The notes under the pieces: model-generated
Seen by the model: only the letters and a program-made list of their open reading frames with translations
Databases searched by the model: none
What the model was told of the DNA's origin: nothing
Assembly (NCBI RefSeq): GCF_001423965.1
Contig: NZ_LMPV01000001.1
Coordinates: 571,908 to 635,907, forward strand
Direction: 5' to 3'
From: Exiguobacterium sp. Leaf196
GTDB lineage: Bacteria > Bacillota > Bacilli > Exiguobacteriales > Exiguobacteriaceae
DNA: 64,000 nt
Position numbers and translations under genes: made by a program
In this document: positions 1 through 64,000 of the stretch, piece after piece
Layout: the number at the start of each line of letters is the position of its first letter
Numbering within the stretch: position 1 is the first letter of the stretch

Positions 1-357
<357 letters not shown>

Positions 358-369
358 GGAATGTTGAAA

Positions 370-412
370 GCATCAGGCGTAGAGAGAATTACTTCCTATG
401 TCTGATGTTTTT
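370..412 (+). terminator. Rho-independent terminator after thiolase
   Basis: A 13-bp stem (GCATCAGGCGTAG pairing with CTATGTCTGATG-type sequence, with several G-U pairs) and a 13-nt loop is followed by TTTTT. It sits just after the thiolase stop. Confidence 0.75.
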
Positions 413-514
413 GCTGTTCTCATCAAGTCAGATGAACTTATGAATCCGGTTTCATACTTTGACGCGAAGACGTGACAGATTCTTTAACTTAAAGCTCTAC
501 CAAACTTTCTGTCA

Positions 515-529
515 AATTTTCAGAATATT
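515..529. promoter_or_regulatory. CodY box upstream of brnQ
   Basis: AATTTTCAGAATATT matches the CodY consensus AATTTTCWGAAAATT at 14 of 15 positions. It lies about 110 bases before the start of a branched-chain amino acid carrier. CodY senses branched-chain amino acids and GTP, so repression of brnQ in rich conditions is the expected logic. The site is seen; CodY binding is inferred. Confidence 0.6.
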
Positions 530-586
530 CTCCAGATAAACTCCTAGCACGAGCTCCTAAACGTATGTTATCCTTTCGAACGAAGT

Positions 587-615
587 ACTTCATCTGCTTA
601 GGGAGCGGATGAAGT
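587..615 (+). other. Hairpin in the brnQ leader
   Basis: ACTTCATCTGC pairs with GCGGATGAAGT across a 7-nt loop about 25 bases before the brnQ start. No T-tract follows, so it is not a standard terminator. It could be mRNA-stabilising or part of a larger leader fold; no known riboswitch motif was recognised. Confidence 0.35.
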
Positions 616-640
616 CGGAAATTATCAGTGGGGGTTTATT

Positions 641-1981
641 ATGTCTAAAACTGTTCCAACATCATTTATCATCGTCATCGGCATGATGCTCTTCGCCTTG
701 TTCTTTGGGGCAGGAAATCTCATCTTTCCGCCGATGCTCGGACAGCTCGCAGGGGAGCATGTCTGGGTTGCCAATGCCGGATTCCTTGTCACTGGTGTCG
801 GTCTACCATTGCTTGCGATTCTCGCATTCGCGTTTTCAGGGGAACGCGATCTACAAGCGATGGCGTCACGTGTTCATCCTGCTTTCGGAATCGGGTTCTC
901 GGTCATCTTGTATCTTGCGATTGGACCATTCTTCGCAATTCCACGTGCCGGAACGGTCTCGTATGAGATCGGAATCAAGCCGTTCTTCAGTGAATCGACG
1001 AGCCATTTGCCGTTACTGATCTTCACGATTTTGTTTTACACGATTGCTTGTCTATTGTCCTTAAACCCAACAAAGATCGTCGATGTCGTCGGGAAAGTAC
1101 TGACACCGATTAAAATCACGTTCATCGGTCTCTTGATCATCGTTGCCGTTCTGCATCCAATCGGAAGTTTTCAGAATCCTTTGAAGACATATCGAACAAA
1201 TGCTTTCTTTAATGGTTTCCAAGAGGGATATATGACACTTGATGCGCTCGGTGCCTTTGTCTTCGGTATCATCATCATCGCAGCGATCAAGGAAAAAGGT
1301 GTCACTTCGAAGCGGCAGTTGCTACTGATTTGTACGAAAGCCTCGTTGATTGCCGCAGCCTTGCTTGCAATCACATACACGGCGCTTGCCTTCATGGGCG
1401 CGTCAAGTGTCTCTGAGATCGGACAGCTCGCGAACGGCGCAGAGATTTTGTCTGCTGTGTCGGATCATTACTTCGGTGAGTATGGGGCGATTTTGCTTGG
1501 TCTGATGATCACAGTCGCTTGTATGACGACGAGTGTTGGTTTGATCACGGCATGTGCCGCGTTTTTCACGGCACTCGTCCCAAAAATCTCATACGTCAAA
1601 TGGACGATTGGTCTATCGGTCTTCAGCGCACTCGTTGCGAACATCGGTCTGAATCAATTACTCGCTGTCTCTAAACCAGTCTTGATGACACTTTATCCAC
1701 TCGCGATCTGTCTGATCTTCTTAACGTTCTTGCATCCACTCTTTAAAGGGAAGCCAGCCGTGTATCAAGGGGCGCTATGGATGACGTTCCTCGTCAGCTT
1801 GTTTGATGGATTGAAGACAGCAAAGATCAACGTCTCAGCCGTCACAAAAGTGTTTGATGCGGTATTACCGTTTGCTTCTGTCAGTCTCGGTTGGGTCGTT
1901 CCTGCTATCATCGGTGGGGTGATCGGAGCGATCGTCGGTAAGAAAAAAGCGGAGACACGATCGTCGTCACGTGTGGCTTAA
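641..1981 (+). CDS. brnQ: Branched-chain amino acid carrier BrnQ (LIVCS family)
   Basis: A 446-residue polytopic membrane protein that should import leucine, isoleucine and valine by cation symport. The N-terminal LFFGAGNLIFPP segment is characteristic of the BrnQ/LIVCS family, and about twelve hydrophobic segments span the length, which is usual for the family. The C-terminus ends in a short basic tail (GKKKAETRSSSR). The ATG is preceded by a GGGGG ribosome binding site. It is a single-gene unit between two terminators, with a near-consensus CodY box upstream that fits repression by its own substrates. Family assignment is firm; substrate preference is from family knowledge. Confidence 0.93.
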   Translation: MSKTVPTSFIIVIGMMLFALFFGAGNLIFPPMLGQLAGEHVWVANAGFLVTGVGLPLLAILAFAFSGERDLQAMASRVHPAFGIGFSVILYLAIGPFFAIPRAGTVSYEIGIKPFFSESTSHLPLLIFTILFYTIACLLSLNPTKIVDVVGKVLTPIKITFIGLLIIVAVLHPIGSFQNPLKTYRTNAFFNGFQEGYMTLDALGAFVFGIIIIAAIKEKGVTSKRQLLLICTKASLIAAALLAITYTALAFMGASSVSEIGQLANGAEILSAVSDHYFGEYGAILLGLMITVACMTTSVGLITACAAFFTALVPKISYVKWTIGLSVFSALVANIGLNQLLAVSKPVLMTLYPLAICLIFLTFLHPLFKGKPAVYQGALWMTFLVSLFDGLKTAKINVSAVTKVFDAVLPFASVSLGWVVPAIIGGVIGAIVGKKKAETRSSSRVA

Positions 1982-2000
1982 GTTGTCATGTATAAAGGGA

Positions 2001-2039
2001 AGCGGATTTTTGATCGTATGATCAAAGTCCGCTTTTTTT
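2001..2039 (+). terminator. Terminator after brnQ
   Basis: AGCGGATTTTTGATC pairs with GATCAAAGTCCGCT across GTAT and runs into TTTTTTT, 20 bases after the brnQ stop. Confidence 0.85.
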
Positions 2040-2135
2040 GTTCACTCGATTGTGGGTTTAAGCATAAGCGGAAACGGCAATTCCTCTACTGTATATCATT
2101 GACCATCGTGTCCCTTACAGAAAGGATGTTGAAAC

Positions 2136-3245
2136 ATGTCAGAACGTGTCTTCATTAGTCCCTCGAAGTATGTCCAAGGAAAGGATGTCATTGACCGGCT
2201 CGGTACATATGTGAGCCCGTTCGGTGAAAAAGCGCTCGTCATCGCGGACGATGTCGTCTGGAAAATCGTAAAAGAACGTGTCGAGCATTCGCTGTCCGGC
2301 GAAAACGTCAGTATCGAGAAGGCAGACTTTAGTGGTGAAGCCTCACGGCATGAAGTAAAACGAATCGCTGAGCAAGCAAAAGCAGCGGATGTTCGTTTCG
2401 TCATGGGAGTTGGTGGTGGAAAGACGCTCGACACAGCAAAAGCCGTCTCGGATGAGCTGAACGTGTCCGTCGTCATCGTACCGACCCTTGCTTCGACCGA
2501 TGCACCGACGAGTGCTCTGTCCGTCATCTATTCCGACGAAGGGATTTTCGAAAGCTATCGTTTCTATAAGAAGAATCCCGATCTTGTTCTCGTTGATACG
2601 AAACTGATTGCCCAAGCGCCAGCACGTTTCTTCGCGTCCGGAATTGCCGATGCTCTCGCGACGTGGGTCGAAGTTCGAAGTGTCGTCGCCTTTGGTGGAC
2701 AGACGATGGCGGGAGGACGACCGACAATTGCGGCACAAGCGATTGCCAAACGTTGTGAGGAAGTCTTGTTCGAGCACGGGCGTCTGGCGTATGAATCCGT
2801 TCAGGCACAAGTCGTCACACCAGCACTCGAAGCCGTCGTCGAAGCGAATACCCTCTTAAGTGGGCTCGGCTTTGAAAGTGGGGGACTAGCAGCGGCGCAT
2901 GCGATTCATAATGGCTTTACGGCACTTGACGGTGAGATTCACCACCTGACGCATGGAGAAAAGGTCGCCTTTGGTACACTTGTCCAGTTGGCGCTCGAAG
3001 AACATCCACAAGAAGAAATCGAGCGCTATATCGCGCTTTACACGGATCTTGGTTTACCGGTGACACTCGAGGACGTCAAGCTAAAAGATGCGTCACGTGA
3101 AGATATCGTCAAAGTCGGAGAGGCAGCAACTGCTGAAGGTGAGACGATCCACAGCGGATTCAACGTCACGGCGGACGAAGTCGCTGATGCGATCATCGCT
3201 GCCGATCGCTATTCAAAAGCGTATCAAGCAAAACGAAAACACTAA
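2136..3245 (+). CDS. gldA: Glycerol dehydrogenase (NAD+, Zn2+ dependent)
   Basis: A 369-residue family III metal-dependent alcohol dehydrogenase oxidising glycerol to dihydroxyacetone in the cytoplasm. The NAD-binding [12 protein letters not shown] motif is at about residues 91-102 and [15 protein letters not shown] follows. Asp172, His255 and His273 fall where the Zn ligands of Geobacillus stearothermophilus GldA lie (D173, H256, H274 by memory of that structure). Length matches the family. The start follows an AGAAAGGATG ribosome binding site. It stands alone between brnQ and a convergent peptidase gene, so there is no dihydroxyacetone kinase partner here. The paralogous glycerol-1-phosphate dehydrogenase is less likely given the motifs and size. 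Confidence 0.93.
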
Positions 3246-3282
3246 GAAAAAATAACCCTTGCCGAGACGGCGAGGGTTATTG
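3244..3282. terminator. Bidirectional terminator between gldA and the M23 gene
   Basis: AATAACCCTTGCCG pairs with CGGCGAGGGTTATT around a 3-nt loop. The A-rich left flank becomes a T-tract for the minus-strand gene, so it terminates that gene well and may also serve gldA. Confidence 0.8.
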
Positions 3283-3287
3283 TCATT

Positions 3288-4232
3288 TTACAGATAATCG
3301 AGTGGATTGACACTGCTACCAGCAGAAGTTGCGCTGTAGACGTACGATCCTTTATGGAGTTCAAAATGTAAATGTGTTCCGAAAGCGTTACCTGTCTCGC
3401 CAACTGTTCCGATCTTTTGACCTTGCGTGACGGTTTGACCGACCGAGACCGAGCGGCTATTCATATGTGCATACAGACTGATGAACGGCGATCCGTTGAT
3501 CGTATGTGAAACCATGACATAGTTGCCGTACGCGCCTTTGAGCTGAGACGTAATGACTTTACCGCTTGCTGTCGCATAGACTGGTGTACCTTTTGCTGCA
3601 CCATAATCGATCCCGTTATGGAATGTGTAACCATAAGCACCACTAGAAGGTCCATAACCTTGCGTGATCGGACCGCTCGTTGGCGTCGCGAAGTTCTTTG
3701 ATGTCGACGTTGACGCTTTTGATGCGCCACTGCTATTCGTCAGTGTCAAAACAGCGTATTTCGAGACATAGTCCGCATGGACGAATCGTTTATCTCCACC
3801 GTATAAGAACTTGATCCAATCGCCTGTACGACCGAGGTAGCGGAACGTTTCGCCCTTATCGACACTTCCGACGACTGTACTGCTCGTCGAACTGCTGCTA
3901 CGAACACGAAGGTTGTCGACATTGACTTTAATCTTATAGATACGTGTTACAGAATATTTTTTAACATATGTAGAAGAAACATAGACTTTTTTTGAACCGT
4001 ACAGAATTTTCGTCCAGTTGCCTGTCCGTCCGAGATACTTATATGTATCACCTTTTTCAAAGCTCGTGATCGTACCGTATGATGTCGAAGGACCCGTTCG
4101 AGCACGCAAACCGTCCTCCATGACTTTCACCTTATAGAACGTCGTTGCTGCATCCGCACGTGGTATGGCAAACGAAGCAAAACTTGCCACAGCGATGGCT
4201 GTCGCTGAAACACCTTTCCAAAAACCATGCAT
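3288..4232 (-). CDS. Secreted M23 peptidase with two SH3-like domains
   Basis: A 314-residue exported peptidoglycan endopeptidase. An N-terminal signal peptide (hydrophobic stretch to about residue 24, likely cleavage after ADA near 28) is followed by two bacterial SH3-like repeats (about 32-93 and 98-160), a Ser/Thr-rich linker and a C-terminal LytM/M23 domain. Zn ligands and catalytic histidines are visible: His205 and Asp209 in HNGIDYG, His256 in YAHM, and His287/His289 in THLHFE. SH3 domains of this type bind the cell wall. The ATG has an AGGAGGAATG upstream. It is a close paralogue of the next gene, which has one SH3 repeat. Role: wall cleavage during growth or separation, by family. Confidence 0.9.
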   Translation of the reverse strand: MHGFWKGVSATAIAVASFASFAIPRADAATTFYKVKVMEDGLRARTGPSTSYGTITSFEKGDTYKYLGRTGNWTKILYGSKKVYVSSTYVKKYSVTRIYKIKVNVDNLRVRSSSSTSSTVVGSVDKGETFRYLGRTGDWIKFLYGGDKRFVHADYVSKYAVLTLTNSSGASKASTSTSKNFATPTSGPITQGYGPSSGAYGYTFHNGIDYGAAKGTPVYATASGKVITSQLKGAYGNYVMVSHTINGSPFISLYAHMNSRSVSVGQTVTQGQKIGTVGETGNAFGTHLHFELHKGSYVYSATSAGSSVNPLDYL

Positions 4233-4454
4233 GATTCATTCCTCCTGAATATGTAATCTGTGTGACTAAACCGTTATGTAAATTTCATAGATGAGTATAA
4301 CATTTACGAAAATGTTTAAATGTTACATTCGCATTTCGATATTATTTCAATAAATTATATTAAACAGACTTAATTTTATTCATTATCCAATTATCCATAA
4401 AATTCTTTGACAAGATTGGATGGAATTGGATATGATGAAATGCCCATTAAAAAT

Positions 4455-4482
4455 AAGAAAGGTACCCCGGTTGAGGTACCTT
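4455..4482 (-). terminator. Terminator after the single-SH3 M23 gene
   Basis: On the minus strand AAGGTACC pairs with GGTACCTT across an 8-nt loop and is followed by a T-rich run. It lies just downstream of the minus-strand gene ending at 4489. Confidence 0.7.
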
Positions 4483-4488
4483 AAATGC

Positions 4489-5229
4489 TTATAAAAAGGC
4501 GAGTGGATTGACGCTGTTTGCTGCAGAAGTACCGCTATAGACATAGTTACCGCGATGGATTTCGAAGTGAAGATGAGCACCTGTCGAGTTTCCTGTACTG
4601 CCGACTGCACCGATCGTTGCGCCTTTCGGGATCGTTTGACCGACGAAGACAGAGCGTTTGCTTAAGTGAGCGTATACCGTTGTGTACGAAATACCGTGCA
4701 CTTTATGTTTGACCATGACATGGTTTCCATATGCTCCTTGGTAAGACGATGTGACAACTTTACCTGCCGCTGCTGCATGAACGGGCGTTCCGATTGGTGC
4801 ACCAAAGTCGACGCCGTTATGGAACGTGTAGCCGAAGATGCCGCTAGTTTTTCCATAACCTTGTGTTACTGGACCGCTTGTCGGACGCGAGAAGCCATTT
4901 GATGAAGTCGAGAATGAAGCTTTCTTCGCTGTATGACCAGAAACGCGATATTTTTTCACATAACCTGAGTAGACGTAACGCTTATGTCCTTTATGAAGAA
5001 TTTTGGTCCAGTTTCCGCGATGACCCAAGTATTTGAAAGTCTGTCCCGAATTGACGCCGTCGACGATCCGGTATTTAAGAGATGGGCCAGTACGAACGCG
5101 AAGTCCGTCTGCTTTGATTTTTACTTTGTACGTAGATTTCGTAGCTGCGTCAACCTTAACTGTACCCGTAGCTGCAAAACCTGAAACAACGAGCGCGCTC
5201 ATTGCAAGTGTCGTGATTGTTCTTTTCAT
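4489..5229 (-). CDS. Secreted M23 peptidase with one SH3-like domain
   Basis: A 246-residue exported endopeptidase. The signal peptide runs to about residue 28 (KVDAA), one SH3-like repeat covers about 32-96, and the M23 domain about 113-246. The metal and catalytic residues are intact: His137, Asp141 (HNGVDFG), His188 (YAHL), His219 and His221 (AHLHFE). It is very similar to the neighbouring 314-residue protein, consistent with local duplication and gain or loss of an SH3 repeat. The start follows an AAGGAGGAAC ribosome binding site. Each copy has its own terminator, so they are probably transcribed separately. Expected location is the outer face of the membrane and wall. Confidence 0.9.
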   Translation of the reverse strand: MKRTITTLAMSALVVSGFAATGTVKVDAATKSTYKVKIKADGLRVRTGPSLKYRIVDGVNSGQTFKYLGHRGNWTKILHKGHKRYVYSGYVKKYRVSGHTAKKASFSTSSNGFSRPTSGPVTQGYGKTSGIFGYTFHNGVDFGAPIGTPVHAAAAGKVVTSSYQGAYGNHVMVKHKVHGISYTTVYAHLSKRSVFVGQTIPKGATIGAVGSTGNSTGAHLHFEIHRGNYVYSGTSAANSVNPLAFL

Positions 5230-5545
5230 GAATGTTCCTCCTTGATGTAAATCGAGATCTTGTCGGAAATGACATGTATATAGAATGTGTGTGGTGTAAA
5301 GTGTGGTGAATTGAAGTAGATGATGCTGTCGTCATTTGACTAACGAGAGTATAGCATTGAAAAGTCAGACGTTTGTATTTCAATTCGATTGCTTAGATAT
5401 ATTTTAATAACAATTCTTGTAATGTTGAATACATATTCAATCTCAGAATCCCTTAAAATCAAGATGAATCCGTGTTACAACGAGATGAATTTGATGACAA
5501 AACGCAATCGTGGGAAATGATGAGAAAGTATGGGAGTCTAATAAA
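5230..5545. other. Intergenic region, no gene seen
   Basis: About 316 AT-rich bases between the divergent M23 and Nudix genes. It must hold the promoters of both. I recognised no operator, RNA or credible short coding sequence in it. Confidence 0.4.
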
Positions 5546-6025
5546 ATGAGAGTAGGTAATGAGATGGATTTGACGTTTGCAGTAAATCAAAAAAAGCTTA
5601 ACATTCGCGCAGTGGCGCTGTTGATTCAAGATGGACATCTTTTGATCCATCGGCAAGGAGAAGATGATTTTTGGTCATTACCGGGAGGACGGGTACAATT
5701 TGGTGAAAGTGGTGCCAAAGCGATTGAACGTGAATTATTAGAAGAATTAGGACAGTCAATCGAGCCACCGGTCTTCCGTTTCCTGCATGAAAATTTCTTT
5801 AATTACGCAGACCATCAGTTTCATGAACTGGGGATGTTTTATGAAGTGACATGTCGAGAACCACTACCACTTTCAACGGAAGACTTTTACGGTCCCGAAG
5901 GTGAAGAATTGACGTACCGGTTCGTTCCATTCGATAAACTGGATCAATATACATTGTATCCAAGCGGATTATCAAAAATGCTTCAAACCAATGTTTTTCC
6001 AACGCTATTGACGAATGACATCTGA
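5546..6025 (+). CDS. Nudix hydrolase
   Basis: A 159-residue cytoplasmic Nudix enzyme hydrolysing a nucleoside diphosphate linked to another moiety. The full Nudix box is present: Gly48, Glu54, Arg62-Glu63-Leu64, Glu66-Glu67 and Gly69, fitting GX5EX7REUXEEXGU. The ATG at 5546 was chosen because GGAG lies 9 bases upstream; an ATG at 5564 is a possible alternative, and an in-frame ATG at 5510 looks poorer. Substrate cannot be told from the box alone. It appears monocistronic, with the SDR gene starting 88 bases later. Confidence 0.85.
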   Translation: MRVGNEMDLTFAVNQKKLNIRAVALLIQDGHLLIHRQGEDDFWSLPGGRVQFGESGAKAIERELLEELGQSIEPPVFRFLHENFFNYADHQFHELGMFYEVTCREPLPLSTEDFYGPEGEELTYRFVPFDKLDQYTLYPSGLSKMLQTNVFPTLLTNDI

Positions 6026-6112
6026 CTTTTCCGGAAAAACGTTTATAGATGTATCGCAAGGGAATGGTTAATCATGTAGTTCATTCCACAATGATAAGGG
6101 AGCTGATCGTTC

Positions 6113-6988
6113 ATGAGAGAAGAGCAGTTCGAAGCGATGCATCAAGAAGCACGAGGGCAGACGCAGGAACAACAACCCGGTGTCGAGTACGCCATGAAAC
6201 CGGAACCGATCTACGATGATCCGGATTATGTCGGTTCAGGAAAACTGACGGGTAAGGTTGCACTGATCACAGGTGGAGACAGTGGAATCGGTCGAGCCGT
6301 TGCTGTCGCTTATGCGAAAGAAGGGGCAAATGTCGCAATCGTATACTTAAATGAGGGAAAAGACGCAGAAAAGACGAAATCGTTGATTGAAGGCTACGGG
6401 GTCAAAGCCTTAAAAATCGCTAAAGATGTCAGTCAACCGGAAAATGCGCAAGCGATCATCGATACCGTCATTGCAGAATTCGGTCAATTGAACATTCTCG
6501 TTAACAATGCCGGAAAACAATTCCCGCAAGATGATTTCCTTGCGATCACACCAGATCAATTGAAGGAAACGTTCGAAACGAATGTTTTTTCGATGTTCTA
6601 CTTGATTCAGGCTGCGCTTCCACATTTGCATAAAGAAGATGCAATCATCAATACCTCATCGGTGACAGCGTATCGCGGAGCACCGTCGCTGATCGACTAC
6701 TCGGCGACGAAAGGCGCTATTACGACATTGACACGCTCGCTTGCTTCAAGCTTGATCGAGAAAGGAATCCGCGTTAATGCTGTCGCACCGGGACCGATTT
6801 GGACGCCTCTCATTCCAGCGACGTTTTCGAAGGAGAAAGTCGAGTCGCATGGGGAAGACACATTAATGAAGCGTCGGGGACAACCGTCAGAAAATGCACC
6901 GGCTTATGTCTATTTGGCTTCTCGTGATTCGAGTTACATCACGGGTCAGACGATTCATATCAACGGCGGCGATTACATCACGTCTTAA
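6113..6988 (+). CDS. SDR-family oxidoreductase (general stress type)
   Basis: A 291-residue short-chain dehydrogenase. The NAD(P)-binding TGGDSGIGRA motif is at about residues 53-62 after a ~45-residue hydrophilic N-terminal extension rich in Glu and Gln. NNAG, the catalytic Ser of NTSSV and the YSATK catalytic Tyr/Lys follow. The N-terminal extension ending in a KLTGKVALITGG-type junction is typical of the Bacillus YhdF/YhxC/Gsp39 group, which are general-stress oxidoreductases of unknown substrate. The start is preceded by AAGGGAGCTG. The next small gene begins 11 bases after its stop, so they are cotranscribed. Confidence 0.88.
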   Translation: MREEQFEAMHQEARGQTQEQQPGVEYAMKPEPIYDDPDYVGSGKLTGKVALITGGDSGIGRAVAVAYAKEGANVAIVYLNEGKDAEKTKSLIEGYGVKALKIAKDVSQPENAQAIIDTVIAEFGQLNILVNNAGKQFPQDDFLAITPDQLKETFETNVFSMFYLIQAALPHLHKEDAIINTSSVTAYRGAPSLIDYSATKGAITTLTRSLASSLIEKGIRVNAVAPGPIWTPLIPATFSKEKVESHGEDTLMKRRGQPSENAPAYVYLASRDSSYITGQTIHINGGDYITS

Positions 6989-6998
6989 GGGGGAAAAC

Positions 6999-7190
6999 AT
7001 GATGAAGAAAAATCCGAATGAAGTGCCTGAACGTGAACCGGATCATCAACCGGACGAAGTTCCGCAAGCACCACCGAGCGAGGTGCCAGACACACCACAG
7101 GAAGATCCTGTCCGTCAACCGGAACCGGATACGTTCCCAGAACCAACCGAGATTCCCGATACACCTCAGGAAGATCCAAATCCCTATTAA
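6999..7190 (+). CDS. Small proline/glutamate-rich protein
   Basis: A 63-residue protein, very rich in Pro, Glu, Asp and Gln, starting at ATG 6999 behind a strong AAGGGGGAAA ribosome binding site. A short repeat unit recurs: EVPDTPQEDP and EIPDTPQEDP, with related EVPQAPPSEVP in between. It has no hydrophobic core, so it is predicted to be disordered and soluble. It is the second gene of the SDR unit and is followed by a terminator. I do not recognise a named family. A stress-linked role is suggested only by the operon partner. Confidence 0.75.
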   Translation: MMKKNPNEVPEREPDHQPDEVPQAPPSEVPDTPQEDPVRQPEPDTFPEPTEIPDTPQEDPNPY

Positions 7191-7203
7191 TGAGTTGACC
7201 GTA

Positions 7204-7235
7204 GTCACCGTCCAAGAATCGGATGGTGACTTTTT
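7204..7235 (+). terminator. Terminator after the SDR unit
   Basis: GTCACCGTCC pairs with GGATGGTGAC across a 7-nt loop and is followed by TTTTT. Confidence 0.8.
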
Positions 7236-7258
7236 CATGATTAAGAAGACAAACCAGC

Positions 7259-7288
7259 TTGACAGACAAACTGTATGGTGAGTATGAT
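7259..7288 (+). promoter_or_regulatory. Sigma-A promoter of the GntR-ABC operon
   Basis: A perfect -35 TTGACA (7259-7264), an 18-bp spacer and -10 TATGAT (7283-7288). The GntR-family gene starts 57 bases further on, with a palindrome in between. Confidence 0.75.
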
Positions 7289-7300
7289 ACAGAAGAGAAG

Positions 7301-7320
7301 TGTATTAATGTTTTAATACA
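7301..7320. promoter_or_regulatory. Inverted-repeat operator, likely for the adjacent GntR regulator
   Basis: TGTATTAA-TGTT-TTAATACA is a perfect 8-bp inverted repeat placed just after the predicted transcription start and before the regulator's ribosome binding site. The position fits autorepression by the YtrA-type regulator encoded next. The palindrome is seen; binding is inferred. Confidence 0.6.
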
Positions 7321-7345
7321 TTACACAGGAAAGGGAGGTCTACCG

Positions 7346-7726
7346 ATGCAGTTCGACCAAAGAAGCCCGGTGTACCTGCAGGTCGTCCGTTGGTTCAAAC
7401 AACGAATCGCGACCGAGGAATTGCAAAGCGGGCAAGAGATCCCGTCCCGCCGCGAAATCGCCGCACAGCTCGGAATCAATCCGAATACCGCACAAAAAGC
7501 ATATAAAGAGATGGAGGAGCAGCAATTGATTACGACAGAACGGAATGTCCCGAGTAAGATTACACGCGATCCACAAGTCGTCCAAAAAGTACGGACCGAG
7601 ATGCTTGAAGAAGCAGTCTCTGAATTCATCGATGCCGTCAAGGCGATTCAAATTCCACTTGATGAGGTCGTCTCGAAAGTTGAGACCGTCTATCAGGAAA
7701 CGGAACGGAGGAAGATCGATGCTTGA
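7346..7726 (+). CDS. GntR-family transcriptional regulator (YtrA subfamily)
   Basis: A 126-residue repressor. The N-terminal winged helix-turn-helix (about residues 8-72, with PVYLQV, IPSRREIAAQLGINPNTAQKAYKEME) is typical GntR. The C-terminal part is only about 50 residues, too short for the ligand domains of the FadR or HutC groups, which places it with YtrA. Those proteins usually control an adjacent ABC transporter operon. Start 7346 follows GGAAAGGGAGG. The stop overlaps the ATPase start by 8 bases, so the two are translationally coupled. The promoter and palindrome upstream suggest autoregulation. The inducer is unknown; YtrA relatives often respond to cell-wall-active compounds. Confidence 0.9.
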   Translation: MQFDQRSPVYLQVVRWFKQRIATEELQSGQEIPSRREIAAQLGINPNTAQKAYKEMEEQQLITTERNVPSKITRDPQVVQKVRTEMLEEAVSEFIDAVKAIQIPLDEVVSKVETVYQETERRKIDA

Positions 7727-8396
7727 AGTTCATGGCTTACAAAAGAAGTACGGAAAAAAACCAGTCCTTCAAGGCGTTTCGTTCTCCGTTCCGATGGATC
7801 AATTGACATGTCTGATCGGTTTGAACGGTGAGGGGAAATCGACGATCCTGAAAGCAATCGCAGGACTTGTTCCAGTCAACGCAGGAACGATTCTCGTCGA
7901 TGGCGAGATCAACCGAAATAAGATCGCCTTCGTTCCAGATATTCAGACAATGCCCGGCTACATGACGGTCGGTGACGCGCTGACGTATATGGCGGATTAT
8001 TATTCTGATTGGAATCAAGAGACTGCGAATGAATTGATGCGAATTTTCCAGCTACTTTCAACAGATAAGATTACCGACTTATCAAAAGGAAACCAGGCGA
8101 AGGTCAGCTTAATTCTCGGATTTGCTCTCGATCGTCCGTACTTATTACTCGACGAACCGTTCGCAGGAATTGATTTGTTTACGAAAGAACAGATTGCAGG
8201 ATTATTCTCAAGCCACTTCATGGAAGGGCGCGGTATCCTGATGACGACACACGAAATTCAGGAAATCGAGCATTTGATCGACCGGGTCGTCTTCTTACAG
8301 GACGGTCGAATCATCGATGAACATGAGACAGAAGAGATGCGAGAACTGTACGGGAAGTCGGTTCAGGACCGGATGCGGGAGGTCTATCAGCGATGA
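7719..8396 (+). CDS. ABC transporter ATP-binding protein (YtrB-like)
   Basis: A 225-residue ATPase of an ABC export or stress system. Walker A is GLNGEGKST (residues 34-42), the Q-loop region reads PDIQTM, Walker B is LLLDEP and the switch His is in TTHE. The signature motif is degenerate (LSKGNQAKV rather than LSGGQ), as is common in this subfamily. Start 7719 overlaps the GntR stop and has CGGAGGAAG upstream. The next gene starts inside its stop codon (ATGA), so it pairs with that membrane protein. The substrate is unknown. Confidence 0.9.
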   Translation: MLEVHGLQKKYGKKPVLQGVSFSVPMDQLTCLIGLNGEGKSTILKAIAGLVPVNAGTILVDGEINRNKIAFVPDIQTMPGYMTVGDALTYMADYYSDWNQETANELMRIFQLLSTDKITDLSKGNQAKVSLILGFALDRPYLLLDEPFAGIDLFTKEQIAGLFSSHFMEGRGILMTTHEIQEIEHLIDRVVFLQDGRIIDEHETEEMRELYGKSVQDRMREVYQR

Positions 8397-9208
8397 AACA
8401 ATACATACAATTGACGAATGAAGAGATTAAACGGAGTTTTAAGTTATATGTAATTGCCGTGCTTGTGATGGCGGCGATTGAATTGATATCAGTCATTGCA
8501 CAAGTGATGCTTCATGAGCAAGAAATCAAGAATTTCATGGAGAATAATCGTGCAAAATTATCAGACGCACTTCAGCAAATCGGAAAGCTAGATTACGCGG
8601 ATACGACTTCTTTTTTCGTATTTATGACCTTAATAGGAATTGTATTTGTTGTGATTTACGCATTTCAAATTTGGTATCGTGATTGGCTTGGGGAAACAAA
8701 ATACATCTATCGACTATTAATGCTTCCAGGGAGCAGATATAGCATCTTCTTTTCAAAATTAACTGCTGTATTTCTGGTTATGATTAGCTTTATTGGTTTG
8801 CAATGGTGTTTTCTTAAGGTTGGATCTTATTTATTTGATTGGTGGATCCAAGCGGAGTATCAAAAAAGTTCTAATACGAATATATTCAGTAGTTCATTGG
8901 AAGAATTTTATACTACGAATTTAACTAATATGATTCTCATCATCCTTATTTCTACAATGGTTATCTGTTTAATCTTTTTGCTCGTTTTGTTGGAACGATC
9001 GTATCGAAAAGTAAAAGGAATGATTCGAATCGCGATTGAAATTACAATTTTTATAGCGTATTCGTTCATTTGTATCTATTTTTTAGATCAGACACATTTA
9101 TTACTAAGTTCTGAAAAAGATGCTTTATTCATAGGGTTTGTTTTTGTCTATATGATTTACGCCTTGTGGAGAAGTTTACGACTTTTGAAATGGAAAATCT
9201 CGGTCTAA
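8393..9208 (+). CDS. ABC transporter membrane subunit, putative
   Basis: A 271-residue membrane protein with about six hydrophobic segments (around 15-38, 73-95, 113-140, 180-205, 212-232 and 242-262). It overlaps the ATPase stop by 4 bases, the best evidence that it is the permease of this system. No conserved permease motif is obvious and it is noticeably more AT-rich than the genes before it, which suggests fast divergence or acquisition. The predicted role is as the transmembrane half of a YtrB-type transporter. An accessory membrane protein is the alternative. Confidence 0.7.
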   Translation: MKQYIQLTNEEIKRSFKLYVIAVLVMAAIELISVIAQVMLHEQEIKNFMENNRAKLSDALQQIGKLDYADTTSFFVFMTLIGIVFVVIYAFQIWYRDWLGETKYIYRLLMLPGSRYSIFFSKLTAVFLVMISFIGLQWCFLKVGSYLFDWWIQAEYQKSSNTNIFSSSLEEFYTTNLTNMILIILISTMVICLIFLLVLLERSYRKVKGMIRIAIEITIFIAYSFICIYFLDQTHLLLSSEKDALFIGFVFVYMIYALWRSLRLLKWKISV

Positions 9209-9218
9209 GGAGGATAAT

Positions 9219-10310
9219 ATGCGATCATATAAATATTTTATAAGTTTTATACTAATCAGTGTCGCGTCACTAGCTTTTTATGTGGGATACGTCTTAACTT
9301 TAGAAAAACCTGAATTAGTAGTTGAAACCAAGAGCGGTAGCCCGAAGCAAAGCACTCTTCAAAATCTACAAATCAACTTAATCGATGTAGTTCGTCAACC
9401 TACAGACTACTCTGTTTCGATTAAAGATGGACAAGTCTCTGAATCAAAATCATCATATCTAAATAATATGTCTCTCGATCGTGTTTATTTAAACGATGGA
9501 GCGCCACGGTCATTTAAACAGTTCATGCAAGAAGAAACGTATACTCTCATGCAAGATTCTGTGACTTACGGATTAAAAGGTCGAGAAGACGGTAGTTGGG
9601 AGTTGCAATATTGGGATCTTAAAACTAAAAAATTGACGACAAAACAATTGAGCACTCCCTCAGAAGTTAATAATAAAAAGTACGCCTACTCACCCTTTCA
9701 ACGAACAGAAGATCTACTTTATGTGGAGCGCTATTCGATGGATGAGCAAACCCAAAGAAGCTTTATATATGTCATTGACTTAAAAAATAAGAGCGTACGT
9801 AAACAACAATTACCAAAAGAATTAAAGAAGAATGAATACATTGAATCATTCTATAATGGACAATTGCTTTATTCTCAAACGTATTTTCCTAAGAATAACC
9901 CCGATACTGAACAGCAGCGTTTGCTAATGACAGATGGAAAAAAAACGAAACGATTAAAGCAACTGGAAGGAGAGGATTTTAACACTCGAATTTTAAATGA
10001 AGGAAAATTAATCGTGACGATAAATGAAAATGATGATACACAGTTAAGCTGGAATACGTTCGATATGGAATCGGGAAAATATACAGTACATAAAGTTCCA
10101 CTTCCTGATCGTAAAAGATTCCCGGATGGAGGTGGGTTCCCAGTCTCGATTTTGGAAAATGGACGCATCTATTTTTCTTATCAGCTGAAAAACAATGATT
10201 ATAAAGTGTTAGTCTTCAATCCGACATCAGCAAATATTGAATATGAAGGAAACATTTCGAATAAAAATGCGAAGGTTGAGTTATCTTTAAGCGATATGCG
10301 ATTGAGGTAA
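9219..10310 (+). CDS. Membrane-anchored extracytoplasmic protein of unknown function
   Basis: A 363-residue protein with a single N-terminal hydrophobic segment (about residues 7-29, FISFILISVASLAFYVGYVL) and no lipobox, so it is probably an anchored exoprotein. The remainder is hydrophilic and beta-rich with repeated tyrosine-containing strands (for example RTEDLLYVERYSMD, NGQLLYSQTYF, ENGRIYFSYQL), suggesting a propeller-like sensor or scaffold. Start 9219 follows AAGGAGGATA, 10 bases after the permease gene. It is AT-rich like its neighbour. It probably works with the ABC pair, but no named family was recognised. Confidence 0.75.
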   Translation: MRSYKYFISFILISVASLAFYVGYVLTLEKPELVVETKSGSPKQSTLQNLQINLIDVVRQPTDYSVSIKDGQVSESKSSYLNNMSLDRVYLNDGAPRSFKQFMQEETYTLMQDSVTYGLKGREDGSWELQYWDLKTKKLTTKQLSTPSEVNNKKYAYSPFQRTEDLLYVERYSMDEQTQRSFIYVIDLKNKSVRKQQLPKELKKNEYIESFYNGQLLYSQTYFPKNNPDTEQQRLLMTDGKKTKRLKQLEGEDFNTRILNEGKLIVTINENDDTQLSWNTFDMESGKYTVHKVPLPDRKRFPDGGGFPVSILENGRIYFSYQLKNNDYKVLVFNPTSANIEYEGNISNKNAKVELSLSDMRLR

Positions 10311-10389
10311 AATATAGAAATTTTATTCACTTATTTGAAACCTCCTGTTTTCTTCCAACGTATAAAGACTATACAAGGGGGGAACTCAC

Positions 10390-10683
10390 ATGCAATTCTT
10401 GATTTTTGTCATCTTCGCAGGTGCTCTGTATTGGTTCTACTACAGCTTCTTACTGGGGTACCGTAAGAAAAACATCACGCTGACGTTTGACGATCGGTTT
10501 TATTCACTCGATGAACATGTCGCAGCCATCGAACAAAAGCTTGCAATGGATGGACGTTCAGCGCGTTATCTCGGTGACCGTCGCTTTGAAGTCGATGGCA
10601 AACCTTATCTGTTCCTCGAGCGGACAGTCCCAGTCGGCGGGGTTCCGACACAGCAGACGATTCTCGAGCAACAAAAAAAATAA
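10390..10683 (+). CDS. Small membrane protein, unknown
   Basis: A 97-residue protein with one N-terminal transmembrane segment (about residues 2-20, LIFVIFAGALYWFYYSFLL) and a hydrophilic cytoplasmic tail containing KKNITLTFDDRFYSLDEHVAAIEQKL. Start 10390 follows CAAGGGGGGAAC. It is followed directly by a strong terminator and has a GC content like the bulk of the window, unlike the AT-rich genes before it. No known family recognised. Confidence 0.75.
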   Translation: MQFLIFVIFAGALYWFYYSFLLGYRKKNITLTFDDRFYSLDEHVAAIEQKLAMDGRSARYLGDRRFEVDGKPYLFLERTVPVGGVPTQQTILEQQKK

Positions 10684-10709
10684 CTCTCCCGCGTTTGGGA
10701 GAGTTTTTT
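10682..10709 (+). terminator. Terminator after the 97-residue protein gene
   Basis: AACTCTCCC pairs with GGGAGAGTT across a 5-6 nt loop and runs into TTTTTT. It overlaps the stop codon of the gene. The convergent doxX gene ends two bases beyond. Confidence 0.85.
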
Positions 10710-10711
10710 CG

Positions 10712-11200
10712 TTAGACCGGAATCCGGTCGAGGGGATGTGGTTGTTGCGACGAACGATACCAGCGCATGATCCAGTGATCAATACCGATTTGATACGCAA
10801 AGCGTCCTGCAGCAAGTAAGACGATTGAGGCTGCTAAGAACAACGGGTTTAACGCAATCGTTCCAGCAAGTAAGTAATTGAGATTCATGATGCTCCCGAC
10901 GACCAGTGCAGGAACAGTCAACAGACTGAGAATCAACAAGATCCCGACGACGAGTTCCGCGAACGGAATCAAGACGTTGATCAGCCCGACGTTTGGTAAG
11001 GCGAGTTGCTCGATCCACGTCGTGTACCACGAACTGACAAGTGCGTCTTCGCCTATTGCTTTCGTTAGCGCCCCTTCAAGAAACGGTTTTGCATCAAAGC
11101 CATTGATGTACTTGCCGATCCCGGCGATGAACCACTGAATTCCGAGCCAGAGCCGGATGATCGTCAATAAACTGATGCCGATGATGTGTAATGCTTTCAC
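10712..11200 (-). CDS. DoxX-family membrane protein
   Basis: A 162-residue four-helix membrane protein of the DoxX family (RLWLGIQWFIAGIGKYING near the N-terminus, then PFAELVVGILLILSLLT and the NYLLAGTIALNPLF segment). Relatives such as Bacillus CatD take part in quinone and thiol stress responses; the biochemical role is unsettled. GTG at 11200 was chosen because GAGGAG lies 9 bases upstream; longer starts run through a 45-bp palindrome. It lies 126 bases downstream of the MFS gene on the same strand. The OsmC gene beyond hints at an oxidative-stress neighbourhood. Confidence 0.8.
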   Translation of the reverse strand: MKALHIIGISLLTIIRLWLGIQWFIAGIGKYINGFDAKPFLEGALTKAIGEDALVSSWYTTWIEQLALPNVGLINVLIPFAELVVGILLILSLLTVPALVVGSIMNLNYLLAGTIALNPLFLAASIVLLAAGRFAYQIGIDHWIMRWYRSSQQPHPLDRIPV

Positions 11201-11224
11201 TTTCAAACACTCCTCTACTACAAC

Positions 11225-11269
11225 ATAGTCCCCATCATACTGAAAAATCATCAGTAAGATGGGGACTAT
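11225..11269. repeat. 45-bp near-perfect palindrome before doxX
   Basis: ATAGTCCCCATC (11225-11236) pairs with GATGGGGACTAT (11258-11269), and inner TACTGA pairs with TCAGTA, with a single A/A mismatch and a 7-nt loop. It lies immediately upstream of the doxX ribosome binding site. No T-tract follows, so it is more likely an operator or a leader hairpin than a terminator. Confidence 0.65.
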
Positions 11270-11326
11270 CATCATAACGTCATCGAACCGTCATCGACCT
11301 GTTACAAAAAAGGATAAGGTAGCCTT

Positions 11327-12511
11327 TCATGACCGCTGATCGAGACGATGACTGATTGCAGTTAATAAAGCAGCGACAAGCGCAACAAGCCCACCGACCA
11401 GTGCCGTGTTCATCATCGGACCGTTCGCATAAACGATGCCACCGAGTGCCGAACCGAAGGCAATCCCGACATTACTTGCAACCGGCATCAAGGAAGCGGC
11501 GAGTCCTTTTGCTTCCGGATTGAACTTTTCGGCGAGGTCAATCAAGTAGATTTGTGTCGAAGTCGTCAATAAAATCGACATCAATGACATCAAGGCGATG
11601 TTAAACAGACCAAGTGAAAGGGATACTGTCGTGAAGTATAATGCAGCAAGGACGATTGCTTGCACGACGAAGACGAACCGTAAGCGACCCATCGGATTTT
11701 TACTTGCAATCTTGCCGGCAAGGATGTTACTGAAGATCGAGACGACACCGTAAGCGAGCAGGATCGGACTAATCCATGTCTTCGCGATGCCGAGTTCCGT
11801 TTGCAGGATCGGCACGAGGTACGTGTAGACGACGTAAGTTGCTCCGAAGCCGAACGACGGAATGAAGAAGGCAATCAGGATCCGTGGATTAGCGAGCAAT
11901 CCAAGCTGCTCCTTGATTGAACCGGAACCCGTCGATTGCTGGACGGGAACGATCTTCCACACAGCGAGAAACGCAATCATTCCCATGACTGTCGTCAGCC
12001 AGAACGTGGCTGCGAAGCCAGCGTGTTGACCGATGAACGTACCGATCGGAACACCGAGGACGTTCGCAAGTGTAAAACCCCCGAAAATGAATGAGACGGC
12101 GACACCGCGCTTCGCGACAGGCACGCCATCGCTTGCGACGACCATTGCGAGCGAGATCAAGACACCGGTCAGGATGGCAGTCAGGATGCGGGTGGCGAGC
12201 AATACTTCGTAACTTGGAGCAAAACTACTGGCAAGGTTCAGTAAGACCCAAACGAGTAACAGACGTAGAATCAGGCGACGCCGTTCCAAGTGACCGGTCA
12301 GCGACATGACAATCGGTGTACCAATCGCAAAGGAGATGGCAAATGCCGAGACGAGCGTACCGGCTGTTGCGATCGTGATATTAAGAGCTGAGGAGATTTC
12401 AGCGAGGATCCCGACGATGACGAATTCGCTTGTTCCGAGAACGAACGTCAGGAGCGACAACGTGGCGATCAACAGCCAATCGCGTCGACTTAAACGAGTA
12501 GTAGGTGACAT
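11327..12511 (-). CDS. MFS transporter (drug/sugar/purine efflux, DHA1 type)
   Basis: A 394-residue major facilitator protein with twelve predicted helices. It carries the N-terminal LGTSEFVIVGILAEIS block and the motif A-like GHLERRRLILR between helices 2 and 3, typical of the AraJ/PbuE-like DHA1 group. Relatives export sugars, purine bases, arabinose or drugs; substrate is not deducible. Start 12511 follows GAGGAATC; an extension to 12592 in frame lacks a binding site and is rejected. It is divergent from the osmC gene. Confidence 0.88.
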   Translation of the reverse strand: MSPTTRLSRRDWLLIATLSLLTFVLGTSEFVIVGILAEISSALNITIATAGTLVSAFAISFAIGTPIVMSLTGHLERRRLILRLLLVWVLLNLASSFAPSYEVLLATRILTAILTGVLISLAMVVASDGVPVAKRGVAVSFIFGGFTLANVLGVPIGTFIGQHAGFAATFWLTTVMGMIAFLAVWKIVPVQQSTGSGSIKEQLGLLANPRILIAFFIPSFGFGATYVVYTYLVPILQTELGIAKTWISPILLAYGVVSIFSNILAGKIASKNPMGRLRFVFVVQAIVLAALYFTTVSLSLGLFNIALMSLMSILLTTSTQIYLIDLAEKFNPEAKGLAASLMPVASNVGIAFGSALGGIVYANGPMMNTALVGGLVALVAALLTAISHRLDQRS

Positions 12512-12701
12512 GGATGATTCCTCAATTCTGGCGCTTGCGCGCGAAACTATGAGTAACAGGATAGCATGAAACGATTTCGTCGGGTATCGCAAAGCGAGAA
12601 TTCGGGAAAAGAACCATTATTCGAAATAGCGTGAGAATTTCCAGGCTTGCTGTTTTTTGCGTATACTACAGATGAAGACTACTGACAAAGGAGTGGAAAC
12701 G

Positions 12702-13127
12702 ATGCAAGCGACAGTGACATGGAACAAACAGATGGGGTTTAGTGGACAGACGGAATCAGGGCATCATCTTGCGATGGACGCAGCACCGGAGAACGGTGGC
12801 GAAAATCAAGCACCACGACCGACTGAACTGCTACTACATGCCGTTGCCGGCTGTACTGGAATCGACATCGTCTCGATTTTAGAGAAGATGCGCTTGACGA
12901 TTACTCATTTCGAAATGGATATCGAAGGGGAACGGGCAGAGGATCATCCGCGGCGTTTTACGTCGATCTCGATTCATTACCGGCTTGAAGGTGATCTCCC
13001 GGAAGATAAGGTCCGTCGCGCCATCTCGTTATCAAAAGATAAATATTGTTCGGTCTCGCAATCCTTGAACGCTGAGATTTCCGTCTATTATTCCATCAAT
13101 GGTGTCCGGAGCGAGGATCCTTTGTGA
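12702..13127 (+). CDS. OsmC-family peroxidase-like protein
   Basis: A 141-residue OsmC/Ohr-fold protein. The two reactive cysteines are present: Cys51 in AGCTGIDIV and Cys116 in KDKYCSVSQ. This is the YhfA/OsmC layout rather than Ohr. Family members reduce organic or inorganic hydroperoxides with thiols in the cytoplasm; some have no proven activity. Start 12702 follows AAAGGAGTGG. The stop overlaps the downstream GTG start by 4 bases, coupling it to the nagZ gene, an unusual partner. Oxidative stress regulation is plausible but no PerR or OhrR box was identified. Confidence 0.88.
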   Translation: MQATVTWNKQMGFSGQTESGHHLAMDAAPENGGENQAPRPTELLLHAVAGCTGIDIVSILEKMRLTITHFEMDIEGERAEDHPRRFTSISIHYRLEGDLPEDKVRRAISLSKDKYCSVSQSLNAEISVYYSINGVRSEDPL

Positions 13128-14344
13128 AGAAAGTAGCACTGATCGGTTGCCTGTTGCTTGCAGGGTGTGCGCAGGAGACGACGGAACCAACGAAACCATC
13201 ACAACCAGCAACGAAGCAACCGACGGAGGCGAAGAAACCAAAGCCTGAACCGACAAAGGAAGAACAACAACAAGCACGATTAAAGCAGCAACTTGAAGCG
13301 ATGTCGACGTCAGAAAAGATCGATCAACTGCTCTATATCGGAGTTGCCGGAACGGAACTTTCAGCAGCTGACCGGAAATTGTTGCAGACGCATGCGATCG
13401 GTGGGGTCTTACTGCTTGGTGGGAATATTACGTCAGAAGATCAACTCTTGACGTTCACGCGTGCCATTCAAGAAACGAACCAAAAACCGTATGCCTTCGT
13501 CGGGGTTGATGAAGAGGGCGGACGGGTCAGCCGGGTACCGGATCAACGATTACGTCTCCCGACGAGTCAACGGATGGCGCAAGGTGCAGATGCTGCAAAA
13601 ATGGAAGATGTCGGACGTACGCTCGGTCACCTGTCACGATTTTATGGGTTCAACATGGACTTCGCACCGGTCCTTGACGTCAATAGCAATCCGAACAATC
13701 CAATCATCGGCGACCGTGCGTTAAGTGCTGATCCGAAGACCGTCGCGACTCTCGGTACGGCCCTGATGCATGGGATGCAAGAGACGGGAACGATTCCGGT
13801 CGTCAAACATTTTCCCGGTCACGGCAATACGAGTGTCGATTCCCATGTCGGTTTGCCGAGAGTGACAGCATCAAAGGAAGAACTGAAGCGAACGGAACTG
13901 TTACCGTTCCAAGAAGCGATTCAAGAGGGCGCCGAGATGGTGATGGTCGCCCATATTCTCTATCCCGCGTATGACGATCAAAATCCATCTTCGCTCTCGA
14001 AGCCGATCTTGACTGACCTTTTGCGACAACAACTCGGATTCAAGGGTGTCATCATCACGGATGACCTTGTCATGGGAGCGATCACGAAACGATATGGTCT
14101 CGCGGAAGCGGCACGCCAGGCACTTGTCAATGGAGCTGATATGGCGATGTTTTCGGAAGCAGGTGCCTATCCGAAGGTCCACACCGAAGTGATGCAAGCC
14201 GTTAAAGAAAAAACGTTGTCGTCAGAGATGCTCGATGCTAAAGTGATGCGGATCTTAAAGCTGAAGCAGACCTATGCCGATAGCCAGAAGCAACAGCGAC
14301 CGACGAAATCGGAGCTTGTTCAGCAAGTGGAAGCGCTCAACTAG
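13124..14344 (+). CDS. nagZ: Lipoprotein beta-N-acetylglucosaminidase (GH3, NagZ type)
   Basis: A 406-residue exported glycoside hydrolase family 3 enzyme that removes N-acetylglucosamine from muropeptides or wall fragments. A lipoprotein signal with LLAGC (lipidated Cys15) is followed by a Pro/Lys/Thr-rich linker to about residue 48. The catalytic TIM barrel contains VDEEGGRVSR, the KHFPGHGNTSVDSH motif (the His/Asp acid-base dyad of NagZ) and ITDDLVMGAI with the nucleophile Asp. Starts at GTG 13124 inside the osmC stop, with GAGG 8 bases upstream. Lipid anchoring outside the membrane matches Gram-positive NagZ such as Bacillus YbbD. It lacks the extra C-terminal domain of YbbD. Confidence 0.92.
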   Translation: MKKVALIGCLLLAGCAQETTEPTKPSQPATKQPTEAKKPKPEPTKEEQQQARLKQQLEAMSTSEKIDQLLYIGVAGTELSAADRKLLQTHAIGGVLLLGGNITSEDQLLTFTRAIQETNQKPYAFVGVDEEGGRVSRVPDQRLRLPTSQRMAQGADAAKMEDVGRTLGHLSRFYGFNMDFAPVLDVNSNPNNPIIGDRALSADPKTVATLGTALMHGMQETGTIPVVKHFPGHGNTSVDSHVGLPRVTASKEELKRTELLPFQEAIQEGAEMVMVAHILYPAYDDQNPSSLSKPILTDLLRQQLGFKGVIITDDLVMGAITKRYGLAEAARQALVNGADMAMFSEAGAYPKVHTEVMQAVKEKTLSSEMLDAKVMRILKLKQTYADSQKQQRPTKSELVQQVEALN

Positions 14345-14404
14345 GACTAGCGAAGCAAAGCGACTCATGCTAGACTAATGGGGCAAGCCAATTAAACACG
14401 AAAA

Positions 14405-14493
14405 GACACTAGGGGAGTCTCGCAGCAGACTGAGACGGAAGTATCCGGACCCTTTGAACCTGATCTAGTTCGTACTAGCGGAGGGAAGTGGCT
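14405..14493 (+). ncRNA. TPP riboswitch (THI element)
   Basis: The conserved core is clear: CTAGGGGAGTC, CTGAGA, ACCCTTTGAACCTGATCTAG and GCGGAGGGAAGTGG in order, with GACACT pairing to AGTGG at the base. It precedes the thiamine thiazole operon and an intrinsic terminator, so it acts by transcription attenuation when thiamine pyrophosphate is bound. Confidence 0.96.
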
Positions 14494-14531
14494 CGAAACC
14501 TTAGATATCCTTAGCGCTTCAGCGCATTTTC

Positions 14532-14567
14532 GGACCACTCCCTTCAACATCGGGAGTGGTCCTTTTT
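14532..14567 (+). terminator. Attenuator terminator of the TPP riboswitch
   Basis: GGACCACTCCC pairs with GGGAGTGGTCC across a 9-nt loop, then TTTTT. The left arm is also partly complementary to the riboswitch 3' end (GAGGGAAGTGG), giving a plausible antiterminator. Confidence 0.9.
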
Positions 14568-14585
14568 CGTATGGAAAGGAAGAAC

Positions 14586-15179
14586 ATGATGCGTCTACAT
14601 CTGATTTCGACGGGATTCATCAATCCACGCGATGGAGTGGAAACCTTTCAATCGCTTCAACCATATACGGATCAGCTTCATCTTCGAGAACCAAATTTGT
14701 CGGCAACAGAATTGCTAGATTTGATTGACGCGCTCCTTGCAAAAGGGTATTCGTCTGATCAATTAACCGTTCATGACCGGGTCGACGTCGCCCATGTCGC
14801 TGGTATCGGTGTGCAGTTGACTCGACGATCCTTATGTGTCCGCGATGTTCGGCGACACTTTCCGAATCTCATCATCGGGAAATCCGTCCACTCTCTAGCA
14901 GAAGCACTTGCAGCGGAAGCGGAAGGAGCCGACCGACTGCTGTACGGTCATATTTATCCGACAGCGTCGAAACCAAACGTGCCACCGCGAGGGATCGACG
15001 CTCTCAAACAAGTCGTTACTTTCACGACGAAACCAGTCATCGCAATCGGCGGGATCACTCCTGATCGCATTCCTGAGATCGCAGCGACCGGTGCAAGCGG
15101 AATCGCCGTCTTATCCGGTATTCTCGGTCAAGCGGACCCGCATGCTGCCATTCAGCGTTATCAGGGGGTACGGGTATGA
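14586..15179 (+). CDS. tenI: Thiazole tautomerase TenI
   Basis: A 197-residue TIM-barrel protein of the ThiE/TenI family. YGHIYPTASKPNVPPRGIDALKQV and AIGGITPDRI match TenI, which aromatises the thiazole tautomer made by ThiG, rather than true ThiE: the diphosphate-binding motifs of ThiE are not evident. Position as first gene before thiO-thiS-thiG-thiF mirrors Bacillus (tenA-tenI-goxB-thiS-thiG-thiF-thiD). Start 14586 follows AAAGGAAG just after the attenuator. It overlaps thiO by 4 bases. Confidence 0.88.
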   Translation: MMRLHLISTGFINPRDGVETFQSLQPYTDQLHLREPNLSATELLDLIDALLAKGYSSDQLTVHDRVDVAHVAGIGVQLTRRSLCVRDVRRHFPNLIIGKSVHSLAEALAAEAEGADRLLYGHIYPTASKPNVPPRGIDALKQVVTFTTKPVIAIGGITPDRIPEIAATGASGIAVLSGILGQADPHAAIQRYQGVRV

Positions 15180-16120
15180 CGGATCACATCATCATCGGTG
15201 GTGGAGTCATCGGTTTGACGCTTGCTTACAGTCTCGCTTGTCAGAACGAATCCGTTCTTGTCCTTGATCGCGGAACATGCGGACAAGGGACGAGTCGGGC
15301 GGCTGCCGGGATGCTTGCGACGGACATCGAGCTGAGAGAAGAATTGCATACGCTTGCCGCGCGAAGTCGCCGTCTGTATCCGTTACTTGCGCGACGCCTC
15401 ACGCGCGAGACCGGGATCGATTGTGGCTACCGGGAACAACCATTTTTATTGAAACAAAATGGGCAAGAATACTTATTTCCATCGGTCGGTCAAATCGATC
15501 CGCGACGACTAACGACTGCATTGATGCATGTCTTACGAAATCGTGGGGTACCAATCGAAGAACAGGTGGACGTCACGCGAATCGAGGAGAGTAATGATTT
15601 CATTAGGGTTGAGTCGAACACGGGAACGTGGACGGGACGAACGGTGACGGTTGCTGCCGGACGCGGGTCCCAAGCCTTGCTCGATACAGCTGGCATTTCG
15701 ATTGCGACATATGGGGTCAAAGGGGAGTGTCTCGCAGTCCGTCTCGCGGGTCAGCCGTTACGCTCGATCCTGTTTGATGACGCCGTCTACCTCGTACCGA
15801 AAGCGGACGGACGGATATTGATCGGTGCGACCGAACTACCGCACGACGAGACGATCGGTGTTAGTGTCGCAGGAGTCACGTCACTGCTTCAAGCAGCAGA
15901 GCGTCTCTATCCACCGATCCGTGATGCTGTCATCGAAGAAGTCTGGTCAGGCGTACGACCACAAACAGAGTCCGGCTTGCCATATATCGGAGTCGCTGAT
16001 TCATCCCGGCGGATCTTTATAGGGACGGGGCATCATCGGCATGGCATATTACTCGCACCGGCGACAGCGGAAGTTTTGGCAAACACATTACGTTTGACCC
16101 TAAAGGAGGAAGTTCGATGA
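15176..16120 (+). CDS. thiO: Glycine oxidase ThiO
   Basis: A 314-residue FAD-dependent amine oxidase that turns glycine into the iminoacetate needed for the thiazole ring. The dinucleotide-binding IIGGGVIGLTLAYSLA is at the N-terminus, GTSRAAAGMLA follows, and the C-terminal GTGHHRHGILLAPATAE is the usual DAO-family FAD-contact block. It is a little shorter than the Bacillus enzyme (369 residues). It overlaps tenI and thiS by 4 bases at either end, so the operon is tightly coupled. Confidence 0.9.
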   Translation: MTDHIIIGGGVIGLTLAYSLACQNESVLVLDRGTCGQGTSRAAAGMLATDIELREELHTLAARSRRLYPLLARRLTRETGIDCGYREQPFLLKQNGQEYLFPSVGQIDPRRLTTALMHVLRNRGVPIEEQVDVTRIEESNDFIRVESNTGTWTGRTVTVAAGRGSQALLDTAGISIATYGVKGECLAVRLAGQPLRSILFDDAVYLVPKADGRILIGATELPHDETIGVSVAGVTSLLQAAERLYPPIRDAVIEEVWSGVRPQTESGLPYIGVADSSRRIFIGTGHHRHGILLAPATAEVLANTLRLTLKEEVR

Positions 16121-16317
16121 ACATTACGATTAACGGCAACGACCACACCATTGAACAGATTGAGACGATTGAGGACATGCTCACGCAACTTGGCTTAGGG
16201 GAAAAACTTGTCATCGTCGAACAGAACCGACAGATCATCGACCGCGGAGCTTACGATCAAACGGTCGTTCGGAACAATGACACATTCGAAATCGTTCATT
16301 TCGTAGGAGGAGGATAA
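16117..16317 (+). CDS. thiS: Sulfur carrier protein ThiS
   Basis: A 66-residue ubiquitin-like sulfur carrier. It ends in the required Gly-Gly tail (VHFVGGG), which ThiF adenylates and which becomes a thiocarboxylate. Length and the NGNDH...IEDML pattern fit ThiS. Start 16117 sits in the thiO stop, behind AAAGGAGGAAG. Confidence 0.93.
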
Positions 16318-16319
16318 AG

Positions 16320-17084
16320 ATGTTGAAAATTGGAGAAAAGACATTCGAATCACGGTTATTACTTGGAACGGGGAAATATACGGATGCTACGGTGCAGCAG
16401 GAGGCCATCGATGCGTCCGCTTCACAAATCTTGACGTTCGCTGTCCGGCGGCTCGATCTCTTCGACAAACAACAACCGAATTTCTTGGAGTCGCTTGATT
16501 TAACGAAGTATGATTTACTACCGAACACGGCTGGTGCGAAGACAGCGGAAGAAGCGGTTCGGCTAGCGAAACTTGCGCGGGCATCCGGTATGTGCGACAT
16601 GGTCAAGGTCGAAGTGATTGGGTGCGATAAGACATTACTACCTGACCCAATCGAGACGTTACGGGCTTCTGAAGAGTTACTTAAAGAAGGATTCATCGTC
16701 TTACCGTATACATCGGACGACGTCGTCCTTGCACGACGACTCGAGGAACTCGGCTGTCATGCCATCATGCCGGCAGCGTCACCGATCGGGTCTGGGCAAG
16801 GCATCCTCAATCCGCTCCACCTAAAGTTCATCATCGAGCAGACGACGGTGCCTGTCATCGTCGACGCTGGAATCGGTTCTCCAACTGACGTCGCCTATGC
16901 AATGGAACTGGGAGCGGATGGTGTCTTATTGAACTCCGCTGTAGCCCATGCCCAGGATCCAGTCAAGATGGCGCACGCGATGCGACTAGCCGTCGAAGCA
17001 GGGCGCTTCGGCTACGAAGCGGGAAGAATCGAGAAGAAACAGTATGCAGTCGCGAGTAGTCCAACGAGTGGATTGATTCGATGA
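16320..17084 (+). CDS. thiG: Thiazole synthase ThiG
   Basis: A 254-residue TIM-barrel enzyme joining 1-deoxyxylulose 5-phosphate, ThiS thiocarboxylate and iminoglycine into the thiazole phosphate. [12 protein letters not shown] at the start, [10 protein letters not shown] containing the Schiff-base Lys, [12 protein letters not shown] and [25 protein letters not shown] are diagnostic. It lies 2 bases after thiS behind GGAGGAGGA and overlaps thiF by 4 bases. Confidence 0.96.
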
Positions 17085-18088
17085 CACGTTATTCACGTCA
17101 AACTCGATTTCAACCGATTGGAGAAGCAGGACAAGCACGCTTCGCAACAGCAAAGGTACTAATCATCGGGATGGGGGCACTCGGAACAGCATCGGCAGAA
17201 CAACTCGTTCGCGCTGGTGTCGGCGTCGTCCGAATCGTCGACCGCGATTATGTCGAGTGGAGTAATCTACAACGGCAACAACTCTATACGGAGGATGATG
17301 CACGGCACAGCGTACCGAAGGCGATTGCTGCAAAAGCGCGGCTTGAAGCAATTAATTCGACGGTGACGATCGAAGCACATGTATTAGATGTCGACCGAGC
17401 AGCGCTGACGTGGCTTCTCGATGATATCGATCTCATCATCGATGCGACGGATCATTTCGATATTCGTTTACTGATGAACGATATGGCATTGTTGCGCTCG
17501 ATTCCGTGGATTTACGGCGGCTGCATCGGCAGTTACGGGATTACTTTCACTGTTCGCCCGGGAGAGACGCCATGTCTGCATTGTCTGCTCGATCAATTAC
17601 CACGTGATCAGGAGACGTGTGATACGGCGGGAATCATCGGTCCAGCTGTTCAGATGGTCGCCTCTCTACAAGTGACGGAAGCGTTGAAGTGGTTGAGCGG
17701 GAAGACGGACGCGCTGCGGACACGTCTGCTTGCCTTTGACGTGTGGTCGAATACATTCCAACAAATCAACGTCCAGTCACTGAAGCAAACAGAGTGCCCC
17801 TCGTGCGGCATCGAGCCGTCTTATCCTTATTTATCGAATCAAACGGTGCGTTTCACGGCACTGTGCGGTCGCGATGCCATTCAAATCCGTGGAGACGGAC
17901 AGCGAGATCTCGAACAATTGAAACAACGCCTCCAGCCGGTTGCGTCGATTTCCGCCCATAATCCATACTTGCTGGCGTTTACGACGGATGAGCATCGAAT
18001 GGTCGCTTTTCGAGATGGACGAGTTCTGATTCATGGTGAAGCGGATCCTGTTAAAGCAAAACGACTGTATCACGCCTATTTCGGATAA
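17081..18088 (+). CDS. thiF: ThiS adenylyltransferase ThiF
   Basis: A 335-residue E1-like enzyme that adenylates the ThiS C-terminus. RYSRQTRF, the nucleotide-binding [19 protein letters not shown] and the [20 protein letters not shown] block are typical of the ThiF/MoeB family. A CLHCL and a CPSCG pair form the structural zinc site. Last gene of the thiamine operon; thiD, present here in Bacillus, is absent. I saw no clear terminator in the AT-rich gap that follows. Confidence 0.93.
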
Positions 18089-18210
18089 ACGTTCATAAAA
18101 CAGTAAAACTAATTTTAAAAATATATGTTTTAAATGTTTAAAAAACAGGTAAATAAGACTTCAGACATAAATCGGTCTACAGGTTTTGAACGTGAAGAGG
18201 AGTGATTCAG

Positions 18211-18567
18211 ATGAAACAAGAATTCGATCCGATGAAGGATCAAGCACAGACGGAAGAAACACAGGCGGTTGTCCAGCAAGCCAACTGGAATCCGGACCGG
18301 TACCGGACGAACTTGAACCCATTCTATCTGTCACCTTGTAGTGTCGAACGTAGAGAAGATGTGCATCAGGATGCATCGAAGATTCTCGAAGTCGAGACGT
18401 CGTCGCCCCTCCAACAACTTTTTGAACACAATCAAGCAACGCATACATCCGAACCAACGGGCAAAAAATTTAAGACAGGCATCGTCGTCGGTGTCGGTGC
18501 GATCATCGGCGGATCAGTTTCTGTGATTCGTTCCGTTCAACGTTTTAGAAAGCAACGGACGAAGTAA
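18211..18567 (+). CDS. Small protein with glycine-zipper segment, unknown
   Basis: A 118-residue protein. The first ~90 residues are hydrophilic and Gln/Glu/Asn rich; near the C-terminus KTGIVVGVGAIIGGSVSVI is a short glycine-rich hydrophobic stretch that could insert in the membrane, followed by a basic tail (RSVQRFRKQRTK). Start 18211 was taken because GAAGAGGAGTG precedes it. It is a single-gene unit with its own terminator. No family recognised. Confidence 0.7.
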   Translation: MKQEFDPMKDQAQTEETQAVVQQANWNPDRYRTNLNPFYLSPCSVERREDVHQDASKILEVETSSPLQQLFEHNQATHTSEPTGKKFKTGIVVGVGAIIGGSVSVIRSVQRFRKQRTK

Positions 18568-18594
18568 TACGCTCGTTGTGAAAGCGCAAAAAGC

Positions 18595-18624
18595 AGGAGG
18601 CATTCGCCTCCTTCTTTTTTTTTT
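18595..18624 (+). terminator. Terminator after the glycine-zipper gene
   Basis: AGGAGGC-ATTC-GCCTCCT is a tight 7-bp hairpin followed by a long T-tract. Confidence 0.85.
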
Positions 18625-18701
18625 GGCAACCTCTTCATTTCACAAAGAAAAGAAGGGATTTTCGTATGTATATTGTTTCTATTTTGATATTTCTAGATTT
18701 A

Positions 18702-19070
18702 TCAGTTCGTTATGTTATCAAACGCGGTAGATTTACCGTTTACGTAAACATCGATGATTTCATGTTCAGGATCTAAAGTTAATTTATAGACATGCTGCTT
18801 TGTCTTCTTATGAGTTTTAGATTCATTCAATTTAATCTTCAGCGTATCTCCTTGTGCTTCAAGATCAGAAGCGACTGCTTTCTTTGTGCGATAGATAATA
18901 TAGGCGATATCGTCTTTCGTGTTGATCATTTGCAAAGTAGTGGCAGGATTTATTTTCGATTGGAGAGCGTTAGGTACTATTTTTAGCTCACTAAAACTGA
19001 GTTTAGAATCGTTTGCGTTACAGGCTGATAAAGTAGTACATAATACAGTCAACATTAATAATTTCTTCAT
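18702..19070 (-). CDS. Small lipoprotein, unknown
   Basis: A 122-residue AT-rich gene product. The N-terminus MKKLLMLTVLCTTLSAC is a lipoprotein signal with lipidated Cys17. The mature part is short, hydrophilic and Lys-rich (KIKLNESKTHKKTKQHVYKL). No named family recognised. Base composition is lower in GC than its neighbours, which may reflect acquisition or relaxed selection. The ~270 bases upstream, before sbcD, hold no other gene that I could see. Confidence 0.75.
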   Translation of the reverse strand: MKKLLMLTVLCTTLSACNANDSKLSFSELKIVPNALQSKINPATTLQMINTKDDIAYIIYRTKKAVASDLEAQGDTLKIKLNESKTHKKTKQHVYKLTLDPEHEIIDVYVNGKSTAFDNITN

Positions 19071-19349
19071 ATTTTTGCTCCTTCGATTCGAGTGGAAATG
19101 TATACCTTATATCTTAGCAGTTTTTTGAAGTTCCAAGTCATCAAAAGGTATAAGGTCAACGGAAATTGACTTGATGTTAAAGATAAAGTAGTTTTTGATC
19201 AAAAAAATTCTAATTTTTTTTGTTTAAATGTATGGTAGTGTCGCTGTGTGTTAGGATAACTCCTCCTTTTTGTGTTCCAAACAGATGTTCGTCGCAGAAC
19301 GAACGCTCGCATGCTACACTTAAGCTACTATATTTAAAAAGTGAGTGTG

Positions 19350-20477
19350 ATGAAGATGAAATGGATACATACTGCCGATTGGCATCTCGGTAAAATCGTT
19401 CATGGCGAGTCGATGCTCGGGAACCAACGGGCGGTCCTGAGCGAGTTTTTGACACTCGTCGATCGCGAACAACCGGATGCAATCGTCATTGCGGGTGACT
19501 TATACGACCGTGCCGTCCCGCCGACAGAAGCCGTTGAACTACTCGATGAGACGCTCGCTGCTCTGATTCTTGACCGGGACATACCGGTCATTGCGATCAG
19601 CGGAAATCATGATTCAGCCGAACGGTTAAGTTTCGGAACGACGTTACTTCAACGGGCGGGTCTACACCTTGTTGGAAAATTGACGCCGGTCATCAAGCCG
19701 GTCGCGATCAAGGGAGTATCATTTTACCCGGTGCCGTTCGCTGATCCTGCGACCGTCCGGTATGTGCACAATGATGAAACGATTAAGACGCATGATGACG
19801 CAATGCGGACGATCCTTGCCGGATGTGTCCCAGACGGACCGAGTGTTCTCGTCGGTCATGCCTTTGTCATCGGTGGACTCGAGACAGATTCGGAGCGGCA
19901 ATTATCCGTCGGAACGGCAGGGCAAGTTAGTGCGAGCCAGTTTGCACCGTTTACCTATACAGCACTCGGTCATTTGCACAACCCGCTTGCAATTCAATCC
20001 GAGACGGTCCGATACAGCGGATCGCTCTTGAAATATTCGTTTTCAGAAGCACATCACGTCAAAGGCGTCGATGTGTTGACGTTGAACAATACTGGTACGT
20101 TCGATCGTCGATTCGAACCGCTTGCACCAAAACGTGATTTGCGAGAACTGACTGGTAGTCTCGATGAATTGACGGATCCTGCGTTCGTTGCGACGCAAGT
20201 CACGGATGATTATTTAAAAATCAACCTGACGGACGGCGAAGCCTTGATGGATCCGATGGGCAAGCTGAAAAAAATCTATCCGAACATCCTGCACCTCGAG
20301 CGAATCGGATTCGTCCGCGAGAGTACGCGGGCGGTCAAAGCATCGCGTGAGCAGGTCAAAGATGCTTCTGTTGCGGATCTGTTCAGTGAATTTTATGAAG
20401 CAGTTCGTGAGAAGAAGCCGACGGAAGCGATGCGAGCCGTCTTGAAGGAGGAAGCGACATGCGCCCAGAACGACTGA
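19350..20477 (+). CDS. sbcD: Nuclease SbcCD subunit D
   Basis: A 375-residue Mre11-type phosphoesterase working with SbcC on DNA hairpins and double-strand ends. The metal-binding motifs are in order: HTADWHLGK (Asp10, His12), GDLYDRAVPP, ISGNHDS, VGHAFV and ALGHLHNP. ATG 19350 is preferred; a GTG nine bases upstream (19341) and an ATG at 19356 are alternatives, and no strong ribosome binding site decides. The 3' end overlaps sbcC by 19 bases, so the subunits are co-translated. Confidence 0.93.
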   Translation: MKMKWIHTADWHLGKIVHGESMLGNQRAVLSEFLTLVDREQPDAIVIAGDLYDRAVPPTEAVELLDETLAALILDRDIPVIAISGNHDSAERLSFGTTLLQRAGLHLVGKLTPVIKPVAIKGVSFYPVPFADPATVRYVHNDETIKTHDDAMRTILAGCVPDGPSVLVGHAFVIGGLETDSERQLSVGTAGQVSASQFAPFTYTALGHLHNPLAIQSETVRYSGSLLKYSFSEAHHVKGVDVLTLNNTGTFDRRFEPLAPKRDLRELTGSLDELTDPAFVATQVTDDYLKINLTDGEALMDPMGKLKKIYPNILHLERIGFVRESTRAVKASREQVKDASVADLFSEFYEAVREKKPTEAMRAVLKEEATCAQND

Positions 20478-23464
20478 CATTACGCGCCTTTGGTCCGTTT
20501 GCTGGTGAAGAGACGATTGATTTCACGGCACTTGCTGGACGGACGATGTTCGTCATTTCCGGGAATACAGGGGCTGGGAAAACGACGATTTTTGATGCAT
20601 TGACGTTCGCCCTGTATGGTGAGACGTCCGGTGGTGAGCGGGAAATGAGTGAGTTGCGAAGTCATTTTGCCGTACCTGAACAAAAGACGGAAGTCGAACT
20701 GGAGTTTACGCTCAAAGGGGAACGGTATCGCATCATCCGGCAACCGAGTCAACCGCATCCGGTCAATAAAACCGGCTATTCGCATGAAGCAGAGTTCGCT
20801 CGGTTCGACGGCGTGGCGTGGAAACCACTTGCCATCAAGATTCCGGAAATCAAGCAGCGCGTTCAAGAATTGATCCAGCTCGACCATAAACAGTTTTCAC
20901 AAATTCTCCTGTTGCCGCAAAATAAGTTCCGGGAACTGTTGATGGCAGAGTCAAAAGATAAATTACAGATTCTCAAACAACTGTTCAAGACGGAACATTA
21001 TGGTGAGTTCCAACAACGCTTGCACCGACAAGCGCTCGATCTTGCGGCACGCATCAAGGAAACGAAGACGAAACAATGGGCCAAGCTTGAGGAGTTACCC
21101 CTACAAGCAAACTGGAGTGAATTAACGGAAGCGGACATCCGGTTACGAATGGAAGCGTTGACGACGGAACGGGATGAGTGGTTGACAGCGGCTCATGAAG
21201 CGGAGCAACAAACACGTACGATCGTCGAGAACAAAACGACACGGTTGCAACAGGGCGAACAACTCGAAGCAGCTTTCCAAGAGCAAGAGCAACTTCAACG
21301 GACGGAGCAGTTGTTGCTTGAACGATCATCAGACATTAAGCGGATGCAAGAAGAAGCAACGGCTGCCGAACGTGCTCAAATCGTCGCACCACTTTTTGAT
21401 CAATGGCAACAAGATCAAGAACAGCTAACACGAATCAAACGGCAACAGCAGGAAACCGAACAGCACGTCACGCGCTTGACAGAGCGGCAGGGCACCGTTC
21501 AAGACAAAGTGAATCAACTACTGGCGGAAGAACCGCAGATTGAACAACTGAGTCGTCGACTTGAGAAAATTCAAGAAGAATGCGAACGGTTGGAAGCGGA
21601 GACCCTTTTACGGCAACAACAGCAACAACTGACAGAACGCTTAAAGCAACTTGATCCGGAACCGTTCCGGAAACAACTTGAACAAACGCGGACGGAGCGA
21701 AAGACCGTTCAGGAACAGCTACGACCATTGCAGAACGTCGGAGCAGAACGCTTACAGGCGCAAGAACGACGCTTCACCCTGCAACAGTTGGCGACGAAGT
21801 TCGCAGAGTATGACAAATTGGAAGCAGAGCGACAGCAGTTGATCGTCCGCGGTACAAGCGTCCGGGATCAAAAAGAGGCGGCAGCGCGTGCGTATGAAGC
21901 AGCTCGTAAAAGTGAACGGGAACAACTGGCTGCTGAACTTGCGAAGGGATTGACGGACGGGCTGGCTTGTCCTGTCTGTGGCAGTACATCGCATCCGCAA
22001 CATGCTATCGCCGTCGCACAGGAACTATCGGTCGATGTAGCACAACAGCGGTTCTTAGAAGCACAACAAGCGCATCAAGAGTTACAAGCCTCTTACCGGA
22101 CGGTTGCAGAGCGTCTGCAACAACTGACGATCGAGATTCAAAAAACTAGTGAAAACGAGTCAACTCATGCGGAAGTTTTAGCACAGCTTCGGGAAGTCGA
22201 ACAGACGGAAGTCCGATTAGCGTCAGCACAGACGGAAAAAGAACGTCTTGAAACATGTCTTCAACAACTCGAACAATCGCTAGAGCAACTACAGTTGAAG
22301 ATTGATAGGGTGGTAAAAGACCAAACTGTCATCGAATCGGAATTGGCACACTTGACTGGTCGCCTGAGTCAATCTGGAGAATTCGTAAAATCGTTATCAG
22401 CACTTCGTGAAGAACAACAACAGGCAGAAACACGCATCGAGCAGTTCGAGCAAGATAAACAGCGCCAGTTACGCGAAAAGGAACAGCTCGATCGTGACTT
22501 AGCGGAACACCAAGGACGATTGCGTCAATTGATCGAAGCTCTTTCGGAACAGCGCGACCGTCTGACGAAGCGCGAAAACGAATTACAAGCAGTCTTGTCA
22601 GAAGAAGCGTTTCCGACGATCGAAGCCTTCCGCGATGCGAGACGGTCTCGTGACGAACTCCGTCACCTCCAAGAATGTTTGGAACAAGATCGTCTAGCGC
22701 GGCAGGAATTGAAGCTGAAACAGGAACAAGCTCGCTTGAAGACGGAAGGTCAAGTGCGTCCGGATCTTGAACTGTTGCGGATGGACTTGAAGACGGCGTC
22801 GCTCGAACTGACGGAGCGGACCGATCGACGTGTCGGGCTCGAGAAGGAACGCGCACATATTGATCAGTTGATAACGGCGTGGGAAAACTTGCAACGCCAA
22901 ATCGAAGATGAGGATGCGAGATATGGGGTCATTGGTGAACTCGCTCGCGTCGGTGTCGGCGAGAACGCACAACGGATGACGTTCGAAACGTACGTTCAGA
23001 CGGCATACTTCGATGAGATCTTGTTCGCCGCAAACCGACATCTGCATGAGATGACATCGGGTCGTTTTCAGCTCGAGCGAAAAACGGAGGCAGGAAAAGG
23101 ACTCAAAAAATACGGACTTGATTTAAATGTCTTTGACGCTTACACGTCGCAAACACGTCACGTCAAGACGTTGTCCGGTGGAGAAAGCTTCAAGGCGTCC
23201 CTTGCACTTGCGCTTGGACTATCGGAAGTCGTGCAAGAAGCAAGTGGAGGAGTATCGCTTGAGACGATGTTTATCGATGAAGGATTTGGAACACTTGATC
23301 CGGAATCGCTTGAACAAGCGATCGAGACGTTGCTCTCGATTCAAGCGAGCGGCCGTATGGTCGGAATCATCAGTCATGTGCAGGAGCTGAAGTCACGTGT
23401 TGATGCGAAAATCGAGGTCAAGCAAGGAAAAACGGGGTCGACGATAGCATTAGTCGTCGAGTAA
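20459..23464 (+). CDS. sbcC: Nuclease SbcCD subunit C (SMC-like ATPase)
   Basis: A 1001-residue Rad50-type ATPase. Walker A GNTGAGKT is at residues 35-42. Two long Gln/Glu-rich coiled-coil arms (about 190-480 and 530-810) flank the zinc hook CPVC (Cys504 and Cys507). The C-terminal lobe has the signature LSGGESFKASLALALGLSEV and Walker B MFIDEGFGTLD. Length and architecture match the family. It dimerises through the hook and drives SbcD cleavage of DNA ends and palindrome-derived hairpins. That is notable in a window with several long palindromes. Start follows GAGGAAG. Confidence 0.96.
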   Translation: MRPERLTLRAFGPFAGEETIDFTALAGRTMFVISGNTGAGKTTIFDALTFALYGETSGGEREMSELRSHFAVPEQKTEVELEFTLKGERYRIIRQPSQPHPVNKTGYSHEAEFARFDGVAWKPLAIKIPEIKQRVQELIQLDHKQFSQILLLPQNKFRELLMAESKDKLQILKQLFKTEHYGEFQQRLHRQALDLAARIKETKTKQWAKLEELPLQANWSELTEADIRLRMEALTTERDEWLTAAHEAEQQTRTIVENKTTRLQQGEQLEAAFQEQEQLQRTEQLLLERSSDIKRMQEEATAAERAQIVAPLFDQWQQDQEQLTRIKRQQQETEQHVTRLTERQGTVQDKVNQLLAEEPQIEQLSRRLEKIQEECERLEAETLLRQQQQQLTERLKQLDPEPFRKQLEQTRTERKTVQEQLRPLQNVGAERLQAQERRFTLQQLATKFAEYDKLEAERQQLIVRGTSVRDQKEAAARAYEAARKSEREQLAAELAKGLTDGLACPVCGSTSHPQHAIAVAQELSVDVAQQRFLEAQQAHQELQASYRTVAERLQQLTIEIQKTSENESTHAEVLAQLREVEQTEVRLASAQTEKERLETCLQQLEQSLEQLQLKIDRVVKDQTVIESELAHLTGRLSQSGEFVKSLSALREEQQQAETRIEQFEQDKQRQLREKEQLDRDLAEHQGRLRQLIEALSEQRDRLTKRENELQAVLSEEAFPTIEAFRDARRSRDELRHLQECLEQDRLARQELKLKQEQARLKTEGQVRPDLELLRMDLKTASLELTERTDRRVGLEKERAHIDQLITAWENLQRQIEDEDARYGVIGELARVGVGENAQRMTFETYVQTAYFDEILFAANRHLHEMTSGRFQLERKTEAGKGLKKYGLDLNVFDAYTSQTRHVKTLSGGESFKASLALALGLSEVVQEASGGVSLETMFIDEGFGTLDPESLEQAIETLLSIQASGRMVGIISHVQELKSRVDAKIEVKQGKTGSTIALVVE

Positions 23465-23477
23465 GGAGATCAGAACG

Positions 23478-24269
23478 ATGGAAACACGAAACATGGTCAC
23501 GAAATCACAAATCAAAGAGGCGTTACGCGAATTAGGTGTGACGCCCGGTATGAAACTGTTCGTCCATACGTCACTTAAACAAATCGGCTGGATTCCCGGT
23601 GGCGTACAAGCGTTGATCGAAGCCTTGCAGGAGGTCGTCACGACGGAAGGGTTAATCATGATGCCGGCGCAAAGTACCGATAATTCGGATCCGAAGAACT
23701 GGAGCCAACCGGCTGTACCGGAAGAATGGTGGGAAACGATCCGCCGGGAGATGCCGGCATATGACCCGGCAAAAACGGTCACACGCGGCATCGGTCGTGT
23801 ACCGGAGGTCTTTCGAACGTATCCCGGCGTCGTTCGAAGCGATCATCCGATGTGGTCGGTGACCGCATGGGGGAAGGATGCGGCGACATTCGTTGCCGAT
23901 CATACACTAGAAAATGGCTTCGGTCCGGGTTCACCGATTGAACGCTTCATCGAGGCCGACGGTCAAATCCTGCATATCGGTTCGCCTTGGGATACGACGA
24001 CCGTCTGGCATTATGCCGAATACGGACTGAATCGCCCGGACGTCGAGGACGGTTGTAAAGTCAGAGAAGGAACGACGGAACGGTTCATCCATTACCGACA
24101 CCGTCAAGTCGATAGTGATGCATTTGGTCCGATCGGGGAAGCGCTCGAAGGGTCGGACTTCGTGACGTCCGGTTTGATTGGGCAAGCGAAATCACACCGC
24201 ATCGATGCCAAAGCCTCGATCCCAGTCGTCATGTTGCAATTAAAAGCACTCGATCAATGGTTATTTTGA
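23478..24269 (+). CDS. AAC(3)-family N-acetyltransferase
   Basis: A 263-residue antibiotic N3'-acetyltransferase-family protein. VHTSLKQIGWIPGGVQALIEAL near the start, LIMMPAQSTDNSDPKNW, and RSDHPMWSVTAWG (the conserved His) followed by ENGFGPGSPIERF are family blocks. Bacillus YokD and BA2930 are chromosomal relatives. Some acetylate aminoglycosides; others have unknown acceptors, so a resistance role is not shown. Start 23478 follows AAGGAGATC, 13 bases after sbcC, so it may be read from the sbcDC transcript. Confidence 0.88.
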   Translation: METRNMVTKSQIKEALRELGVTPGMKLFVHTSLKQIGWIPGGVQALIEALQEVVTTEGLIMMPAQSTDNSDPKNWSQPAVPEEWWETIRREMPAYDPAKTVTRGIGRVPEVFRTYPGVVRSDHPMWSVTAWGKDAATFVADHTLENGFGPGSPIERFIEADGQILHIGSPWDTTTVWHYAEYGLNRPDVEDGCKVREGTTERFIHYRHRQVDSDAFGPIGEALEGSDFVTSGLIGQAKSHRIDAKASIPVVMLQLKALDQWLF

Positions 24270-24326
24270 AACTTTTTCGGGAAGCTTTCGTAATACAAAG
24301 CAGAATCATAAAAAGGAGTGAATGCA

Positions 24327-25064
24327 ATGGCTTCACGTTTTAAAGTTAACCCGGCATTGCGTCGTGGCTTCGATACGGCACGTGTCGGAGAACGACCGAT
24401 GACGAAAAGCGGGACGATGAGTAAGATTTTCTTACTGCTCGCTCTCGTCACGGCAGCAGCAGGTGGAAGTTGGTTCTTCCTCGCAGAAAACCAAGGATTG
24501 ATGTTCCCAGCCTTGATTGGTGGACTGGTCATCGGTCTAATTCTTGCCTTGGTCATCACATTCAAACCGGCGACGGCACCGGTTCTTTCACCGGTCTATG
24601 CGATCGTTGAAGGGGTGGCAGTCGGAGCGTTATCGCTCATGTTCGAAAGCATGTATCCAGGAATCGTCGGGAAGGCAGTCGTTGCGACATTCGTCGTTGC
24701 ATTTGCGATGTGGTTCGTCTACTCGACAGGCATGATAAAAGTGACGCAACGTTTCCGTTCTGCGGTAACAGCAGCGATTCTCTCGATCTTCGTCTTGTAT
24801 GCAGTCAACTTGATTCTCTCGTTATTTGGTGTCGACCTCCCATTCATGACAGGTAGCTCACCGCTTGCGATTGGTATTCAGTTCGTCATCGTCATCGTGG
24901 CATCCCTGTCACTCGTGATGGACTTCGATTTTATCTCGCAACAAGTTCGTGCGGGTGCTCCGAAATCGATGGAGTGGGTTGCAGCATTCGGATTGATCGT
25001 GACGATCATCTGGCTCTATATCGAATTACTCGATCTCTTATATCGCCTCGCGGCGCGGGATTAA
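24327..25064 (+). CDS. Bax inhibitor-1/YccA-like membrane protein
   Basis: A 245-residue protein with seven hydrophobic segments after a ~30-residue basic N-terminus (NPALRRGFDTARVGERPMT). The N-terminal pattern, spacing of helices and conserved acidic positions near the C-terminus (VMDFDFI, YIELLDLLYRLAARD) match the bacterial Bax inhibitor-1/YccA-like family, whose members include pH-sensitive calcium leak channels such as YetJ. Start 24327 follows AAAAGGAGTG. Function by family only. Confidence 0.82.
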   Translation: MASRFKVNPALRRGFDTARVGERPMTKSGTMSKIFLLLALVTAAAGGSWFFLAENQGLMFPALIGGLVIGLILALVITFKPATAPVLSPVYAIVEGVAVGALSLMFESMYPGIVGKAVVATFVVAFAMWFVYSTGMIKVTQRFRSAVTAAILSIFVLYAVNLILSLFGVDLPFMTGSSPLAIGIQFVIVIVASLSLVMDFDFISQQVRAGAPKSMEWVAAFGLIVTIIWLYIELLDLLYRLAARD

Positions 25065-25070
25065 CAGCAA

Positions 25071-25316
25071 CGGAGCTGACTCAAAAGTCAGTCTCTACAA
25101 AGATAGGGGTGGCAGAATGATGATCTGCCACCCCTATCTCGTAATAAAAAAAATGACTCGTCACACGCAACTCCTACAGGAAAAAGCGCATTTATGCGCT
25201 GTCAGAGACAATCAAGACCCGCTTTCCTGCTTGAATGAAGCAGGAAAACTGGCTTGTGTCTCGCCTGAGGAAAGGGCGTGAAAAGACGCGTCATTCTTTT
25301 TGTTGAGTCAGCCTCG
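25071..25316. repeat. Palindromic dispersed repeat A, copy 1
   Basis: A 246-bp element bounded by inverted ends (CGGAGCTGACTC and GAGTCAGCCTCG). Inner segments are also complementary: AATGACTCGTCACACGC with GCGTGAAAAGACGCGTCATT, and TTTCCTGCTT with AAGCAGGAAA around a central loop. A second copy lies at 54433-54625 with most positions identical. Copy 1 contains an extra ~53-bp hairpin. It sits downstream of the Bax inhibitor-like gene. No open reading frame is evident and no target-site duplication was seen. Confidence 0.8.
25101..25139. repeat. Perfect 16-bp hairpin nested in repeat A copy 1
   Basis: AGATAGGGGTGGCAGA pairs perfectly with TCTGCCACCCCTATCT across a 7-nt loop. It is absent from copy 2. 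It is followed by CGTAATAAAAAA rather than a T-tract, so it is not a canonical plus-strand terminator. Confidence 0.75.
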
Positions 25317-25390
25317 TTTTTTGTCGCAAGCAGGGATGATTATGTGAAATGAGAAATAAAAGAGTGGTGAAACGAGAAGGAGGATCCCAT

Positions 25391-25936
25391 ATGAAAGAAC
25401 GTATCGTCATTGGAGCAGGACCGTACCACAACAATCCCGGTTGGTATCATACACAGGAAGATGAGCTGAATCTACTCAATCGGTCCGATTGGGAACGATT
25501 GTGTTCGAACGACACGTTGCAAGCGATTCTTGCGGAACATGTCTGGGAGCACTTGACGTTCGAAGAAGGAATTGACGCGGCACGTCATTGTTATACATAC
25601 CTTGCACCAGGGGGATACGTCCGTTGTGCTGTGCCGGACGGTTATTTTCGGGATGACGCATACCAATCGATTGTTCAAGTCGGTGGACCCGGTCCAAATG
25701 ACCATCCAGCGGCGAGTCACAAAATCGTTTATACGCACGAAACATTACGACAAGTATTTAAAGAGGCTGGATTTCAGGTGCGTCTTCTCGAATATTTCGA
25801 TCAGGATGGAATCTTCCATCAAGCGGACTGGGATGGCGCAGACGGTGTCATTTTCCGTTCGAAGCAATATGATCCCCGGAATGCAGAACAGATGAGATTT
25901 CCTTCGTTGATTCTTGATGCAATCAAATCGAAATGA
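25391..25936 (+). CDS. SAM-dependent methyltransferase-like protein
   Basis: A 181-residue protein resembling a class I methyltransferase of the kind often linked to glycosyltransferases. LAEHVWEHLTFEEG is the acidic strand-loop region after motif I, YLAPGGYVRCAVPDG is the post-II strand, and YTHETLRQVFKEAGFQVRLLEYFD is the C-terminal methyltransferase pattern. The classical motif I glycine loop is reduced (GAGPYHNNPGW), so SAM binding needs confirmation. Start 25391 follows AAGGAGGATCC. Substrate unknown. Confidence 0.75.
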   Translation: MKERIVIGAGPYHNNPGWYHTQEDELNLLNRSDWERLCSNDTLQAILAEHVWEHLTFEEGIDAARHCYTYLAPGGYVRCAVPDGYFRDDAYQSIVQVGGPGPNDHPAASHKIVYTHETLRQVFKEAGFQVRLLEYFDQDGIFHQADWDGADGVIFRSKQYDPRNAEQMRFPSLILDAIKSK

Positions 25937-25941
25937 CAAAT

Positions 25942-25976
25942 AACGGTGAGCGCCCAAATAGGTGCTCACCGTTTTC
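25942..25976. terminator. Terminator between methyltransferase and LysR genes
   Basis: AACGGTGAGC pairs with GCTCACCGTT across an 11-nt loop, followed by TTTTC. It lies between convergent genes and could serve both. Confidence 0.75.
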
Positions 25977-26852
25977 TTATGAATGAAATCCTTCCTTGAT
26001 CGTTCGCAGTAACACACGCGCACTGGGCGATAAAGTCGCCTCCTTTTTCCAAATCAAATGGACGTCCGAGACGACGGGAGGATCAAGGGGAAGAAAGATT
26101 AGATCGGAAGCGGTCGTATCGATGATGCCATCGATTGCTAGAGCGTGACCCACTCCTTGGCGTACGAGTAAGGACGCATTGAACAACAGATTATATGTTC
26201 CGATGATTTGACAATCCTCAAGCGTTAGACCACTCTGTTCACGGAAATACGTATCGAGTTGTGTCTGCTCGGATAAGAGTAATGGGAGGGTGACAAGTTG
26301 TTCTCGTGAAATCGACTTAGACTGTGCGATCGAGGCATCACGACGTGTTAATATTCCCCAACGGTCCTGACCGGGCAACCGTAAGGAATGAAACGCGGAT
26401 ACATCAAACGGAGCAATGACAAGTCCGAAATCGAGCAATCCCTTTTCGAGCCGGTCGAGTACATCATTCCCATTGCCGCTATACATACGAATCGTTACAT
26501 CAGGATGAATGGTGTGTAAGTCTCTAAACGCTTCCAACACCGTCGTCAATTGTTGAGTTTCGCCACCACCGATATGAATTTCACCCGTCAATACTTCTTT
26601 TGTGTTCAAGTCGACCAATACCTTATCTGCTAGTGTAACCATCTCGCGTGCGCGCTCTTCAAAGAATCGTCCCTTTTCAGTCAAACGTAGCCCTTGCTTC
26701 GAGCGTTCGAACAATTCGACCCCGATCGTATCTTCTAGTTGTTGCAGCTGACGCGATAATGCCGGTTGCGACAAACGAAGGATCCGTGCCGCCTTTGTAA
26801 TGTTTTTTTCTTCGACTAAAGCTAAAAAATAGCGTAGTTGTTGTAATTCCAT
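25977..26852 (-). CDS. LysR-family transcriptional regulator
   Basis: A 291-residue regulator. The N-terminal helix-turn-helix (MELQQLRYFLALVEEKNITKAARILRLSQPALSRQLQQLE, about residues 1-60) is classic LysR, followed by a periplasmic-binding-protein-like effector domain (about 90-290). Start 26852 is chosen 6-7 bases after AGAGGTGA; 26855 is an alternative. It is divergent from a four-gene operon starting at 26970, which is the usual target arrangement for LysR proteins. The inducer is unknown. Confidence 0.9.
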   Translation of the reverse strand: MELQQLRYFLALVEEKNITKAARILRLSQPALSRQLQQLEDTIGVELFERSKQGLRLTEKGRFFEERAREMVTLADKVLVDLNTKEVLTGEIHIGGGETQQLTTVLEAFRDLHTIHPDVTIRMYSGNGNDVLDRLEKGLLDFGLVIAPFDVSAFHSLRLPGQDRWGILTRRDASIAQSKSISREQLVTLPLLLSEQTQLDTYFREQSGLTLEDCQIIGTYNLLFNASLLVRQGVGHALAIDGIIDTTASDLIFLPLDPPVVSDVHLIWKKEATLSPSARVLLRTIKEGFHS

Positions 26853-26969
26853 CATTTCACCTCTATCCATGCAAAAATCGTATGATTTATTACTTAATAT
26901 TAGCATTAGACATGAATGGTTGTCAGCCGTAAGATGAGACCAAGCGATCGAGAGAAAGGAGGATGTACG

Positions 26970-27536
26970 ATGACTGAACTGCAAACCTATGTAAGAGAAC
27001 GTACGATTCTTCCAGCGGATCCGGTCCTTGAGCGCATTCATGCCATTCAAGATGAAATCGAACCGGAATTACAGCGATTGAATCAAGCGGTCTCACAAGA
27101 AGAGAGAAGACGGGCACTTGCCGTGATCACAGGGCAAGACATTGATTCGTCTGTTAGAGTCTTAACGCCTCTATTTACGGATTTCGGACGGCATCTATCC
27201 ATCGGTAAGCATGTTTTCCTCAATCGAGGTGTCATGTTCACGGATCTTGGGTCGATTCGGTTAGACGATCATGTCTTAATCGGTCCATTCGCACGGTTGC
27301 TGACGGTCAACCATCCGGAAGCACCAACGAAAAGAGGTGGCGTTGAGACAGCACCGATTCATGTCGGGCGTAATGCTTGGATTGGCGCTGGGGCGACGAT
27401 TTTGCCTGGCGTGACAATTGGTGAGGATGCGATCGTCGCAGCGAACGCCACGGTTACACGTGATGTTCCGCCCCGTACGATCGTCGCAGGTACTCCGGCG
27501 AGAATCATTCGAATGGTTGAGATGTCGGATGAGTAG
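26970..27536 (+). CDS. Hexapeptide-repeat acetyltransferase (maltose/galactoside O-acetyltransferase-like)
   Basis: A 188-residue left-handed beta-helix acyltransferase. NRGVMFTDLGSIRLDDHVLIGPFARLLTVNHP carries the catalytic His, and NAWIGAGATILPGVTIGEDAIVAANATVTRDVPPRTIVAGTPARIIR is the C-terminal coil set of the LacA/Maa group. The N-terminal part is degenerate compared with Maa. It probably acetylates a sugar or small hydroxyl compound using acetyl-CoA. Start 26970 follows AAAGGAGGATG. It overlaps the next gene by 8 bases. Confidence 0.88.
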   Translation: MTELQTYVRERTILPADPVLERIHAIQDEIEPELQRLNQAVSQEERRRALAVITGQDIDSSVRVLTPLFTDFGRHLSIGKHVFLNRGVMFTDLGSIRLDDHVLIGPFARLLTVNHPEAPTKRGGVETAPIHVGRNAWIGAGATILPGVTIGEDAIVAANATVTRDVPPRTIVAGTPARIIRMVEMSDE

Positions 27537-27978
27537 ATGGTACGGTTGTCTACTTGCATTTTTTCTATTGAGTGGATGCACCGACATGAAAGAATCGTCA
27601 CGACCGAGTGAATTAGAACAAAAGGAGTTGAAAAGCGTCTTGCTCCAAATCGATGAAACAACCGTCCCGATTCGTTTTGCGGACAATGAGACAGCGATGG
27701 CACTGCAAAAAAGACTGCCGTTGACGATGCAGATGAAAGAGATGAATGGGAATGAAAAGTATCATTACGTTCCATTCTCGTTACCGACGAATCCAAAGAA
27801 TGTCGGAACGGTCCAAGCGGGTGATCTCATGTTGTATGGATCAGATTGTCTCGTCCTGTTTTACGAGACGTTCCAGACAGATATTCCATACACACGAATT
27901 GGTTGGGTCGAACCGAATCGACTACCAGAACTATTATCAGCTGATACAGTACGTGTTCAAATGAGCACGGAACGATAA
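27529..27978 (+). CDS. Lipoprotein with cyclophilin-like fold domain
   Basis: A 149-residue exported lipoprotein (LLSGC, lipidated Cys17). The mature region matches the small bacterial cyclophilin-like fold family: IRFADNETAMALQKRLPLTMQMKEMNGNEKYHYVPFSLP then VQAGDLMLYGSDCLVLFYETF. That family is related in fold to cyclophilins but is not shown to have prolyl isomerase activity. Start 27529 lies inside the acetyltransferase gene. Its place in an operon with redox and cupin genes resembles its common genomic partners (oxidoreductases), by memory. Confidence 0.82.
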   Translation: MSRWYGCLLAFFLLSGCTDMKESSRPSELEQKELKSVLLQIDETTVPIRFADNETAMALQKRLPLTMQMKEMNGNEKYHYVPFSLPTNPKNVGTVQAGDLMLYGSDCLVLFYETFQTDIPYTRIGWVEPNRLPELLSADTVRVQMSTER

Positions 27979-28003
27979 GAAAACAAGAGAGGACGTCATT
28001 AAC

Positions 28004-28750
28004 ATGGCCATTCAAGGTAAAGTCATTATCATCACAGGAGCAAGTTCAGGTATTGGAGAAGCAACGGCACGCTTACTCGCACGACAGGGAGCAAAGCTTG
28101 TCTTAGGATCGCGTCGTAACGATCGGCTGGCGAAACTCGTTGATTCGATTCAAGCGGACGGTGGGGAAGCGATTTACCAAGAGACAGATGTCGTGAAACT
28201 CGAGGACAACCAACGATTGATTGAAGCAGCATTGACGGCTTATGGTCGAATTGATGCGATTTTCCTCAACGCGGGACTGATGCCGAGTTCGCCACTATCT
28301 GCTTTGAAAGTAGGCGAGTGGAATCAAATGATTGATGTCAATCTCAAAGGTGTCTTGAACGGGATTGCTGCTGTCATGCCGACGTTCACCACTCAACGTG
28401 CGGGTCATATTTTAACGACTTCATCGGTAGCCGGATTAAAGGCATATCCAGGTGGAGCGGTATATGGTGCAACGAAGTGGGCAGTACGTAACTTAATGGA
28501 GGTCTTACGGATGGAGTCGGCGCAGGAAGGAACGAATATCCGCACAGCGACGATTTATCCGGCAGCGATTCATACCGAATTACTCGAGACGATTTCACAC
28601 GGAGAGTCACTTGACGGAATGACGGCACTGTATGACCAGTATGGTATTTCACCAGACAGTATCGCACGGATCGTCGCCTTCGCGATCGATCAACCAGAAG
28701 ATACGAATGTGAGTGAATTTACGGTTGGTCCGACGACTCAACCATGGTAA
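28004..28750 (+). CDS. SDR-family oxidoreductase
   Basis: A 248-residue classical short-chain dehydrogenase. TGASSGIGEATA at the N-terminus binds NADP(H), ..NAGLMP follows, the catalytic Ser lies in TTSSVAG and Tyr/Lys in YGATKWAV. Length and motifs fit the NADP-dependent YdfG/Gls24-like group. Start follows AGAGAGGACG. It sits between the cyclophilin-like lipoprotein and a cupin gene in a LysR-divergent operon, so a role in small-molecule carbonyl metabolism is likely. Confidence 0.9.
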   Translation: MAIQGKVIIITGASSGIGEATARLLARQGAKLVLGSRRNDRLAKLVDSIQADGGEAIYQETDVVKLEDNQRLIEAALTAYGRIDAIFLNAGLMPSSPLSALKVGEWNQMIDVNLKGVLNGIAAVMPTFTTQRAGHILTTSSVAGLKAYPGGAVYGATKWAVRNLMEVLRMESAQEGTNIRTATIYPAAIHTELLETISHGESLDGMTALYDQYGISPDSIARIVAFAIDQPEDTNVSEFTVGPTTQPW

Positions 28751-28767
28751 AGAAAGGAGGAGTATTG

Positions 28768-29142
28768 ATGTTTCCACGAGGTGAAAAGAACGAAGTGTAT
28801 CAAGCGGTGTTCACGGGTGTCAGTTATTTAGCATCACTCGTCGACGAATCGTTACCCGTTTCCGTCTCGCACGTGACATTCGAGCCCGAGACACGGAATC
28901 ATTGGCACATCCATGATGGAGGATATCAAATTCTACTCGTCACGGAAGGGGAAGGCTGGTATCAAGAAGAAGGACGACCCGCTCGACATTTGCAAGCAGG
29001 AGATGTTGTCGTCACGCATGATGGTGTGAAGCATTGGCATGGGGCAACACGCTCTTCCTGGTTTTCGCACATTGCGATCACTGCTGGAACTCCCATTTGG
29101 CTCGAGGCAGTTTCGGACGAACAATATGAAGTAACGGAATGA
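28768..29142 (+). CDS. Cupin-domain protein
   Basis: A 124-residue single-domain cupin. Motif 1 is NHWHIHDGGYQILLVTEGEGWYQEEG (His pair and a Gln/Glu position) and motif 2 is LQAGDVVVTHDGVKHWHGA (metal His). Relatives next to carboxymuconolactone decarboxylase or SDR genes are often annotated as cupin detoxification proteins. Start 28768 follows AAAGGAGGAG, 17 bases after the SDR stop. Last gene of the operon before a strong terminator. Confidence 0.88.
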   Translation: MFPRGEKNEVYQAVFTGVSYLASLVDESLPVSVSHVTFEPETRNHWHIHDGGYQILLVTEGEGWYQEEGRPARHLQAGDVVVTHDGVKHWHGATRSSWFSHIAITAGTPIWLEAVSDEQYEVTE

Positions 29143-29144
29143 AG

Positions 29145-29183
29145 AAAAGACCATCTGACGCATGCGTGTCAGATGGTCTTTTT
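29145..29183. terminator. Terminator between the cupin and L7/L12-like genes
   Basis: AAAAGACCATCTGAC pairs with GTCAGATGGTCTTTTT around a GC-rich loop. It is symmetric and serves the convergent genes on both sides. Confidence 0.9.
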
Positions 29184-29185
29184 GT

Positions 29186-29491
29186 TCAAAGTCTGTGCTC
29201 GCTTTTTAGTTGATCAACATATTGTTTAGCTTCGAGTAAGGATAAACCGAGTGATTCGCGAACGCGTTTAACTGCTTCGACCATTTTGCCTTCTTTGAGC
29301 AACTGAACCAGTTCGACTTGTAACGCTGCTTCTTCTAAAGACACTTCGTTCAGACCGAGGTGTTCCTCGATTCGTTGCAATTTTTTTAGAATCGTTTGTT
29401 GGCGGCGTTTTGCTTCGTCCGCTTTTTGCGATAAGGACATCCAAATGAAGAATAAGACAATCAGTGGTGCGAACGTGACGACAGAATCCAT
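29186..29491 (-). CDS. Membrane-anchored protein with ribosomal L7/L12 C-terminal-like domain
   Basis: A 101-residue protein. One N-terminal transmembrane segment (about 4-20) leads to a short coiled coil (KADEAKRRQQTILKKLQRIEEHLG). The C-terminal LVQLLKEGKMVEAVKRVRESLGLSLLEAKQYVDQL resembles the alpha-helical C-terminal domain of ribosomal protein L7/L12. Such fusions occur in Bacilli as uncharacterised proteins. Start 29491 follows GGAAGGTG. The real ribosomal L7/L12 is a different, soluble protein. Confidence 0.75.
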   Translation of the reverse strand: MDSVVTFAPLIVLFFIWMSLSQKADEAKRRQQTILKKLQRIEEHLGLNEVSLEEAALQVELVQLLKEGKMVEAVKRVRESLGLSLLEAKQYVDQLKSEHRL

Positions 29492-29621
29492 AGTGAACAC
29501 CTTCCTTTGTTTCACCGTACCATAGGATAGTCACCATAACAAATAGTGGAAAATGAGGTGGAAATTGATTATGCTGATATAGTGGAAAAGAAAGGGTTAA
29601 TATGGAAAGGAGATAAATCTA

Positions 29622-30356
29622 GTGGACAATGTGTTAGTGACATTTTTGCCATTCTTGATTCAAGTTGGACTGCTCATGGTGCTGTTCTTCTTCGGAACGT
29701 TCGGTTTGTTCTTCTTCGTCAAACGAAGTTCATATCATAATAGCCGGTATTACCGACTGACACGCGAGCCGTTTTTACGGATTGTTCGTGATAAAGGAAA
29801 ATGGGGCGAGTACTTGACGACACGTCAACTCGATCAAGTGTCCGGATACGGCACGTATGTCTTTAATACATACTTACCACGTGCGCGTGGAGAAGGAACG
29901 ACGGAAATCGATGTGACGTTCATTCATGAAAGTGGCATCTATGTACTCGAATCGAAAAACTACAGCGGGTGGATTTTCGGACGCGAGCAGGACCGTCAGT
30001 GGACGCAGCAGTTCCAGAATCGCTTCAAACAACGGTTTTATAATCCGATCAAACAAAATGAAGGGCATCTCAAAAGCATGCAACGCTTCTTAGAAGGAAC
30101 GGATCCTGCGCTCTTTCACTCCTTGATCGTTTTCAGCGAACGCTGTGAACTGAAAAAAATCACGGTCGATTCAGCGCATGTCCGTGTCTTGAAACGAAAC
30201 ATCTTACGTAAGACGATCGAGCAACTCGCGACAGAAAAGCCGTTGACACCGAGTCAAGTCGATACGATTGCAGGAAAACTCGGTGTTCATTCACAAGTCG
30301 ATCGTGCCACCCAACAAGCGCATATCGATGGGATTCGTCAACGACAGGCAAAATGA
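29622..30356 (+). CDS. NERD-domain membrane protein
   Basis: A 244-residue protein. A hydrophobic N-terminal segment (about residues 7-32) is followed by a NERD domain (about 60-180): GEYLTTRQLDQ, EIDVTFIHESGIYVLESKNYSGWIFG with the acidic and Lys residues of the restriction-endonuclease-like core, and a closing PIKQNEGHLKSMQRFL. NERD proteins are predicted nucleases whose roles are mostly unproven. GTG 29622 has AAAGGAG 9 bases upstream. It stands alone before the marR promoter. Confidence 0.85.
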   Translation: MDNVLVTFLPFLIQVGLLMVLFFFGTFGLFFFVKRSSYHNSRYYRLTREPFLRIVRDKGKWGEYLTTRQLDQVSGYGTYVFNTYLPRARGEGTTEIDVTFIHESGIYVLESKNYSGWIFGREQDRQWTQQFQNRFKQRFYNPIKQNEGHLKSMQRFLEGTDPALFHSLIVFSERCELKKITVDSAHVRVLKRNILRKTIEQLATEKPLTPSQVDTIAGKLGVHSQVDRATQQAHIDGIRQRQAK

Positions 30357-30361
30357 GACCG

Positions 30362-30391
30362 TTGACGAGCTCATTCTCCTTCAGGTATAGT
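30362..30391 (+). promoter_or_regulatory. Promoter of the marR gene
   Basis: TTGACG (30362-30367), an 18-bp spacer and TATAGT (30386-30391). The predicted start point lies just before the GTGCAACTATATG element. Confidence 0.55.
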
Positions 30392-30407
30392 GAATAAATA
30401 ATAAGTA

Positions 30408-30420
30408 GTGCAACTATATG
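30408..30420. promoter_or_regulatory. Putative MarR operator, site 1
   Basis: GTGCAACTATATG lies between the marR promoter and its start codon. Its exact reverse complement recurs at 30871-30883 before the next gene, which points to a shared regulator. Confidence 0.55.
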
Positions 30421-30431
30421 GAGATGATGGG

Positions 30432-30854
30432 ATGAAAGAATCGGAATGGTCGCTTGGAATGCAATTATCCCGTAGTTATTATGCGTTCAAACGTGCTGCT
30501 GCTAAACGGATGGAAGCGTTCGGTCTGACACCAGAGCAGTTTTCTGTCCTGAGCGAACTCGCTAAACAAGATGGTGTTTCGCAAAAGCAGCTGGCACTCG
30601 TGACAGAACGTGATCAAACGACGATCGGTAAGATTCTCGATAAGCTCGGTAAAAAAGAACTAATCGTTCGGACGCCGGACCCCCGGGACCGACGAGCGGT
30701 TCTGCTCTTGATGACACGAGAAGGACGCGACATCGTCGATCGCCTCGGGCCAGAGCTCGATCAGCTACAACTCGAAGCGTTCCGTGGACTATCGCGAGAG
30801 CAAATCGAGCAATTAAAAGTAACACTTGAGACCATTCACCGGAATGTGACGTGA
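30432..30854 (+). CDS. MarR-family transcriptional regulator
   Basis: A 140-residue winged-helix regulator. LTPEQFSVLSELAKQDGVSQKQLALVTERDQTTIGKILDKLGKKELIVRTPDPRDRRAVLLLMTREG (about residues 35-100) is the full MarR DNA-binding core including the DxRxxR wing. Start 30432 follows GGAGATGATGG. A 13-bp element is present on opposite strands in its own promoter and in that of the downstream ABC permease gene, so it probably represses both. The ligand is unknown. Confidence 0.9.
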   Translation: MKESEWSLGMQLSRSYYAFKRAAAKRMEAFGLTPEQFSVLSELAKQDGVSQKQLALVTERDQTTIGKILDKLGKKELIVRTPDPRDRRAVLLLMTREGRDIVDRLGPELDQLQLEAFRGLSREQIEQLKVTLETIHRNVT

Positions 30855-30863
30855 ATGGTTTTC
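30831..30863 (+). terminator. Terminator spanning the marR stop codon
   Basis: ACCATTCAC pairs with GTGAATGGT across an 11-nt loop, then TTTTCC. The stop codon lies inside the hairpin. Confidence 0.55.
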
Positions 30864-30870
30864 CTTCGGA

Positions 30871-30883
30871 CATATAGTTGCAC
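30871..30883. promoter_or_regulatory. Putative MarR operator, site 2
   Basis: CATATAGTTGCAC, the exact reverse complement of site 1. It fills most of the 17-bp spacer of a candidate promoter (TTCGGA at 30865-30870, TATTAT at 30888-30893), an ideal place for repression. Confidence 0.55.
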
Positions 30884-30922
30884 GTGATATTATAAGTAAT
30901 GCATGTAAAAGGAGATTGTAAT

Positions 30923-31933
30923 ATGAAAGCATGGAAAGATGTCTGGTCAATGACACAAACGAAAGTGGGGCTCGTCTTCGCAATCGTCGTCCCGCTCTTG
31001 TTCCTCGTTGTCTGGATGACGGGTTACCAAGGAACGACAGAACGTCTTGATCAATTAAATGTTGGGGTCGTCGCAGAAGCGAATGATCCGTTCATCCAGT
31101 CGTTGCAACAAGCACCGTTCACGGTTCAGACGGTTGCAACAGAAACAAAAGGGTTGCAAGCACTTGATGCGAATGAAGTCGATCTCGTCTTACAAAAAGA
31201 TGATGCAACGCATCAACTAACGGCACACGTCAGTCAGACGAATGCGGAATTCGCAAATGCAATCCTCGAGAGAGCAACGGAAACGATCAGCAAACAGTTG
31301 AATGGTGAGCCGACGTTCACGACGTCAATCGTTACGGAACATGCCGTCTCGGATTTTGCTTTATCAATGCTTCCGCTCGTTCTCGGTTTTGTCATTTACA
31401 TCGCAATGATGACGATGGGGATACAATTTAATCTCGTCAGTACGATTTTAAAGAGTCGTCACACAAAATGGGATCTCTTTTGGAGTCGCCAACTCTTGCA
31501 CGGCATCGTCTTACTCGTCGTACCGTTACTCCTCGTCTCGATGGCGCATCTATTGACAGATATCACGACACCGTTCGTGAAGTTATGGGCATTCGAGCTC
31601 CTCGTTGTTGCGACCTGTATCGCCGTCACGCAGATGAACTTTGCGATATTCGGACCGGTGGCGCCACTCATTAATGTCGCCTTGATTCCGTTCCAGTTGA
31701 TGACTGCCGGAAATATTGTCCCGGCGAAGATGCTGGCACCGTTTTATCAATCGCTCGGAACGTTCTTACCTGTTCCGAATGCCGTCTCTGGATTTGGTCG
31801 GTTATTATTCATGGATGGATCGGTTGAAACGCAAGCCCTGCATTTATCATTACTTTTTGTTGGTAGTTTCTTGGTGACATGTCTCATTACAGTCTGGAAA
31901 AGAGAGAGCGTTAGGCAGCAAGCCATGGCTTGA
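30923..31933 (+). CDS. ABC-2 type permease, orphan
   Basis: A 336-residue membrane protein of the ABC-2 exporter type: one N-terminal transmembrane helix (about 14-34), an extracytoplasmic domain of ~130 residues, then five or six C-terminal helices (about 155-330). This is the YhgE/DrrB-like topology used for drug, lipid or polymer export. No ATPase gene is next to it, so it must borrow one or act differently. Start 30923 follows AAAAGGAGA. The MarR-like operator in its promoter suggests induction by a toxic compound. Confidence 0.8.
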   Translation: MKAWKDVWSMTQTKVGLVFAIVVPLLFLVVWMTGYQGTTERLDQLNVGVVAEANDPFIQSLQQAPFTVQTVATETKGLQALDANEVDLVLQKDDATHQLTAHVSQTNAEFANAILERATETISKQLNGEPTFTTSIVTEHAVSDFALSMLPLVLGFVIYIAMMTMGIQFNLVSTILKSRHTKWDLFWSRQLLHGIVLLVVPLLLVSMAHLLTDITTPFVKLWAFELLVVATCIAVTQMNFAIFGPVAPLINVALIPFQLMTAGNIVPAKMLAPFYQSLGTFLPVPNAVSGFGRLLFMDGSVETQALHLSLLFVGSFLVTCLITVWKRESVRQQAMA

Positions 31934-31959
31934 GAAATAAAAAGATAAGTAAGAATCGG

Positions 31960-31990
31960 ACATGTTTGAGCCCAGCTCAGACATGTTTTT
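31960..31990 (+). terminator. Terminator after the ABC permease
   Basis: ACATGTTTGAGC pairs with GCTCAGACATGT (one G-U) across a 3-nt loop, then TTTTT. Confidence 0.85.
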
Positions 31991-31991
31991 G

Positions 31992-32020
31992 TTGTCACAG
32001 GATACAAAATAGGATATTTT
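31992..32020 (+). promoter_or_regulatory. Promoter of the padR gene
   Basis: TTGTCA (31992-31997), a 17-bp spacer and TATTTT (32015-32020), directly before a palindrome and the padR ribosome binding site. Confidence 0.5.
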
Positions 32021-32023
32021 TAG

Positions 32024-32042
32024 TATATCGGTATCCGATATA
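32024..32042. promoter_or_regulatory. Palindromic operator, likely for PadR
   Basis: TATATCGG-TAT-CCGATATA is a perfect 8-bp inverted repeat just downstream of the predicted -10. PadR-family repressors commonly bind AT-rich palindromes of this kind in their own promoters. Confidence 0.6.
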
Positions 32043-32069
32043 ACGGAAGACGGAATAAGGAGTTGGGAA

Positions 32070-32402
32070 ATGACACGCGCGGATCAAGCGACAGCATTAA
32101 CAGAAGCGGTCTATTATATTTTACTTTCGCTCCAACAACCACGCCATGGTTATGGCATCATGCAATTCGTGCAGGAGCTGAGTAACGACCGTGTCAAGTT
32201 AGCAGCCGGTACCTTGTACGGGGCACTTAGCAGTTTAGTAGATAAGGGGTGGATTGAATCAATCGACCAAGAAGCGGGTCGAAAGAAAGAGTACATCATG
32301 ACGACTCAGGGACGAGTGAGATTACAGCAAGAGCTAGATCGACTAAAAGAACTCGTGCGACATGGACAAGAAACGATGGGAGTGGAGCAAAGTGAGCAAT
32401 AA
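32070..32402 (+). CDS. PadR-family transcriptional regulator
   Basis: A 110-residue repressor of the short PadR class. LTEAVYYILLSLQQPRHGYGIMQFVQELSNDRVKLAAGTLYGALSSLVDKGWIE is the winged-helix core with the conserved HGYGI and GTLYGAL motifs, and the C-terminal helix for dimerisation follows. Start 32070 follows AAGGAGTTGGG. It overlaps the DUF2812 gene by 11 bases, a partnership common in Firmicutes. The palindrome in its promoter suggests autorepression. Confidence 0.92.
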   Translation: MTRADQATALTEAVYYILLSLQQPRHGYGIMQFVQELSNDRVKLAAGTLYGALSSLVDKGWIESIDQEAGRKKEYIMTTQGRVRLQQELDRLKELVRHGQETMGVEQSEQ

Positions 32403-32922
32403 AAAAACGGTCTATCGCTTTTATGCTGATTATGCGAAAGAAGAAGTGTGGTTAAATGAGATGGCGAATCAAGGTTGGTATTTACAACGGTTTCGACTCG
32501 GTTGTTATGAATTCATCAAAGGTGAACCTGACCTGTATACGTATCGAATCGAATTGTTAGAATACATGCCGAAACATCCGAAGTCGCAAGAGTACTTTGA
32601 ATTTTTGGAAGAAATGGACATCGAAGTCGTCGATACATCATTCCGCTGGGTCTTTCTTAGAAAACGGACTTCGAATGAACCATTTCATTTGTACTCTGAC
32701 TTTGACTCGCAAATCCATCACGAACACCGGATTATGCAACTCTATAAGGTCGTGCTTTTTGTTAACATCATCGCCGTACTTATTAACTTGTTTAATCCGA
32801 TTACAGATACGATGATCTGGTTCAATCTTGCAATCGTAACAGGTCTCTCATTTGTGATGCAACGCCACGAACGTAAAATTCAAACGTTACGTGGATTACG
32901 TACCATTGCGGAGCAAGATTAA
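32392..32922 (+). CDS. DUF2812-domain membrane protein
   Basis: A 176-residue protein. The N-terminal soluble DUF2812 region (about 1-115) has EEVWLNEMANQGWYLQRFRLGCYEFIKGEPDLYTYRIE, typical of the family. Two hydrophobic helices follow (about 120-158). GTG 32392 has GGAGTGGAG upstream and lies within the padR 3' end. Its partner PadR probably controls it. The biochemical role of DUF2812 is unknown; links to envelope stress exist only by association. Confidence 0.85.
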   Translation: MSNKKTVYRFYADYAKEEVWLNEMANQGWYLQRFRLGCYEFIKGEPDLYTYRIELLEYMPKHPKSQEYFEFLEEMDIEVVDTSFRWVFLRKRTSNEPFHLYSDFDSQIHHEHRIMQLYKVVLFVNIIAVLINLFNPITDTMIWFNLAIVTGLSFVMQRHERKIQTLRGLRTIAEQD

Positions 32923-33027
32923 ACATCGGAATCTGAGCTAGCGAGGAAACATCAAGTGTTTTCATTACCGATGATTGCTGAAACGATGCGGATGATATAT
33001 GCAACTATACGAATGATTAATTTGATC

Positions 33028-33067
33028 AAAAAAGCTCACGTCTCGAAAATGGAGACGTGAGCTTTTG
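33028..33067. terminator. Bidirectional terminator between DUF2812 and the minus-strand reductase
   Basis: AAAAGCTCACGTCTC pairs with GAGACGTGAGCTTTT, with A/T tracts on both sides. Confidence 0.85.
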
Positions 33068-33069
33068 TA

Positions 33070-33708
33070 TTAGAACAACTCGTTGATTGGTGTGTCACCT
33101 TCGAGTAGTGTGACGACTTGTTTCGATGCTTTATCATGACCGATCGCAGCTAAAATAACACGGGCGACATCCTCGCGTGGAATTTTTTTAGTCGCTTGCT
33201 CGGACGGATCCGTCGTGACGTTTCCTGTGCCGGCTTCATCGGATAGTCCGCCTGGGCGAAGAATCGTGTAGTTGAGTGACGATTCCTTCAGGACACGATC
33301 CGCGTAGCGTTTCGCGATGTAATACGGCTTCATGCTGTCAGACCATGTTTCCGGCGAATCGGCGTTCAAGGCACTGACCATGATGAACTGTTTCGCCTTG
33401 ATTGCTTCTGCTGCTTCAATCGATTTGACGGCACCATCGAAGTCGATCAGCATCGTCTTGTCGGCTCCTGTATGACCACCTGATCCTGCCGTAAAGATGA
33501 CGACATCTGATCCTTGTAATGCTTCCGTGATTGTTGCGACGTCGGCTTCAAGATCAAGATGGACCGGGGTATGACCGAGTTTCTCAAAATCACTGAATTG
33601 GTCCTTGGAACGTAATCCTACTTTGACATCATGCTCCGAATCCTGCAGTAAACGAGCAGCGTGACGACCTACTTTACCATTTGCACCAATGATAAAAATC
33701 TGACTCAT
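33070..33708 (-). CDS. NAD(P)-binding atypical SDR (YhfK-like)
   Basis: A 212-residue Rossmann-fold protein of the NAD(P)H-binding atypical SDR group. IFIIGANGKVGRHAARLL at the N-terminus is the GxxGxxG-type nucleotide loop. DVVIFTAGSGG, KQFIMVSALNAD and the YTILRPGGLSDEAGTG block match Bacillus YhfK/YwnB-like proteins. These lack the classical catalytic tetrad and often have unknown substrates. Start 33708 follows GGAGGAATGG. Confidence 0.87.
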   Translation of the reverse strand: MSQIFIIGANGKVGRHAARLLQDSEHDVKVGLRSKDQFSDFEKLGHTPVHLDLEADVATITEALQGSDVVIFTAGSGGHTGADKTMLIDFDGAVKSIEAAEAIKAKQFIMVSALNADSPETWSDSMKPYYIAKRYADRVLKESSLNYTILRPGGLSDEAGTGNVTTDPSEQATKKIPREDVARVILAAIGHDKASKQVVTLLEGDTPINELF

Positions 33709-33972
33709 GTTCCATTCCTCCATTTCACGATTTGATGATTCTGTTTCAGTATGGAAAAGACGAGGGGATTCTGTAAAGAGAGACGACTTATGGAACTGTA
33801 ACCGTCATCAAAACATCTTTTTAACGCTTTTATGCATAAAATCGTCAAATTATCTTGAAATCACGTGTAAGTGTGGTAGGATAATGACTATTACCCACAC
33901 CGAAAATCGTTTAGGTTAAATTGTGGCAATATTCGGTGAATGGGCAACGACGAAACAGAAAGGAGAGATACG

Positions 33973-34803
33973 ATGAGAAAGAAACCATGGCTATTAGCTG
34001 GACTTGTCCTGACAGGCGTTGCCGCTTGGATGATCTGGAATCAACAGACGAATGCCGAAGCACATGACATCTTCGAAGACCAAAAACTGGTTGTCGGAAC
34101 AACGGGGGATTATAAACCCTTTACATACTGGAACGAGGAACGGAATCGTTATCAAGGCTTTGATATTGAAGTCATCCAAGCGTTTGTTAAAGCAGCGGAT
34201 CTTGACGTGACGTTCGTCAAGACAACATGGCCGACATTATCGGAGGATACGAAGTCAGGTAAGTTTGATATCGCTGTCGGTGGGATTACAAAGAAAGTCG
34301 AACGCGAGGTCGTCGGAGACTTTACGTCGTCGTATTTCTCCTTTCAAAAAGCACCGCTCGTAAAGAAGGAAGATGTCAAACGCTTGAATTCGCTTGCTGC
34401 AATCAATGATCCAGCAGTCAAAATCGGTGTCAATCCGGGTGGGACGAACGAGGCGTTCGTGAAGAAACATTTTCCGAAGGCGGATGTGACTGTCTTTGAG
34501 AATAATTTAGACATTCCAAAAGCCGTCCAAAGCGGTCAAGTCGACGTCATGGTAACAGACGACATCGAAGCGTTGCATTACGCAACAGAACTGAATCTTG
34601 CGGTTCCCAAACTCACTGAAGCATGGGAACCAGCCGAGATGGCATATTTGATGAAACCAGGACAAAAGCAGCTCGGAGACGTCTTCCGCGTCTGGATTGA
34701 AAGTGCGGAAGGACAAGAGCAGGTGCAACAACTGAAGGAAAAATGGAACATCGTCTCGACGCGTGAGACGGTCGGAGCGAAAGGAACGGGAGCACATGAG
34801 TAA
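33973..34803 (+). CDS. Exported PheC-like protein of the solute-binding fold, copy 1
   Basis: A 276-residue protein with an N-terminal signal or anchor (about 5-24) and a type 3 solute-binding fold. The blocks TTGDYKPFTYWN, GFDIEVIQAF, TTWPTLSEDTKSGKFDIAVGG, VNPGGTNEAF and VDVMVTDDIEAL match cyclohexadienyl dehydratase (PheC) better than ordinary amino-acid-binding proteins. The GGTNE segment holds, as I recall, the catalytic Glu of the Pseudomonas enzyme. No permease or ATPase gene is adjacent, which favours an extracytoplasmic enzyme. A binding protein for an unlinked transporter is the alternative. Start 33973 follows AAAGGAGAG. It overlaps its paralogue by 8 bases. Confidence 0.8.
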   Translation: MRKKPWLLAGLVLTGVAAWMIWNQQTNAEAHDIFEDQKLVVGTTGDYKPFTYWNEERNRYQGFDIEVIQAFVKAADLDVTFVKTTWPTLSEDTKSGKFDIAVGGITKKVEREVVGDFTSSYFSFQKAPLVKKEDVKRLNSLAAINDPAVKIGVNPGGTNEAFVKKHFPKADVTVFENNLDIPKAVQSGQVDVMVTDDIEALHYATELNLAVPKLTEAWEPAEMAYLMKPGQKQLGDVFRVWIESAEGQEQVQQLKEKWNIVSTRETVGAKGTGAHE

Positions 34804-35593
34804 ATGGGGATGGATCGTCGTCGGAGGTGGCGTCTTGTTTGCCAGCTTACTAACACTTTGGCAAACGGAGCAACCACGACGTGTACAAGCAAAGAACGTC
34901 TTTGCGACGAAAAAAATCGTCGTCGGAACGACCGGCGATTATAAACCATTCACCTACTTGAACCGGAAGACGAACGAGTACGAAGGATTCGACATCGAAG
35001 TGATCCGTTCTTTCGCGAAGACGACCGGCATCGATGTGGAGTTCGTCCCGACTACATGGCCGACGCTGTCTGCTGATCTCGCTAGCGGGAAATTCGATAT
35101 GGTCGTCGGGGGAGTGACGAAAAACATCGAGCGCGAGATCATTGGCGACTTCACGTCAAGTTACCTGTCATTCCAAAAGACACCGCTCGTCCGTAAAGAA
35201 GATGCCGGACGCCTCGCTTCGATTGAACAAATCAATCGACCGGACGTGACGATTGGTCTAAATCCAGGCGGAACGAATGAACAATTCGTCCGCAAGACGT
35301 TTACGAAGGCGAACATCGTCATGTATGAGCAAAACCTCGACATCCCGCATGCTGTTGCCTCAGGTAAAGTTGATGTCATGATCACTGATACGGTCGAGGC
35401 GATTCATTATGAAGCACTCGATCAACGACTCGCGGCACCAAGAATTCAAGAAAAGTGGATTCCGGCGGAGAAAAGCTACCTCGTCCGGGAGTCAGAAGGG
35501 GACGTCGTCGATGTCTTTAACCTCTGGATGCAGTCGTACGAAGGACAGGAAGAGATGGAGCAATTAAAAGAGAAATGGCAAGTGGCGTCATAA
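34796..35593 (+). CDS. Exported PheC-like protein of the solute-binding fold, copy 2
   Basis: A 265-residue paralogue of the previous protein. It has an N-terminal hydrophobic segment (about 3-18) and the same blocks: TTGDYKPFTYLN, GFDIEVIRSF, TTWPTLSADLASGKFDMVVGG, LNPGGTNEQF and VDVMITDTVEAI. ATG 34796 overlaps the upstream stop and has GGGAGCAC before it. Both copies seem to be intact. Tandem copies may differ in substrate or form a pair. Function: cyclohexadienyl/arogenate dehydratase-like or amino-acid binding, unresolved. Strong terminator follows. Confidence 0.8.
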   Translation: MSKWGWIVVGGGVLFASLLTLWQTEQPRRVQAKNVFATKKIVVGTTGDYKPFTYLNRKTNEYEGFDIEVIRSFAKTTGIDVEFVPTTWPTLSADLASGKFDMVVGGVTKNIEREIIGDFTSSYLSFQKTPLVRKEDAGRLASIEQINRPDVTIGLNPGGTNEQFVRKTFTKANIVMYEQNLDIPHAVASGKVDVMITDTVEAIHYEALDQRLAAPRIQEKWIPAEKSYLVRESEGDVVDVFNLWMQSYEGQEEMEQLKEKWQVAS

Positions 35594-35597
35594 GTGG

Positions 35598-35632
35598 ATC
35601 GTGCCTCCTGATAGCAGGAGGCACGATTTTTT
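35598..35632 (+). terminator. Terminator after the PheC-like pair
   Basis: ATCGTGCCTCCT pairs with AGGAGGCACGAT across a 6-nt loop, then TTTTTT. Confidence 0.92.
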
Positions 35633-35696
35633 AATGACAGGAATCTGATGGGAAAAGTCGAACAAGTATGTAGAAGCAAACCAGGAGGAAACCGAT

Positions 35697-35978
35697 ATGT
35701 TGAAAAAGAGAACATCGAAACAATGGCTCATCATGACCGCTCTTTTAGCCTGTGTCACTTACACATGGCTCGTCATCGGAGATGTTTGGATTAATCCTAC
35801 GTTACTGTTCGCAGGAGCGTTTGTATTTACGAGTGGCGCGGTACTATCGTTTAGTCTCGCGTTAGCGCGAGCCGTTCGCTTAAAAGGAGTTGAGTTTAAG
35901 ATGATGCTGGTGTCGGTAGTCGTAACGCTCGCCTTGTCTGCAGGTGCCGTATATGGTGTATACCAGATTGTAGAGTAA
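35697..35978 (+). CDS. Small three-helix membrane protein, unknown
   Basis: A 93-residue protein with three hydrophobic segments (about 11-27, 33-56 and 68-90) and a short basic N-terminus (KKRTSKQ). Start 35697 follows CAGGAGGAAACC. It is a single-gene unit followed by a terminator. No named family recognised; the size fits the many small uncharacterised integral membrane proteins of Bacilli. Confidence 0.72.
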   Translation: MLKKRTSKQWLIMTALLACVTYTWLVIGDVWINPTLLFAGAFVFTSGAVLSFSLALARAVRLKGVEFKMMLVSVVVTLALSAGAVYGVYQIVE

Positions 35979-35996
35979 TCGTTAGAGATTGAATCA

Positions 35997-36022
35997 AGGC
36001 ACCGATTCAGGTGTCTTTTTTG
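35997..36022 (+). terminator. Terminator after the 93-residue membrane protein gene
   Basis: AGGCACC pairs with GGTGTCT (G-U included) across GATTCA, followed by a T-tract. Confidence 0.65.
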
Positions 36023-36089
36023 ATTTTCGAACAGAAAAAATAGGAAAATCTTGGACATGACTTTGAATTCATGGAAAGAAGGAATGAAG

Positions 36090-36365
36090 ATGATTCATGT
36101 CGTGAACTTGACGAAGACGTACGATGGAAAGGATGTCGTCAAAGGGATTTCGTTTGACGTGCAAGCAGGGGAAATCTTCGCCTTTCTTGGAACGAACGGT
36201 GCCGGGAAATCGACGACTGTTCAGATGCTGACGACACTGATTAAACTGAGAATACCGATTAAGACGAGCAGGAAACAATTGAATCCATTCATATTTCATC
36301 TCTCCTTTCTGTCGTTAAATTGTTTAGACGTTCGGGAAATCACGAACACTATGAATAATATGTGA
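36090..36365 (+). pseudogene. Truncated ABC transporter ATPase (N-terminal fragment)
   Basis: The first ~52 residues are a good ABC ATPase N-terminus: [20 protein letters not shown], then [19 protein letters not shown] with intact Walker A. After TTLIK the family similarity stops abruptly near base 36246 and the frame runs on through unrelated sequence for about 39 codons. No Q-loop, signature or Walker B is present, so it cannot hydrolyse ATP as a transporter. Start 36090 follows AAAGAAGGAATG. The breakpoint abuts what looks like the 5' end of another gene on the opposite strand. Confidence 0.8.
36221..36292 (-). pseudogene. Possible 5' remnant of a membrane protein gene
   Basis: On the minus strand a strong GAAAGGAGAGATG ribosome binding site precedes an ATG opening a short, very hydrophobic frame, [16 protein letters not shown], which then enters the ABC fragment antisense and stops after 23 codons. 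It looks like the start of a signal or membrane segment cut off at about 36246. A genuine mini-protein is a weaker alternative. Confidence 0.4.
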
Positions 36366-36390
36366 CGTCAAAATAAAAATACAGTGAATG

Positions 36391-36424
36391 AAAAAAACTC
36401 CTCTCATACTGTCATGAGAGGAGA
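36391..36424 (-). terminator. Terminator of the amino acid permease gene
   Basis: On the minus strand CTCCTCTCAT pairs with ATGAGAGGAG across GACAGT, followed by TTTTTTT. Confidence 0.9.
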
Positions 36425-36433
36425 AACAAACGA

Positions 36434-37801
36434 TTATTTTTCGATTTTCGGTACTTTTACGATGTAGTAGATCGTACTTAAAATCAAAAAGGCGATTCCG
36501 ATTAAGATTGAGACGCGTGTCTCGTCATTGAACAGCATGCCGACGAGTACTGTGATCAGCGCGACGATCGATAAATAGTTCGTCACCGGCGCACCTGGCA
36601 TCTTGAACGGATGCGAGGCTGTCCGTTCACTTTCGAGTTTTCGGTAACGGATATGACTGATTAATATCGCGAACCACGGCACCATCCCTGGTAGTACCGA
36701 AGCGCTGTAGACATAAACGAAGATGTTCGTATCCTTTCCGAGAACGTGCGGGAGAATGATATCGAGAATGACACCAAAGAAAATCCCGATTGAAATGGCT
36801 AGAACTGTATAGAGCGGAATCCCACGTTTATTGACCTTTAAGAAGAAAGACGGCATTTGCCCTTTTTCCGCTAATGCATAGATCATCCGACTGGCGCTGA
36901 AGATTCCTGAGTTACAACCGGATAAAGCGGCCGTGATGACGACGAAGTTAATGATGCCGGCAGCAATCGTCACACCGACCTTGGCGAATGTCGCAACGAA
37001 CGGACTGCCGAGATCCGATAACTCATTCCACGGATACACCGTGACGATGATAAAGATGGATCCGACGTAGAAAATCAAAATTCGCCAGACGACACCATTG
37101 ATCGCCTTCGTAATATTTTTCTCTGGATCTTTTGTTTCTCCAGCTGTTACGCCGATCAACTCAACACCGATGTAAGAGGCGAAGACGATCGAGAGCGCGA
37201 AGAAGAAGCCGGTGAAACCATTCGTGAAAAATCCACCGTTCGCCCAAAGATTCGAGAAGCCGACCGGGTTTCCATCATTCCCTAGACCAAAGAAGATGAT
37301 TCCGAAGCCAGCGACGATCATCAGAAGAATCGTTATTACCTTGATTGAGGCGAACCAGAACTCGAGTTCACCGAACATCTTGACGGAAGCGAGGTTCGCG
37401 AGCGTCAAGAGAATGATAACGATGACCCCTGGAATCCATGTTGGTAGTTCCGGCCACCAGAAGCGTAAATATGTCCCGACAGCGATGACTTCACTCATTC
37501 CGACGACGACCCAGTTGAAGATGTTACTACTTGCTGTTAAAAAACCAGCAGCTGGATGGATATAATCGTTTGCGAACTTTGCGTACGAACCACTGTGCGG
37601 ATGGGTGTAGACCATCTCACCAAGTGCCCGCATGATGAAAAAGATAAAGACTCCTGCTAGCATGTACGCGAGTAAGACGGATGGTCCCGTCCAAGCAATT
37701 GTACTCGATGCTCCAAGAAAAAGACCGACCCCGATCGTTCCTCCGAGTGCAATCATTTGTACCTGTCGTGCTGTTAAATCTCGTTTCAAATTCGAACTCA
37801 T
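36434..37801 (-). CDS. Amino acid permease (APC superfamily, AAT family)
   Basis: A 455-residue transporter with about twelve helices. The N-terminal RQVQMIALGGTIGVGLFLGA is the consensus APC helix 1 block, followed by GPSVLLAYMLAGVFIFFIMRALGEM. It resembles GABA, proline-specific or aromatic amino acid permeases (GabP/ProY/RocE); substrate is not decidable. ATG 37801 follows TTGGGGGAAACG. Monocistronic, with a terminator at its end. A CTATCC-GA-GGATAG inverted repeat lies about 80 bases upstream. Confidence 0.88.
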   Translation of the reverse strand: MSSNLKRDLTARQVQMIALGGTIGVGLFLGASSTIAWTGPSVLLAYMLAGVFIFFIMRALGEMVYTHPHSGSYAKFANDYIHPAAGFLTASSNIFNWVVVGMSEVIAVGTYLRFWWPELPTWIPGVIVIILLTLANLASVKMFGELEFWFASIKVITILLMIVAGFGIIFFGLGNDGNPVGFSNLWANGGFFTNGFTGFFFALSIVFASYIGVELIGVTAGETKDPEKNITKAINGVVWRILIFYVGSIFIIVTVYPWNELSDLGSPFVATFAKVGVTIAAGIINFVVITAALSGCNSGIFSASRMIYALAEKGQMPSFFLKVNKRGIPLYTVLAISIGIFFGVILDIILPHVLGKDTNIFVYVYSASVLPGMVPWFAILISHIRYRKLESERTASHPFKMPGAPVTNYLSIVALITVLVGMLFNDETRVSILIGIAFLILSTIYYIVKVPKIEK

Positions 37802-37875
37802 CGTTTCCCCCAAAAAAAATCTGTGACGTCATAATGTTCAGACAACTTGTCGTAAGAACTATAAAGCTGAGTATA

Positions 37876-37889
37876 CTATCCTCGGATAG
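37876..37889. promoter_or_regulatory. Small inverted repeat upstream of the permease
   Basis: Two 6-bp arms, CTATCC and GGATAG, separated by 2 bases, adjoin a TATACT that could be a minus-strand -10. Possible operator; no regulator can be named. Confidence 0.3.
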
Positions 37890-37967
37890 GGCTCGGCTAG
37901 TCTTTTTGAAAATTTGAAATAGAGTTTTCAATAATCAGATATTAATGAAACAAACATGTAACAGCTT

Positions 37968-38852
37968 TCATTCGCCCATTAGTAGAGTGTCAAGTTGTTG
38001 ACCTAGTCTTCCAACATACAGATGCTCAGCAGTTGCTAAGACGATCAAATCATTACGCATTGTAAGGTCACCTGACAGGGAATTTCCTTGTTCGGTCATG
38101 AAACGAATCGAACGAATGCTCTTAAAACGTGTTCCGTTTCGTTCAAGTAACTGTACATCATCAGAGTATGCGGCAAGTAGATGGTCATCGTACCGAGCAA
38201 ACTGAGAAAAGGCGATCGTAGGAGCCTCACAAACGAGATCATCCGCTTGATTGATACGGATGAAACGATAATCGGAGTAGTAGAAGAACCAGATTTCTGT
38301 TGATGAACAGACATTCAGAGCATAACAATCATCAATCGGATATTGGCGATTCTTATACTGCACTTCACCTGTATCGTCAAAAGCGACCAGACCGAAAGCA
38401 CCATTTGAACTCGTGACGGCATCGGCATAGATACCTTCATCAAAATAACTAACCCAAATCCAACCTTGTTCGTCGATTTGCATATTCTGAATCCCATCAT
38501 CTAAACAAAAGCTATTTAGTAACTGACCTTGAGAATCATAGATAAAGGCGTTCGGCAACCATGTGCCGTCGATATCATCATCACAACGAGAAGCGACGAG
38601 TAACAGCCGTCCGTCTGGAAAACGATCAACGAAGGAAAAGTCGATGTCGTTTCTTTCGACGATCGTCGTCTTTCGCCAATCATCTTTCAATTGATGAATG
38701 GAAAGCACAGATGTTTCGAGCAATTCGTCGATGGTTTCTTCAACGATTAAAATATGTCCGCTGACAGTGATGCCAGTCGCGACCGGGCTTCCAGAACGAT
38801 AGGATGCGGTCAAACGACGTAACGGGAAATGGGCGAGCGGGTATGTGAGCAT
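37968..38852 (-). CDS. Predicted beta-propeller-like protein, unknown
   Basis: A 294-residue soluble protein with no signal peptide. Repeated strands with DG(R/Q)-type turns and aromatic residues recur: VDRFPDGRLLLVASRC, NAFIYDSQGQLLNSF, DEQGWIWVSYFDEGIY, NGAFGLVAFDDTGEVQYKN, STEIWFFYYSDYRFIRI. This pattern suggests a six- or seven-bladed propeller of the WD/SMP-30 kind. I do not recognise a functional family. Start 38852 follows ATAGGAGGTCC. It is transcribed with its own unit next to dedA. Confidence 0.72.
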   Translation of the reverse strand: MLTYPLAHFPLRRLTASYRSGSPVATGITVSGHILIVEETIDELLETSVLSIHQLKDDWRKTTIVERNDIDFSFVDRFPDGRLLLVASRCDDDIDGTWLPNAFIYDSQGQLLNSFCLDDGIQNMQIDEQGWIWVSYFDEGIYADAVTSSNGAFGLVAFDDTGEVQYKNRQYPIDDCYALNVCSSTEIWFFYYSDYRFIRINQADDLVCEAPTIAFSQFARYDDHLLAAYSDDVQLLERNGTRFKSIRSIRFMTEQGNSLSGDLTMRNDLIVLATAEHLYVGRLGQQLDTLLMGE

Positions 38853-38875
38853 GGCAGGACCTCCTATGTGTTGTA

Positions 38876-38905
38876 AAAAAACAGTCCGTCGACAGACAGA
38901 CTGCT
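38876..38905 (-). terminator. Terminator of the dedA-family gene
   Basis: On the minus strand AGCAGTC pairs imperfectly with GGACTGTT-type sequence across a ~11-nt loop, then TTTTTTT. Confidence 0.65.
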
Positions 38906-38912
38906 TGATAAG

Positions 38913-39515
38913 TTAAACCGACCGTTGACGGCGTTTATAGAAGAAATAGACGATGATTAAGGCGACGGCAGCAATCAAAACACCATTCGTATATGGTGCA
39001 GCGACTTCCTTGATCGAGCGCCAGTTCGTTCCGAGTGTTTCTCCAAGATAGAGGAACAAGATTGACCATGGAATGATGGCAAGAACCGTGTAGAGCGAAA
39101 ACTTCGTTTGATCCATTTTCGCAAGACCAGCTGGAATCGAGATGGCATGGCGGACGACAGGAATGAAGCGAGCTCCGAAGATGACACCTTGACCGTACTT
39201 CAAGAACCAGCGTTCAGCTAAATCCAGATGATGTTCAGAGATCAGGACATACTTTCCGTACTTCAAGATCAATGGACGACCGCCATAGCGAGCAAACCAA
39301 TATAAGAACAATTGCGACAACAATCCGCCAATGCCGGCGGCGACGACAGCGAGCGGCCAGCTAATCGTTCCTTGAGAAATCATGAATCCGCCGTATGAGA
39401 GAACGATTTCGCTCGGTATGATTTCAATCATCAACCCGAGGGCGATACCGAAATATCCGAGATCGGCAAGTGAAAGCAAAATCTGGTTGACGATTTGAGA
39501 TAACACGTAAGACAA
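38913..39515 (-). CDS. DedA-family membrane protein
   Basis: A 200-residue DedA/VTT-fold protein. EIIPSEIVLSYGGFMIS and the FGARFIPVVRHAISIPAGLAKM block with its conserved Gly, Arg and Pro residues are diagnostic. Family members include C55-isoprenyl phosphate and phosphatidylethanolamine flippases and act in envelope homeostasis. Start 39515 is an ATG behind a weak AAAGGAGTTG about 8 bases away. Single-gene unit. Confidence 0.9.
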   Translation of the reverse strand: MSYVLSQIVNQILLSLADLGYFGIALGLMIEIIPSEIVLSYGGFMISQGTISWPLAVVAAGIGGLLSQLFLYWFARYGGRPLILKYGKYVLISEHHLDLAERWFLKYGQGVIFGARFIPVVRHAISIPAGLAKMDQTKFSLYTVLAIIPWSILFLYLGETLGTNWRSIKEVAAPYTNGVLIAAVALIIVYFFYKRRQRSV

Positions 39516-39590
39516 CTCCTTTGTAATCAGTACATTCCTTTATTTTAGAGAACCGAAGATCAAATGAAAAGGAAAAAAACGGAGACAATT

Positions 39591-39626
39591 AAAAAGACGG
39601 ATCCACCATGATAGCGAATCCGTCTT
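39591..39626 (-). terminator. Terminator of the antiporter-family gene
   Basis: On the minus strand AAGACGGAT pairs with ATCCGTCTT across a ~15-nt loop, then TTTTT. Confidence 0.75.
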
Positions 39627-39630
39627 GTTT

Positions 39631-40953
39631 TTATAATACGACCGCAGCAATCGTACCGAAGATGAGCAACGGAATATTGTAGTGCAAGAACGTCGGAATG
39701 ACGGTTTCTCGCATGTGATCGTGCTGACCATCGGCATTCAAACCACTCGTAGGTCCAAGCGTCGAGTCTGACGCGGGGCTACCAGCGTCACCAAGAGCAC
39801 CAGCTGTCCCAATGATCGCAACCGTCGCTTCTAAGCTGAAGCCGTACTGGATACAAAGTGGAACGAAGATCGCAGCGATGATTGGAACAGTTGAGAAACT
39901 TGATCCAATGCCCATCGTGACGAGAAGACCGATCAAGAGCATGACGAACGCGGCAACAAGTTGGGAGTCGCCCATCAATGCTTTTGAGTTCTCAACGAGC
40001 GGTTCGATATCACCCGTCTTACGCAAGACGTTCGAGAATCCGTTCGCTGAGATCATGACAAAACCGATGAATGACATCATCCGCATACCACGCGTGATGA
40101 CGTCATCGGCTTCACTGAATCGAACGAGACGAAGCAACAAGAAGAGGATGAGTCCCGTCGTTGCAGCAAGAATCATTGATTCCGTCTGCAGTTGAACGAT
40201 CAATGTCGCAATGACGACGACACCACTTAAGATCAGTTTCGTTTTCGTGATGACCGGGATTTCATAGTCGTCTGGGGCGATATCACGAATTTCATACGTC
40301 CGCTCTTTCCGGTACGTATAAAGACCAATCAAGAGACCGACGACCATTCCGAGTGCTGGAATCGCCATCGCTTCGATGACAGAAACTCCCGTCGTATCAA
40401 GACCATTAGCTTTAAGGTTTTTCAGTAAAATCTGATTCAGATAGATGTCTCCGAATCCGATCGGTAAGAACATGTACGGTGTGACGAGACCGAATGTCAT
40501 GATGATCGCAATTCGACGTCGGTCCATCTTCAACTGAGAAAAGAGACCAAGAAGCGGCGGAATGATGATCGGAATGAAGGCGATGTGAATCGGTAAAGCA
40601 TTTTGTGAACTGATTGCGAGTAACAGAATCGCAAACAAGACGAATCCTTTTAATTTTTTGACCGATGCGGCACTTGCGTTACCACGTGAACGTGCAATCA
40701 ATGCGTGAGCGAGAGCACCCGGTAAGCCCGTTTTCGAGAGGGCAACAGCAAACGCACCAAGCATCGCGTAGCTAAGAGCGATTTCTGCCCCATCGCCAAG
40801 ACCACCTGCAAATGCTTCGGTTGTTTTCGTTAAATCGAGACCGCCGACGAGACCGCCGGCGAACGCACTGATGACCATCGCGAGCACGATGTGGACGCGG
40901 AAGATCGCTAAGATGAATAGTAAAAAGACGGCAAACAATACGGCGTTAATCAT
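39631..40953 (-). CDS. Na+/H+ antiporter-family transporter (YuiF-like)
   Basis: A 440-residue polytopic protein with about eleven helices. It resembles Bacillus YuiF and the NhaC/Na_H_antiporter group: AFAGGLGDGAEIALSYAMLGAFAVALSKTG near the start, LLAISSQNALPIHIAFIPIIIPPLL, and TAGALGDAGSPASDSTLGPTSGLNADGQHDH near the end. Some relatives are suspected amino acid (histidine) or organic-acid carriers, so the exact ion and solute are uncertain. ATG 40953 was chosen by comparison with relatives starting MNAV; GTG 40968 is an alternative, and neither has a strong binding site. Confidence 0.83.
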   Translation of the reverse strand: MINAVLFAVFLLFILAIFRVHIVLAMVISAFAGGLVGGLDLTKTTEAFAGGLGDGAEIALSYAMLGAFAVALSKTGLPGALAHALIARSRGNASAASVKKLKGFVLFAILLLAISSQNALPIHIAFIPIIIPPLLGLFSQLKMDRRRIAIIMTFGLVTPYMFLPIGFGDIYLNQILLKNLKANGLDTTGVSVIEAMAIPALGMVVGLLIGLYTYRKERTYEIRDIAPDDYEIPVITKTKLILSGVVVIATLIVQLQTESMILAATTGLILFLLLRLVRFSEADDVITRGMRMMSFIGFVMISANGFSNVLRKTGDIEPLVENSKALMGDSQLVAAFVMLLIGLLVTMGIGSSFSTVPIIAAIFVPLCIQYGFSLEATVAIIGTAGALGDAGSPASDSTLGPTSGLNADGQHDHMRETVIPTFLHYNIPLLIFGTIAAVVL

Positions 40954-41159
40954 TCGGTAAAACCACACTTTCTTTTGTTATCACTGCACTATACTAAAGT
41001 ATCTTACAGCCATGGTGGAACACTGTCAAGGATAAAAGTCTGACCTCGTATTAAAGGACTTCACGATAGGCTTTCTAGCTTTGCATAAAAAGTCACATTT
41101 TTTTATACCCGGAAGCATGAGATGAAAAGCGTTTTGATCACTAAAAATGGCTCACACAA

Positions 41160-41205
41160 AAAAACGTGCCATCCTTCTCCTTTAAAAGAAAATGGCACGT
41201 TATCT
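41160..41205 (-). terminator. Terminator of the carbonic anhydrase gene
   Basis: On the minus strand AACGTGCCAT pairs with ATGGCACGTT across a ~19-nt loop, then TTTTTTT. It lies about 60 bases beyond the carbonic anhydrase stop. Confidence 0.8.
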
Positions 41206-41263
41206 TTAATTTAAGATGGAGTAGAATATCCAAATCTCGTTGAGTTTCTTCTATAGAGAGCAA

Positions 41264-41815
41264 TCAGCAATCGACGACGTCGAGTTTACCGGTCCCTGGA
41301 TCGATGACGAGTCCATGGACATTCGTACCAGGTGGCAGTAAGGGGTGGTTCTTCACGAGACTGACGGAGTGGGCGACACTCTCCTGAACTGACGTAAAGC
41401 CACGCAACCATTGATTTAAATCAACACCTGATACTTCAAGCGTGTGAAGAATCTGTTGGTCGATACCTCGATCCTTCATTTCGCTGATCATATGTTTAGG
41501 ATCAATCGTGCTCATGCCGCAGTCGTGGTGACCGATGACGACGACTTCTTCGGCACCGAGTGCATACAATGCGACGAGAATCGAACGCATGACAGAACCG
41601 AATGGGTGCGATAGGATAGCACCGGCATTTTTGATGATCTTCGCATCCCCGTTCTTAAGGCCGAGTGCGTGTGGAAGAAGTTCCGTTAGGCGGGCATCCA
41701 TACACGTCAGGATGACGACCTTTTTGTCCGGGAACTTATCCGAGACGAACTGCTCATACTGTTTTTCGGCGACGAATCGCTCGTTGAAAGCTAGCATTTC
41801 CTGTACAACTGACAT
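41264..41815 (-). CDS. Beta-class carbonic anhydrase
   Basis: A 183-residue zinc enzyme interconverting CO2 and bicarbonate. Zn ligands Cys38 (LTCMDAR), His96 and Cys99 (GHHDCG) are present, along with the Asp40/Arg42 catalytic dyad. The short length and spacing fit the Firmicute beta class (YtiB-like). Start 41815 follows AGGAGGACAC. It is divergent from adhE across a 336-base regulatory region and has a terminator of its own. Confidence 0.94.
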   Translation of the reverse strand: MSVVQEMLAFNERFVAEKQYEQFVSDKFPDKKVVILTCMDARLTELLPHALGLKNGDAKIIKNAGAILSHPFGSVMRSILVALYALGAEEVVVIGHHDCGMSTIDPKHMISEMKDRGIDQQILHTLEVSGVDLNQWLRGFTSVQESVAHSVSLVKNHPLLPPGTNVHGLVIDPGTGKLDVVDC

Positions 41816-41906
41816 TCAAGTGTCCTCCTTTAGTGGTAGCTCTTAATATGTACCCCATAATCAGAATACAAGATGATGAAATGGCTATCAAGTCACGAAA
41901 ATGCGA

Positions 41907-41924
41907 GTGTGACAAATCGCACAC
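41907..41924. promoter_or_regulatory. Weak Rex-like palindrome upstream of adhE
   Basis: GTGTG-ACAAATCG-CACAC is an inverted repeat that partly fits the Rex pattern TTGTGAANNNNTTCACAA. It is weaker than the site at 42049 and may belong to either divergent gene. Confidence 0.3.
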
Positions 41925-41971
41925 GTCTTCGTACATAGAGCAAAACGATGAAAAAGGAGAATCCGCAATAG

Positions 41972-41986
41972 ATGTAAACGTTACCA
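41972..41986. promoter_or_regulatory. cre-like site (CcpA) upstream of adhE
   Basis: ATGTAAACGTTACCA matches the catabolite-responsive element WTGNAARCGNWWWCA at 14 of 15 positions, about 165 bases before the adhE start. Confidence 0.55.
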
Positions 41987-42048
41987 AGGATGTGAGGGAA
42001 TTCACAGGATGGTCATGCACAAAACAGGAAAAAGGAGTTATGATTGAT

Positions 42049-42066
42049 TTGTGAAGGAAAGCACAA
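42049..42066. promoter_or_regulatory. Rex-like operator upstream of adhE
   Basis: TTGTGAAGGAAAGCACAA matches 12 of 14 fixed positions of the Rex consensus TTGTGAANNNNTTCACAA. Rex senses NADH/NAD+ and is a known repressor of fermentative alcohol dehydrogenases in Firmicutes. It lies about 85 bases before the start codon. Confidence 0.55.
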
Positions 42067-42151
42067 ACTATTGAAAAACAGCTTGGCATTCCTGACATAA
42101 TGGTTGGCAAATCAAACTCAGATTCGTTCCACGACAGGGAGGAAACCACTC

Positions 42152-44746
42152 ATGGCTGTGAAAGAAAAAACAAAATCGACGGTAACGCCGGTCGAACAAT
42201 CAATTGGACAAATTGTTGAAAAAGGACAACGTGCATTACAGGAGTTATTGACATTCGATCAAGAAAAAATTGATACGATCGTCCGTGATATGGCACTTGC
42301 CGGACTAGAACGGCACGTCGAACTCGCTCGTCTCGCAACAGAAGAGACAGGGCGCGGTGTCTTTGAAGATAAGATGATTAAAAATATATTTGCGACAGAA
42401 TACATCTACAACAGTCTACGTCATGAAAAAACGGTCGGGATTCTGGAAGAAGATGTCCAAAACGGCATCACATATATCGCTGAACCGGTCGGTGTCGTCT
42501 GTGGTGTCACACCAGTCACCAACCCAACGTCAACGACGATGTTCAAAGCATTGATTGCGATTAAGACACGTAACCCGATCATCTTCGCGTTCCACCCGTC
42601 GGCACAACGGTGTTCCGTCGAAGCGGCGAAAACACTTCGCGATGCAGCCATCAAAGCTGGGGCGCCGAAAGACTGCATTCAATGGGTCGAAGAACCATCA
42701 CTTGAAGCAACGAAAGTCTTGATGAACCATGAAAACATCGCCATGGTCCTGGCAACAGGTGGTGCAGGAATGGTCAAATCAGCGTATTCAACAGGTAAAC
42801 CGGCACTCGGTGTTGGACCAGGGAACGTTCCTTGCTACATTGAACAATCAGCAAAAGTCAAACGGGCAGTCAGCGATCTCGTTCTCTCAAAAACGTTTGA
42901 TAATGGGATGATTTGTGCGTCTGAGCAAGCCGTCATCGTTGACCAAGAAATATATGCAACGGTCCGTGCTGAAATGGAAGCACTCGGTTGTTACTTCTGT
43001 ACACCGGAAGAAAAACAACGCCTCGAATCACTCGTCATCAAAACCGATACATGTGCCGTCAATGCGGACATCGTCGGGAAACCTGCGACATGGATTGCAG
43101 AAAAAGCTGGGATCGATGTTCCGGAAACGACGGTCATGCTCGTCGCGGAACTCGGGTACGTCGGGGCAGCAGAACCACTGTCGCATGAAAAACTCAGTCC
43201 CGTACTCGGTGCGTACCGCGTTGCATCCACCGAAGAAGCGTTTACGATTGCTGAACAGATGCTTGAAATCGGGGGTCTCGGTCATACCGCCGTCATTCAT
43301 ACGACGAACGATGATTTGATGACAGCGTTCGGACTCCGCATGAAAGCCTGCCGGATTCTCGTCAACAGTCCATCTGCTCATGGCGGAATCGGTGATCTTT
43401 ATAACGAGTTGACACCATCACTAACACTCGGTTGCGGCTCATATGGGAAAAACTCTGTTTCTGAGAACGTGACTGCGAAACACTTACTCAACGTCAAGAA
43501 GGTGGCGAGACGACGCGTGAACATGCAATGGTTCAAGGTACCTGAAAAAATCTACTTCGAAAAGAACTCCGTCCAGTACCTCCGGTCAATGACTGACGTC
43601 TCACGCGTCATGATTGTCACCGATCCAACGATGGTACAGTTCGGATATGCCGATAAAGTGATTCAAAACTTGCCACAGTCTGTCAGTTACCGGATCTTCG
43701 ACCAAGTCGAACCAGATCCATCGGTGACGACTGTTCAGACAGGTGCCCAAGCCATGCGTGACTTCAAACCCGACTTGATCATCGCTCTTGGTGGTGGGTC
43801 AGCGATGGATGCTGCAAAAGGAATGTGGCTCTTCTATGAACAGCCAAACGAAACGTTTTCGAACTTACGTCAAAAATTTCTCGATATCCGCAAACGGGCG
43901 TATCAATTCCCAGCACTCGGTCGTCAAGCGAAGTTCGTCGCGATCCCGACGACATCGGGTACGGGTTCAGAAGTGACACCGTTCACCGTCATCACGGATA
44001 AAGAGAAAAACGTCAAATACCCGATTGCTGACTATGCCTTGACACCCGACGTCGCGATCGTTGATCCGGAATTCGTCATGACTGTACCGGCTTCGATTAC
44101 TGCTGATACCGGAATGGACGTCTTGACTCATGCAACAGAAGCATACGTATCGGTTCTTGCGAACGACTACACGGATGGACTGGCACTCAAAGCAATCAAG
44201 ATGATCTTTGACTACTTGCCACGAGCGTACGAGAACGGATCTGACGCAGAAGCTCGGGAGAAAGTGCACAATGCGTCAACGATGGCAGGGATGGCTTTCG
44301 CGAACGCCTTCCTCGGAATCAACCACTCGATCGCGCACAAAATCGGTGGGGAATTCCACACACCACACGGACGGACGAACGCGATCCTGATGCCACACGT
44401 CATTCGTTATAATGCGTCACGCCCAACGAAACTGGCAGCATTCCCAAAATACGAATCATTCGTCGCCGATGAACGGTATGCCGACATCGCACGTTACCTC
44501 GGTCTTCCGGCAGCAACGACAGAACAAGGGGTCGAATCACTTATTCAAGCAGTTGCCGATCTTGGACAACGTCTCAACATCAAGATGTCATTCAAGGCGC
44601 AAGGTATTCAAAAAGCAGACTTTGAGGCAAAACTCGATAAGATGGCAGTCGATGCTTTCGAAGATCAATGTACGACAGCGAATCCAAAGATGCCGCTTGT
44701 CGCTGAATTACGGACGATCATGGAACAAGCATACGAAGGCATCTAA
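42152..44746 (+). CDS. adhE: Bifunctional acetaldehyde-CoA/alcohol dehydrogenase AdhE
   Basis: An 864-residue two-domain fermentation enzyme converting acetyl-CoA to ethanol with two NADH. The N-terminal CoA-acylating aldehyde dehydrogenase (about 1-440) has FDNGMICASEQ with catalytic Cys255. The C-terminal iron alcohol dehydrogenase (about 455-864) has ALGGGSAMDAAKGMW, PTTSGTGSEVTPFTVI and the Fe ligands in GMDVLTHATEAYVS, GINHSIAHKIGGEFHTPHGR. Start 42152 follows CAGGGAGGAAACC; earlier in-frame ATGs lack a binding site. It is monocistronic, with cre-like and Rex-like sites upstream, fitting control by carbon status and redox state. Confidence 0.96.
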   Translation: MAVKEKTKSTVTPVEQSIGQIVEKGQRALQELLTFDQEKIDTIVRDMALAGLERHVELARLATEETGRGVFEDKMIKNIFATEYIYNSLRHEKTVGILEEDVQNGITYIAEPVGVVCGVTPVTNPTSTTMFKALIAIKTRNPIIFAFHPSAQRCSVEAAKTLRDAAIKAGAPKDCIQWVEEPSLEATKVLMNHENIAMVLATGGAGMVKSAYSTGKPALGVGPGNVPCYIEQSAKVKRAVSDLVLSKTFDNGMICASEQAVIVDQEIYATVRAEMEALGCYFCTPEEKQRLESLVIKTDTCAVNADIVGKPATWIAEKAGIDVPETTVMLVAELGYVGAAEPLSHEKLSPVLGAYRVASTEEAFTIAEQMLEIGGLGHTAVIHTTNDDLMTAFGLRMKACRILVNSPSAHGGIGDLYNELTPSLTLGCGSYGKNSVSENVTAKHLLNVKKVARRRVNMQWFKVPEKIYFEKNSVQYLRSMTDVSRVMIVTDPTMVQFGYADKVIQNLPQSVSYRIFDQVEPDPSVTTVQTGAQAMRDFKPDLIIALGGGSAMDAAKGMWLFYEQPNETFSNLRQKFLDIRKRAYQFPALGRQAKFVAIPTTSGTGSEVTPFTVITDKEKNVKYPIADYALTPDVAIVDPEFVMTVPASITADTGMDVLTHATEAYVSVLANDYTDGLALKAIKMIFDYLPRAYENGSDAEAREKVHNASTMAGMAFANAFLGINHSIAHKIGGEFHTPHGRTNAILMPHVIRYNASRPTKLAAFPKYESFVADERYADIARYLGLPAATTEQGVESLIQAVADLGQRLNIKMSFKAQGIQKADFEAKLDKMAVDAFEDQCTTANPKMPLVAELRTIMEQAYEGI

Positions 44747-44779
44747 TAGAGAAAAAAATACTATGGCAAAAGATCGTTC

Positions 44780-44812
44780 AACCGGCTTCTCACTCTGAGA
44801 AGTCGGTTTTTG
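44780..44812 (+). terminator. Terminator after adhE
   Basis: AACCGGCTTCTC pairs with GAGAAGTCGGTT across ACTCT, followed by TTTTT. Confidence 0.88.
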
Positions 44813-44937
44813 TTTTGGAAATCGATGGAGACAGTCAGAGAAAAGGTGGGATATAATGGCTGTTGAATGAATTTGATGTTTTTGGTTTCGTTGTAGCAGG
44901 AATATTCAAACATCAGACATAAAAAGGAGGAAATGGG

Positions 44938-46338
44938 ATGGAGTCAAGGCAAGAAAGGAAACAACGACGGTTTTCCGTCTGGGACGTCCTGTATGGCGTC
45001 CTCATCGGTCTCATCTTTTTCGGTGTCATCTACGGTGTGATGGCATTTTTGACTTCACAAATCACCTCATCCTCAGACTATCAGGATCTCGTGAAGCAGA
45101 TGCAACAGGCGGATATCACATGGAAAGAAACAGACATCACTGTTTCGTTGATGCTTTTGTTCGTCGGTGGGCTGTCGATCACGATGCCGAGCGCAGTCCG
45201 AGAAGGGATCATCAATCAGGTGCTTGATGCAAGTTCTGCCGGCGACGTCTTATCGTTGTTTGGGATTGACTTAAAACAAGTCCTTGCGCCATTGACGTTC
45301 GATGTCTCTTACGGCACGTTGCTTTATTCTGTTTTTGGTATCGGATTGATCGTCCTGTTATTTTTAGTGTTACGGATTAAGGCAAGTCGTCTTGGGTGGA
45401 CGATTCGATCGGTCAGTTTCTTTTTAACGGTCGGAATCATCTGGTTCGTCCTTGCCGGACGCGGAAACAGTGTCCCATTCCTTGCGTTACAAGACGGCTA
45501 TGCGATGAGCGGGATCTTACCACTTCTCGTCGTCAGTCTGCTTGGTTGGATGGCGTTTTTCCCGCAAAAGTTATCCGGTCTGACAGCTGCCGGACGTGCC
45601 AGCTTGCTGATTTTGATGTTCGCGAGTACGCTCCAACTTGTCTTTACGGTGCAGGACGAAGCGGAGTATGACGGTGATTCCTCACTACGAACGGCATTGA
45701 CCGTTGCGAGTCTGAACGCCGGAAGTGGAGGGATGTATGACTGGATTCATGGTGGACAAGTCGTGTATCAAGCAGACGTCCTTGGAGCGAATGCGGAAAT
45801 CCCGGTCTCGATGCTAAACGGGGAGACTTCAACGGAACAGCTCAATGACTCGATTCAGAAAGTTGTCGATGGGATTGATACGAATCGGGTGACGGAACAA
45901 TTGCTGACGTTAATCGGTGGAGAACGTCCTGATTTATCAGCGACACAATTGAAGCTTGATCCTGTTGATTACGGTGTCGCACGACAGACGATCCAAGCAA
46001 TTGATGCTGAATCGGCCGGAACGACGGCACCAAACATCTCAAGTGAGAGTGCGTATTGGGTGTTGTTACTCGTGACATTTGTGATTTACTTCGTCTGTAG
46101 TATCCGGAGTTTCAAGTCGATCATCGACCCATTCATTTTTGCGATCGCGATCGGTGTCATCAGCTTCATCGTCAGTCAAGCTTCATATGTTCAGTTCGCG
46201 ATGAAGTGGCGGAGTGACGTCTTATTCGAGTTCGCTCAACAGACGGCAGGATGGACGGTGCTTTTCGCAACAGGACTTGCGTTACTTGGTGGAATTCTTG
46301 GTTATGTCGTCCGGCGGAAGCCCGACAAAACGGTTTAA
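44938..46338 (+). CDS. Polytopic membrane protein with extracytoplasmic loop, unknown
   Basis: A 466-residue protein. A basic N-terminus (RQERKQRRFS) precedes about eight hydrophobic segments: near 15-40, 65-80, 122-143, 153-170, 184-206, 217-235, 371-390, 395-413 and 430-455. A soluble loop of about 130 residues (roughly 238-370, including DYGVARQTIQAIDAES) lies between the sixth and seventh. No conserved transporter motif was recognised. Start 44938 follows AAAAAGGAGGAAA. A small Cys-containing protein gene follows 41 bases later in the same direction. Confidence 0.75.
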   Translation: MESRQERKQRRFSVWDVLYGVLIGLIFFGVIYGVMAFLTSQITSSSDYQDLVKQMQQADITWKETDITVSLMLLFVGGLSITMPSAVREGIINQVLDASSAGDVLSLFGIDLKQVLAPLTFDVSYGTLLYSVFGIGLIVLLFLVLRIKASRLGWTIRSVSFFLTVGIIWFVLAGRGNSVPFLALQDGYAMSGILPLLVVSLLGWMAFFPQKLSGLTAAGRASLLILMFASTLQLVFTVQDEAEYDGDSSLRTALTVASLNAGSGGMYDWIHGGQVVYQADVLGANAEIPVSMLNGETSTEQLNDSIQKVVDGIDTNRVTEQLLTLIGGERPDLSATQLKLDPVDYGVARQTIQAIDAESAGTTAPNISSESAYWVLLLVTFVIYFVCSIRSFKSIIDPFIFAIAIGVISFIVSQASYVQFAMKWRSDVLFEFAQQTAGWTVLFATGLALLGGILGYVVRRKPDKTV

Positions 46339-46379
46339 GAGACGTGGAGTGATGAAGCTCTTCCACTAGGAGATGTGCC

Positions 46380-46526
46380 ATGAATGGAGACGACGAACGT
46401 TATTGTCATTCTTGCTTTCCACAGGCGGGAGGTAAGCCGCGGTATCCTAAACTACGTTTCGTCTACCGGGTCTCACCTGACCCTGACGAAAGCGAAAAAC
46501 GTGCTTTCTTTTCCTGTAGGAGTTGA
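46380..46526 (+). CDS. 48-residue Cys-containing small protein (possible zinc ribbon)
   Basis: A short frame starting at ATG 46380 with AGGAG 7-8 bases upstream and ending at TGA 46524-46526. The product begins MNGDDERYCHSCFPQAGGKP and ends RAFFSCRS. The Cys9-x2-Cys12 pair and a late Cys46 suggest half of a metal-binding ribbon. It is hydrophilic and charged, with no membrane segment. It follows the 466-residue membrane protein and precedes a terminator, so it closes that unit. No family is recognised and the coding status rests on the binding site, start, Cys pair and terminator. The same DNA can also fold, see the flanking inverted repeat. Confidence 0.5.
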   Translation: MNGDDERYCHSCFPQAGGKPRYPKLRFVYRVSPDPDESEKRAFFSCRS

Positions 46527-46544
46527 GAATGAACAATTACGTTC
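46395..46544. repeat. Inverted repeat bracketing the small Cys protein gene
   Basis: GAACGTTATTGTCATTC (46395-46411) is complementary to GAATGAACAATTACGTTC (46527-46544) with one mismatch and one bulge. The left arm is inside the small gene and the right arm starts straight after its stop. The mRNA could close into a large stem. Confidence 0.55.
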
Positions 46545-46556
46545 TACATCAATTAT

Positions 46557-46602
46557 AAACGATACGTTTTCAGGTTCATGTCCTAAAATGTATCGTTTTT
46601 TT
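46557..46602 (+). terminator. Terminator before the 5'-nucleotidase gene
   Basis: AAACGATACGTTTT pairs with TAAAATGTATCGTTT (one G-U) across a ~13-nt loop, followed by TTTTTTT. Confidence 0.85.
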
Positions 46603-46809
46603 ATGTGGTTCATCTCATTTGTATCATCCCCTTTTTTTACCATGTGAACCTGATTTGTAAAGGTAAAATCAACAATGTAAAGCCAGTATTTGGAATTGGT
46701 TAAGTAGGTTAAATAAGACGGATGTCCGACCTATTTGAAAGGACTATTAGCTATAATCGAACCATGCTAAATTAATGAAGCAGTTAAAACTTCCTGGGGG
46801 GAAATCCAT
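46603..46809. other. 5'-nucleotidase upstream region
   Basis: AT-rich region with a TATAAT at 46752-46757 that could be a -10. The nearest TTGAAA is only 11 bases upstream, too close for a -35, so the promoter is unresolved. No RNA motif recognised. Confidence 0.3.
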
Positions 46810-49524
46810 ATGAAAAAAGCTACAAAACTTGTCATCGCATCGACATTGATCGCACCGATGCTCGTACCAGTCGTTCAAGTCAAGACACTTGCTGCCGACA
46901 ACAGTGTCGTCAAGTTACGCTTCTTAGAAACAACGGATTTACATACGAACTCAATGAACTACGATTATTTCAAGGATGCACAGGACGAGACGATCGGTCT
47001 TGTCAAAGCCGCTACAGTCATCAAACAGCAACAAACGGAAGTGGGCGCGACGAACAGCTTCTTATTTGATAACGGAGATACTCTTCAAGGAACACCGTTT
47101 GGTGATTACGTCAAGAATCAGTACGACAAAGGAAACAAAGGCAAACATCCGATGTACGAATTGATGGAATACCTTGGTTATGATGCGGTCACGCTCGGAA
47201 ACCATGAATTCAACTTCGGTCTTGATTTCCTTAAGTCAGCGATGAGTGCTTCGAGCGGTTCAATCAAGTTCGTCAACTCGAACGTATTGGATGCGGTCAC
47301 GAAAAAGCCAATCGTCGCGGACTACAACAAAGATGGAAAAGACTATCAAATCATCGAACGTCAAGTCAAGGACCAGAACGGTGACATGAACACAGTCAAA
47401 GTGGGTGTGTTCGGAGTCGTCACGCCACAAATCATGGCATGGGATGCGGGGAACCTGACGGGGAAAGTCACGGCTGAAGATATCATCCCGACTGCTAAAG
47501 CAACAGCGAAGAAATTAAAAGATGCTGGCGCAGACGTTGTCGTGGCACTCGCACACACAGGTATCGGGGATACGACTGATCAAAAAGATGGTGATGAGAA
47601 CGTTGGCTACGCGTTGACGAAAGTCGCAGACATCGATGTCTTGATGACCGGTCACCAGCATGGCAAATTCCCGGCAGCCGATTCGGCGTTTAATAAACTA
47701 CCAAACGTTGATGCAACGAACGGCTTGATCAATGGCAAACCGGTCGTCATGGCGAACACGCAAGGGAAAAACGTCGGTGTCATCGATCTTCAATTGAAGC
47801 AAGTCGACGGGAAATGGGTCGTTGATACATCTGGCGCTAAATTAGCGGACGTGACGAAAGACACGACAGCAGATGCAGGTGCCGTCAAGTTGATCGAAAA
47901 AGCGCATGAAGGAACACTCGCTTATATTCGTCAAGAAGTCGGGACGATCAATGACGATATCCAGAGCTTCTTTGCCCTCGCGCAAGACGATGATTCGGTT
48001 CAGTTCGTGACGAACGCTCAAAAATGGTATGTCGAGAAACAACTCAACGAAAATGCGGATCTTGCGAAATATAAAGATCTCCCGTTGTTATCAGCAGGTG
48101 CACCATTCAAAACAGGTGGTCGTAACCAAGTCAACGCATCCGATTACACATTGATCAAAAAGGGACCGATCGCACTGAAGAACGTTGCCGATCTCTATGT
48201 TTATCCGAATACACTCGAAGTCGTCAAAGTAACAGGTGCTGACGTCAAAGATTGGCTCGAGATGTCTGCCGGTCAATTCAACCAAGTTGGTGGTGAGCAG
48301 ACAGAGTTGTTGAACAAAGAATTCCGGAGCTACAACTTCGATATCCTCGATGGACTGACATATGAAATCGACATCACGAAACCGGCGAAATTCGATTATA
48401 ACGGTGGTGTCGCCAATAAAGATGCAAGTCGTGTTCAAAACATCAAATATCAAGGAAAAGCCATCACAGACGATCAAGAATTCCTCGTTGCGACGAACAA
48501 CTATCGCGCTGGTAGTGCGACGTTCCCAGGTCTTGGCGGCGGAAAGAACATCGTCTACAAATCGGCTTACGAAACACGTAACGTCATCTCGGACTTCATC
48601 AAAGCGAAACAACCGGTTGATTATAAAGCGGACGACAACTGGTCACTCGTCGCAAGCAAACCGATGACGGTCAGCTTTGATTCAGCGGCTGCAGCTGCAC
48701 CGTACGTCAAGCGGTATGAAGGCATCACGAATACAGGTGTAACACGTCCGGGCGAGACAGGTACGTTCCTTAAATTCAACATGAACGTGCCGATGAAAGA
48801 CTTCACGGTCTCGGCAAAAGCAGTTAAACCAGGTGCGAAAGTCGTTACTGGTCAAGCCGTTCCGGGCGCAACAGTCACGGTCAAACTCGGTGATAAAGTC
48901 CTTGGAACAGCAACAGCAAACGAAGCGGGTCAATATGAAGTCGTGACACGTCCGCTTAAATTGCGTGATCAGTTGACGATTGTCTCAGAACTCAGCTTCA
49001 TGAAGACAGAAACGAACGTCACGGTCGGAACAGGTGTCGTTGCGACACCGGCGATCGATAAAAAATCAGCAGTTTACGGATCAACTATCCTCCGCGGTAA
49101 AGCAACGGAAGGTCTTGACGTGACGCTCTATAAAGGATCAACAAAAATCGCGAAAGCGAAAACGACGGCAAGCGGCTTCAAGATTGCGGTCAAAAATGGT
49201 CTAACGACAGGTACGTACACGGTCAAGTCGACAGACATCTCGAACAAGATCACGAAAAAGGCGTCGTTCACGATTAAGAACACGTATCCGGTCAAAAAAT
49301 GGTCAGGCAAAAAGACGTTGACAGGTAAAGTCGAAAAACGACAAATCGTCCGCCTCTACCAAAAAACAGAGTCTGGTTATCAATTGATTGCTCAAGACGT
49401 GGCGGATCAGCACGGGAACTATGTCTTGAAGATGCGTAAGGCATTGACGAACGGCTCGTACAAACTCAACATCTATACAGCGAAAGATCATCTCGATCAG
49501 TCACGCTACTTCATCACGAAGTAA
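46810..49524 (+). CDS. Secreted 5'-nucleotidase / 2',3'-cyclic phosphodiesterase with C-terminal Ig-like repeats
   Basis: A 904-residue exported enzyme releasing phosphate from extracellular nucleotides. The signal peptide runs to about residue 29 (VKTLAA). The metallophosphoesterase domain has FLETTDLHTN (Asp43, His45), FDNGDTLQGTP (Asp87-Asp90), TLGNHEFNFG (Asn131-His132) and VLMTGHQHGKF. The 5'-nucleotidase C-terminal domain (about 360-600) includes SAGAPFKTGGRNQ and NNYRAG. From about 670 on, three beta-sandwich repeats with GTATANEAGQYEV-like and KAKTTASGFKIAV-like units are attached. No LPXTG or SLH anchor is visible. Start 46810 follows a GGGGGGAAATC site. Closest to Bacillus YfkN/CpdB-type enzymes. 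Confidence 0.92.
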   Translation: MKKATKLVIASTLIAPMLVPVVQVKTLAADNSVVKLRFLETTDLHTNSMNYDYFKDAQDETIGLVKAATVIKQQQTEVGATNSFLFDNGDTLQGTPFGDYVKNQYDKGNKGKHPMYELMEYLGYDAVTLGNHEFNFGLDFLKSAMSASSGSIKFVNSNVLDAVTKKPIVADYNKDGKDYQIIERQVKDQNGDMNTVKVGVFGVVTPQIMAWDAGNLTGKVTAEDIIPTAKATAKKLKDAGADVVVALAHTGIGDTTDQKDGDENVGYALTKVADIDVLMTGHQHGKFPAADSAFNKLPNVDATNGLINGKPVVMANTQGKNVGVIDLQLKQVDGKWVVDTSGAKLADVTKDTTADAGAVKLIEKAHEGTLAYIRQEVGTINDDIQSFFALAQDDDSVQFVTNAQKWYVEKQLNENADLAKYKDLPLLSAGAPFKTGGRNQVNASDYTLIKKGPIALKNVADLYVYPNTLEVVKVTGADVKDWLEMSAGQFNQVGGEQTELLNKEFRSYNFDILDGLTYEIDITKPAKFDYNGGVANKDASRVQNIKYQGKAITDDQEFLVATNNYRAGSATFPGLGGGKNIVYKSAYETRNVISDFIKAKQPVDYKADDNWSLVASKPMTVSFDSAAAAAPYVKRYEGITNTGVTRPGETGTFLKFNMNVPMKDFTVSAKAVKPGAKVVTGQAVPGATVTVKLGDKVLGTATANEAGQYEVVTRPLKLRDQLTIVSELSFMKTETNVTVGTGVVATPAIDKKSAVYGSTILRGKATEGLDVTLYKGSTKIAKAKTTASGFKIAVKNGLTTGTYTVKSTDISNKITKKASFTIKNTYPVKKWSGKKTLTGKVEKRQIVRLYQKTESGYQLIAQDVADQHGNYVLKMRKALTNGSYKLNIYTAKDHLDQSRYFITK

Positions 49525-49531
49525 TATCTCA

Positions 49532-49566
49532 CACGGATGTCTGCATATGCAGGCATCCGTTTTTAT
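49532..49566. terminator. Terminator between 5'-nucleotidase and LysR genes
   Basis: ACGGATGTCTGCA pairs with TGCAGGCATCCGT at a tight turn, then TTTTTATT. Convergent genes flank it. Confidence 0.88.
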
Positions 49567-50444
49567 TTGATTAGATATGCGCGTTGCGAAAGTAGAAACC
49601 GTTTAATGCGTTCGTACATGATTGCTTGTTCGACCGTCAATTGATCCGTCGCATGCGACATGTAGAGTCGTGACTTCACTGTAAATACATCGTCCGTAAT
49701 GAAGGGAAGTCCCATCTCCCGACAAACGGAAACAGGAACGAAGCTGAAATACCGTTGCTGGAGTAAGGCGAGCTGAAGTGAGACATCATCGATGTAGTGC
49801 GTGGTATCGGCATAGATGTTCAGTTCCGCCATCTTCAATTGGATGAAGCGGTTGTAGTCCTTATTGTGGGAGGGAAACAAAAAGGCAGTCTCCGTTGCAT
49901 CCGTATAGAGTGCTGTAATCGCTTCTTTCTCTGAATAGGAAGCAGGGTAGGTGATGACGATCTCCTCTTCCACGATTGGTTCACTCGTAATGAGCGGATG
50001 TTTGAGTTCCATGAAGCTGATTGAGAAATGGAATTCTTGATGAAGGAGACCGCTCAGGATTTCACGGTTCGAGAGGATGTCCGAGTTGAACAAGGGAGCA
50101 GTTTGTGGAAGAAGAAACTCCCGTAGAATCAATTGGATGAAACGACCATGTGAACTGGCAAGACTGAGTGGTGTTTTCGTTGATGCATCGTTTCGTACCA
50201 TTCGTTCCTGAACACGTGTCAACTCGTGTTCGATTTTTTCGACAGACTGAAGTAACAGTCGACCATTGTCAGTCAAACTGATCGTTCTACCTTTTCGATG
50301 AAATAATGTCGTGTTCAATTCACGCTCGAGTTTCTTGATCGTCGCACTAAGGGCAGGTTGACTGATGAATAATCGTTCGGCAGCACGCGTCACGTTCAAT
50401 TCCTCTGCAACGTGACGAAAATAATTTAAATGTAAGAGTTCCAT
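49563..50444 (-). CDS. LysR-family transcriptional regulator
   Basis: A 293-residue regulator. MELLHLNYFRHVAEELNVTRAAERLFISQPALSATIKKLERELNTTLFHRKGRTISLT is the LysR helix-turn-helix region; an effector-binding domain follows (about 90-290). Start 50444 follows CAGGAGGATATC. It is divergent from the reductase/acetoacetate decarboxylase pair, with a perfect 16-bp palindrome between them, and so probably controls those genes. Effector unknown; a beta-keto acid or its precursor is a reasonable guess. Confidence 0.92.
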   Translation of the reverse strand: MELLHLNYFRHVAEELNVTRAAERLFISQPALSATIKKLERELNTTLFHRKGRTISLTDNGRLLLQSVEKIEHELTRVQERMVRNDASTKTPLSLASSHGRFIQLILREFLLPQTAPLFNSDILSNREILSGLLHQEFHFSISFMELKHPLITSEPIVEEEIVITYPASYSEKEAITALYTDATETAFLFPSHNKDYNRFIQLKMAELNIYADTTHYIDDVSLQLALLQQRYFSFVPVSVCREMGLPFITDDVFTVKSRLYMSHATDQLTVEQAIMYERIKRFLLSQRAYLIK

Positions 50445-50458
50445 GATATCCTCCTGAC

Positions 50459-50474
50459 ATAACCTATAGGTTAT
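50459..50474. promoter_or_regulatory. 16-bp palindrome in the LysR/reductase intergenic region
   Basis: ATAACCTATAGGTTAT is a perfect palindrome 15 bases from the LysR start and about 70 bases from the divergent gene. Its placement suits a LysR binding site controlling both directions. Confidence 0.6.
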
Positions 50475-50545
50475 CAAAACATATAATTATATATATTTCT
50501 GTTTATGATGAAACTAGTATACCGTATATACCAGAGGTGATAGAA

Positions 50546-51565
50546 ATGAAAATCGGAATTTACGGAGCAGGATCCCTTGGAACCATCATGGGAGCTTATC
50601 TAAGTCAACAGTATGCAGATGTCGATCTGATTGATACGAACCGCGCACATATCGAGGCACTGAACACAACAGGGGCACACGTCATTGGTCCGGATTTAAC
50701 GCAAGCTGTTCATGCAATTCATCCGGATGACATCACAGAGACGTACGATATCATATTATTGCTGACGAAGCAGGTCTACAATGAACCGGTCCTCGCGAAA
50801 GTGCGGACGATCTTGAAGGAAGACGGCATTCTCGTCTCCTTGCAAAACGGTGTACCGGAAGAGTTCATTCAACAACAGATTCCAAGCGAACGTATCATTG
50901 CGGGATCCGTCGAGTTCGGAGCGACATACGTCGGACCAGGTGAGTCACGCCTGACATCAGATTACGAACATTTCAAGACGTATGCGATGCAAATCGGTGA
51001 ACTGGACGGGAAGAAGACGGATCGGATCGTCCAACTGAAGGAAATCCTTGATCACATCGGTGGGACAGAAATCTCTGATAATCTACCGGGAACGAAATGG
51101 TCAAAACTCGTCATCAATAGTACGTTCAGCGGGTTATCCGCTGCGTGTAACGGTACGTACGGCGACGTTCTCGATCATCCTGTCTTGTTACGGGCAGCAA
51201 TCCATACGATGCAGGAAGTCGTTGAGGTCGGTCACGCCCACGGCATCACATTCGCGCTGATGAGTACGTTTGAGCCGGCAGCTTACGCAACACTAGAGGA
51301 TATCGATGAAAAACTGATCACCGTACCACAATTGATGCACGGGTCGCGTGACTTAGAAGCAAGCATGTTGCAGGACTTACAAAAAGGTCAACCGACCGAA
51401 ATTCGTTTCATTAATGGGATCGTCACGATGTACGGCAACACGTACGATATCAAAACGCCGTTCAACTCGCTCATTCAAGAAATCGTCGAAGAAGCGCAAG
51501 CAGCGAAGACAGTTCCTGATTTTGAAACAAGTGTCGCACGCTTTGAAACATTATTGAATGCATAA
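50546..51565 (+). CDS. Ketopantoate reductase-family protein (2-dehydropantoate 2-reductase-like)
   Basis: A 339-residue NADPH-dependent reductase of the ApbA/PanE family. The N-terminal IGIYGAGSLGTIMGAYL is the nucleotide-binding loop (Gly7-Gly12), LVSLQNGV lies at the hinge, and NLPGTKWSKLVINSTFSGLSA carries the catalytic Lys region. It is about 30-40 residues longer than typical PanE. No panB, panC or panD is nearby; instead a decarboxylase follows, so the true substrate may be another 2-keto acid. Start 50546 follows AGAGGTGATAG. The next gene begins 13 bases after its stop. Confidence 0.87.
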   Translation: MKIGIYGAGSLGTIMGAYLSQQYADVDLIDTNRAHIEALNTTGAHVIGPDLTQAVHAIHPDDITETYDIILLLTKQVYNEPVLAKVRTILKEDGILVSLQNGVPEEFIQQQIPSERIIAGSVEFGATYVGPGESRLTSDYEHFKTYAMQIGELDGKKTDRIVQLKEILDHIGGTEISDNLPGTKWSKLVINSTFSGLSAACNGTYGDVLDHPVLLRAAIHTMQEVVEVGHAHGITFALMSTFEPAAYATLEDIDEKLITVPQLMHGSRDLEASMLQDLQKGQPTEIRFINGIVTMYGNTYDIKTPFNSLIQEIVEEAQAAKTVPDFETSVARFETLLNA

Positions 51566-51578
51566 AGGAGGGATTCAG

Positions 51579-52316
51579 ATGAGACAGGAAGATGTACAAA
51601 ATGTCGTCGCGACGCCGATCAATGCGCCGGTTTTTCCGGCAGTCGATATCTTCTTTCGGAATCGGGAATACTTGAACATCATCTATGAGACGGACATCGA
51701 AGCGTTACAAGCAGTCGTTCCGGAACCGCTTGAGGTGCTGAGCAATCAGATCAAGTTCGAGATCATCAATATGCCAGATAGCACCGGTCTTGGGAGTTAT
51801 CTTGAGTGCGGGCAAGTGATTCCGGTTCGGTATCAAGGGGAAATCGGTGAGTTCTACCTATCGATGTATGTCAACAATCAGCCGGCGATCGCCTCTGGTC
51901 GAGAAGTAGCTGCTTTTCCGAAGAAGTATGGTTCACCCCGATTGTATCTCGACAATGATGTACTCGTTGGAACGCTTGACTATCATTCGCTCCGCGTTGC
52001 ACAAGCGACGATGGGATACAAATACGTTCCGATGGCAGTCGAAGAGGCACAGTCAATTGTCGGTGCGCCGCAGTTCATGCTCAAACAACATCGCGGTTAT
52101 CAAGGCGAGTTGATCATCTCTGAACTGACACGCAGTCAAATCACGGATCTTGAGATTAAAGAAGCATACCGTGGACCGGCTCGGCTTCAATTGTTTGAAC
52201 ATGTCATGGCACCACTCGCTGACTTCCCTGTTCGAAAGGTCGTCGATGCTCAGCATATCATCGCTGATCTCCGACTCGGTGGACCTGCGAAACTGTTTGA
52301 TTATCTAAAGGACTAA
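51579..52316 (+). CDS. Acetoacetate decarboxylase-family protein
   Basis: A 245-residue member of the acetoacetate decarboxylase family. GREVAAFPKKYGSPRL contains Lys115 and Lys116, the same numbers as the Schiff-base Lys and its pKa-lowering neighbour in the Clostridium enzyme. Length fits. It would form acetone and CO2 from acetoacetate, but many family members act on other keto acids. It is second in the LysR-divergent operon, behind AAGGAGGGATTC. The thiolase that could feed acetoacetate is at the far left end of the window, not in this operon. Confidence 0.9.
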   Translation: MRQEDVQNVVATPINAPVFPAVDIFFRNREYLNIIYETDIEALQAVVPEPLEVLSNQIKFEIINMPDSTGLGSYLECGQVIPVRYQGEIGEFYLSMYVNNQPAIASGREVAAFPKKYGSPRLYLDNDVLVGTLDYHSLRVAQATMGYKYVPMAVEEAQSIVGAPQFMLKQHRGYQGELIISELTRSQITDLEIKEAYRGPARLQLFEHVMAPLADFPVRKVVDAQHIIADLRLGGPAKLFDYLKD

Positions 52317-52339
52317 CACTTCTCTAACATCATATGTAG

Positions 52340-52376
52340 CAAAACGACCTCCAAAACGGATGGTCGTTTTGTTTTA
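52340..52376 (+). terminator. Terminator after the decarboxylase gene
   Basis: CAAAACGACC pairs with GGTCGTTTTG across a ~13-nt loop, then TTTT. Confidence 0.82.
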
Positions 52377-52417
52377 CCCTAAAAACTGGCATACTGAGAT
52401 AAGAGGGGGAGACGATC

Positions 52418-52936
52418 ATGCGACAAGTCATTGTGTTACCTTATCAATCAGAATGGGCGAGTGAATACGAGCGAGAAGCGGACCGATTACGAGAGGTGTT
52501 CGGAGTACGTCTTAAGCAAATCCATCATATGGGAAGTACATCAGTTCCAGGACTCGCGGCAAAACCGATCATCGATATCCTGCCTGTCGTCGATGCGCTC
52601 GAGGGAATCGAGCAGTTTGATGAACCGATGGAAGCACTCGGTTATGAAGCGAAGGGTGAATTCGGCATGCCGGGGCGCCGCTATTACCGAAAAGGCGGAG
52701 ACGAACGGACGCATCACATCCATCTCTATGCGACGGGAGATCCTGATATCAAGCGCCATCTCGTCTTCCGGGATTACTTACGCAAACATCCAGAAGAAGC
52801 CGCTGCTTACGGGGCATTAAAGGAACAGTTAGCGACAACATATCCGCTTGATATCGAAGCCTATATCGCCGGTAAGGATGCGTTCGTCAAGGAACTCGAA
52901 CTCCGCGCAATTGCTTGGGGGAACGCGCATGACTGA
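52418..52936 (+). CDS. GrpB/UPF0157 family protein
   Basis: A 172-residue protein of the GrpB (UPF0157) family, related in fold to nucleotidyltransferases. YQSEWASEYEREADRLR and IHHMGSTSVPGLAAKPIIDILPVVD are diagnostic, followed by GMPGRRYYRKGG and HIHLYATGDPDIKRHLVFRDYLR. Its biochemical activity is unproven. Start 52418 follows GGGGGAGACG. It overlaps the DinB-like gene by 8 bases and begins a three-gene run with that gene and a hydrolase. Confidence 0.9.
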   Translation: MRQVIVLPYQSEWASEYEREADRLREVFGVRLKQIHHMGSTSVPGLAAKPIIDILPVVDALEGIEQFDEPMEALGYEAKGEFGMPGRRYYRKGGDERTHHIHLYATGDPDIKRHLVFRDYLRKHPEEAAAYGALKEQLATTYPLDIEAYIAGKDAFVKELELRAIAWGNAHD

Positions 52937-53375
52937 CTGGGAACGTGCCCTCATTCGCCATGTCAGTGTTGGTGTAAAGACGTCGAAAGTCTTGTTTGAG
53001 AAGATCGAAGCAAAGGACTGGAACACGCAACCGATCCCTGGGAAGCGGACCGTCGGTGAAGTCGCCGTCCATCTCGCTGTATTACTTGAAGCCGATTTGA
53101 TGCTCGCAGAAGGGGCGACGGCTGAAGCGATGCAGGCACTTTATGCGGAACCGGTCACGTGCAATCAGTTATCTGAGCGAATCGATCAAGCGTTTCGGGT
53201 CTATCAAGAAAAAGTCACGGCCGGATTTTCGACGCGTCCGACGTACTGGGGAGTTACCGATTCGATGCATGGTTGGGCGATTGAAGCAGTCGTGCATCTC
53301 TATCATCATCGATCCCAGTTATTTGATTACTTGAACATCCTTGGGTACGAATTAGAGATCTCGTTATTTGAATGA
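52929..53375 (+). CDS. DinB-like metal-binding protein
   Basis: A 148-residue four-helix-bundle protein of the DinB/YfiT superfamily. Candidate metal ligands His48, His123 and His126/127 sit in EVAVHLAVLL and VVHLYHHRSQ. Family members are likely thiol-dependent transferases (bacillithiol or mycothiol), but most are uncharacterised, and DNA damage inducibility is not implied by the name. Start 52929 lies in the grpB 3' end. The next gene follows by 19 bases. Confidence 0.83.
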   Translation: MTDWERALIRHVSVGVKTSKVLFEKIEAKDWNTQPIPGKRTVGEVAVHLAVLLEADLMLAEGATAEAMQALYAEPVTCNQLSERIDQAFRVYQEKVTAGFSTRPTYWGVTDSMHGWAIEAVVHLYHHRSQLFDYLNILGYELEISLFE

Positions 53376-53394
53376 ATGGAAGTAGGGATAGCGT

Positions 53395-54279
53395 ATGGAA
53401 TATATCGTCGAAACATCAGCCGGTCGATTTGATACCCGGTTGACGGGAAGCGGGGACGTCACATTCGTCCTCGATCACGGGATGATGTCGAATCGGCATC
53501 AGTGGGGTTGGCTCCGAACTGAATTATTGAAAAGGGGACGGGTCTTTGAATATTCGCGTCTCGGTTATGGGCGGTCGAGTCGTGGCAAAAACAAACGACT
53601 CTTTACACATCAAGCGGATGAGTTGGCAGATGTTTTACGGATGCTTCGAGTTGAAGGACCGTATGTCTTCATCGGTCACTCGCTCGGAGCCTATATTTCG
53701 CTCGCGAGTGGACGATTATTTGCAGACGAGACACGCGGCATCGTCTTGCTTGATCCGTCGCACCCAGATGTCGATGCGGCATTGCCGAACTGGTACGAAC
53801 GAACACAAGAAGAGTGGAATCGATTCCTCTATTTTCTTAGTCACATTCGACCGATTGCTTGGATGATCCCTGACCGTTTGGGAAAAAAGATGTTCAGTGT
53901 CTTACCGGAGGCTGATCAATTGCCGATGTGGCAGCATTTTGCGGCACCTGGGCATTGGCGGGGAACGCTCGATGAATGGCAATCGGTAGAGGAGAACAAT
54001 CAGATGATTCTTTCGTTGATCGAAGACGTGACGCAGCCGGTCCTCGTCCTGTCCGCTTCGAACTGGGCGGGTGGTATGCCAGAAAGTTGGTTGAACCCGG
54101 CATTGACCGAACAAATCAATGCGGCTCACGCTGCGTTCGCCGACAGTTTACCGAACGGAATGTATCATGTGATTGCAGATACGAATCATTACACGATCGC
54201 CGGATTTTCTTACGAGGCAGCGGAGCGGATCACGGATTTGATTGGCTCGACATGGGATTTACCGATTCAAAGTCAGTAG
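53395..54279 (+). CDS. Alpha/beta hydrolase
   Basis: A 294-residue alpha/beta-hydrolase-fold protein. The nucleophile Ser96 is in FIGHSLGAYIS, HGMMSNRHQW supplies the oxyanion side, an acidic residue lies around VLLDPSHPDVD, and the likely catalytic His is near ADTNHYTIAGF. Substrate unknown (esterase, lipase-like or haloperoxidase-like). Start 53395 follows GGAAGTAGGGA. Last of a three-gene run; repeat B copy 1 follows in place of a normal terminator. Confidence 0.87.
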   Translation: MEYIVETSAGRFDTRLTGSGDVTFVLDHGMMSNRHQWGWLRTELLKRGRVFEYSRLGYGRSSRGKNKRLFTHQADELADVLRMLRVEGPYVFIGHSLGAYISLASGRLFADETRGIVLLDPSHPDVDAALPNWYERTQEEWNRFLYFLSHIRPIAWMIPDRLGKKMFSVLPEADQLPMWQHFAAPGHWRGTLDEWQSVEENNQMILSLIEDVTQPVLVLSASNWAGGMPESWLNPALTEQINAAHAAFADSLPNGMYHVIADTNHYTIAGFSYEAAERITDLIGSTWDLPIQSQ

Positions 54280-54295
54280 TAAGGTTACGCTTTTT

Positions 54296-54403
54296 CGTTT
54301 AGCTCGAATCGTTTTCCTGGGACAAGCATCGCGCCGGTACACTTCGTTGCAGGGTCGCTCCTGCTTGTATTTCCCTAGGAAGCGATTCCGAGCTTACAAA
54401 ACG
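54296..54403. repeat. Palindromic dispersed repeat B, copy 1
   Basis: A 108-bp imperfect palindrome. Left arm AGCTCGAATCGTTTTCCT faces right arm AGGAAGCGATTCCGAGCT, inner ACAAGC faces GCTTGT, and the centre holds CACTTCGTTGCAGGGTCGC. Copy 2 is at 63766-63866 with long identical stretches. It directly follows the alpha/beta hydrolase gene and precedes repeat A copy 2 by 29 bases. No coding potential seen. Confidence 0.8.
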
Positions 54404-54432
54404 TTTCTTTTCTTGTGCTTCGGAATATCTGA

Positions 54433-54625
54433 CGGAGCTGACTCTAAAGCCAGTATCTACAAAGAATGACGCGTCACACGCCACTCCTACAGGAAAAAGC
54501 GCATTATGCGCTGTCAGAGACAAACAAGATCCGCTTTCCTGCTTGAAGGAAGCAGGAAAACTGGCTTGTGTCTCGCCTGAGGAAAGGGCGTGAGAAGATG
54601 CGTCATTTTTTTGGAGTCAGCCCCG
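54433..54625. repeat. Palindromic dispersed repeat A, copy 2
   Basis: A 193-bp element with the same inverted ends as copy 1 (CGGAGCTGACTC and GAGTCAGCCCCG) and the same inner pairs, including TTTCCTGCTT with AAGCAGGAAA and GCGCATTATGCGC. It lacks the extra 16-bp-stem hairpin that copy 1 contains near its left end. No open reading frame or target-site duplication was found. Confidence 0.8.
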
Positions 54626-54672
54626 TCTACTCCTTGAGTCGACACTTATCGGCTTTTTTTAGGAAACAAAAT

Positions 54673-54692
54673 AAATCGAAATCATTACGATT
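54673..54692. promoter_or_regulatory. Zur box 1 upstream of the CobW-type gene
   Basis: AAATCGAAATCATTACGATT matches the Bacillus Zur box (AAATCGTAATNATTACGATTT) with about one mismatch in the core. It overlaps the -35 of the candidate promoter. Confidence 0.7.
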
Positions 54693-54719
54693 GACGTCAG
54701 TTAAAAAGTCGGTTACTCT
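54691..54719 (+). promoter_or_regulatory. Promoter of the CobW-type gene
   Basis: TTGACG (54691-54696), a 17-bp spacer and TACTCT (54714-54719), lying between two Zur-like boxes. Confidence 0.5.
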
Positions 54720-54724
54720 ATAAA

Positions 54725-54739
54725 GCGTAACGATTACGT
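54725..54739. promoter_or_regulatory. Zur box 2, between promoter and start codon
   Basis: GCGTAACGATTACGT keeps the CGTAA/TTACG inverted core of the Zur box with a 3-base centre. It lies downstream of the -10, where binding would block transcription. Confidence 0.5.
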
Positions 54740-54754
54740 TTTAGGAGATGGATG

Positions 54755-55879
54755 ATGATGCAACCGATATCGATCACCGTTTTATCCGGTTATTTAGGAT
54801 CCGGTAAAACGACACTATTGAACCATTTACTACATAATCGCGAAGGGCGCCGCCTCGCGATCATCGTCAACGATATGAGTGAGGTCAACATCGACGCGAC
54901 ATTGATTGAGCAAGGCGGATTCTCGCGGACGGAAGAGTCGTTCGTCACGCTCTCGAACGGCTGCATTTGCTGCACATTGCGTGATGATCTGTTGCTTGAA
55001 GTCAAACGCCTCGTCGACCAAGGCAATATTGACGGGATCGTCATCGAATCGAGTGGTATCTCGGAACCGATTCCGGTCGCCCAGACCTTCACGTATGAAG
55101 ATCCGGACAGCGCAATCGATTTATCACATGTCACGAAAATCAATGCGATGGTCACGGTCATCGATGGGTACCGTTTCCTGAAGGACTTCGAATCCGGTGA
55201 GTCGTTGATCGAGCGCAGACAGGCAGTCGATGAGACAGACGTGCGCGAAGTCGTCGATCTACTCGTCGACCAAGTCGAGTTTGCGGACATCATCGTCTTA
55301 AATAAAGTCGATCGCCTGACACCGGAAGAACGCCATACCGTCATCGGCTATCTAAAGGCATTGAATCCAGTGGCTCGTCTGATTGAGACGATGTATGGTC
55401 AAGTCGATCCGACAGAGATATTAGACGTTGATCTATTTGACTTCGAACAAGCAGCAGCAAGTGCCGGTTGGATCCGCGAGTTGAATGCCGAAGCACATAT
55501 TCCGGAAACGGAAGAATACGGGATCAGTTCATTCGTTTACAGGCGCGATATTCCATTCCATCCTGAGCGTTTGCTTGCCTTGATCGAAGATTGGCCGCAA
55601 GAAGTTGTCCGGGCGAAAGGATTCTTGTTCCTCGCGACACGTCCTGAGATGGCACTGTTGTTCCATCAGGCAGGATATGCGTCGAACATGGAATACGCCG
55701 GTCGCTTTGCATCAGACGAGGATCGACGGACGGAACTAGTCTTGATTGGGATCGGACTAGAACAAGAGAAGCTCGAAGCGTTGTTTGATGCGAGTCTCGT
55801 CCAGGAAGACGAAACAGACTGGGCATCTCTGAACGATCCGATACCCGGTCGTGAGATGTACGAAGAAAACTTTTTATAA
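54755..55879 (+). CDS. CobW/COG0523-family GTP-binding metallochaperone (YciC/ZagA-like)
   Basis: A 374-residue G3E GTPase. Walker A GYLGSGKT is at residues 12-19, the metal-binding GCICC motif gives Cys70, Cys72 and Cys73, ESSGISEP is the switch region and LNKVD the base-specificity motif. The C-terminal CobW_C domain (about 265-365) follows. Two Zur-like boxes in the promoter point to induction by zinc starvation, as for Bacillus YciC, which helps supply zinc to client enzymes. Three ATGs lie in a row; 54755 gives the best spacing to AGGAG (54752 and 54758 are alternatives). Confidence 0.92.
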
Positions 55880-55892
55880 AAGGTCAATCTTT

Positions 55893-55925
55893 AGAGAAAC
55901 CGTATCTGCGGTTTCTCTTTTTTGT
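55893..55925 (+). terminator. Terminator after the CobW-type gene
   Basis: AGAGAAACCG pairs with CGGTTTCTCT across TATCTG, then TTTTT. Confidence 0.9.
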
Positions 55926-55990
55926 TATATTTTCATAGTGAATGGGAAAAGAATACTAGTGAAGGTATGTTAATTGAAGGAGGAAGGTCT

Positions 55991-57514
55991 GTGCGCAACC
56001 GGATTTTACAATTCGCGCTTGTATTTTTAGTCGCCGGCGGAATTATTTGGGGACTATATCAACTCGGCTATTTATTTTATGTCTTAACGATTTCAGCGAC
56101 GGTTGTGCCGCTCGCCGTCATCATGATCATCTTCATCGAGAACCGGACAGCGGAATCAACGATCGCTTGGTTTCTCGTCCTGATTTTCTTACCGATTCTC
56201 GGTGTCATCATCTGGTTGATGTTCGGTCGGAATCCGCGGCGTCGCCGCCGGAATCGCCGTTCGCATGACGAACGGAAATTGCTGAAACAAGCGATTCGTC
56301 CAGTCCGGTCGCTTGCCGTCAGTGAATTGCCACCGAATCACTTGAAGCTTGCGAACACGATTCGCAACTTCGGTGGTGGCGGGGTGGACGTTCATACAGC
56401 AAGTGAGATTCTGACGAACGGGGAAGAGACGTTCCCGGCGATTCTTGACGCAATTCGTCAAGCGAAACATCACGTCCACATCCAGTACTACATCTATCGA
56501 AACGATGAGACAGGCAAGGCAATCCGGGAAGCATTGATCGAGCGACTCGAAGCGGGAGTCGAAGTGCGGTTCATGTATGACGGACTTGGAAGCTATATGC
56601 TTGGTGAGAATTTCCTACGTCCGTTACGCGACGCTGGGGCACATATCGCAGCCTATGATCCAATCTCGAGTCCCTTATTCATCTTCACGGCGAACTTCCG
56701 CAATCACCGGAAAATCGTCGTCGTTGATGGGAAGGTTGGCTTCACCGGTGGACTGAACGTCGGTGATGAATACGACAGCAAGAGTAAGAAGTTCGGGTTT
56801 TGGCGCGATACGCATTTACGGCTCGAAGGACGTGCCGTTAAGGAATTACAAGCGACGTTCCTCGATGACTGGATTTATGCCCAAATCGAATCGGACGACA
56901 CATGGGAGACGTTTGCGGGGGAAGAGACAATCCACCAGTACTTCCCGAAACATGATGTTGCGTCCGACGGAGCGATTCAAATTGTCACGAGCGGACCGAC
57001 CTCAAAGGATCCCGCGATTCGCAATGCCTTGATTGCGGCCATCATCTCGGCGCAACGCTCGATCTGGATTGCGACACCGTATTTGATTCCGGACAATGAG
57101 ACGATGACGCTACTTCGACTTGCTGCACGTGCCGGGCTTGACGTCCGCATCCTGACACCGGGGAAAGGCGATAGTTTTACGTCTTACTACGGCACCCGTT
57201 CCTACTTTGGACCACTCCTGAAAGATGGGGTCAAGATTTACACGTACAACCGTCACTTCATCCATGCCAAACTATTTCTCGTCGACGGCAAGATTGGGGC
57301 TGTCGGAACGGCAAACATGGACATTCGCAGTTTTGTTCTCAACTATGAACTAATGGCGTTCCTGTATGATACGGAAAGTGCCGAGCAGCTCGAGCGTGAC
57401 TTCATTGCTGATTTCGACGTCTCGATTCAGTTATCATCGAATGATTACGTCAAACGCCCGCTCCGCTTCCGGATTTTCGAGTCACTTTCGCGCTTGATTT
57501 CACCCTTATTATGA
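55991..57514 (+). CDS. cls: Cardiolipin synthase
   Basis: A 507-residue membrane enzyme joining two phosphatidylglycerols into cardiolipin. Two N-terminal transmembrane segments (about 5-28 and 33-55, with a further hydrophobic stretch to about 78) precede two phospholipase D motifs: HRKIVVVDGKVGFTGG from residue 239 and HAKLFLVDGKIGAVGTAN from residue 425. Length is normal for Firmicute Cls. GTG 55991 follows AAGGAGGAAGG; the in-frame ATG further upstream (55922) lies in the terminator region and is rejected. Confidence 0.95.
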   Translation: MRNRILQFALVFLVAGGIIWGLYQLGYLFYVLTISATVVPLAVIMIIFIENRTAESTIAWFLVLIFLPILGVIIWLMFGRNPRRRRRNRRSHDERKLLKQAIRPVRSLAVSELPPNHLKLANTIRNFGGGGVDVHTASEILTNGEETFPAILDAIRQAKHHVHIQYYIYRNDETGKAIREALIERLEAGVEVRFMYDGLGSYMLGENFLRPLRDAGAHIAAYDPISSPLFIFTANFRNHRKIVVVDGKVGFTGGLNVGDEYDSKSKKFGFWRDTHLRLEGRAVKELQATFLDDWIYAQIESDDTWETFAGEETIHQYFPKHDVASDGAIQIVTSGPTSKDPAIRNALIAAIISAQRSIWIATPYLIPDNETMTLLRLAARAGLDVRILTPGKGDSFTSYYGTRSYFGPLLKDGVKIYTYNRHFIHAKLFLVDGKIGAVGTANMDIRSFVLNYELMAFLYDTESAEQLERDFIADFDVSIQLSSNDYVKRPLRFRIFESLSRLISPLL

Positions 57515-57520
57515 CGTAAC

Positions 57521-57556
57521 GTCCCGCATCTATTTTCAGGTGCGGGACATTTTTAG
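57521..57556 (+). terminator. Terminator after cls
   Basis: GTCCCGCA pairs with TGCGGGAC across a ~13-nt loop, then TTTTT. Confidence 0.82.
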
Positions 57557-57603
57557 GTTGATTCTTCCTTGAAGTGGGAACATGAACTCTTATACACTAG
57601 ATG

Positions 57604-57617
57604 TGTAATCGGTTGCA
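57604..57617. promoter_or_regulatory. LacI-type operator or cre upstream of the GH31 gene
   Basis: TGTAATCGGTTGCA matches the LacI/CcpA-family half-site layout TGNAANCGNTTNCA exactly. It lies 50 bases before the start codon. It could bind CcpA or a sugar-specific LacI-family repressor encoded elsewhere. Confidence 0.5.
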
Positions 57618-57666
57618 CACTACTTAGCCTGGAAGGAAGTGAAAGGGACGGAAGTCCCGAACCCGT

Positions 57667-60042
57667 ATGCGAACAATTGATGAATCCCATTTCTACACGC
57701 GCGACATGAAACCACAAGCACGACCAGACGCTATCATTCAAGGAGATGTCTACCGTTTCACGGTCTTGACGAGTCGGATGATTCGACTCGAATACGCGGC
57801 GGATGGACAATTCGAGGATCGACCGACCCAAACGGTCTTCAATCGTGATTTCCCGGTACCTGCTTACCGCATCGTTGAAAACGAGGAAGAATTGCAAATC
57901 ATCACCGAGCACGTCCATCTGCATTATACAAAGGGACCGTTCGCTGCAAACACACTTTATATCGATGTCTTAGGGAACTTCAGTACCTATTACAGCCGTT
58001 ATACGTTCGGCGGACCGCTCCGGACATTAAAAGGAACGGCACGGACGCTTGACCACGCGGACGGTGTCATTCCTCTCGAGGAAGGAATTGTCTCACGGCA
58101 AGGATACGCGGCGATCGACGATTCGAACGCCTTCGTACTGACGGAAGACCACTTCGTCGAACCGCGTCGCTCTGGTACGCATGACATCTATTATTTCGGA
58201 TACGGTCACGACTACAAACAGGCACTGCGTGACTTCTACCACCTGACAGGACCGACACCGATGTTACCGCGTCAGGTACTTGGCAACTGGTGGAGTCGCT
58301 ACTGGCGTTATAGTGAGAAAGAATATAAGGACTTGATGACACGCTTCAAGACGGAAGATATTCCGTTCTCGGTCAGCGTTATCGACATGGACTGGCACGT
58401 TACCGATATTCCGGAACGATACGGGAGCGGTTGGACGGGTTATACGTGGAACCGTGATTTGTTCCCGGATCCACGGGGCTTCTTGCAATGGTTGAAGGAC
58501 GACGATCGGATGGTCACGCTCAACTTGCATCCGGCGGACGGTGTGCGTGGGTTTGAGGAAGCATACGAGGCGATGGCGGTCGCGATGGGTGTTGATCCCG
58601 AATCGGATGTCCGGATTCCGTTTGATTTTTCGGACCGGACGTTTATCGAGAACTACTTCACGAAGTTGCATCATCCGCATGAGGCGGATGGCGTCGACTT
58701 CTGGTGGATCGACTGGCAACAGGGTGCGAACTCGAAGATGAAAGGGCTTGATCCGCTCTGGATGCTCAATCATTACCACGCACTCGATATCGCACGTGAT
58801 GGTAATCGACCGTTGATCTTCTCACGTTACGCGGGACCCGGAAGTCACCGTTATCCGGTCGGTTTCTCGGGTGATACGATCATCTCGTGGGCATCACTCC
58901 AATTCCAGCCGTATTTCACGGCGACGGCGTCGAACATCGGTTACGGATGGTGGAGTCATGATATCGGGGGTCACCAGCGCGGGGAAAAAGATGACGAGTT
59001 ATCGACACGTTGGCTCCAGTACGGTGTCTTCAGTCCGATTATGCGTCTGCATAGTACGATGAGCATCTTCAATGGGAAGGAACCATGGCGCTATTCGACC
59101 GATGCGGCGAACGTCATGAAGAAATATTTACGACTTCGGCATCAGCTCGTGCCGTACATCTACACGATGAATGCCCGCAATCACTTTGACGGCTTGCCCC
59201 TCGTCTCACCAATGTATTATGAGCATCCAGAAGACGATCAAGCATACAATGTCCCGAATCAGTTCTACTTCGGAACGGAATTGATCGTCACGCCGATGGT
59301 CACACCGATGCACCGGAAACTGCACATGACGGCTGCGACTGCATGGTTGCCAGAAGGAGAATGGTTCGATTTCTTCAATGGGCACCGTTATCGAGGTGGC
59401 AAACAGATCCGTCTGTTCCGCTATCTCGAAGACCAAGGCGTACTTGCGAAAGCCGGTGCGATCGTCCCACTCGGTCGTCATCTCGAGCATTCGAATGCAT
59501 TGCATAATCCGGACGATCTCGAAGTTGTCGTCTTCCCAGGAGCCTCGAACCGGTTTACGTTGTTTGAAGACGACAGCACAGGGATCGCACACCGCGATGG
59601 CGTCAATGTTGAGACGACATTCGCGCTCGACTGGGAAGCGCGTGAACTGACGATCGCTGCACCCACTGGACATCGTGACTTGCTACCGGAAAATCGGTCA
59701 ATCACATTGATTTTACGCGGGGTCCGCGAAGGTTACGTCCAGCGCGACGGGGAAAGTGTCACCGGCGTCTATGATCATGCGACGCAGTCACTTCGTGTCG
59801 AACTCGGTGAAGTGACGGATACGATCACGTTGTCGCTCCAAGTCGAGATCTCGACGAACGAGAACAAGATGGACCGGTTGTATGCGTTCCTCGATCAAGC
59901 GGAAATCAGCTATGACCTGAAGGATCGTTTGTATCGTCTATTGTCACAAAAGCTCGATCCGGTCAACATGATGCACCAGTTGCAAGCACTTGAACTGGAG
60001 AAGGATCTTGTCGACTGCCTGCTTGAGTTGATGTTGTCTTAA
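57667..60042 (+). CDS. Glycoside hydrolase family 31 (alpha-glucosidase-like)
   Basis: A 791-residue cytoplasmic GH31 enzyme. The N-terminal beta-sandwich (about 25-200) precedes the TIM barrel with SVIDMDWHVTD, FWWIDWQQG (Asp349 as probable nucleophile) and FSRYAGPGSHRYPVGFSGDT (acid/base region), then AMYYEHPEDDQAYNVPNQFYFG-type and a C-terminal beta domain resembling DUF5110. No signal peptide. The WIDWQQG form differs from the common WxDMNE of alpha-glucosidases, so substrate (maltose, isomaltose, other alpha-glucosides) is open. The nearest SD-like GGAAG lies 12 bases upstream, so initiation is slightly unusual. Confidence 0.88.
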   Translation: MRTIDESHFYTRDMKPQARPDAIIQGDVYRFTVLTSRMIRLEYAADGQFEDRPTQTVFNRDFPVPAYRIVENEEELQIITEHVHLHYTKGPFAANTLYIDVLGNFSTYYSRYTFGGPLRTLKGTARTLDHADGVIPLEEGIVSRQGYAAIDDSNAFVLTEDHFVEPRRSGTHDIYYFGYGHDYKQALRDFYHLTGPTPMLPRQVLGNWWSRYWRYSEKEYKDLMTRFKTEDIPFSVSVIDMDWHVTDIPERYGSGWTGYTWNRDLFPDPRGFLQWLKDDDRMVTLNLHPADGVRGFEEAYEAMAVAMGVDPESDVRIPFDFSDRTFIENYFTKLHHPHEADGVDFWWIDWQQGANSKMKGLDPLWMLNHYHALDIARDGNRPLIFSRYAGPGSHRYPVGFSGDTIISWASLQFQPYFTATASNIGYGWWSHDIGGHQRGEKDDELSTRWLQYGVFSPIMRLHSTMSIFNGKEPWRYSTDAANVMKKYLRLRHQLVPYIYTMNARNHFDGLPLVSPMYYEHPEDDQAYNVPNQFYFGTELIVTPMVTPMHRKLHMTAATAWLPEGEWFDFFNGHRYRGGKQIRLFRYLEDQGVLAKAGAIVPLGRHLEHSNALHNPDDLEVVVFPGASNRFTLFEDDSTGIAHRDGVNVETTFALDWEARELTIAAPTGHRDLLPENRSITLILRGVREGYVQRDGESVTGVYDHATQSLRVELGEVTDTITLSLQVEISTNENKMDRLYAFLDQAEISYDLKDRLYRLLSQKLDPVNMMHQLQALELEKDLVDCLLELMLS

Positions 60043-60059
60043 AAGATTTTATATGCATG

Positions 60060-60109
60060 CAAAAAGCCAGTATTCGTCATCCGTTTGGACGAGGAATACT
60101 GGCTTTATG
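60060..60109. terminator. Bidirectional terminator between GH31 and SUKH genes
   Basis: AAAGCCAGTATTC pairs with GGAATACTGGCTTT; inner GTCATCC and GGACGA also pair. A/T runs on both sides serve the convergent genes. Confidence 0.85.
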
Positions 60110-60116
60110 GTTTAGG

Positions 60117-60920
60117 TCATAACTCTTCGTCTTTCTCTTCGTCCATCCAAGACAACAGATCCTCTGCATCGAGATCGTCACCTTTGCTGAGAATCAAGGC
60201 AGTGACGACATCTCGTTTCTGGTCTAATAAATCCGGGTTGTTCGTCAAGACTTCTATGAGGTAATACGCATAAGAGCCAAGGAAATCAGGCTGGTCGTTT
60301 TGTTCGATCAGTGTCATGAACGCTTCGATGAGTTCTTCTTGTTCTTCATCGAGAATCATCCAGTGGGAGTAGGCGAGGAGTTTTTCGTTTTCATCATCTC
60401 CACGGAGAATGTCCTTGATTTCAGGTAACGTCAGAAATACGACATCCGGCATGACGACTTCCGGAACATCGCTACTCAGCTTCGTTAACCACTCGTCGTA
60501 GGTTGACGCAACGAAATGGGTCGTCTCGTCCGAAATGTCGAGACACCAGACAGTCGGCTCAGTATCTTCCGTAAAGTGGAAGTACCAAAAATAGCTACCT
60601 TCTCCTTCAGCGAACATCATGACGTTCCCTTCGACGTCCCATTCCCGGAGGACCGACAATTCGTCCAGATACCGCTCGAATGTCAATGATGTCATCGAGC
60701 AGAGCGGAAGATGTAGACCCGTTTCTTCGTCCGACCATGTATTCTCGAACTCGACCATCACGACCTTCGCTTCTGGAACTCCACCGTTTTGCTTTCGCAT
60801 CTGTTTGAGGTAGCGAGCGGGGAGTCGACCGCTGACAGCTTGCTCGATTCGTGTGATGTCTGTTTCTTTGACTGAAATGATCGTTTCTTCTTGTAGATCT
60901 TCATCCCAAAATGGCATCAT
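60117..60920 (-). CDS. SMI1/KNR4 (SUKH) family protein
   Basis: A 267-residue acidic soluble protein. DITRIEQAVSGRLPARYLKQMRKQNGG near the N-terminus is the SUKH consensus, followed by the domain core up to about residue 150 (YFWYFHF). The C-terminal ~110 residues are highly acidic and helical (DDENEKLLAYSHW, EEQEELIEAFMTLIE, ending in DEEKDEEL). SUKH proteins are often immunity proteins for polymorphic toxins, but no toxin gene is adjacent, so a housekeeping role is equally possible. Start 60920 follows GGAAGGTCAT. Confidence 0.83.
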   Translation of the reverse strand: MMPFWDEDLQEETIISVKETDITRIEQAVSGRLPARYLKQMRKQNGGVPEAKVVMVEFENTWSDEETGLHLPLCSMTSLTFERYLDELSVLREWDVEGNVMMFAEGEGSYFWYFHFTEDTEPTVWCLDISDETTHFVASTYDEWLTKLSSDVPEVVMPDVVFLTLPEIKDILRGDDENEKLLAYSHWMILDEEQEELIEAFMTLIEQNDQPDFLGSYAYYLIEVLTNNPDLLDQKRDVVTALILSKGDDLDAEDLLSWMDEEKDEEL

Positions 60921-60990
60921 ATGACCTTCCTTACTATGTAATGATTGATGTAGACCTTGATTATACGCAATATGTTTGGAAAATGTTTCG

Positions 60991-61023
60991 AAAAAAGACC
61001 CTATCCATTAAGGAAGGGTCTAT
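60991..61023 (-). terminator. Terminator of the transglycosylase/DUF1643 unit
   Basis: On the minus strand AGACCCT pairs with AGGGTCT across a loop of about 12 nt, then TTTTTT. Confidence 0.82.
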
Positions 61024-61027
61024 TGTG

Positions 61028-61609
61028 TCATTTACGACGCAATTTTTTCGCTTTTTGTTTCATGTCGTTATACGTGATCATTGGACTATCGTCCATCGTC
61101 AAGCGCAGATGGTTCGGTTCACCTTTGTTCGTGATGCCGGAGCAATAAAGGATGTCAGCATATTGATCAAACAGTTCCTCATATGCCGGCAAGTGGTGCA
61201 TCAGACGACCAGGAGAACCCCAGCCACAGAGGACGACGCCATTTTTCGCTTTGACATCGGCAAGCGTCTTCGCGACGAACTCATAGTTCGTCTCATCGAA
61301 GCTTGCTTGAGCGAACGGTAGATCCTCGCTGACGAGAAGGTCCGGCATCAAACTGATGATGTCATATTGTTTGACGGGGTCATTGACATACTTCTTCATC
61401 AAATTGTACGCACGTTGTGTCGTCGTTCCAGAGAGAAAGGCATCCGTCGTCCGTGGTGTGTAAATTAAAGCGGCGACGTGCGTTCCTTCTGCGATGTCGT
61501 CAAAGATATAGCTGCGTAAATAGCGTTTCGTCTTGTCTCGATCAAACGTCGTCTGGACGCGGATCGACGATTCCTCAATCAAGAGTTCGGAAGAATCGGC
61601 TGGTGTCAT
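61028..61609 (-). CDS. DUF1643-domain protein
   Basis: A 193-residue soluble protein matching DUF1643: KTKRYLRSYIFDD near the start, then ALIYTPRTTDAFLSGTTTQRAYNLMKKYV, FDETNYEFVAKTLADVKAKNGVVLCGWGSPG and a closing LYCSGITNKGEPNHLRL. DUF1643 proteins are uncharacterised and occur on both chromosomes and mobile elements. Start 61609 follows AAAGGAGGCACC. It lies 15 bases downstream of the lytic transglycosylase gene, probably in one transcript. Confidence 0.85.
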   Translation of the reverse strand: MTPADSSELLIEESSIRVQTTFDRDKTKRYLRSYIFDDIAEGTHVAALIYTPRTTDAFLSGTTTQRAYNLMKKYVNDPVKQYDIISLMPDLLVSEDLPFAQASFDETNYEFVAKTLADVKAKNGVVLCGWGSPGRLMHHLPAYEELFDQYADILYCSGITNKGEPNHLRLTMDDSPMITYNDMKQKAKKLRRK

Positions 61610-61624
61610 GGGTGGTGCCTCCTT

Positions 61625-62308
61625 TTAATTGGTCAAACGTGAGCTGATGCGAAGGAAGAACGCGAGTGTCTTCTTCTTGAGGTCGAGGTCGTTCGCATCG
61701 ATCGCCTCGACGTGTTGCTGGTAACGATCGTATTGGGCGAGCACGTCAGAGACATATTGTTCACTGCGATTGTATTCAAACAGTGCTGTCGCGAGCGTGT
61801 CTCGGTCGGATGTCTGTGTGACATCGTGTTGCTTCAGGTATTTCGCTGCCGTGTGGGCGCTATCGACGAGACTTGTCGGATCGGCTTTCCCGTCGCCGTC
61901 CGCGTCCACTCCGAGACCACCATATTTCTCGATGGCTTCCGGATCCGTGACGTCAATGCCGTCATGCTCGATGTCACCGAGCGACGTGCCACCTTTGTAT
62001 CCCCAACCGACCCATGTTTTCGGCATGAATTGGAACGGGCCGATGGCGCCAACGGACGATTGCATCGCTGACGAGTTCGAGAAGATCGTCTCGACGCGAT
62101 GAATGGAGGCGAGTAGCTTCCAGTCGATGCCGTAACGTGCCGCGGCTTGTTCGTAGATGTCGATGTTCTCGGCAGGTACGCCATGCTGTCCATAATACGT
62201 ACGATACATTTCATTTTGAACACGTTCCCGATTTTGCCAGTAGATGAAGCTACTGACGATGAGGGCGAACAGTACGAACAAGATGCTGATTCGAAAAACT
62301 TTTCGCAT
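61625..62308 (-). CDS. Lytic transglycosylase-like, membrane-anchored
   Basis: A 227-residue anchored muramidase-like protein. One N-terminal transmembrane segment (about 5-24) precedes a lysozyme-fold domain (about 55-205): WKLLASIHRVETIF with catalytic Glu73, SSVGAIGPFQFMPKTWVGWGY, and DADGDGKADP, an EF-hand-like calcium loop as in MltB-type enzymes. It should cleave MurNAc-GlcNAc bonds of peptidoglycan outside the membrane. Start 62308 follows AGGAGAGAAC. Divergent from the CPBP protease gene and upstream of the DUF1643 gene. Confidence 0.86.
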   Translation of the reverse strand: MRKVFRISILFVLFALIVSSFIYWQNRERVQNEMYRTYYGQHGVPAENIDIYEQAAARYGIDWKLLASIHRVETIFSNSSAMQSSVGAIGPFQFMPKTWVGWGYKGGTSLGDIEHDGIDVTDPEAIEKYGGLGVDADGDGKADPTSLVDSAHTAAKYLKQHDVTQTSDRDTLATALFEYNRSEQYVSDVLAQYDRYQQHVEAIDANDLDLKKKTLAFFLRISSRLTN

Positions 62309-62415
62309 ATTGTTCTCTCCTCTGTTTAGGATTCCACTGAATGGTATCATATTTTAGTAGGGTCTAATAGCACTTTCTGTGACGGGAGTGTGGAATCAAA
62401 AAAGGAGTCGAAGTC

Positions 62416-63090
62416 ATGTATCTCTTCGTAAATGGGTTTTTACTCGGATTACTCGTCGTCCTTTCGATCATCGCAGCGGTCCGTCCGGTCGATTTGACGA
62501 TCGTTCCTCGCAAGGAATTCTACCCCTCGATGGTCCAGTCAAGCGGGATCTTATGTTTGTTGCTCGTCGGTGGAACACTGATCAGCGGCACACAGTTGCC
62601 GGAAATCGGCTTGACGTTTTTTGTCCCAAGTGGTCCGGTCTGGTACGCGACGATCGGACTAATCGTCTTGCTTTGCATCGTCTTGCTTTTGACGGCGACC
62701 GTTCCGGCGTTTCGCAAACGTTTGTTGCCGCTTTATCAAAGTGAGGCGGAGCGACTGATTCTGCCACGAACGAAAGAGGAACGGACCGGGTTTCAGATGG
62801 TCGCGCTGATGGCAGGAGTGACGGAAGAGTTGATTTATCGCGGATTCCTCTTTCATGCTCTCGGATTATTTTTACCGTTTTCTGACGTCAGTTTCGTCTG
62901 GATCGGGGCAATCTTGTTTGGTGTCGCGCATCGTTATCAAGGGTGGTTCGCAATCCTCGTGACAGGACTAATCGGGGCGGGATTCGGTTACTTGTACCTA
63001 GCACTTGAGACACTCTGGCCGCTGGTCATTATCCATGTCTTGATCGGTCTCGTTGCTGTCTACATTTACAAGGACGATGTTAATTCCTGA
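62416..63090 (+). CDS. CPBP-family intramembrane metalloprotease
   Basis: A 224-residue membrane protein with about seven helices. The CPBP/Abi motif is intact: GVTEELIYRG gives Glu137, Glu138 and Arg142, GVAHRYQGW gives His172, and VIIHVLIG gives His207. This is the glutamic/metallo-type intramembrane protease family, with roles ranging from CAAX-like processing to bacteriocin self-immunity; no bacteriocin gene is nearby. Start 62416 follows AAAGGAGTCG. Confidence 0.88.
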   Translation: MYLFVNGFLLGLLVVLSIIAAVRPVDLTIVPRKEFYPSMVQSSGILCLLLVGGTLISGTQLPEIGLTFFVPSGPVWYATIGLIVLLCIVLLLTATVPAFRKRLLPLYQSEAERLILPRTKEERTGFQMVALMAGVTEELIYRGFLFHALGLFLPFSDVSFVWIGAILFGVAHRYQGWFAILVTGLIGAGFGYLYLALETLWPLVIIHVLIGLVAVYIYKDDVNS

Positions 63091-63198
63091 CATCGTCAAA
63101 AAGCGTTGAATTTGGTAGACTGAATGTCAAGCGAAGTCATCGGTTAAAATGGTCAAGTTGACGGTTGCAGAACATGTCAAATGACAGGTAAAATGAGA

Positions 63199-63213
63199 AG
63201 GTAAACGCTTACA
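63199..63213. promoter_or_regulatory. cre-like site upstream of the 140-residue protein gene
   Basis: AGGTAAACGCTTACA matches the CcpA consensus WTGNAARCGNWWWCA at 14 of 15 positions and lies 8 bases before the ribosome binding site, where CcpA would block elongation. Confidence 0.5.
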
Positions 63214-63237
63214 CATCAAAAGGAGATGGATGAAACC

Positions 63238-63660
63238 ATGCGAACGATCACTTCCACTGGCGAGCGAAAAAAGACGAGTTGGACATTGAATATCGGCAAT
63301 CAGCCACATTTGATGATGGATGGTGTGACAGAACAAACGCTTGATGCCGAACAACGTGTCGTCTATAACGAATTTTTGATTCCAACGACGGACACTTTGA
63401 TTCATCGGTTCAAAGCCCGCTTCCCGAACCATCTCTGCGAGAACGGGTATGATGTGTATGGCGCTGCCGCTTTTGACGAACAGGTCGTCGAACTGATCTC
63501 GAATTGGTTCATTGAGCTGGTCACCGTCTTAACAGCGATGCAGCGGACGAAAGGCATTCAGCATGTCCAGATTGAAGGCGGTGTCGCAAAACGGACCGAC
63601 TTCTTACCGACCGTGCGTCGGACATGCCGGGCACTGGAGTCAACGATTGATATTTATTGA
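63238..63660 (+). CDS. Unknown 140-residue protein
   Basis: A soluble protein with no signal or membrane segment. Visible segments are RKKTSWTLNIGNQPHLMMDGVTEQT, a middle helix-rich part (AAFDEQVVELISNWFIELVTVLTAMQ) and a basic C-terminus (KRTDFLPTVRRTCRALE). I recognise no family. ATG 63238 lies 12 bases after AAAGGAG; an ATG at 63226 is too close to that site. The cre-like element before the gene suggests carbon catabolite control. A terminator follows. Confidence 0.7.
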   Translation: MRTITSTGERKKTSWTLNIGNQPHLMMDGVTEQTLDAEQRVVYNEFLIPTTDTLIHRFKARFPNHLCENGYDVYGAAAFDEQVVELISNWFIELVTVLTAMQRTKGIQHVQIEGGVAKRTDFLPTVRRTCRALESTIDIY

Positions 63661-63678
63661 AGCACCAGTCACGTTTTC

Positions 63679-63716
63679 AGAGGGGGCGTCCGTTAGGATG
63701 TCCTCTCTTTTTTTAA
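63679..63716 (+). terminator. Terminator after the 140-residue protein gene
   Basis: AGAGGGGGCGTCC pairs with GGATGTCCTCT across GTTA, with G-U pairs and a small bulge, then TTTTTTT. Confidence 0.75.
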
Positions 63717-63765
63717 TCAACGAATCGAGAGAATTCGACGTCGTGAAGACAGCGTGCACTTTTTT

Positions 63766-63866
63766 GTTCATCTCGAATCGTTTTCCTGGGACAAGCATCG
63801 CGCCGCTTCACTTCGTTGCAGGGTCGCTCCTGCTTGTTTTTCCTTAGGAAGCGATTTCGAGTGAAC
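63766..63866. repeat. Palindromic dispersed repeat B, copy 2
   Basis: A 101-bp imperfect palindrome: GTTCATCTCGAATCG and TTTTCCT on the left face AGGAAGCGA and TTTCGAGTGAAC on the right, with the same centre CACTTCGTTGCAGGGTCGC as copy 1 at 54296-54403. The outermost bases differ between copies but remain complementary within each copy, which suggests that folding is under selection or that each end was built as a unit. Confidence 0.8.
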
Positions 63867-63929
63867 CAAACGTCTCACGTCTCTCTTCTTTCATAAATTA
63901 AAAAGCAAAAACGAAGTCGAATACTCGCG

Positions 63930-63962
63930 GAGTCGGACAGGATTGTCCGGCTCTTTTTCATT
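63930..63962 (+). terminator. Hairpin terminator near the window end
   Basis: GAGTCGGACA pairs with TGTCCGGCTC across a 4-nt loop, then TTTTT. I see no gene in 63867-63930 that it would end; it may terminate read-through past repeat B copy 2. Confidence 0.7.
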
Positions 63963-64000
63963 TTCTGGATGATAGCAGGAAAAAAACAAGTTGACGCTAG

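What the first reader, a model, noticed from the sequence alone, without database searches (positions are those of the whole stretch)
25071..25316. Repeat family A: a ~190-bp self-complementary element present twice
Copies at 25071-25316 and 54433-54625 share inverted ends (GCTGACTC / GAGTCAGC) and nested inner pairs, so each can fold into one long branched hairpin. There is no transposase or reading frame inside, and neither copy lies in a gene. They could be MITE-like elements, REP-type repeats, or transcribed structured RNAs or 3' stabilisers. I cannot match them to a named family.
Basis: seen in the sequence. Interest (0 to 1): 0.6.

Follow-up and report, generated by a model that had tools for sequence, protein, structure and literature searches.

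The report
Mobile element that replaces hairpins
The two repeats are copies of a small mobile DNA element of Exiguobacterium that moves by taking the place of an existing hairpin, often that of a gene terminator, and it carries a conserved folded core that also sits inside related transposons and is scattered through many other Bacilli.

Summary
The two copies (exact ends 25072-25315 and 54434-54624) belong to a dispersed family found in 19 of 19 Exiguobacterium genomes, with 9-47 BLAST hits each.

They are non-autonomous, MITE-like mobile elements. At four sites an orthologous genome has a plain hairpin where the element sits (two clear terminators, one weak, one without a T-tract). The hairpin is gone, its stem base or A/T tracts remain, and there is no target duplication. 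This matches the inverted-repeat-replacing transposition published for IS1272 (PMC5678879).

Genome G006 has a full 2,052-bp IS1182-family insertion sequence whose ends match its own MITE copy at 15 of 16 bases each. The same core lies between one end and the transposase gene. The window elements are best read as transposase-less derivatives of such an IS.

The ~120-nt core is less ordinary: strong covariation, no Rfam match, present in some IS1182-family elements of Kurthia and Staphylococcus and in 104 of 398 Bacilli genomes.

Whether it acts as RNA or DNA hairpin is unsettled; template switching in palindromes could mimic covariation.

The parts
25072..25315 (+). Element copy 1, full-length form (244 bp): GGAGCTGACTC ... 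GAGTCAGCCTC
   Evidence: Ends set by comparison with the hairpin at the same site in G011, G016, G002, G003 and G010; coordinates checked
25072..25082 (+). left terminal inverted repeat of copy 1
   Evidence: matches the reverse complement of 25305-25315 at 9 of 11 bases (GGAGCTGACTC / GAGGCTGACTC); similar ends in 52 deduplicated copies of the genus
25102..25138 (.). internal hairpin next to the left repeat; corresponds in position to the hairpin between core and transposase gene in the IS of G006; absent from copy 2
   Evidence: sequence; same order repeat-hairpin-core in L059 and, with the gene between repeat and hairpin, in L354
25161..25281 (+). structured core of copy 1
   Evidence: R1 136.3 bits, E 2.1e-36 (R1 was built from relatives, not from this copy)
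25305..25315 (+). right terminal inverted repeat of copy 1, followed by GTTTTTTG that empty sites share
54434..54624 (+). Element copy 2 (191 bp), lacks the internal hairpin
   Evidence: hairpin at the same site in G017; TCTGAC and GTCTAC flanks kept
54474..54593 (+). structured core of copy 2
   Evidence: R1 136.2 bits, E 2.3e-36 (this copy was in the training set)
46408..46532 (-). related core with different outer arms (my family B)
   Evidence: R1 E 2.3e-20, R2 E 1.1e-20 (this copy was in both training sets); sequence
54305..54391 (-). distant core of the kind carried by Exiguobacterium 'type c' IS1182-family elements, about 40 bp upstream of copy 2
   Evidence: R2 E 2.9e-6, R1 E 0.0011
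63774..63860 (-). second distant core
   Evidence: R2 E 1.9e-6; not listed by R1 at E up to 1

Best explanation
The elements are miniature, transposase-less derivatives of an IS1182-family insertion sequence. SHOWN by sequence: a complete IS1182-family element of the same genus has nearly the same terminal repeats and, on one side of its transposase gene, an internal hairpin and the structured core in the order found in the miniature copies. At four sites an orthologous genome has a plain hairpin where the element sits, and that hairpin is gone while its stem base or A/T tracts remain. INFERRED: an IS1182-type DDE transposase acting in trans recognises the element's ends and a stem-loop target and exchanges one hairpin for the other, as proposed for IS1272. 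Where the target is a terminator, its T-tract stays next to the new stem, so the host gene keeps a terminator-shaped 3' end and insertion is cheap; that would account for the location at gene 3' ends. INFERRED, less sure: the conserved core is an IS-borne functional structure, most likely a folded nucleic acid that takes part in transposition or its control. In each of the 10 core-bearing IS loci where the transposase could be placed, it lies upstream of the transposase gene, in the orientation antisense to it.
For: 19 of 19 genus genomes carry it. Four replacement sites: window copy 1 against G011/G016/G002/G003/G010, copy 2 against G017; G003 L065 against E. indicum L030, G009 L344 against E. 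undae L031. G006 IS: 2,052 bp with both ends in three contigs; each end matches the end of that genome's MITE copy L059 at 15 of 16 bases; core E 6.9e-21 inside it. Its transposase matches NCBIfam IS1182 at 390.6 bits, cut-off 270. Position: of 103 deduplicated copies 64 lie between convergent genes, 37 tandem, 2 divergent; other gaps in the same loci 14, 105 and 40; 101 of 103 adjoin a gene 3' end. TTT within 9 nt of the right end in 42 of 52 deduplicated copies, AAA on the left in 38 of 52; flank complementarity 0.75 against 0.44 at position 4, permutation 29 of 2000. Core covariation: 29 of 40 pairs with double changes, 0 of 500 shuffles as high; across families 83 double-change cells against 26.8 in shuffles.
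Against: No IS with these ends was found in the window's own genome: the end-pattern search gave 11 matches (control 3), and tblastn with the G006 transposase found nothing in the 3-kb loci around the 11. The two PF13751 hits of G000 belong to IS types with other ends. So the transposase that moved these copies is not identified, although copy 1 is absent from a same-species genome whose upstream flank is 99% identical. The flank-pairing excess is modest (permutation about 0.015); at most of the 15 flank positions observed and control pairing are about equal. One of the four replaced hairpins (site 2) has no T-tract. At site 2 the same-species genome G011 lacks the element and the hairpin seen in G017, so deletions also occur. 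Most IS1182-family loci examined lack the core: 13 of 55 have it. Only 70 of 157 distinct core contexts have recognisable ends of this type, so the core also exists in elements whose way of moving I did not establish.
Confidence: 0.86

Rival explanations
1. The core acts only as DNA: a cruciform or single-strand hairpin near the IS end, bound by the transposase or mimicking its stem-loop target; there is no functional RNA.
For: IS1272, of the same family, targets stem-loops (PMC5678879, section 22). The core lies next to one IS end in G006. Paired arms became perfect palindromes in L028, L044 and L064 and L087, as expected from template switching in DNA hairpins (established knowledge, not tested here), which can create paired changes without RNA selection.
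Against: In the 39 pairs not usually wobble, G-U cells outnumber A-C cells 109 to 52 on the plus strand, an asymmetry a DNA hairpin does not predict. Internal and junction positions are about as conserved as stems while end loops are free.
Confidence: 0.4
2. The core is a transposon-encoded non-coding RNA that regulates or guides the transposase, or silences its gene, from the strand opposite the transposase gene.
For: Upstream and antisense in 10 of 10 core-bearing loci where the transposase could be placed (two of them the same place, two the same IS), 80-230 bp away in nine and 827 bp in L203, where only the C-terminal part aligned. G-U asymmetry and A-rich unpaired positions (44% A) favour the plus strand as RNA.
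Against: No promoter-like match on the core strand in G006 and none at copy 1 on either strand, by a crude scan. Most IS1182-family loci examined lack the core. No expression data.
Confidence: 0.25
3. The copies have been taken over by the host as 3'-end modules: terminators or mRNA stabilisers for neighbouring genes.
For: 101 of 103 deduplicated copies adjoin a gene 3' end and 42 of 52 have TTT next to the right end. In B. cereus, bcr1-bcr3 are often part of UTRs and bcr3, the only one of the repeats shown to do so, correlates with mRNA decay (PMC3446304, passages read).
Against: Replacement of terminator hairpins gives the position without selection. Presence varies between close genomes, even within the species. 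The same site can carry the element in either orientation (L045 against L061).
Confidence: 0.2
4. REP-type repeats moved by a Y1 (RAYT) transposase.
For: Palindromic, dispersed and extragenic.
Against: No Y1_Tnp match in G000, while the same search rang in 5 of 14 control genomes. About 190-245 bp long, and a related IS with a DDE transposase exists.
Confidence: 0.01

Closest known systems
IS1182 family / IS1272 (stem-loop-replacing insertion sequences)
   Same: The related IS of G006 has an IS1182 transposase by NCBIfam; insertion replaces a target hairpin and leaves no target duplication (PMC5678879, abstract, passages and section 22 read).
   Different: The window elements have no transposase, are 191-244 bp and consist largely of a conserved structured core; the parts of PMC5678879 that I read do not mention such a core.
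Prokaryotic MITEs
   Same: Terminal repeats, under 500 bp, no ORF, intergenic, IS-derived (review PMC10969869, passages read).
   Different: No target duplication; the target is a hairpin. The core is conserved and covarying across families; the passages of that review that I read describe nothing like it.
bcr1-bcr18 repeats of the Bacillus cereus group
   Same: Dispersed intergenic repeats; bcr1-3 called MITE-like, bcr10 and bcr18 said to have conserved secondary structure (PMC3446304, PMC6542083, passages read).
   Different: Those passages tie bcr mobility to TTTAT motifs and restrict the first bcr element to the B. cereus group. Here no copy of 52 has TTTAT within 20 nt on both sides. I did not compare sequences with bcr elements.
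Bhal-1 stem-loop family of Bacillus halodurans
   Same: Stem-loop repeat family, size 74, 36 copies, in a member of the Bacilli (PMC2267715, table passages read).
   Different: Its sequence was not in the text I saw, so kinship with the core is untested.
IS110 bridge RNA and IS605 omega RNA
   Same: A structured RNA encoded by a transposon (recalled; PMC11208160 seen only in search listings with the start of its abstract).
   Different: IS1182 encodes a DDE transposase; no guide-target pairing was looked for or shown here.

Membership tests
MITE | terminal inverted repeats, no coding capacity, under 500 bp | tested here: met
MITE | many dispersed copies with empty-site alleles | tested here: met
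MITE | an autonomous parent IS with the same ends | tested here: met
   G006 IS against its MITE copy L059, 15 of 16 bases at each end; in the window's own genome no such IS was found
MITE | target site duplication | tested here: not met
   four sites show hairpin replacement instead. IS1272 also has none (PMC5678879), so this does not exclude an IS1182-derived MITE
MITE | mobilised in trans by the parent transposase | not testable with these tools
   needs a transposition assay
IS1182 family (G006 element) | IS1182-type transposase | tested here: met
   NF033551 390.6 bits against cut-off 270; PF13751, PF01609, PF05598
IS1182/IS1272 stem-loop-replacing insertion | target inverted repeat replaced, no target duplication | tested here: met
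   window copies 1 and 2, L065/L030, L344/L031
REP / RAYT elements | Y1 transposase in the genome | tested here: not met
   no PF01797 match in G000
Rfam families | match to any of 4227 models | tested here: not met
   window at gathering scores; copy 2 with flanks at E up to 10; L014 with two cores at E up to 10, no match on a core
bcr repeats | TTTAT motifs at the ends | tested here: not met
   TTTAT within 20 nt on both sides in 0 of 52 deduplicated copies; TTTAT or ATAAA on at least one side in 12 of 52; bcr sequences themselves were not compared
structured RNA class | covariation beyond shuffles | tested here: met
   relatedness and DNA template switching can inflate it, and 'further pair types' was reached by 63 of 500 shuffles
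structured RNA class | transcription of the element | not testable with these tools
   no expression data

The most novel reading that the evidence does not exclude
The core is an unrecognised transposon-encoded RNA, spread over at least 32 of the 145 Bacilli genera sampled, that works together with IS1182-type DDE transposases (for example helping them capture stem-loop targets). That would be a DDE-transposase counterpart of the RNAs known from IS110 and IS605, and the many stand-alone copies would be its miniature passengers.
Probability: 0.13. Interest if true: 0.92.

Novelty: new variant of a known kind. Interest (0 to 1): 0.62.

Why it matters
It links dispersed 3'-end repeats of Bacilli to a transposon family that swaps hairpins, which would explain why they sit at gene ends and why they are tolerated: a terminator is replaced, not destroyed. 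If the core proves to be a functional RNA or DNA partner of the transposase, it opens a question not raised in the parts of the papers I read: why some DDE transposons keep a conserved folded core beside their transposase gene. The models R1 and R2 make the core searchable and testable.

Tried and rejected
REP/RAYT origin: PF01797 search of G000 gave nothing. A reverse transcriptase link: PF00078 gave three matches in G000, which I did not follow. Rfam at relaxed thresholds: nothing on the element or on the cores of L014. Plasmid collection with copy 2 and flanks as DNA: no match.

Full-text search for four sequence words recalled from Bacillus repeats: seven papers, none on this subject by title and abstract start. 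Literature searches listed, by title and abstract start, no description of the Exiguobacterium element or of a conserved core in IS1182-family elements. This covers only the listed rows of the open-licence library under those terms.

R1 on 30 IS1182-family loci of the class found none at E up to 10 and, on 13 plasmid loci, only the two Kurthia ones. The broader R2 was then needed to see the core in ISSau3, G288 and S. equorum. R2 had L354 and L235 in its training set, so for those two the independent evidence is R1. The ends of the G002 IS1182-type element could not be settled. The two pattern hits outside Exiguobacterium (L033, L039) gave no real core and were set aside. Searches used regular expressions; one search gave false and cut-short matches, and one search replaced it.

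Dropped rows: A1 uses 22 of the 31 non-redundant cores. One search kept 70 of 157 core contexts with both ends, 52 after removing orthologues. One search counts 103 deduplicated contexts plus 1 without a neighbour in the locus; one core lay inside an ORF of 200 aa or more by my crude caller. One search listed 83 candidate empty-site rows, many redundant; I read four new pairs. Two show replacement, one shows a collapsed scar (L179), one (L327 against L166) was a false pairing.

Full report
WHAT IS THERE. The window comes from an Exiguobacterium: of 24 pattern-matching stretches in named genomes, 22 are Exiguobacterium. The two copies are real and fold far better than shuffled sequence (z -10.9 and -10.6). 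Aligned with empty sites, their ends are 25072-25315 and 54434-54624. Copy 1 is the full form: left repeat, a 37-bp hairpin, a core of about 120 nt, right repeat. Copy 2 lacks the hairpin; its orthologue in G002 has a shortened one. Copy 1 lies between a Bax-inhibitor-like gene and a methyltransferase-like gene. Copy 2 lies between an alpha/beta-hydrolase gene and a CobW-like gene.

HOW WIDESPREAD. BLAST with copy 2 gives 17 hits in the own genome and hits in 19 of 19 genus genomes, 9 to 47 each. A covariance model of the core, R1, built from 22 sequences, gives 21 places in the own genome at E up to 0.1 and matches in 18 of 200 Bacilli genomes (17 candidates scored per genome). The divergent matches share one motif set: GACTCCTNCNGGAAA, GAGACC...GGCTC, GCCNGNGGAAAGCG. 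In the Exiguobacterium forms A and B an extra hairpin follows the first motif; in the shorter forms of other genera it is missing. A model of this wider set, R2 (24 sequences), matches 104 of 398 Bacilli genomes and 32 of 145 genera; only 8 candidates per genome were scored there, and E-values of both models are rough.

HOW IT MOVES. Orthologous sites were compared. At site 1, G011 (same species), G016, G002, G003 and G010 have a plain hairpin followed by a T-tract, AACAGACGACGG..CCGTCGTCTGTTTTTT in G011; the window has AAC-element-GTTTTTT. G001 and G017 have a different hairpin there, G007 the terminator stem followed by another hairpin; the more distant genomes differ. At site 2, G017 has TCTGAC-ACTTC..GAAGT-GTCTAC, a hairpin without a T-tract; the window has TCTGAC-element-GTCTAC. 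Two more sites appeared in a flank comparison: L065 against E. indicum (ACAAG and CTTGT kept, weak T stretch) and L344 against E. undae (a clear terminator, A- and T-tracts kept). No target duplication is seen at any of the four. This is what Wan et al. 2017 describe for IS1272 (PMC5678879; abstract, passages and section 22 read): the target inverted repeat is replaced. Other traces: at one site the element has opposite orientation in G011 and G016, and in G000 one site keeps only a mini-hairpin where G011 has a full element.

THE RELATED IS. IS1182-family transposases (PF13751) occur in 11 of 19 genomes. In G006, three contigs hold a 2,052-bp IS with both ends, in each case reaching the contig's edge. 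Read in the corresponding orientation, its ends agree with those of that genome's MITE copy L059 at 15 of 16 bases each. Inside the IS, next to one end, R1 finds the core at 79.7 bits, E 6.9e-21, then a hairpin, then the transposase gene. The MITE is this layout without the gene. The protein scores 390.6 bits with the IS1182 model, cut-off 270. In the window's own genome no IS with these ends was found.

THE CORE IN OTHER IS ELEMENTS. R2 matched 13 of 55 searched IS1182-family loci (some loci are the same place or copies of one IS): G006; type-c elements of G018 (fetched twice), G004, G000 and G012; loci of G008 and G015; two Kurthia plasmids whose transposase has the same protein accession; ISSau3; G288; and S. 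equorum. In the 10 loci where tblastn could place the transposase, the core is upstream of it and antisense, 10 of 10; the G012, G008 and G015 loci could not be placed that way. The 538/535-aa type, which made up most PF13751 hits in G016 and G005, has no core by R1 or R2.

STRUCTURE. On 22 sequences, 20 of 40 pairs show changes on both sides, 0 of 500 shuffles as high. On 101 distinct copies aligned to R1, 29 of 40 pairs, covariation score 0.184 against 0.099 shuffled and 0.030-0.054 for slid partners. Across families (24 sequences), 83 double-change cells against 26.8 shuffled, although the number of further pair types was reached by 63 of 500 shuffles. The 101-copy alignment is fitted to the model's structure and leans towards it. 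Junction and internal-loop columns are about as conserved as stems, and end loops are not. In the 39 pairs not usually wobble, G-U cells outnumber A-C cells 109 to 52, which favours the plus strand as RNA. Against this, several copies have one arm rewritten to a perfect palindrome (L028, L044, L064; L087). Such template switching acts on DNA and can itself produce paired changes. Relatedness of copies also inflates these counts. So a conserved structure is well supported; its being RNA is only favoured.

GENE CONTEXT. In 103 deduplicated copies, 64 lie between convergent genes, 37 in tandem, 2 between divergent genes. Other gaps in the same loci give 14, 105 and 40 (crude ORF calling). 101 of 103 adjoin a gene 3' end. 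After the right repeat, TTT occurs within 9 nt in 42 of 52 deduplicated copies. Replacement of terminator hairpins would explain this without any further function.

LIMITS. The transposase that moved the window copies was not identified. How the core-bearing elements with other ends move (family B, the sister-genus and Bacillus types) was not shown. No expression data were available. Absence from print rests in one open-licence library, judged from listings.

Noticed in passing
window 14401-14503 (+): TPP riboswitch (RF00059, 71.7 bits), the only Rfam match in the window at gathering scores.
   Followed up: no
window 54305-54391 (-) and 63774-63860 (-): Distant core copies; the first, of the kind carried by type-c IS1182-family elements, lies about 40 bp upstream of element copy 2.
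   Followed up: partly
L014 (two cores); also L332, L333, L337, L345, L350: Pairs of cores in opposite orientation about 40 to 120 bases apart. Their meaning is unknown.
   Followed up: no
L045 (G011) against L061 (G016): The same site carries the element in opposite orientation in two genomes.
   Followed up: partly
L179 (G000 C11, around 76927) against L158 (G011): Where G011 has a full element, G000 keeps only GGCTGACTCACATGTCAGCC between A- and T-tracts: a collapsed scar that looks like an ordinary terminator.
   Followed up: partly
G016, G005, G004, G000 (L190-L228): A second IS1182-family type (535-538 aa, ends GAGGCTGGGACATAAC) has no core by R1 or R2; G016 has 22 PF13751 hits in all.
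   Followed up: partly
L248, L249 (two Bacilli genomes, family f4): IS1182-family elements with a similar stretch of roughly 200 bp between one end and the transposase gene that neither R1 nor R2 matches.
   Followed up: no
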